Assembly: GCA_001630475.1 (NCBI GenBank)
Contig: KV419429.1
Location: forward strand, 334,388 to 362,555
Reading direction: 5' to 3'
Length of the DNA: 28,168 bases
Source: Sistotremastrum niveocremeum HHB9708
Lineage: Eukaryota; Basidiomycota; Agaricomycetes; Sistotremastrales; Sistotremastraceae
Below, piece by piece: positions 1 through 28,168 of the stretch (position 1 is its first letter; every line of letters starts with the position of its first letter). The translations under genes were made by a program, and so were the position numbers. The notes below the pieces were generated by a model. That model was not told the DNA's origin. It did no database searches and saw only the letters and a list, made by a program, of their open reading frames with translations.

Positions 1-213
1 TCGCATGAGCTCATTTTCGGAGCCTCTTGGGTCATCGTCAAACATATTGTGCAGCCTTTAGACAGTACAGAGGGATTGGAGATGTATTGCTCTACCTACG
101 CCCAAATTTTCACCGTGGGAAAAACCCAGAGCGGTGATGGTTCGGGACAAGGGATTCTCATCAGCGCTCTGTATCAGCGCTGCTATATGAGATATGATGA
201 TCAGCCGTTCTAA
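1..213 (+). CDS. Possible 3' end of an upstream gene (hypothetical, partial)
   Basis: Frame 1 is open from the first base to a TAA at 211-213, about 70 codons with a protein-like composition; the last residues read RYDDQPF. It could be the last exon of a gene entering from the left, ending about 120 bp before the RPS12 5' UTR intron. I do not recognise the sequence. Seventy stop-free codons occur by chance a few percent of the time, and the minus strand is also open here, so this is weak. Confidence 0.2.
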   Translation, partial: SHELIFGASWVIVKHIVQPLDSTEGLEMYCSTYAQIFTVGKTQSGDGSGQGILISALYQRCYMRYDDQPF

Positions 214-332
214 CTCCGAAACTTTAACGCACGGGCCATCCACAACTTCACTCGGTTCCGATCCCGACAGACTCCGAACATATTTCTCCCAGCGAACGAA
301 GACTGCACTCTTTTCTATTGAGAGATAATCAG

Positions 333-396
333 GTACGTGGTGTTTTGATTGTCTTTGGAAGTTTGGAATCACTGACCAACACATTCTCTCTTGTAG
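333..396 (+). other. Probable 5' UTR intron of RPS12
   Basis: A GTACGT donor at 333 and a pyrimidine-rich acceptor ending TTGTAG at 396 flank 64 nt, directly before the RPS12 ATG at 397. Donor and length match the other introns in the window. Just upstream (about 307-316) is a pyrimidine run, CTCTTTTC, that could be the transcription start. This is inferred from sequence only. Confidence 0.55.
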
Positions 397-949
397 ATGT
401 CTGACGCCGGAGACGAAATTCAAGTCGATGCCCCAGTTGAGGAGGTAGAAGTTGCCCAAGAGGCACCAAAAGGAAAGCTCTCAGTCGAGGATGCTCTCCA
501 GGTATGATTCTCACCAAATCGTGGTCTTTATATTTGATTTAATTTTAACTCTATTTTAGCAAGTCTTGAAAAACGCGCTTGTTCATGACGGACTCGCTCG
601 CGGTCTTCGCGAATGTGCCAAGGCTCTCGACAGACGTCAAGCACATTTGTGTGTACTCGTCGAGACTTGCACTGAAGCCGAGTACATTAAGCTCATTGAG
701 GCCCTTTGTGCTGAGCACAAAATCAACCTCATCAAAGTGCGTCATACGTTATCTTTTCTATAGCATCGCTTTATCGATCGTCCTTAGGTTGCTGATGCCA
801 AGGTCCTTGGTACTTGGGCAGGTCTTTGCAAGATCGATCGCGAAGGCAATCCCCGTAAGGTTGTTGGATGCTCTTGTGTCGTCGTCAAGGAGTACGGTGT
901 TGAGAGCGAGGGCCTGCACGTCCTTGTCGATTACTTCAAGAACCGTTGA
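397..949 (+). CDS. RPS12: 40S ribosomal protein S12 (eS12)
   Basis: Structural protein of the small cytosolic ribosomal subunit, in the L7Ae/L30e fold family. Three exons: 397-501, 560-736 and 788-949, with phase-0 GT-AG introns of 58 and 51 nt, give 147 aa, the usual eS12 length. The N-terminus is acidic (start [13 protein letters not shown]). The conserved core follows: [16 protein letters not shown] at about residues 56-71, then HKINLIKV, then [20 protein letters not shown] and the C-terminal [10 protein letters not shown]. The ATG at 397 lies directly after a probable 5' UTR intron acceptor. Every junction restores the family sequence without gaps. As a ribosomal protein gene it is expected to be highly expressed. 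Confidence 0.95.
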
Positions 950-2469
950 TTGTACCTTTGAGCAGCTTTGCTAATGACATAGTGTACCAAACCGCTGCAT
1001 TGGATCCATGGACGGCAACTTCAAACACCTTGTAATCAGCTTAACTCATGCACCTCATCTTTCTGTCCGCAATTCCGTGTCCGCATTACGGGATTGCCCA
1101 CAGCCACTGGTGTGCCGAACCAACGCCTGTTTAACGTTTGGTCCAAACAGATTCCGCTGGCGCTGGTGTTGAACTTCGAAAAGGAAAAATAACATGACAT
1201 CGGCTCTCTGCAAGTGATAAGCGTATCGAACCTCGTTCATCGTGCGATCCTCCGAGAATGACTGATTGCTTGATTCGTCGTGAAGTACATTCCGGTTCTC
1301 TCAACGCCGAGGACCGATGAGTTTTTCTTTTCAACACGGTCTCGAAATCACGGACACATCAACCAGATCGATCACTTCTCAACAAAACACTGTCGAAACA
1401 TGATTTGGCAGAAGGTCACTCTCAACTCATAGCACATGGACGGAAAGCCGTGAAGCTCTTCCATTCCACTGCATGCGTCCAAGTATCCATCGTAGCGCTA
1501 TTCATTTTTTCGCCCTGGTCCTACGCATCTACATAGCAACTTGCTGATCCCTGCATCACATGAAGGCTCTCCAACTCCTCCACAGGGATCCATTTTTGTT
1601 AATATCTTAATAATCAACGATAAGCTGGAGCTGAAGTTGTGTTTTCTTTTCTATGACCTACCGGCCACGGATCTGAGATATATTAAGTTTACTTTCAGCT
1701 TCGTTTTTGTCAGGCTTAAGCTACTCACAGTGCTCTCCCGATTCAAATTCTTGAGCCGTCACCGGGATTCCCATGACTTCTTTGGCGACAAGGATAAAGA
1801 TGAAGAGTGTGAGACTGGCGACTGAGACAAATCGCATCGATAAGTTGACTTCGGCGAGAGAAGCGCAACGAATTCTTATGTGTTGAGTGCCGCTACCTCT
1901 CCCGCCCGCCAGCTACTTCCGAATGTTATTTATTGATTTCCAGACCATGCGCCGACTCTGCTTTAGGCTCCATGTACGCCCAGGCGGCCCATGCAAGCGC
2001 CAGCGCCCAGCATATTTATCTGTCACGCACCTGAGAGGAATATCCGTGTGATAGCAACTGAGCCCAAAGTGCAAGTTGCTGTTATTCGCTGTCGTGAGAT
2101 ATACCGATAACACGCCGTCAAAATCAATCATTGTTGAGTTAACGATAAAACTCAGCTCGACACAGTTTGATTGTTGTTGGCTATATGTAACGCTTCACGA
2201 TGAGAAAGGTGATCGACATACGAGCAATTTTCTAGGCGAGGCTAGTTACAAATATGCTATGGAACAAAGGCAGGCTATTGATATAGGGAGCGTAAATATA
2301 CAAAGGTTACAAAGTAGCAACAAGAGGGCTAATGAGTCGAAGGGGGTCCGGGAGCGCAGGAATCATCAACAATCAGAATATAGGATACGTATTGAAAGTA
2401 TTAGGGATGCCGTGTGAGAAAGAAGACCAGATATTCAATCCCGGGCCGTTCAACAAGCTACTTAGAACT
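950..2469. other. Intergenic region without a supported gene
   Basis: This 1.5-kb stretch lies between the RPS12 stop and the stop of the first small secreted protein gene, so it holds the 3' ends of two convergent genes. Open frames such as those near 1541-1825 and 2076-2417 show no recognisable motif, no clear splice pattern and no family resemblance. I found no RNA gene or repeat. Confidence 0.5.
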
Positions 2470-2842
2470 TCAGCGGAGAGAGCCCACAACATCACAGGAT
2501 GGGCCTCCTGCTTGACCACACTAGCAAGTTGCAACGGATAAAACGCAAAAAATTAGTATATGTCTAAGAATCGAATTGTCCACAGAACGGACCTTTCTTT
2601 TGGAAAGTAAAATAGCTTGAGCGAGTTCGCAACCCTCTTCACCTGGTCCGCCGCACGCCGGGCATTGCTGTACATATATCAGTTATAATATTTCAAGCAT
2701 GTCATTGGATTGAAACTTACGTTGCAGTCTTCCACATAGGAAGCCATGAGGGTTGGTGCAGCGGATGCGGTTAGAGCAAGGAACAAGGCAAGGATTCCAA
2801 GCTGAGGAAGGCGATTAAAAAAGACAGGCGCAGAGCAAACAT
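2470..2842 (-). pseudogene. Cysteine-rich small secreted protein, paralog A (signal peptide frame broken)
   Basis: This is a diverged tandem copy of the gene at 3616-4133. Exons 2721-2842, 2593-2667 and 2470-2520 are separated by introns of 53 nt (GTAAGT donor, TACAG acceptor) and 72 nt (GTCCGT donor, CTAG acceptor). Exon 1 holds a signal peptide (start MFALRLSFLIAFLS, then ILALFLALTASAAPT) but the two halves are in different frames; its 122 nt cannot join exon 2 in phase. Exon 2 carries the module PACGGPGEEGCELAQ and exon 3 carries CGQAGGPSCD, both CX7C. The mature part would have six cysteines. It may be a pseudogene, a sequencing error, or a gene with an unseen splice form. Function is unknown; small secreted cysteine-rich proteins of fungi include candidate effectors, but nothing here proves that. 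Confidence 0.55.
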
Positions 2843-3615
2843 TGTAGATATTAGTCGAGACTCAAGAAAGAAAGCTTTAAAGTCAGAGTCGTAGGGGGGG
2901 GGAGGTTCTGTGAAGGACAGAAAGTATGCTGATGCTGATTTCGATTCATGGGTCACCCGCACCCTTCATCCTCTTATGAATTTTTCATCCTTTCTTTTTT
3001 GATGCTTGAAATTTTGTTGAAAATAACACCGCGTGGAGACCAAGGTGAAAACTCTGGCGCTTGTCATACATCATGTTGTTTACAGCGCGTTTCATCGTGA
3101 GAAATGATTGGCAGCAGCAGCGCCGGATTGGCAGACTTTCACCTTACTAACAAGACGACACAGCTATCGAGTCACTCGCTCGACAGTCAATGAATTCAGG
3201 GCAAGACTGGAAAACGTGGCAGATGCCATGGTCAACCTGAGAAACTAACTTGCCGAGAATACTCGCATGTAGGTCGGGACTCGGACTCGGGACTTCTCTC
3301 AATATTTGTAGAGTCTCGCACTCATTATGCACCGACTTCTCAGAGTGTCATTATATGAAATTTCAATGAGGTGGATGAACTACAAAATAATACATGAACC
3401 TAATGATAGCATAGGACAAAAAGGGAGGGAAAAGACTATCGATACATGTAGCGGGAGTGCGTGCGAAGAATGCGTGCTAGAATAAATGGGATGAAGTAAG
3501 ATAGCTTATGAGCGGAAGAGAGTCCAAATTATTAGTTGGGAGATAATATAGAAGATATTGGAGCATTAGCGAATATTATGGCAATTCGGGTAGAATACGA
3601 GTGCCAGTGCAGCGC
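2843..3615. other. Intergenic region between the two secreted-protein paralogs
   Basis: This contains the upstream region of paralog A and the 3' flank of paralog B. On the minus strand at about 2971-2980 there is a CATAAGAG sequence in the position that the TATAAAA box occupies in paralog B (about 130-135 nt before the ATG). This suggests the promoter was duplicated together with the gene and has since drifted. A minus-strand G8-like run (C8 on the other strand) lies near 2894-2902. I see no gene. Confidence 0.45.
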
Positions 3616-4133
3616 TTAGCAGCCCGGGGTCGTGGGGAATTGAGCACAGAGATCACAAGAAGGTCCACCAGCCTGACCACACGGTACGGGTGCCTGAGAA
3701 GAGACTGAATAATCAACCCGCGGCAATATATGGAGAGAACTCACTCTTTCTTCAAGGACCAATGGAGCTTGAGCGACATCGCATGACATCTCCCCGGGAC
3801 CTCCACATTCGGGTCTAGGGATTTCCTAGATATCGTGAGTATCGTCATTAATTTCTATTTACACAGATCAGGAATTAAGCGTACGAGATTGAGATTGAGA
3901 TCGAGATCGAGTTGAGCGACGTCGCAAGACATTTCTCTAGGTCCTCCACACGCGGGTGTTTGCTGAGAATATAATACATTAGTGATCATTTCATTTAGGG
4001 GATATCGTGCAGGACTTACACGGCGGAGATGAACTTCGGAGACGAGGGAAGTGGGTGCAGCAGAGGCGTTAAGAGCTTGCATGAGAGCGATGATAAGGAA
4101 GGGGGTGAGGAAGGAAAGACGGATAGCGGCCAT
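3616..4133 (-). CDS. Cysteine-rich small secreted protein, paralog B (three CX7C modules)
   Basis: The four-exon model (4020-4133, 3885-3962, 3745-3825, 3616-3693) has phase-0 introns of 57, 59 and 51 nt and encodes 116 aa. Residues 1-26 are a signal peptide (hydrophobic FLTPFLIIALMQAL, then NASAA before a likely cleavage site), so the product should be secreted. Each later exon carries one module with two cysteines seven residues apart: CGGPREMSC in exon 2, CGGPGEMSC in exon 3 and CGQAGGPSC in exon 4. The mature protein has eight cysteines, an even number that suits disulfides. Exons 2 and 3 share the string MSCDVAQ and look duplicated. I chose the ATG at 4133 because it starts the signal peptide and follows an ACA context. 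I recognise no named family. Possible roles include host or microbe interaction or cell-surface activity, all inference. Confidence 0.75.
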
Positions 4134-4267
4134 TGTAATTATTGATAGGTAGAAAGTAGTTTGAAGGTTGAAGTTGGAAGTCGAAGTCGAGAGTTGAGTG
4201 GGAAGTATGAATGAGAGACGAGACGAGGAGATTGTTGTCAAACAGCCTGAGCACCCGTTCCTCCATC

Positions 4268-4274
4268 TTTTATA
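4268..4274 (-). promoter_or_regulatory. TATA box of secreted-protein paralog B
   Basis: The minus strand reads GTATAAAAG here, a good TATA box, about 135 nt upstream of the start codon at 4133. The spacing fits a short 5' UTR. A degenerate counterpart sits at the same distance before paralog A. Confidence 0.55.
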
Positions 4275-5086
4275 CTCATATTCAGACCCTCCATAGGCTT
4301 GTTAGATTGAAGCAACAGCAAAGACGCCTAGTCTCAAGCCGACGCAATGACGCAGAATTCACCCTCAAGCCGCTCACGCGTGTCCCATCGGATTCGAGAC
4401 CAAGATTAGACACTAGCGCTTTCCACAAGACCACGAAACCCCTAATCCGAGACGTGGACTTCAACTAGACGGCTCCGAGTCGAGGGAATGAAAGAATAAG
4501 ACTTTTCAACAGTCAAACACTTGAACACTTACACAGGAACTGACTCAGACCGGGCCCAGATCCAGGATGAAGAACTGAAACGTGGCAGAAACGTGAGCGA
4601 AAGACGCGCTCCTCCAACTCCTCCTCGTTATTCTTGTCCTTCTTGACGCCCTTGACGTGATTTCCACGAAAAGGCTAAAATCAACGGGTCCGGAAGGTAA
4701 TTCGAAGTTCGGGAGAATTCGGAAGAGATCGGGATATGTTTTCCGAGACTGCTGTATTGGATGCCACGTCCAAGTTGCGAGGGCTGTGCTATGTTTGCTC
4801 AAGTCGCTGCACGACGTTATTGGTTGACCTTGACTTTAGTGGTCATCCGAGGATGTGCGAGACCACTGCGAAATTGGTTTGAAAAGATGAAGACGCGGCG
4901 AGAGTTTGGTACCGTGTCACACCAGATGCTCATGATGCTGGGCCGTGAATTATGCTCTCTAATCAATGATCGTTATTCCCTGAATAATTTCTTCAGTGAG
5001 TTGAAATTCGACCTGAGTCTTTGACCAAATATTTGCTTGGGGTCAAGCGCAGCTCCATTGAATTATAATCCATACACTATACCCAG
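4275..5086. other. Intergenic region between CIA1 and the secreted-protein genes
   Basis: This holds the 3' flank of CIA1 and the distal promoter of paralog B. Short open frames on both strands (for example 4761-5024 plus and 4545-4802 minus) have no motif or splice support. I see no gene or RNA. Confidence 0.45.
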
Positions 5087-6803
5087 CTAGTCATTCTTCA
5101 CAACCTTCCAAACTCTCACAACCCCATCATCTCCACAACTCGCCAAAACACCTTCCATCTCTCCCGTTGTCGTATGGGGAGCCCAAGCAACGGCATTCAG
5201 ATCATATATCCCATGCGCATCTTCGCGCGAGGCTATTAATTCTACGAGGGGTACGTGGGATGTAGGATTCGTTAGAGCCTTGAGAAGCGAGTTAGTAAAT
5301 TTGAAGGAGGGAAGGAGAAGAGGGGGGAAGGAGGGGAAATACGTACTTTTATAGACCAGATGTTTATTCGGTCATCGGAGCCTGTACTCGCTATCCATCC
5401 TGCATCTTCATATTCTTCTTCTCCTCCCTCTACCTTTTCCCCATCCCCATCGACCTCCATCTTTTCTCCGTCCCCTTTCCTCTCATCCTTCTTCTGCGGG
5501 GAAGAAGAAGAACCGGCAGCGAAAGAAGGTGCATGTCCCCATGAAACACTATAAACACTCCTCTCATGCCCTTTCAAAACCTTCACACATTCCCATCTCT
5601 GATCACTGCTATTCACATGCCCCAACACTCCCTTTTTAGGAGCGTCGGTACGTGCCCAGATGCGGAGGGATTTATCGTCTGATGCTGAGGCGAGGTATCG
5701 TCTTCGTAGAGGACTTGTTTGGGATTTTGAATTTGGAGAAGCAGAGGACGTGGATGAGGAAGGGGAGGGAAGAGGTTCCCATGCGAGAGACCAGACGGTC
5801 GATGTATGTCCTTCGAGCGTTGCAAAGTCGTACCAATCATCTTGTGGATCATCGATATACAATTTGATCGTATCGTCGTACGATCCTGACGCAAGGATCT
5901 ATATCAATCATCGGTTGGTCATCCTTGTCTGACTGATTCGACACGAAAAAGGTGAAAAGCGAGAACAAAACGGAACGAAAACGAGGCGGAAGAAAAGATG
6001 AAGAAGAGAAGAAGAGAAAGGGAGGGGATGGGGAGAGAGGAAGTGAAGTGAGACGTACATCTTCCCCAGGATACCAAGCCAAACATTTAACATCCTGACT
6101 ATGCACACCCATAATAACACTAACAGTCTCCCACTCCCCATCGCCCACATTCTCCCATATCCACACACTCTTATCTCTCGAACACGTCGCTACTAATCCT
6201 CCAACATTTCCATAAGGCGAAGGTGATGTAGAGGAAGAGGAGGTGGAGAATGCGACGGATTTGATCTCGGAATCTGGGCCTTCGAGTGTTGTTGTTAATT
6301 CCCATTCGCCGGATACGCCGAGTTCTTTATTTCCACCGACATCGTCCCCAGCGGAGGAAGAGGAAGAAGCGTCGGCGTTGGAAGGTGAACGTTCCCAGAG
6401 GCCTACTGTAGAGTCGAAGGAAGCACTAGCCAGCGTCCTCCCATCATTGGTCCATGCTATCGATCGAACAGTTTTCGAATGCCCAGTTGCTATGGTTGAC
6501 ACATGTCGGAAATTATATTCGCTTTCTTTATCTTTCCGCTCTGAACCAGTCGATGGTGAAGATGAGGGGGTGGATGGAGGAGAGTATGCGTATAGTCGGA
6601 TCGATTTATCGGATGAGCAGGATGCGAGTAATGGATGGTCGGGATGGGGATTCCATGAGATTGACCAGACTTTATCTTCGTGTCCTACATTACCCCATTA
6701 TCAATTATTAATACTAATTGAGGATATATGGGTGAGGGGTACCTGTGAGCTCTGCGATTTGTTCGAGGCGGTATGGATATTTTATCTCGGGTGAGGATGG
6801 CAT
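5087..6803 (-). CDS. CIA1: Cytosolic iron-sulfur assembly protein Cia1 (WD40 beta-propeller)
   Basis: Cia1 (Ciao1 in animals) is the WD40 scaffold of the CIA targeting complex, which hands Fe-S clusters to cytosolic and nuclear proteins. Four exons (6743-6803, 6059-6684, 5347-5898, 5087-5278) encode 476 aa; introns are 58, 160 and 68 nt. Propeller blades are visible in order: LTGHEDKVWSISWNP, then ATGHSKTVRSIAWTNDGRT with DSTVGLWE, then RDKSVWIWE, GVHSQDVKCLAWYPGED, GHTSTVWSLAWE with DDKSLRIWA, LKGHERSVYSVSWG with GSDDRINIWSIK, and a last blade ending CGDDGVVRVWKVVKND. It is longer than usual Cia1 (about 330-400 aa) because of Ser/Asp/Glu-rich insertions between blades, mainly around residues 110-130 and in exon 3. 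The last intron ends in AAG. It is divergent from MRPL16. Confidence 0.9.
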
Positions 6804-6875
6804 CGTGACAAATACGAGCAAATAAGATCCTCCTCATCTTGGCTTCACGTTAAGGCTGAAGCGAGAGGCTCCAGG
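6804..6875. promoter_or_regulatory. Shared promoter region of CIA1 and MRPL16
   Basis: Only 72 bp separate the start codons of the divergent CIA1 (minus) and MRPL16 (plus) genes. Both 5' UTRs and core promoters must overlap or reach into the opposite gene. No TATA box is evident, which suits housekeeping genes. Confidence 0.6.
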
Positions 6876-7829
6876 ATGCTCTCACTTCTCCGACCGTCCT
6901 TTCCCTCACTCTCATCACTCTCATCATCCCTTCCCCGTCTCCCCGCCTTCCTCTCCTCATCGACTCCATCAACATCCTCACCTGCCCAGAGACTCACCGG
7001 AATCCGGCACCGCTCCCAACTAGCCCCCCGCTCCATAAAATACATAAAACGCCACAAAGGCATAATCCCCATTCCCACAGGTGGCTCCATAAAAGGGACA
7101 ACACTCTCCTTCGGCCAATACGGAATTCGAATAAAAGGCAATGGAGCGCGGTTGAGTGCGAAACAGTTGGGTGTGGCGGAGGAGGTTATTAAGAGGAAGA
7201 TTAAGAGTGTTAAGGGGGCGAAGGTTTGGATGAGGGTGTTTCCTGATGTTCCTGTTTGTGTTAAGGTATGTTGGATTGGAGTTTTGGATTGGGTGGGTGA
7301 TTGATTGATTGGTGGGTAGGGCAATGAAACAAGAATGGGGAAAGGAAAAGGCGCATTCGAGTTCTGGGCAACGCGGTACGTTCCTTTGTTCTTTCGCTAT
7401 TTGCAAATGTCTGATATGCGAACGGTAGAGTACCTACAGGCCGCGTTCTATTCGAAATAGGCGGTGTGGATATCCGTGAAGAAATAGCTCGAGACGGTAC
7501 GTTCCTTCTCCTCACTCTCTTCCCACCCGTCGTTTCCCTCCTCCCCCTTTACCCATCCATAATCATCAATCATCCAAACTACCGTGCCTCCGTTCCCCGC
7601 TTTCCACAAAACATACACTGCTCGGAACTGACCTGTAAATACAGCTCTCCGTCAAGCATCCGCTAAACTCCCAGTGACAACATCATTCATCACACGTTCA
7701 TCTACACCCCGCCTAGGCGGATTGGATATAGCAGAAGGAGACGAAGTATTAATCAAAGGGAAGAAATGCGTTTATGGTGCTGACTCTTCGAGTGTGTCGG
7801 CAACGCAATCGAGCGGTGGGGGGTTATAG
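6876..7829 (+). CDS. MRPL16: Mitochondrial large-subunit ribosomal protein uL16m
   Basis: Component of the mitochondrial 54S subunit, homologous to bacterial L16. Exons 6876-7265, 7320-7375, 7429-7496 and 7645-7829 (introns 54, 53 and 148 nt) encode 232 aa. The first 50 residues are rich in Ser, Leu, Pro and Arg without acidic residues, as expected of a mitochondrial presequence (MLSLLRPSFPSLSS). The L16 core follows: KGIIPIPTGGSIKGTTLSFG, then YGIRIKGNGARLSAKQL, then [20 protein letters not shown], then VPTGRVLFEIGG and ALRQASAKLPVTTSFI. The tail after about residue 190 is not conserved in what I know of the family, and the last codons (SSGGGL) look weak, so the 3' end could be spliced differently. 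Confidence 0.9.
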
Positions 7830-7889
7830 TATTCGCGAGACGTTACTAAGTAATCTGATCTCAATCTAAATTCATTGTGAAGTGTCTGA

Positions 7890-8036
7890 TTGAATAGACT
7901 GGCTGAACGATGGGCTAGCTCCAAACCCATCGAGAGAAATGTGAGAATGCTACAGGATGATGAGAGCTTCTACCTGGAGCGTTTGAATTCCAAGATAGAA
8001 TTTGTCCCCGTCATCAGACGAGCAGTCGACAAGTAA
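7890..8036 (+). other. Small open frame downstream of MRPL16, possible unannotated exon
   Basis: After a CTGAC-less but acceptable acceptor (TGAATAG at 7897), the frame reads RLAERWASSKPIER and later FYLERLNSKIEFVPV, ending at a TAA at 8034-8036. Its composition is protein-like. It might be an alternative last exon of MRPL16 or the end of a tiny gene. I could not find a donor that joins it cleanly, so it may be chance. Confidence 0.2.
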
Positions 8037-8871
8037 ATTTCACGGCTCGTACACCGAGCGAGAGCGAAATTAGGAGATAGATCTGGAGATTGGACTTGCA
8101 GGAAGGCTATGAGATCAGAAGAGAAAAGAAGAAGTGGTATTTTTGATTAGAATGGTATGTAGAAGCGGAAGCCCCAAAGTTGCGAGTGAAATTGAGATTC
8201 TTCTGTAACACGAAACACGTATGATGGACTTCTGTTTGAGGTCTCATGGCATCGTCGACAGCACGAAATAAACTTCTGCGGGTTCCCTCTCCCCCGTTGA
8301 ACAGCTCGAGAGTAGAACGGGGAGAAAGAGAAATGCTGTTAGTGAGAAAATCGAAGCTCAAGGGAGCTGAGTGGATGATATATGAAGTCTCAGATCTCTA
8401 TCAACAAGCATGACCTTGGAATACGAAGAACCTCTCGGCATGATATTCTTTTCTTCCTTCCTTTCTCAAATCGAGAGAAGGCTTCTGAATACTGCTCACA
8501 TTCTGAACTTAGGAAATTCAGGTTCGCAAGTTCGCAGGTTTGCCGAGTCGCCGAGTAGCGAATGAAGCTGCGTAGCCGTAACGTGGAGCGAGATTAGCCT
8601 AAGTCGAGTGTAAGATCGAGATTCAGATGGGTAGATCCATCTCGATATGACTAGACTAGTCCTCTCCTCTCGTATGATTTGATGTGCCTGGTATGTAACA
8701 GCTCCTGAATATTGACGATAATTGACCTGAACAGAGGACTCGCTTGGAAACTCCAAATGATATTCCGGTCATCTCTACAAGAGAGACGGAATTCGGTCTT
8801 CCTAGGCCTATCAGTGAAGAAACTCGAGAGATGGCCTTTGTTCTCAAAATGCGATTTTCTCGAATCAGGTT

Positions 8872-9019
8872 CATGTACTAGTACATGTCGGCCGAATTCG
8901 AAGAGTCAGAAAGCTGCGCCGGTACCGAGGATATCAGATATCTGGATCTGGATGCGAGATCTGGTATCTCCTGTACTAGTAGATCTACCAGTACTAGTAC
9001 AGTACTACAGTTGTAGTAC
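8872..9019. repeat. Cluster of ACTAGT-centred palindromes
   Basis: CATGTACTAGTACATG at 8872-8887 is a perfect 16-bp palindrome. TACTAGTA at 8974-8981 and GTACTAGTAC at 8991-9000 are perfect palindromes with the same core. GTACTAC-AGTT-GTAGTAC at 9002-9019 is a perfect 7-bp inverted repeat with a 4-nt loop. A further ACTAGT occurs at 8655-8660. Function is unknown. Confidence 0.6.
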
Positions 9020-9248
9020 GTCACGAGCGACAGAATCGACTCTACGGAATCGCGTAGGACCTAGCGAACGGCGTGGGAGTGGATAGACCAAGGTTAAACA
9101 ATAACTAGCGAATGACGAATGGCGAATGGCAAATCGAGCGAGTACCTGTTCCAGTGGGAAACGCGATGAAATCGGACGCAGGTCCAAGAGGCGTGCAATG
9201 GCAGAGTTTTAGACCTTATCATGCTCAAATCCAAGGACCCCGGAGACT

Positions 9249-9264
9249 GGGTGGGGACCCACCC
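9249..9264. repeat. Short GC-rich inverted repeat
   Basis: GGGTGGG and CCCACCC form perfect 7-bp arms around a 2-nt centre. Related GGTGGGTG follows at about 9279-9286. No role is apparent. Confidence 0.4.
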
Positions 9265-9393
9265 ACCTGCCTAATTCGGTGGGTGAAAATGATTGCCGAG
9301 GGAGGTCCTGCTGAATGCGGAACGACCGTGTGATGGGACGGCAGCCCGGCTTGATCTCAGCCGAGCCTGTTTGGGAAGGTGGCTACGACGCGC

Positions 9394-9432
9394 GACGCGT
9401 CCATAATGGTTTTCAAGACGCGTCGATTATGG
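9394..9432. repeat. Imperfect 16-bp direct repeat beside the transposase-like gene
   Basis: GACGCGTCCATAATGG at 9394-9409 and GACGCGTCGATTATGG at 9417-9432 match at 14 of 16 positions with a 23-bp period. They lie about 55 bp beyond the stop codon of the transposase-like gene. They may be a subterminal repeat of a mobile element or a chance pair. I saw no matching copy beyond the gene's 5' end. Confidence 0.4.
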
Positions 9433-9485
9433 GCAGAATTAGAATGTAGACTATGCGTAGATGTAATAAAATGAACTATAAGGGC

Positions 9486-12400
9486 TTATGAAAGTCTGAC
9501 ACGTCGATTTGGCCTCTCGGGCCCGACCTCTGTGGCCGTATGAGGCCTTTTTCGACTCCTAGGCAACACGGCCTTTGCTTGGATTGGAGGCAACACTGGC
9601 TTTGCGGGTCTGTATTGAGTTGGAATACCCATTCGTCGCTCCTCGTCATCAGTGATCTCCATGGCATGCAGCATCTCAATGGGAATAGGAGCGGCATTTG
9701 AAGCTGCCAAACCGTCTGTCAAATAACCAGGGTGTTTGTCTTCGAGGTGCTGCTTTGCATTATATTTCCAGATGGCGGTCACAAACTTTCCTTGTCGGTG
9801 AGTACATCCGATGATAGAGCACAAAATGGGGACATTGGTGGAGGGGGTGTTGTCGGTCGATATTAGTGCTCGCTGATACATGAACTTGTAGAAATGTTGA
9901 CAGTCTGATTTTGGCTGGGGATTTGCTCCGGCGGTCAGGTAAAGTCGACTGCATTCGGGCAGTCCCGATCTTCCACAGAAACCACATGGATCTGGTGTCT
10001 CAATCTAGCACTTAATGAGCAAAAGCTTGGTGAATTTGTCAATTTTTTCTGCCAACCTGATCCCCGGACAGAGCTTCCACCACTCCACGCATTCGCTTGA
10101 GGATATGCTTTCCAACATGTGATCGAGCTTTCCCTATGGGTAAAATCTCGTGGCACTGATGGCATTGAAAGCTCTTAACGCTGATCGAATCCGCGTTGAT
10201 TCGAACAAGATGCTCGGATCCTTCTTCGGAGACTAAAGCTGGTTCACCTGAAAAGGAGGACAAATGTGCAGTATGTCAATTTTCTTGCCGGAGAAACACG
10301 TATTGGAAGCTCTTACCAAGGAGGGTGTCTCGATAAGGGAACGATTCGCTTGTCTGGAATTGCGGCAGTTGAGGTATGCCTTTTTCTTCTTTCACAATAT
10401 CCCACAGTTGATCCCGCATTAATCGCGTCTGCTCATCTGCTATCTCCCATACAATCTGGACAGCGTTCATATCTGGAAGCTCCGAAGATTCGAGCCGTCC
10501 GTCCAACGGTTTGATGTTTGGATCAATGAGTTCGCAGAGATGGCTCGGCACCTTTACGACGATAGTCTTGCGGGCTGATTTTCCTGTGGGCAAAGCTTTG
10601 CCTTGGCTGGGCACCATCTGAAGGTAAGCACCCGTTGAGATCCAACTCTGAGCTTCTCCTGATGACACTCGTCGCATGTCGAGGATCTGGCCATGTAATT
10701 TGATACCGGCAGCGGAATGCGGCAAATTGAGTATGTCCACCTGATTGGGTCGTGATCCTTTCTCGTCGATAGAGATGCATTTGAGAATAGCAAGGCTGAG
10801 TGTATCTTCGCATCGTATGAGAGTGATGAAGAGATCGCCGACCATGAATGCATTATCATTTGTTACTCCTGCATTATTGATATCTCGGGGTTTAGCGTTG
10901 GCACTGTAGTTGCGCACCCGCAATAGACGTTCATGGGCCTTTCGAGAGAAGTCGGGCGTAATAAGTCGACATAGAGTGGCCTTGTAATTTTTCGTCCTTG
11001 GTATTCAATCCATGCTGATGGTTTCTCTGAGATATTTGAAGGGGCGGGAAGTTCTTCAGGCGGCGGAAGAAGATCCTCGAGTTCAACGTCAATGTCGTTG
11101 GAAGGGAGGGAAGATTCAGAGGAATCAATATTTCCGGTGATTGCGAATGCACCGTCATTGTGCGGGATGTGCAGCTCTTGACCAATAGATGGCTGCTCTT
11201 CAGTCGGGTTGTCTTCCGTGCCTGAAGGACGGTCTATGGGGGGATAAGACTCCTGCGAGATGTTGTGCCCCGAGGTTGAAGCCTCTGGCTGCGAAGCCTC
11301 AATGGGCTCTACAGATCGATCTAGATCAACTGAGACACCGGGATATTTTCCATCGCCTGCGGGTCTGAGCATGTCAAGAGATGAGTTGGAAGAGAATAAG
11401 TTCTGATAATCTTCGGTGATGCCTATGCTGCTCAGAATTTTGACGGCCTCGTCTCGACCTGACTTCCAAGCGAATTCCAGATCCATACTGTCTGCAACCA
11501 CATTGCCGATCCACGACTCTGGGTTCAGGTGATCCGTATGTTCAGTTCTCTTGATCTTCAGTCTTCGGTGTCCGCTCGAGAGCTCAGGATTCCGAGTGTA
11601 GATTGCGTCTAAATCGACCGCCGCTCCGAGCCTATCAACCAGCTGTTTGAAAGTAAAATTTGGATTATGACCTCCTTGCATCCGCAAAATTCCAAATAGC
11701 AGCTCAAGGCGATCATCACCTGTCCAGAACAGATGGAAGGGCTGGCTGCCATCCATATCCTGCTGCTTTGCAATGCAGAATATCACGTTCTTGATTGTAG
11801 TCTGCAGATCCCCGTATAGTTGATGGGGGAGGAAGTTTATTCCGTGACGTCGAAACAGAGAGAAGGCAAGGTGAGCAGATTTTGCCAAAGATGTTATTTG
11901 CTGAGTCAGATTCCATTCCGGACAGATGTATGCGTCCACAAAGGAGCCAAAAGTTTCTGAGATGACGGATATCGCTTGTAACTCCTGCAGCTGGGATGGA
12001 TTCAGGTCGTCTTGAGCGAGGCTCAACACCGAAGCGATGGCTCTGATGAATTCGATGGCTCTTGGTACATCTTGTGAGTCTTCTGGGCGGAGGAGCATAT
12101 CGATTTGAGTGAATGAGAGATCGGGGTTTCGCGAAAGATGGGATCGGATGAGTGATTGATTCACAACCGTATTTCCTATTTGAATTCCGTCATCGGTACG
12201 AAGTACACGGGCCACCCCTGTTACATAGGTCGATTAGATCTCAATCAAGGGAAAGAACATGGACCTCACTCTTAATCTCATGTTTCCAATCAATGTCGGC
12301 TGTGATGTTGTTCTTGCCGACTTGTTTATTTAACCCCTCCAGTCGGCTGACGTATTTGAAGAGAGGATCCGAAGGCTGCAAGTCTGATTTGACAAAGCAA

Positions 12401-14666
12401 TTATAGATCATTTGCCTCCGGCCTGCATCGCCATCTGAAGCAAACGACCATATGGGACCGAATTGTGTGGCAGCATGCTGATCCCATGCTTCAAACACTT
12501 GTTGTAGTAAATTACCGGAGCTAGTAGGATTTTCCTGTTTGCAAGTTGGTGAAACAAGAAGCGGAAAGGCTCCTCGAATCAACTTCCCAAATGATCCGAC
12601 TGCGATAACCGACGCCTCTCGTCCATAGTGCACAATTTTTTCCTCGAGGGCCGTAGCAATGCTCTGTGCATTCTCATACGAGGTCAAGCGAACGGGGATA
12701 TTCGATGAATGCTCTCGACAGAGCCCTCCCACACTGTCAGAATGTGGGAAGTAGCATGCCCTCTCTTCGATGGATACCTCATCCCAGAAGATGGAACAGC
12801 CAGTTCGGAATGGCCTAGAAGGATCGAGACGTAAAGCAGGGACCTTTGAAAGGAGTGTAGACTGGATATTGAAAGAGATGTCGGAAGTAAGGACTTTTCC
12901 AGTACTGGGCATGAGATTGGTGAAAATTTTGGACCTGCGAAGTGTTCGGAGTGATGGCAAGGAAAATTCTTGATTGAAAGCGTAGAGCAGATTACGACCG
13001 CCAAGACGATAACACAACCCAGCGATGTCGTAGTCTCTGTCCTCGTATCCTTTTGCACTGTATGACTTCAGGTTCTGGAACGTGTCCTGAATTTTATTGA
13101 CGATGGCTGATACGCTAGACCCAATTCTCAAGGCGGATGAAATGAGTTGCTTCAATCGGGGAACATTTTCCGTGGCTGCAGCCATCATAAACCTTTGGTT
13201 GTCAGCGCCCCGTCGACCAGCTACGGTGAGCTTACGACTCATGTTCAAGCCCTGATAAAACGACACATATTAGATGGTTTAACTCCAATCACCACGAGTA
13301 AACAAACACTGACTTTCATTCGCAGACCTTCCATTTGTTGACTCCGGTCAATAGCAATCCTGATCAAGTGGGACTGGCTCAAAAATCCGATGCGAACATG
13401 TGACGAAAGTGTCCAGTCGCCGGCAATACTGTGCAATCTTGCAACAACATTTGGCAGAGCCTCACATTCTCGGCACACATCTGAACCTGCCCGGCATACA
13501 TTTGTGCACAACTTCGAACGAATTCTGACAGGCAAACCCGCTGCGCTGAGACTACAGAAATGGAACCCTACGCTAGTAGGCGAAGCATTGTCAATCCTAT
13601 GGAACGGAAAATCCGACCAGAAGTGATCTCCCGGCCATGAGAAGTCGCTGCCTCGGCAGTTATCTAGAGCCGGGATGGACGGGTGGATATTTTCCTCCAA
13701 GATATCGGATTCTGTATCTAGACTAGTGGAACCAGATATAGAGATTAAGATTGGGACGTTCTCTCATGGTGAAAAATTCACGTACTCAACATCGAAATTT
13801 GGGTCATATGTATGCGGCGTAAGAGTCTCAAACAAAGGCCTTGGTGCTGTGTTCTCGGCGTGTGGAATTCCACTTTGAGAGTTGACGGATTGAGATGGAA
13901 TTGGAGGATATGGATGGGAAGGAGGAACCGAGACAGTGGCTGAGGCACTTCCCTGAGAAGCAGGAAAGGCCGCTTCCCGAGCCGCTTTCGTCTGTGCGAG
14001 AGCTTCTTGCTCCTCTCGTCGAGGAATGGAAGCGACACATGCTTTGAGGCTGCGCATATGAGCGACGAGAGGATGAGTGTTTCCGGCGTTGGATGAGCCA
14101 GTGTTCTTCCAAGCCTGACACTTAGGACACTGGACTTCCCATTTTCCGTCAGAGTTCTGTCTCCAAGCTAATTTTTCTGTACCAAATACTGGTGTTTTGG
14201 GAGATAATATGTTAGATATATCATTAAGCACGCCATGAGGCGTTGAGGAGGTCGGAAATAAGACTCTAGAGGCTCTATTGACGGGAGTAGAATATTGACC
14301 AGTAAATCGAGGCAAGGAACCCAGAAAGCTGGTGTTCCCGGCGTGTGACTGACGAGGGGTCTCTTGTTCCCGCAAAGGGAAGGGCGTTCCAAGAACGGTA
14401 GGGGACCCGGGCAATGAGATAAAAGAAGTCTCGGATGACTCTAATGGATGGCGAAATGGGTTGAATGAATGGTCAGGCCTGTCGACGTCAGGACCCTGCG
14501 CGCTGAAGAAAGCCTCATGGCTGGTGAGAGAAGCTTCGCCGAGCGTGGAAGTGTGGCCTGAGAAGGACGAAGGGGTTAGTGCGGTTAGCGAGAGATCAGG
14601 AAGGGACTCGTCTAGAAGAGATGTGAACGAATCTGGGCCAGTAAAGACCCAATCTTCGTCTGTCAT
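9486..14666 (-). pseudogene. Large zinc-finger, transposase-like protein with one frameshift
   Basis: Exons 13786-14666, 13314-13722, 12270-13251, 10317-12217, 10057-10247 and 9486-10004 (introns 52-69 nt) would give about 1627 aa, except that exon 4 is one nucleotide out of phase. Exon 1 is Ser/Thr/Pro-rich and has a zinc-binding pattern near residue 180 (CPKCQAWKNTG, then HPLVAHMRSLKAC). Exon 2 has a Cys cluster (CTNVCRAGSDVCREC). Exon 3 has two acidic motifs, FWDEVSIEERACY (about 587) and SFASDGDAGRRQMIY (about 703). Exon 4 has DDRLELLFGILRMQGGHNP (about 929). That order resembles RNase H-like transposases of the P-element/THAP9 type; the match is my inference. A long acidic linker follows, then C-terminal Cys/His motifs PCGFCGRSG and IWKYNAKQHLEDKHP. 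I recall similar multicopy proteins in mushroom genomes. It may be an immobile, domesticated or decaying element. Confidence 0.65.
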
Positions 14667-15719
14667 GCAGCTGGAGTCGTTGCTGCAATAATAAAATTGC
14701 TAACCGGGAGCCAAATTGTCCTCTAACGCGGTGTGACGCACCGTTATTGAGGGCACGTGACTTCCGGAAATCTCTCACAACAGATTTAATATTCCTGAAC
14801 CATGCAGACGTCGTTTCTGCTTCTGAAAACTCGTATATGGTCTATTGAGGATACCAGGAACCCAAATATGTATTCAAAAAAGCTCTAACTATCCCTCACT
14901 AACTCTCCAGGGCAATTTCATGGCAAACGCCAGAAAGGGTCTGATCGGGCCCCCGGGGACCGTTAGTGACCCCCCTTCGCTTGATGATACATGTCCCCGA
15001 TCTGGATCTCGCTCGCCTCTTGCGCAGGTCAGGGAAGATTCGAGGAAAGGTTCCGAAAGAGCCTAAAGCCACAGAAAGTCTCGGAGGTCTGGAACGATGA
15101 CGACAGACGAAGTGAACGTAAGCACCAGACGTCTATGATAATGAAGAGACGGGGATCAGAGAATATAAAGAGTAAGTCTCTAAACGAAGAAATCAGAACA
15201 GAATTTCGAAAGGAAAGGAACGCAGTCGCATAAGATGAGATGAGATCTGACTCGGGAACTCTCCACTATCCACTCTCCACTCACCTCCTCCACCTTCAGC
15301 TGTTATAGCAATCCACAAGATCATCGCACCAAACCAAATGACATCACCCTCACCCCCATCACCCTCATCACCCCCATCACTCCCACCACAACCAAATCCT
15401 CGATCGTCCAAACCTCGATCGAGCGGACCAACGAATAGGCTCAAGAAACCACTAATTAGGAATAAGAAAATAAAGTCGAGGACCCTTGTTCGTTGCTAAC
15501 ACACTGATGCTATATATCCGATCTCCGATCCGAGAGTTATAGCGTCGGACTCTCGGACCTGGACTCGGCCAGGCCTCGGACGACAGACGACAGACGACAG
15601 AGGACGTCGGAAGCAAATTCTGTGCCCTTCATCCTCTCTTACTCCCACTATTCACTAACGCCTAATCTCTCTTTATTCGTTCGTTAGTCGTTCGTTGCTA
15701 ATACTAATTTCTGTAGAGT
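14667..15719. promoter_or_regulatory. Divergent intergenic region between the transposase-like gene and the 990-aa gene
   Basis: It contains upstream sequences for both flanking genes. CGGTG-TGACG-CACCG at 14729-14743 is a 5-bp inverted repeat, and CACGTG (a bHLH-type site) lies at 14754-14759, both about 60-95 bp before the minus-strand start. On the plus side TATATA at 15511-15516 is about 200 bp before the ATG at 15720. A 7-bp unit, GACGACA, is repeated three times at about 15579-15599. Just before the ATG, TACTAAT and CTGTAG (to 15716) look like a branch site and acceptor, so a 5' UTR intron is possible. I see no gene here. Confidence 0.4.
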
Positions 15720-18700
15720 ATGGCTGAGTCTGAGTCTAATACTCCGGTACGTTCCTTTCTTTCGTCGTTCGTCGTTTGCGTGAAGGGAAGGGAAGGTGAA
15801 GCTGACGAGAATCCAAAACAGACTTCGGAAAAAGAGGATGGGGAAGTGAAACTTGACAAAGGAAAGGGCAAAGCTACAGCCACACCCCCATCCGCAGACC
15901 CTCCTCAAGCCCCAGACTCTCAAAAAGACCACGACAAAGAAAAAGAGGATGAAGATAAAGGCAGCACCCACACACGCGCAACATCCGAATCATCCCTCCT
16001 CTCACTATCAATCCTGAAATTCACATCACCCGACCTAAACCCACCCTCTCACCCAGATCCCATCGCTGAAAATCTGTTCTACAAGCCTCCTCCCGGTACA
16101 GTCATCGTACCTATACCTATTTCGAAGAGGACGGGGGGGAAGACGGCGCTTGATGAGGAGCTAGACATGATGAGCGACTCGGAGGATGGACATGGCCATG
16201 GATTTGCGTTTGAGGGGGGAAGAGGGGTGGAGGATTTTTTAGGGAGGGGATTTGGACATTCTAGGAGCTTTGAGCTTGGGAGTCTTGGACTGGCTGATTC
16301 TCTCTCGCTTGGATTGCCTTTGTCTGCGTCTGGAAGTCTTGGTACGGGTCTCTCGGGCGCTGGCCCGGGACAGGGCTTGGGCGAGCCGAGCTCTGGCTCT
16401 GGCGTTAACGCGTCGGCGGGCGCGAATGCTACCCCGACGAGCGTGACGACGACGGGGAGGAGCAGGAGTTCAAGTGTTGCGGTTCCTAATGTGGCTAATA
16501 TCCCGTCCATCCCATCAACCGAAGACCTCCCCCTCGACCTCCCAAATCCGCACTCTCCTCTCGACTCATCTCCCCCGAGCCTACCTCCCATGGGGACCAA
16601 TGCCACCAGTACTGGTATCCATCCAATCCCCTCTCATCCTCCATCTTCATTCCACCCCCCACCCCCATCTTCATCAGCAGGAATATCCTCAGTCCTAGCA
16701 TCATCCTCCGACCTCGGTACATCATCCGCATATTCAACACTCGCAACTACAATCTCACCCACCGACTACGCAGGGTCGGGAGGAGGAGGGGGGAGCGATA
16801 CAGAATACGAAACGGACCTCGAGAGAGGTGGACATGTCTCTGATCCTGGTCCGAGACATGCGAGACGCATCAAGGCGGTGGGGGAGGTCGAATATCTTCG
16901 TATTCCTACTGTCACTTCTTCTTCTACATCTGCCACTTCTCCTGGAAGATCGCGCTCCGGATCAAGATCTGTCTCTGGGAATCCACGTATACACGTCGAC
17001 ACCACCCCTCCACCATCCGCCACCCACTCTCATAGTAACATTCTAGGAGAAGGCGCAGAGGGGGAAGGAGGTGGAAGCCCCCCAAGTCCCTCCAAATCCT
17101 CCCGCTCAAAGAATAAACGAATGTCAATGACATCAATGACATCAACAGCATCTGCACTCCTCGGTGCACCTGTGGCTTTTCTGAAGAGGGTGAGGACACA
17201 TTCGAATGGGAGGGATAAGAAGCCTTTTTCGGTGGAATTTCCCCCTCCTCTTCCCATTACTGGGGCTGGGGATGGTGGGGTGCCGCCTCCGGTGCCTGCA
17301 AAGGAAGGGAAGACTACCAATACGAGAGGGGCGATTGCAGCTGTTATAGCTACAGGAACTGCGATAGCCGGCCCACGAACACCAGCACCAGACGCACCCC
17401 TGCCTCCTCTCCCTCTTTCTCCTCTCACCGTAAACGCGTCAAAAGCGCGTAAATCCCGACATGCGTTCCCCTCCCTTCCCCATTTCCTCCATTTCCCCTC
17501 TCGTCGTCCCCCCCTCTCCTCCTCCCCCCACCTCAACCCCCACAGTCACTCAAGCGGAGGAGGAGGAGGAGGAGCGATATCGAATTTTACGAAATCTCTC
17601 CTTCCCCCATTACCTTCTCATAAAATTATAGTAGTCCACATTCATCCCCTTCTCCGCGCTAATTTCGAAGATCAAGTCGAGCGGGATGTGAGTATTCGGA
17701 AGGGCGCTTCTTCATCCCGACGGCGTGCCACATCGCGTGCAACTACTGTTGGAAAAAGTGGAGGAGGGGATGGGGGTGTGGGAGGAGATGGGAGGGGAAA
17801 GAGAGTTGAGGGGCTGATGGGGTGGTGCGTCGCTCATGGGACCGTTCGATCATTCGTGCGTGTTCTTCCCAAGGATACCACCAAACGGTCACGCACATTT
17901 GAGCGTCCTTCGAGGGATGAAGGAGAGGATGGTGAGGAGGTGGATGATGATGTTGGCGAGTATCATATTTTATTCTGGAATCGTGATGTAGCGGATCTCG
18001 TAAGTGCTTCTTTACTCTTCCACCTCTTCTCGTTCCTCCCTTCTCCACCACATACTCCGTCTTCCCTCTCCCCCCTCTCCCCTCCTTCTTCGCCTTCGAA
18101 CGAATCCCATCCGCATATGCCCCCTAAATTCTTCCTTAATACGCCAATACCAATACGAGCTAACGCCGAACCAGGTATCGAACCATAAAGGCCCCCTCCT
18201 TATCCCGGGTCTAGGAATGATCCATCTCTCCTCGTACCCGTTGAAGAATCGTCATCGATATCTTCCAGGAGGGGATATGTATCTTCCTCCATCATCCACC
18301 GCGCATCTCTCTTCCAATAGTCCTTCGGTTCCGTCAACTCCTGTTGGTGCGTTCACTCCTGTGAACGCGTCTACACCTTCTCCGAATTCGCCTGGAGGAG
18401 CGGGAGGACTTGCGGGAGGAATTGGTGGAATTGGGGGGAAGAGGGGGAGAAAGGGGTATACGATGATTCCGATGAGTATTCCAAGTGAGGTACTGGAGTT
18501 AGTGGAGAGAGCTGCGGGGTTCGCAGCTGAGAGTGCGCGTTTGGCGCACGAACAACTCACCCTATCCCCATCCTCTCCCTCAAACGCTCCCAATAATCCC
18601 AACGCTCTAAGTGGTAAGTCCCACTCCCCTCCCCCCTCTCTCCTCCTCATCAAAAGATACTAACGAATCTGCTTCGCTCCGCTTGCAGATGCCAATAAGT

Positions 18701-19014
18701 TGTCTTTAGCAGGAGGCTCGAATCTAGGCTGGGAACCCTGGCTCTTAAACGCTTCCCGATCCCGTCTTGATCCGAGATCAGAGTTTGTGGAAGGGAGAGT
18801 GGGGTGGGGAGTTAGGGATGCTGTTAGGGAGGGGGTTGTTTGTTGGAGGAGGGATCGAGAGGTGTACCTCAGCAATATTAATGCGGATGCCAATGCTAGT
18901 GCCAGTGCTGCTGGGGCTGTTGCTATGGCGGGGATTGCACTTGGGAGTGCTGTTGGTGGTGGCGTGTCACCGGGGGGTGTGGGGAGGACAGGAGAGATGG
19001 GGAAGAAGAAGTAA
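15720..19014 (+). CDS. Large low-complexity protein of unknown function
   Basis: I do not recognise this gene. Main exons are 15720-17999, 18175-18613 and 18689-19014 (introns 175 and 75 nt), giving 1014 aa. A likely further intron, 15747-15821 (GTACGT donor, GCTGACG branch, AAACAG acceptor, 75 nt), keeps the frame and would give 989 aa starting MAESESNTP. Residues 1 to about 560 are disordered-looking, rich in Ser, Pro, Gly and acidic runs. More ordered segments follow: SHKIIVVHIHPLLRANFEDQ, then GLMGWCVAHGTVRSFVRVLP, then YHILFWNRDVADL, GPLLIPGLGMIHLSSYPLKN and KGYTMIPMSIPSEVLELVE. The C-terminus has NLGWEPWLLNASRSRLDPR and an Ala/Gly-rich hydrophobic stretch (AGAVAMAGIALGSAVGGGV) that could be a membrane segment, ending in KKK. 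Stops and frames across both later introns are consistent, so it is a real gene. Confidence 0.75.
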
Positions 19015-20306
19015 TCTTATCCCATCCTATTCCATCGCGCCGCTCTCAGCCCTTGACTCGCGCTAGCATTCAACGTTCAACGTTCATCGATTGAACCATC
19101 TCCCCGAGCTCGAGTTCGCGACGGCCTATAGGGTATCGGCTGGCTGTTGTGACATTCGTCGTCGTCGTTGCCGTTGTGGTCACGATCTTCCCCTTCCCCT
19201 TCCTCTCCATCTCCATCTCCATCTACATATCGTCTCGTCTTATCGCATCTCTACGATGCCTCGAGTCTCTTCCGACTGCCTCTTTTGCCCTCGATCCCTC
19301 ATCACCGCTTTCGCTTAATCTTCCCTTCAATCACTTCTATCTTTACTTAATCTTCGTTTCCCGATCCCTCGGTCCCTCAATTCCGGTGGACTTCATCCAC
19401 ACTCGGAGAGTGGATGAATATCTATTCACATCTTTCTTGCTTTTGATTTCTTGGTTCACACTCTATTCTCTATTCTCGATTCTTGGTTTCAATGTCCTAT
19501 TGCCATTCAATCACCGATTCACGTTCTTTCATCGCTTCGTTCATTCCCGTCTCGTTCATTTCGTATCTCACTCTCTCACTCTTTTCAATTCCCCTCTTTT
19601 TCGCTTTCCTTTCTCTCACTGTGCTTCACTCATCATCATCATCATCGTCACATTCTCGTTCTCGGTCTCACGGAATATCAAATCTCATCTCATCGCACCG
19701 CACCGCACCGTACCGCATCATCCGTCATGCATACTCAATTCGACACATCACTCCTTTCATCCACAATCATTCCCTGCACATTCCTTCTCATCGTCCTTCG
19801 CTCTCATCGTCGATCCTTCACCCCTCTGAATCCCTTCCTATCCCTCAATGCTATTCGTCACCCATATTCGTCACACATACGTCTCCAAGCTACCTCTACA
19901 GTACAGTTATATCCACAGCTCCATCGCTCTGCACATCACATCGTCTATCATCCCTTTGCAACGCTTTCGTTTTCGCTCATACTCTGCTTTCAACCCATCT
20001 TTCGTCTTCATTTTCGGATTCTAATACCTCATCTTTCATTCTCATTCTCAGTCTTGGTTTTCATTTATTATTATGTACAAATTTTGGATTTGGATCTGCA
20101 TTATTTGTCTTCGTTCTCATTTTCGGTTTCACTACCATCGCTACCACTACACCGGCTTACGGAACTACCATAGCCGACGGAACTAGATACGCTAATCGCG
20201 CTAATTGCTTTAATAGAACTAATCTTCTCGTCCTTCACTTTCACAAAACGAATCGTGTGAATTGAGTTCGAGCGATCTCCGAACAACAACGCAAAAGATG
20301 AAGGGA
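19015..20306. other. Convergent intergenic region, strongly pyrimidine-rich on the plus strand
   Basis: The region lies between the stop codons of two convergent genes. From about 19150 to 20130 the plus strand is dominated by C and T, with repeats of TCCATC, CATCAT and CACCG units (for example CTCCATCTCCATCTCCATC near 19206). Long open frames appear in two plus-strand frames because stop codons need purines; they show no motif or splice signal and I do not call them genes. Confidence 0.5.
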
Positions 20307-21757
20307 TCAAGGTAGTCCTCGTCCAGAATTGATAGCATTAGCAACTTGACTCGTATTCGGCCTATTCCACGCATATCTAACCGATAGGGAATCAATCCTC
20401 CATAAACATCAGAAGGGAGAGAAGACATACCGCTCATAACTGTCTATGTACAAATCCTCCGTGCTACACGTAGCTTTAAACGCAGGATGAGCGAATAATC
20501 GGTCGATCCAAGCTGCAAATTTGGAGTTTTCGGCGGAGGGCGGGAGGAGATCGAAGGAGCGGTAGTGTGCTAGGACGTTTGTAGACCTGAAGAGCCCTGA
20601 ATTTCATTTTCTAATCCTGAGTACTTGAAGAATGGTAAGGAATGAGGGGGAGGGACGTACATGGTCCAACCATCACATCAGTCCACCCAATCTCCCCACC
20701 CTCCTTCCACATTCCCAATCCCTCCACTCCATCCTTCTCCGCCTTTTGCATCATCTCACCCAACCCCTCCAAACTCTCCCTATACTCCTTCCCATTCTCC
20801 ACAAGCTTTTCATCCGAATCGGGAGTATTAGATGATGTTTGAAGAAAGCGGTAGAATGAGGGGATGAGGGTTCGGTTTATGTGGTCTGATATTAGTCTTA
20901 TGCGGGCTCTGGAATCTGTTTGGGAGACAATTAGTTTTTTTTTTTGTTTGATTATTGGGAGTGGGTCTTGGGAGGGGGGGGCTTACAGGGAGCGGAGGAG
21001 GGGGGTAGGAGTGTGTTCTTCCCGGAGGAGAGGGCGGTACTGCAGTAGAAAGTAGAACATGTGTCAGGGATATCATCGCACGAAGGACTTGGATCAAGCT
21101 CTCAAGCTCAGCTGTCACCCCGGCCAGCAAGCACGCCGTATGCGCCTGAATCATACAGTGACACGAAGCACGAAGCACGCAACACTGCATGATTGACAGC
21201 GGGCGCTGATAGGGATGCGAAGAATCCACACAATAACGCCAACAGGAACTCACTCTTCCAGAAATTCGAGAATGACCGTGCTCTCGTTCAGAGCCCTGGG
21301 AGGGTCGAACGTTTCGAGTCTGAGGGCTGGAACGAGGCCTTTTGGGGAGAGCTCGAGGAGCGATTTAGGTTTCTTGTACGGGTCGACTTCCCCTTTATGA
21401 TTATGATGATCATAATTATGATGTCAACGGCAGGTAAAGATCGAGGTTTCGGTCAATTTTTGGAATGCCTCGCGAGAGAGTCAGGGACGTACAGTACTAG
21501 ATCCAATATTCGTTAGTTTAGGGTCGATTTGGGGACATTGAAGGTGATGGTGATGGTTATGGGCGTGATGATGAAACGAAACGGACCTTGTAGGGAATTT
21601 GGAGGTACTCGAATGCGATCCAGACTCGCTGAACGAAAGGACAGAAACAAGCTCCAAAGAGAGTGATAGCTTCATCTCTAGAATGAGCATTGACAGTGAC
21701 GAGTGCATCGCCTGTACACTCGTTTCGATAAGACTTTCCCGAGTCAGTAAGAGGCAT
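20307..21757 (-). CDS. Glutathione S-transferase (omega-like/CPF-type)
   Basis: Conjugates or reduces substrates with glutathione in detoxification and redox defence; probably cytosolic. Seven exons: 21587-21757, 21493-21496, 21254-21392, 20987-21039, 20661-20915, 20431-20596 and 20307-20376, giving 285 aa. The thioredoxin-fold N-terminus reads AITLFGACFCPFVQRVWIAF, with Cys-Pro-Phe at the usual catalytic position of omega-like enzymes, then EVDPYKKPKSLLELSPKGLV and ESTVILEFLED (the Glu-Ser that binds the glutathione gamma-glutamyl group). The all-helical C-terminal domain includes SRARIRLISDHINRTLIPSF and IGWTDVMVGPWLFR. Joining exon 1 to exon 3 needs a 4-nt exon (TACT) to keep frame and supply the conserved Tyr. 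I chose the ATG at 21757; an in-frame one at 21793 would add 12 residues. A perfect CRE lies 87 bp upstream. Confidence 0.88.
21493..21496 (-). other. 4-nt microexon of the GST gene
   Basis: The minus strand reads GATCTAG, TACT, GTACGT: an acceptor, four bases, and a strong donor. Upstream intron 21497-21586 has a CTAAC branch site near its 3' end; downstream intron 21393-21492 ends ATAAAG. Including TACT gives PYK-Y-W-EVDPY across the junction, which fits the GST family; skipping it shifts the frame. Confidence 0.6.
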
Positions 21758-23751
21758 CTTTATCTTTCGTTCGGTCGTGAAAGTGTGAAACAAGGTCTAG
21801 ACAAAGCCGGAAGCGGAAGCGGGCTCGGAGTACGAGAAACAAATGACGTCATTAGGAACTAAATATTGATTCCCCTGAACCTGCGACTTCCGCCGACGTC
21901 TAGCCGAGCGCTCGAGCTCGAGCATTTCAGGCTCGCCTCTCGCTCGCCTCGCAACATGCCATTGCGGCGTATGTACAACGCGTGTTGGATATCTTGAACG
22001 TGTGTGTTGAGAACGAGGGTGGCGGTATCACAATCACAATCTTCGCACTGGCCCCGTCACTCCAGATAGGTTATAGCACTTACAGCAACTTGTCAGAAAA
22101 TGGTAAAATAAAATTGGGGATGGTCCCTACCGATTGGGGGTCCTCTGCTAGCGCTACAAATGTCTCTACTGAGCCTAGCTGTAGGTGTGAGAGGGGGTTC
22201 GAAAGAGTGTATTAAGTGCTTTTCGAGTGCACCTTTGAATGTGACCGAAGTGCAGAATGGACATTGATCGTCTAAAGCGTCGCTCCCCATTCCCGTCCTG
22301 GGTTGGATTCGATCGGTGGCCGATCGCTTTTTACTGATCATGGATTTACTGGGGAACTAATTGAACGTCGGTTCGGTCCGATCAACTCTGTCGATCGCCT
22401 ACCATATTTGAAACTAGACGCCTCAACGTGCTCACCGACACTCTTGTTGATGTTGTTATCCACTCCCTGTTGTCATATATTCAAAGGGAGTAGGTGATCA
22501 CATGAGCTAGTTGCCGGACGTCCAGACGATTCTCGAGGGACCGAGTTAAACTTTACACTTTTCAGATGTGAAATGATGCCAATGATGCTGCCCTGCGAAC
22601 TCCAAATTCCAGGAACCTGGCCTCCTTCCCTCCTTCTCTTCCGGTTCTTCTTACCGCAGCGTTGCGATGGGCCCATCCATTTTTTTTCTCCCTTAACCTC
22701 TTTAGATCTCGCGGTGATTACAGTTGCCGTTTGAAGCCGATTTGTCTCCCATACCAAACCTTGCAAACTGTCCGTCTCTTTAGATACTGCCTGGAGCAGG
22801 TATCAACTAGCACCATCTGTCAGCAACATATCAATCATCTAGCTGTCATCCAAAAAGGAACGTCCAGGGTCAAAAAGGACCACGCCTTCGATCGCTCCAA
22901 GCCTGCTAACAGAGGCTCGGCTCACGTGCTCGGATCAGCTACGGTATCCCCAGGTCGAGGGACGACCCCATCTGAGAATTCGCGAACTCGGAAACCTCTC
23001 GCGTGCGATCTGTTTATCTTCCTCTCTTGCGTGTACGATCTCCTATATAAGACTCTGCAAGGGTCAGCTTGAAGCAGCAGCACCACCGGCTTGATTTTGA
23101 AACCGCCTCAGGTCACTTGACCCTGAGTTCTCTAGGGCTCCTTTGTTCTCCTCTAAGCTTGAAGCCGATTCTGCGCCTCCGGCATACCAGACGGGCGTAT
23201 TAGACTCGCGATAGGATCGACTCCTTCTACTAGATCATCTCAGTCACCGTCTCCTGGCGAACCCAAGGCGGTGCTGCCGAGCCACCTTGTCATTCAAAAG
23301 GAAGTTTAGCCTATTGTCTCGCTCTCTCGTCTCTCCGCATTCGTCACGCCTCGCTCCCTGTTTATTCTTTTCCGAACTCGTCACCATTTCCCTTATCATC
23401 TGCTCCCCCCCTCTCGCTTTTCCTCCACTTAGATTCCACAACTCCACTCGAGGCTCCCATATACGGCACTGCGGTAACAAGCACGAGCCATTGTTGATCC
23501 GTCCGTAGTTGAGCCACACCTTCGCGTCTTACTCCATACCATATCCGCTTGAGCCACTCTTCCCTATCTCTTCCCTATCCAAGAAATCTTTGCCAATCGG
23601 AGGAACGTCACGACTCAATCGCGCTGGCACGCCCCTCCGCAAACAAATCTCTACAGCTCATAAATTCTCTCACTTGATTTCACTCGGCACCCACCACTCA
23701 CTTGATTTTCCTCTCTGTATGTAAACTCCCCTACGCCAATTCTATCAAACA
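21758..23751. other. Long divergent intergenic region between GST and coiled-coil gene
   Basis: About 2 kb with no gene I can support. It holds the CRE at 21843-21852, a 14-bp palindrome GCTCGAGCTCGAGC near 21909-21922, CACGTG at 22923-22928 and TATATAAG at 23044-23051. The TATA is about 700 bp before the coiled-coil start, so it could serve a long 5' UTR, an upstream intron or an unseen transcript. Open frames such as 22662-23072 (plus) and 22093-22341 (minus) lack support. Confidence 0.45.
21843..21852. promoter_or_regulatory. CRE/ATF-type site upstream of GST
   Basis: ATGACGTCAT is a perfect 10-bp palindrome containing TGACGTCA, the binding site of ATF/CREB-class bZIP factors. Such factors (Atf1 type) control stress genes in fungi. 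It lies 87 bp before the GST start codon, a position suited to a proximal promoter element. Confidence 0.5.
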
Positions 23752-26453
23752 ATGCCACCTCGTATCGAATGCAAGTTCACTTTTTCTACGTTGTGTATCG
23801 AGCTCATGGTCCTGCCACAGGGCCAACAGAAAAGACTTTACGCGCAACATTTGCTGGCTACGCGACTCGAGGCATCACGGATCGCGAAGAACAGATCGAC
23901 CTCTTTCTCCAAGATTATGGACATCTCAGCGCGAGGTAGGTTGACTCAAACCCTTGGTATTCCGATCCCATCGCCTTGTTTCCTTTCATTTCTCTTTCCT
24001 ACTTTCATTCACGCTTCATTTCGCACTTCATTTTTCTTCCAACCTTTTTATTTCCGTCATCCCCCTGTCCGTCAACTCTCTGCCACCTCCCTTCCACATT
24101 GACGCTCGCTCTCCGACTCTTGCCGTCCGCGACGCTTCACAACATCTCAACTGTCAGAAATCTCTCCTCCGACACCCGAACGCCCGGCGCGTCTCGATTC
24201 CCAACTTCCCACCACATGTCATCCATGCCACCTCCTATCCCTTTCTTCTCGATAGCAGCATAAGTAAACGCGAAAGGGAACGCCAAAGAGAAAGAGAGGA
24301 GGAGAGCGGGCGTTCGCGACGCGAGCGATCGCTCTTCTGATCGGAGGAATGCGCTCATTGCCATCCGTGATTGCCTCTTGTGGGAATATGTTTCGCGAAT
24401 CAATATTAGCTATGCGATACGGCCGAATTAAATGCTGCATTAGCCGAAACTCTGGCGTTCGCCGCGGGGTCGGTGGCGGGACGGAGGCGTCGTTTAGGGT
24501 TCGCCGAACCCCTGGTTTCATCTAATATCTTCGTTTCGATCCCCAGGTACATTTATTTCCTACTTGATATTGCGGCTTATTTACCTGACGACGAACTTAG
24601 ATTTATCCCCCTCTCCCCCCTCTCGTTTCTTTCTCTTTGATTTCTTTGTTATCCTCTTGCTTTTGCCTTGTGGGAATGAACTGACGCCTTCGGGAATCAT
24701 TGTTTACAGCCGCCGGAGCGTCCTCGATCTTATTAGATCACTCGAGAGCGGGAATGGGCGTGTTCTGGAGACGATCCGCGGACGTGATGAGAAATTAGGT
24801 GTAAGTCCCTCGGCCCCTTGTTTCTTAATTCGGACGTTACTCTTGCTGCCCGGGTACCTCTGTTCGTCTGAAGGACAGCAGCCGTTCGCAAACGATTTTT
24901 TTCTATTTCTCGAGAGAGTTTTAACCGAAAGGATGTACTCCTGTGGCGTTCAGTATGGCTTCGCCATCATTTCTGGACCAGACTTAATATCTTTTTAATT
25001 TATCATTTTTTTTTTCTTCAATTCATTCGCGCCGAGACTGATCTATGTTCTGGGCCCTCTCTAGCGCACGAATGCCGCCTCCGGCAGCGGTTCATCTAGG
25101 AAAGCACGAAGCTCGCCGAACACGAATACTACTGAACGACACATTCGAGGAAGAAGAGGAGGAGCCGGTGAGCCGGTCACCGATGAGGAGGAGGAAGATG
25201 AAGACGACGAAATTGAAGACGAGGACGAAGAAGAAGAGAAGACGGGGGGCGATGGACGTGTCGACGGCCCCTCCTCGGCATCCTCGAATCGTGTCGCGAA
25301 AAAGGAGAGCGAGAAAGACGTCAGCAGGGACAGGGACGGCGAGAAGCTTCACAGAGAAAAAGAGCGCCGACAGGAAGCAGAGATCGAGAGATTGCGAGCC
25401 AAGGTCGACGATTTAAGGAAATCGGTGAGTAGGCTTCTTCTAGGACGTATCATTTCGTTGATCGTATCTTCTGTTCCTTACCCCATCTGGACGCTGACCT
25501 TCGTAGCTGGAAGATACGGAGAAGAATGTGAGAGTTTCTCCTGCTTCTATTTTAGTCTCCGGCTTTGAGATTGACTAACTTCGGCATCCCCTAGAGCGAA
25601 GACCGGAAGATCCAGCATTACAAAGATATTCAGACCTGGAGCGACAAGAATCTCGTTCTCGAGCAGGAAATCAGCATGTTAACCGAGGAAGTTTCACAGA
25701 CCAAGACCCAGGTGCGTATCTATTAACGAAGTCGCAAATATTGGACCTCATGTCGGTAACCAGCTCGAAGAAATTCGGGGTCACCATCAAAGGCATGAGA
25801 AAGAACTAGCTCGTGCTTTTGAGGACATCTTGTTTTGGCGTAATACGGCGAGCACCAAGGACGAGGAACTCAGCCAGCTTCGCCAAAGCGAGAGAAAGGC
25901 CCAGATCGACCTGGAACGACTTAGATCTGAGGTGGGTCACGGTCTCTTCGGCTCCGATCCGCTTAGGAGATCACGATCTAACGTCTCCGCTTTAATCATT
26001 TTTTCCACGGCCATCTTACAGTGCGACATGTATCGGCGCTTGATTGAAGAGAGAAACGATACTTCAGCAAAGTATTCAAGAGTCTTACAGCTCTTGGAAT
26101 CTCTGGGACGTCCGATTGGAACCGCGGACGTTCTCCCTGCTGCGGTAATTTCATTTCGTTTCGCTAAGTTCTATGGCCATGCTGACAATGATGATTTGTA
26201 GGCTCCAGATCTCTCAGTGACCGCTGCGAGCCATACACTCTCTCGCTTTGATTCATTCATGCCGGTAGAACAGGCTTCCTCTACAAACCATGCAGTGATA
26301 CAAGTGAAGTCCATTGCCGGAAATTATGCTCCATCCTCACGCATCGTCCAGAGTCCTGCATCGCCCAATGCGACTTCTCGTCTGCTACGACATTCTTCTC
26401 CGCACCATCCCGAGGACGCAGGGGGCTCAAGGAAACGTCCGAGAGCATCCTAA
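23752..26453 (+). CDS. Coiled-coil protein of unknown function
   Basis: I do not recognise the family. Nine exons (23752-23770, 23821-23935, 24710-24800, 25065-25424, 25507-25527, 25595-25711, 25764-25931, 26022-26144, 26202-26453) encode 421 aa. The first intron appears to be GC-AG (GCAAGT donor); the second is 774 nt, unusually long here. Residues 1-75 look helical and globular (start MPPRIEWPTEKTL, then RATFAGYATRGITDREEQID and RRSVLDLIRSLESG). Residues 76-150 are a Ser-rich then very acidic linker (DEEEEDEDDEIEDEDEEEE). Residues about 165-310 form a long coiled coil (EIERLRAKVDDLRKS, LEDTEKN, NLVLEQEISMLTEEV). The tail is Ser/Pro-rich and ends SRKRPRAS, a possible nuclear localisation signal. 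A nuclear or chromosome-associated scaffold is possible but is inference. All internal junctions from exon 3 onward are in phase. Confidence 0.75.
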
Positions 26454-27334
26454 GGACACAAGGATTGAACACCCATAGAAAGCTCATCATTCTCACCTCT
26501 TTTCCTATCTGACTCTCATTCGTCTCCCTCTCTCTGACGATAAGACTATCCGTTACTAGTTCCGGTCTTTTTACTCACTCTCAGCTACTGTATCCTACTT
26601 AGTTTCTTTTCCTCATGATCTTTCCGAATTCCTTCAACGATTCTCCTTTTTCTCCCCTCTATTTCTTGCTTTATCTTGGCCTGTCGTGAATCTCCCCCCG
26701 TTTGTTTGTAGTTCAGTACATTGTTTCACGCTGTATAGCTCCTTGCTGTCTTTTGTGTTTTTAGTACTTCTGTCGATAACCGAGATCTTATAGTCCATGA
26801 TGTAAAGTTTCACGAAAAATCTGATCTGTATGTTCGAGGAGATCCGGCTTCCCAAGATTCAAGATTGATATAGTGATATCTCGTGACCATGTGAAGGAAT
26901 TCCACAAGATCCAGAATCTGATCCAATCTGAACGATTTGATATGATGATCATATGACTTCGGGTTTCGTTTGAACGTCATCGTCTTGTCGTACTTATGAC
27001 TGGTGCTCAAGTCCCGTCCGTAGTGTCAATCGATCAAATTCATACCAGTGGCGGAACGGAACCAAATGATCGCATATCTGCTGCACGGGATTTAGCCGAC
27101 TCCAGTTCGGCCGGCACAACAACTCGTACGGAGATGAAATGTCCACGCGCGGCGTGGACCACGTTTTTGCCTCGTGTCCTCGGAGATCCCAGATTTGGTT
27201 CCTTGGACCTCAGCGCAACCGCGTGTGTAAAACGAGGATGTTTGGGCGCGTAATCGTGGCAGACGACGAAGTTGTATGATCACCAAACCACTCCCATCGC
27301 CCTCCTCTTCGATTTTTCCATTTCGAAAGTGAAG
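26454..27334. other. Intergenic region upstream of the bestrophin-like gene
   Basis: This holds the T-rich 3' flank of the coiled-coil gene (about 26500-26760) and the promoter of the next gene. Apart from the inverted repeat at 27141-27159 I see nothing. The open frames at 26996-27253 and on the minus strand are unsupported. Confidence 0.45.
27141..27159. repeat. Inverted repeat in the bestrophin-like promoter
   Basis: GTCCACGC and GCGTGGAC are perfect 8-bp arms around a GCG centre, 176 bp before the start codon at 27335. It could be a dimeric transcription-factor site, but no factor is indicated. Confidence 0.45.
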
Positions 27335-28168
27335 ATGCCAGCCCCGAACCCACTTCTTGCAGGACAATGGACGGCAAAGAAGTTTCGGAGCACCGTGATA
27401 AATGACATATGGCCGGAGGTTTTGTTTTTCACTCTCATTGCAACAAGTGCGTGAATTTTAGTTTCAATGACCGGAACTCGATCGACGTTACAATGGGTGT
27501 AATTGTCTAGTGGTTGCCCTGGTTTCTGAGAAGACTTCCACTTCGTTAGCAGTATCTAACCAGATGCTAACCGTTCTCGGGATTGTCTTGGGTCTCGTAG
27601 TCTCTTTCAGAACAAGCTCAGCTTATGATCGGTATGTGTTGAAGCAATTGTGGATTGCTAGGCACTGGCCCATCGGACTGACTGGCTATTTTTCACCGTC
27701 GTCCCCCGGTCGCGCTATGACTAGTTACTGGGAAGGTCGAAAACTCTGGACTAGTATCATACTCGCCTCTCGAAATCTCGCCCAATTGGTGAGTGGAACC
27801 CAGTAAATGGTGATTCGAGGCTTATAGCGGCTTCAGATTTGGATTCACGTCCCAACGGAGAGAAAATCGAAAGAGCATGAGACTGAAGCAGCGAACACAA
27901 AGGACCCAATACCGCAAGGCACCTTGTCTCCAAACGACAGCGAAGACACAGAACATGTCAAACAAAAACATGTGCGCAAGTTAAAGGCTGTTCTAGAGAA
28001 AAAGACAATTGTCAATCTGGTAAATTTCTCTGTTCTCTAACGCCGCTCTCATGACAGCTGCTCTCTATTCCACAGATCCAGGCCTTTTCGGTCGCAGTGA
28101 AGGTAACGCCCCCCTTACCCCTCAATAAGCTGGGTGAATTCTTAACAACCTTTTGTCATCTAAAGCAT
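27335..28168 (+). CDS. Bestrophin-like anion channel (UPF0187/RFP-TM family), 5' part
   Basis: Bestrophin-family proteins are membrane anion channels; fungal members are little studied. Exons in the window: 27335-27446, 27511-27631, 27725-27788, 27837-28019, 28076-28102 and the first codon of the next at 28166-28168, where the window ends. Introns are 48-93 nt. The N-terminus reads MPAPNPLLAGQWTAKKFRST, then a first hydrophobic segment (IWPEVLFFTLIATMVALV) and a second (MLTVLGIVLGLVVSF). The family hallmark FRTSSAYDRYWEGRKLW follows across the exon 2/3 junction, then SIILASRNLAQLIWI. Exon 4 encodes a charged hydrophilic insert of about 55 residues rich in Lys, Glu and Asp, then the sequence returns to NLIQAFSVAVKH. 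Exon 5 is only 27 nt. The ATG at 27335 follows GAAG and gives the expected N-terminus. Confidence 0.88.

Follow-up and report, generated by a model that had tools for sequence, protein, structure and literature searches.

The stretch of DNA analysed here (the window) spans 28,168 nucleotides of contig KV419429.1 of the basidiomycete Sistotremastrum niveocremeum HHB9708 and carries a small group of related minus-strand genes whose common element is a core of two cysteines separated by seven residues (CX7C) [Table 1]. The first-pass annotation had described two such genes in tandem; the modules of both (A and B) are indeed present, and a third related gene (C), which it had missed, has to be added to them. 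Among the neighbouring features, the ribosomal eS12 gene is matched by solved eS12 chains (up to E 1.9e-54), the ORF with the L16 match (E 1.6e-17) is perhaps a gene for mitochondrial L16, and the WD40-like ORFs may encode a protein resembling the CIA1-type cytosolic iron-sulfur assembly protein. The large ORF run may be a decayed transposon, and one of the four ORFs scanned in it resembles a TNP-like RNase H at a score below the threshold (E 0.0025). A scan for bacterial-type promoters and terminators remained at chance level.

Table 1. Genes of the CX7C family and neighbouring features in the window (positions counted from its first letter; exons as modelled).
Feature	Position	Strand	Content
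Gene A	4133-3616	-	intact; four exons, 116 residues, three CX7C modules
Gene A exon 1	4020..4133	-	hydrophobic leader, probably a signal peptide, with the first part of the propeptide; closes with ...HLRR
Gene A exon 2	3885..3962	-	module QTPA-CGGPREMSC-D; phase-0 intron on each side
Gene A exon 3	3745..3825	-	module EIPRPE-CGGPGEMSC-D ... LEER
Gene A exon 4	3616..3693	-	module APVP-CGQAGGPSC-DLCAQFPTTPGC-stop
Gene B	2842-2470	-	two modules: CGGPGEEGC, CGQAGGPSC
Gene B exon 1	2721..2842	-	related leader exon, not in the module frame; stop 23 codons after ATG
Gene B exon 2	2593..2667	-	module QCPA-CGGPGEEGC-E ... LSKRK
Gene B exon 3	2470..2520	-	module CGQAGGPSC-DVVGSLR-stop
Gene C	1837-1498	-	one core, MDP-CGGVGEPSC-D
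Gene C exon 1	1729..1837	-	hydrophobic leader MRFVSVASLTLFIFILVAKEVMG...
Gene C exon 2	1662..1672	-	11 nt; least certain element of the gene C model
Gene C exon 3	1498..1605	-	ILTKMDP-CGGVGEPSC-DAGISKLLCRCVGPGRKNE-stop
eS12 gene	397-949	+	spliced ribosomal protein gene (by eye)
WD40-like ORFs	about 5272-6502	-	
L16-like ORF	6876-7304	+	Ribosomal_L16 match
Large ORF run	9486-14666	-	

Gene models in the window

Exon models were based on splice consensus, reading frame and agreement among 11 paralogs. In its spliced model, gene A is organised as had been described, with a leader followed by one CX7C module per phase-0 exon (CGGPREMSC, CGGPGEMSC and CGQAGGPSC); its introns of 57, 59 and 51 nt are all GT-AG and phase 0, and its leader reaches a maximum 11-residue Kyte-Doolittle value of 2.49. 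The corresponding value for the leader of gene C is 2.77, and the two introns of gene C (56 and 56 nt, GT-AG) are of phases 1 and 0. When the protein of gene A was searched against Pfam, no family scored over its gathering threshold, and the matches below the cut-off were to PssL (E 0.038) and Acanthaporin (E 0.22).

The claim that A and B both encode intact proteins stands for A and fails for B, in which the frame opened by the ATG closes within the leader exon; for the frame that takes ASAAPT into the modules, no ATG was found within positions 2900-2700. The module CGGPGEEGCE of gene B departs from the S and D kept in the other cores, its second donor (GTCCGT) is weak, and its last exon starts at the cysteine itself. 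As it stands, gene B is broken, mis-assembled or begun at another start site, and the out-of-frame leader, the changed module, the weak donor and the exon starting at the cysteine together indicate that it is most likely a copy in decay or an artefact of assembly.

A and B had also been proposed to stem from the duplication of a whole unit including its promoter. In BLASTN comparisons the two genes share only 62 + 31 nt, both inside modules, and the alignments do not support a gene-plus-promoter duplication that would join A and B in particular. Gene B resembles C87_1, a family gene on another contig, in the upstream region, over the first part of exon 1 and across its two modules, and gene A resembles the same gene from exon 1 through to the 3' side. 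TATA-like boxes, located by eye, lie 134-141 nt upstream of the ATG in A, B and C87_1, that of B reading CATAAG.

The family across the genome and the conservation of its core

Our DNA pattern searches of the fungus's own genome (34.7 Mb) yielded 23 CX7C cores, which we attribute to 13 genes spread over six contigs: C36, the contig of the window (A, B, C and the genes 316k and 262k), C87 (three genes), C11 (two) and C21, C53 and C67 (one each). Ten family genes thus lie outside the window, and the two cores of gene B are counted among the 23. The pattern CGGPx[DE]xxC gave 11 matches, 10 of which were assigned to the family, and the pattern CGQAGGPxC gave five, all in the family; as the reversed control of either pattern gave none, the occurrence of these modules in the genome is not a matter of chance. 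A further core pattern gave 15 matches, with three dropped and eight additional cores gained, against two in its reversed control; over all genome pattern searches the reversed patterns returned 0, 0, 0, 2 and 0 matches. The matches dropped from the family were one on C25, whose open frame (KTCGGPEEISCL) has no D after the cysteine, two on C11, which are copies of one sequence, and one on C29, in a low-complexity stretch whose open frame ends shortly after; a match on C2 (one of five in a further pattern search) was also left out. Diverged members were possibly missed because the patterns fix parts of the core. Protein searches of the genome with A and with C36_316k returned no extra gene.

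The core was also looked for in viral contigs and, with a stop codon demanded after the D, in contigs of bacterial and archaeal genomes, with no match in either set, both of which consist of sequences other than fungal genomes and say little here. A PDB search with the C53 precursor gave a single match at E 1.2, which was judged to be chance. A domain scan that took in 13 of the 55 listed flanking ORFs, at six loci and with all C21 ORFs left out, revealed no domain common to different family loci; the domains over the cut-off were PRISE and ankyrin (both C11) and Amidase (C36:262k), with MAD below it.

The core mostly reads C-G-[GQA]-[PVA]-G-[EG]-[PM]-S-C-D, its commonest form being xP-CGG[PVA]GEPSCD. 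In the alignment of the 23 cores, both cysteines are invariant (23/23) and G6, G9, S12 and D14 are kept in at least 90%. Four types of core occur with identical peptides (CGGPGEPSC, CGGVGEPSC and CGGPGEMSC in four sequences each, CGQAGGPSC in five), and the DNA is different in all 17. Cores of the same type differ per pair at a mean of 5.2-5.3 of the nine third positions; the expectation is 5.3-6.0 if synonymous codons are chosen freely and at uniform frequencies, for 17 sequences that were themselves chosen for peptide identity. Identical peptides with nearly saturated third positions indicate that the DNA of the core copies diverged long ago and that their protein sequence is constrained. 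The nearest paralog of gene A is C87_1, and dN is far below dS in both of the short stretches compared between them, namely A exon 3 and C87_1 exon 4 (27 codons; dN 0.122, dS 1.459) and A exon 4 and C87_1 exon 5 (23 codons, the first two codons of A exon 4 being omitted; dN 0.115, dS 0.645). The comparison of exon 2 of both genes (dN 1.708, dS 1.474) was excluded for being two residues out of register.

Precursor layout and basic residues ahead of the core

Precursor layout was tabulated for the 20 cores of the 11 complete models, a set that omits gene B (out of frame) and C36:262k (L036), the core of which is among the 23 and not the 20 because its middle exons are ambiguous. The arrangement of one module per phase-0 exon, noted beforehand in the window, mostly extends to the whole family: 17 of the 20 cores stand at the start of an exon that follows a phase-0 intron, and the three exceptions have a phase 1 intron (second core of C11_1), a shared exon (fourth core of C36_316k) or no intron (C53). 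Since most cores sit in a phase-0 exon of their own, cores could be gained or lost in frame. The number of cores per gene ranges from one to four; eight of the 11 complete precursors have one or two, and the remaining three have at least three (A with three, C87_1 and C36_316k with four each). An early hydrophobic stretch is present in all 11, with maximum 11-residue Kyte-Doolittle values of 1.65-2.89, a measure of hydropathy only.

Basic residues are in excess before the core. Lys or Arg occurs within five residues of the first cysteine in 18 of 20 cores, against 126 of 420 (30%) other 5-mers, within three residues in 12 of 20 (98 of 470 other 3-mers) and within eight in 20 of 20 (138 of 348 other 8-mers), where the background k-mers come from the same precursors beyond residue 22 and the cores, being related, are not independent. 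KR or RR stands directly before the core segment in only six of the 20; the other cores mostly have a single Arg (ER, TR, AR, PR, QR and others), two having Lys only, and for 10 of the 20 the intron directly follows an Arg. Pro immediately precedes the first cysteine in 13 cores, eight of which read exactly R-x-P-C, and this single dipeptide mostly comes after a lone Arg. At the other end, the protein terminates at SCD in six of the 11 complete precursors; the stop after the core of C87_2 is reached only via a modelled splice, which makes that end less certain. The minimal precursor, C53, is intronless and 40 residues long, consisting of a leader, AVIVPR (cut placed by eye) and SPCGGVGEPSCD-stop, and the most pheromone-like one, C36_316k, contains SLKR-EPCGAAGEPSCD-KR-TPCGGAGEPSCD, in which KR stands on either side of one core. 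The C21 member (L034:3856-4140) differs from the other complete models in the six-cysteine tail after its core (WCMMDPDEMCCPGWCVTNPDAACCQD); with 8 cysteines in total, its precursor resembles a small cysteine-rich protein.

We consider it probable (roughly 60%) that the family consists of secreted precursors from which a kexin-type cut would free disulfide-loop peptides. Such a precursor would begin with a leader that acts as signal peptide, continue in most cases with a short propeptide and carry between one and four CX7C cores. In the secretory pathway, a kexin-type protease would cleave at the basic residue ahead of the core, and wherever D is followed by a basic pair or closes the protein, both ends of the peptide would be set. 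The xP dipeptide may then be trimmed by a STE13-like dipeptidyl aminopeptidase, the two cysteines would close a nine-residue disulfide loop, and the freed peptide would have an extracellular role, either signalling to its own species or affecting other organisms. Taken together, the excess of basic residues, the precursors that stop at SCD, the single-core gene C and the ten genes elsewhere argue for the release of peptides and against a modular protein.

The products might nevertheless be whole small cysteine-rich secreted proteins in which tandem disulfide-loop modules serve as effectors, wall proteins or metal binders and nothing is released. The multi-module precursors A and C87_1 fit this picture, since the cut sites before some of their internal cores are weak (EIPRPE, ERPEPA, AVEKPE), there is no obvious cut site downstream of the cores with DVAQ... 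spacers, and their tails bear extra cysteines (DLCAQFPTTPGC, DLCGQFPNTAGC), as does the C21 precursor. It remains a doubtful explanation for the family, as the C53 precursor offers little beyond leader and one core, over half of the complete precursors end with the core, and the core is kept while leaders and propeptides differ between clusters (by eye).

Candidate processing genes, receptors and known peptide systems

In the genome of the fungus, kexin-type P_proprotein domains were matched at two loci and a STE13-type DPPIV_N domain at one, and the machinery for the proposed processing is therefore likely to be there. The genome is also rich in UstYa (DUF3328), with at least 63 exon-level matches (E up to 0.1) on C33, C52, C37, C43 and other contigs; some of these matches lie close together and possibly mark cyclic-peptide pathways. 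Dikaritins (ustiloxin-type RiPPs) share with our family a leader and kexin-cut repeats, and precursors of the dikaritin type, matured by kexin cleavage followed by cyclisation through UstY-type (DUF3328) proteins, would find their enzymes in such a genome; the closest listed UstYa on C36 (275.9-277.7k) is about 14 kb from C36:262k, one of the five family genes of that contig. We regard this explanation as highly improbable, however, for the core has two cysteines and no Tyr in all 23 cores, a disulfide accounts more simply for two invariant cysteines, and UstYa is absent, among the matches listed, from the five other family contigs (C11, C21, C53, C67 and C87).

Typical antimicrobial peptides are cationic. 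The present core, in contrast, bears one or two carboxylates and has no basic residue in 22 of 23 cases, the exception being CGGPREMSC of gene A, and its near-fixed sequence suggests a specific partner. Antimicrobial or defence peptides, processed in the same way and targeted at other microbes, are hence a distinctly improbable account of the family, even though several paralogs form small clusters (C36, C87, C11) and, in Coprinopsis cinerea, knock-outs of six keps (genes for KEX2-processed repeat proteins, KEPs) had no apparent phenotype in axenic culture, for which the authors prefer a role in biotic interaction (excerpts of PMC9769878). A near-fixed loop, mostly without basic residues, that recurs in many genes would rather point to a specific partner, and on that ground a signal or a biotic-interaction peptide is favoured over a general toxin.

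The yeast alpha-factor is a peptide that is cut out of a secreted precursor and released. To our knowledge, fungi of the mushroom group do not mate via alpha-factor-like peptides. In the genome studied here, STE3-type pheromone receptors gave 30 exon-level matches at about nine loci on C13 and C35, and the STE2-type domain (PF02116) gave 0, in a search run without a positive control; together with the small introns, this receptor pattern fits a basidiomycete host. The family nonetheless resembles the ascomycete alpha-pheromone precursors in its presumed secretion, in a short core whose two cysteines enclose Gly and Pro, and in its putative kexin sites, as far as these are described in the portion of PMC6339444 used here; an xP dipeptide, moreover, often precedes the family core. 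It differs from them in having seven residues between the cysteines, where the printed RFCHLPGQGCSK has six (PMC6339444), in a core without Trp, in the low number of cores in most complete precursors, and in a basidiomycete host without the STE2-type match. The same portion of that paper (Le Marquer) reports basidiomycete KEPs built like alpha-pheromones, including a Trichosporon oleaginosus peptide, QSWGGCGGRGTPCW, in which CGGRGTPC resembles the family's CGGPGEPSC minus one residue; compared by the printed 14-mer only, this KEP differs in its Trp flanking the loop, its repeated copies and its STE13 signatures. Conceivably, basidiomycetes keep an alpha-pheromone-like CX7C signalling beside their lipopeptide pheromones, with a non-STE2 receptor and with growth by phase-0 exon gain and gene duplication, a tentative idea that we hold to be rather unlikely at present.

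The KEP rule of Le Marquer (2019), as given in the part of PMC6339444 cited above, calls for an N-terminal signal peptide and for three or more similar repeats with KR, RR or KK between them. Applied to our models, three or more repeats are found in only three of the 11 complete precursors, and most cores are not set apart by dibasic pairs as the rule has it, C36_316k coming nearest. With too few repeats in eight of 11 and few dibasic pairs, the family would work like a KEP, yet gene by gene it mostly falls outside the KEP definition. The KEPs of Agaricomycetes and other fungi are secreted precursors from which short peptides are freed by cleavage at basic sites, in fungi with kexin and STE13 homologs, and the proposed processing of our family is similar (excerpts of PMC9769878 and PMC7329392). 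Vogt and colleagues (PMC9769878) detected peptides derived from KEPs in mushrooms, some of them probably trimmed by STE13, and Umemura (PMC7329392) reports 1680 KEPs from 317 surveyed basidiomycete strains. Our family differs from these KEPs in that its genes mostly carry one or two cores and are poor in dibasic pairs, and neither "Cysteine" nor "CGG" appears at the start of a word in the main texts of the two papers. The core strings CGGPGE (at a word start) and GEPSCD were absent from the texts of the papers searched, a set that covered texts other than supplementary tables, which could list the family; the matches to CGGPG were unrelated by title and abstract.

Secreted peptide signals are little explored in mushroom-forming fungi, and a survey rule that needs at least three repeats between basic pairs would miss most of the family described here. 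The family offers a candidate peptide of ~12 residues, likely with a disulfide loop, together with candidate genes for its processing. Cores that mostly occupy phase-0 exons of their own would also illustrate neatly how a set of peptides could expand with the reading frame unharmed.
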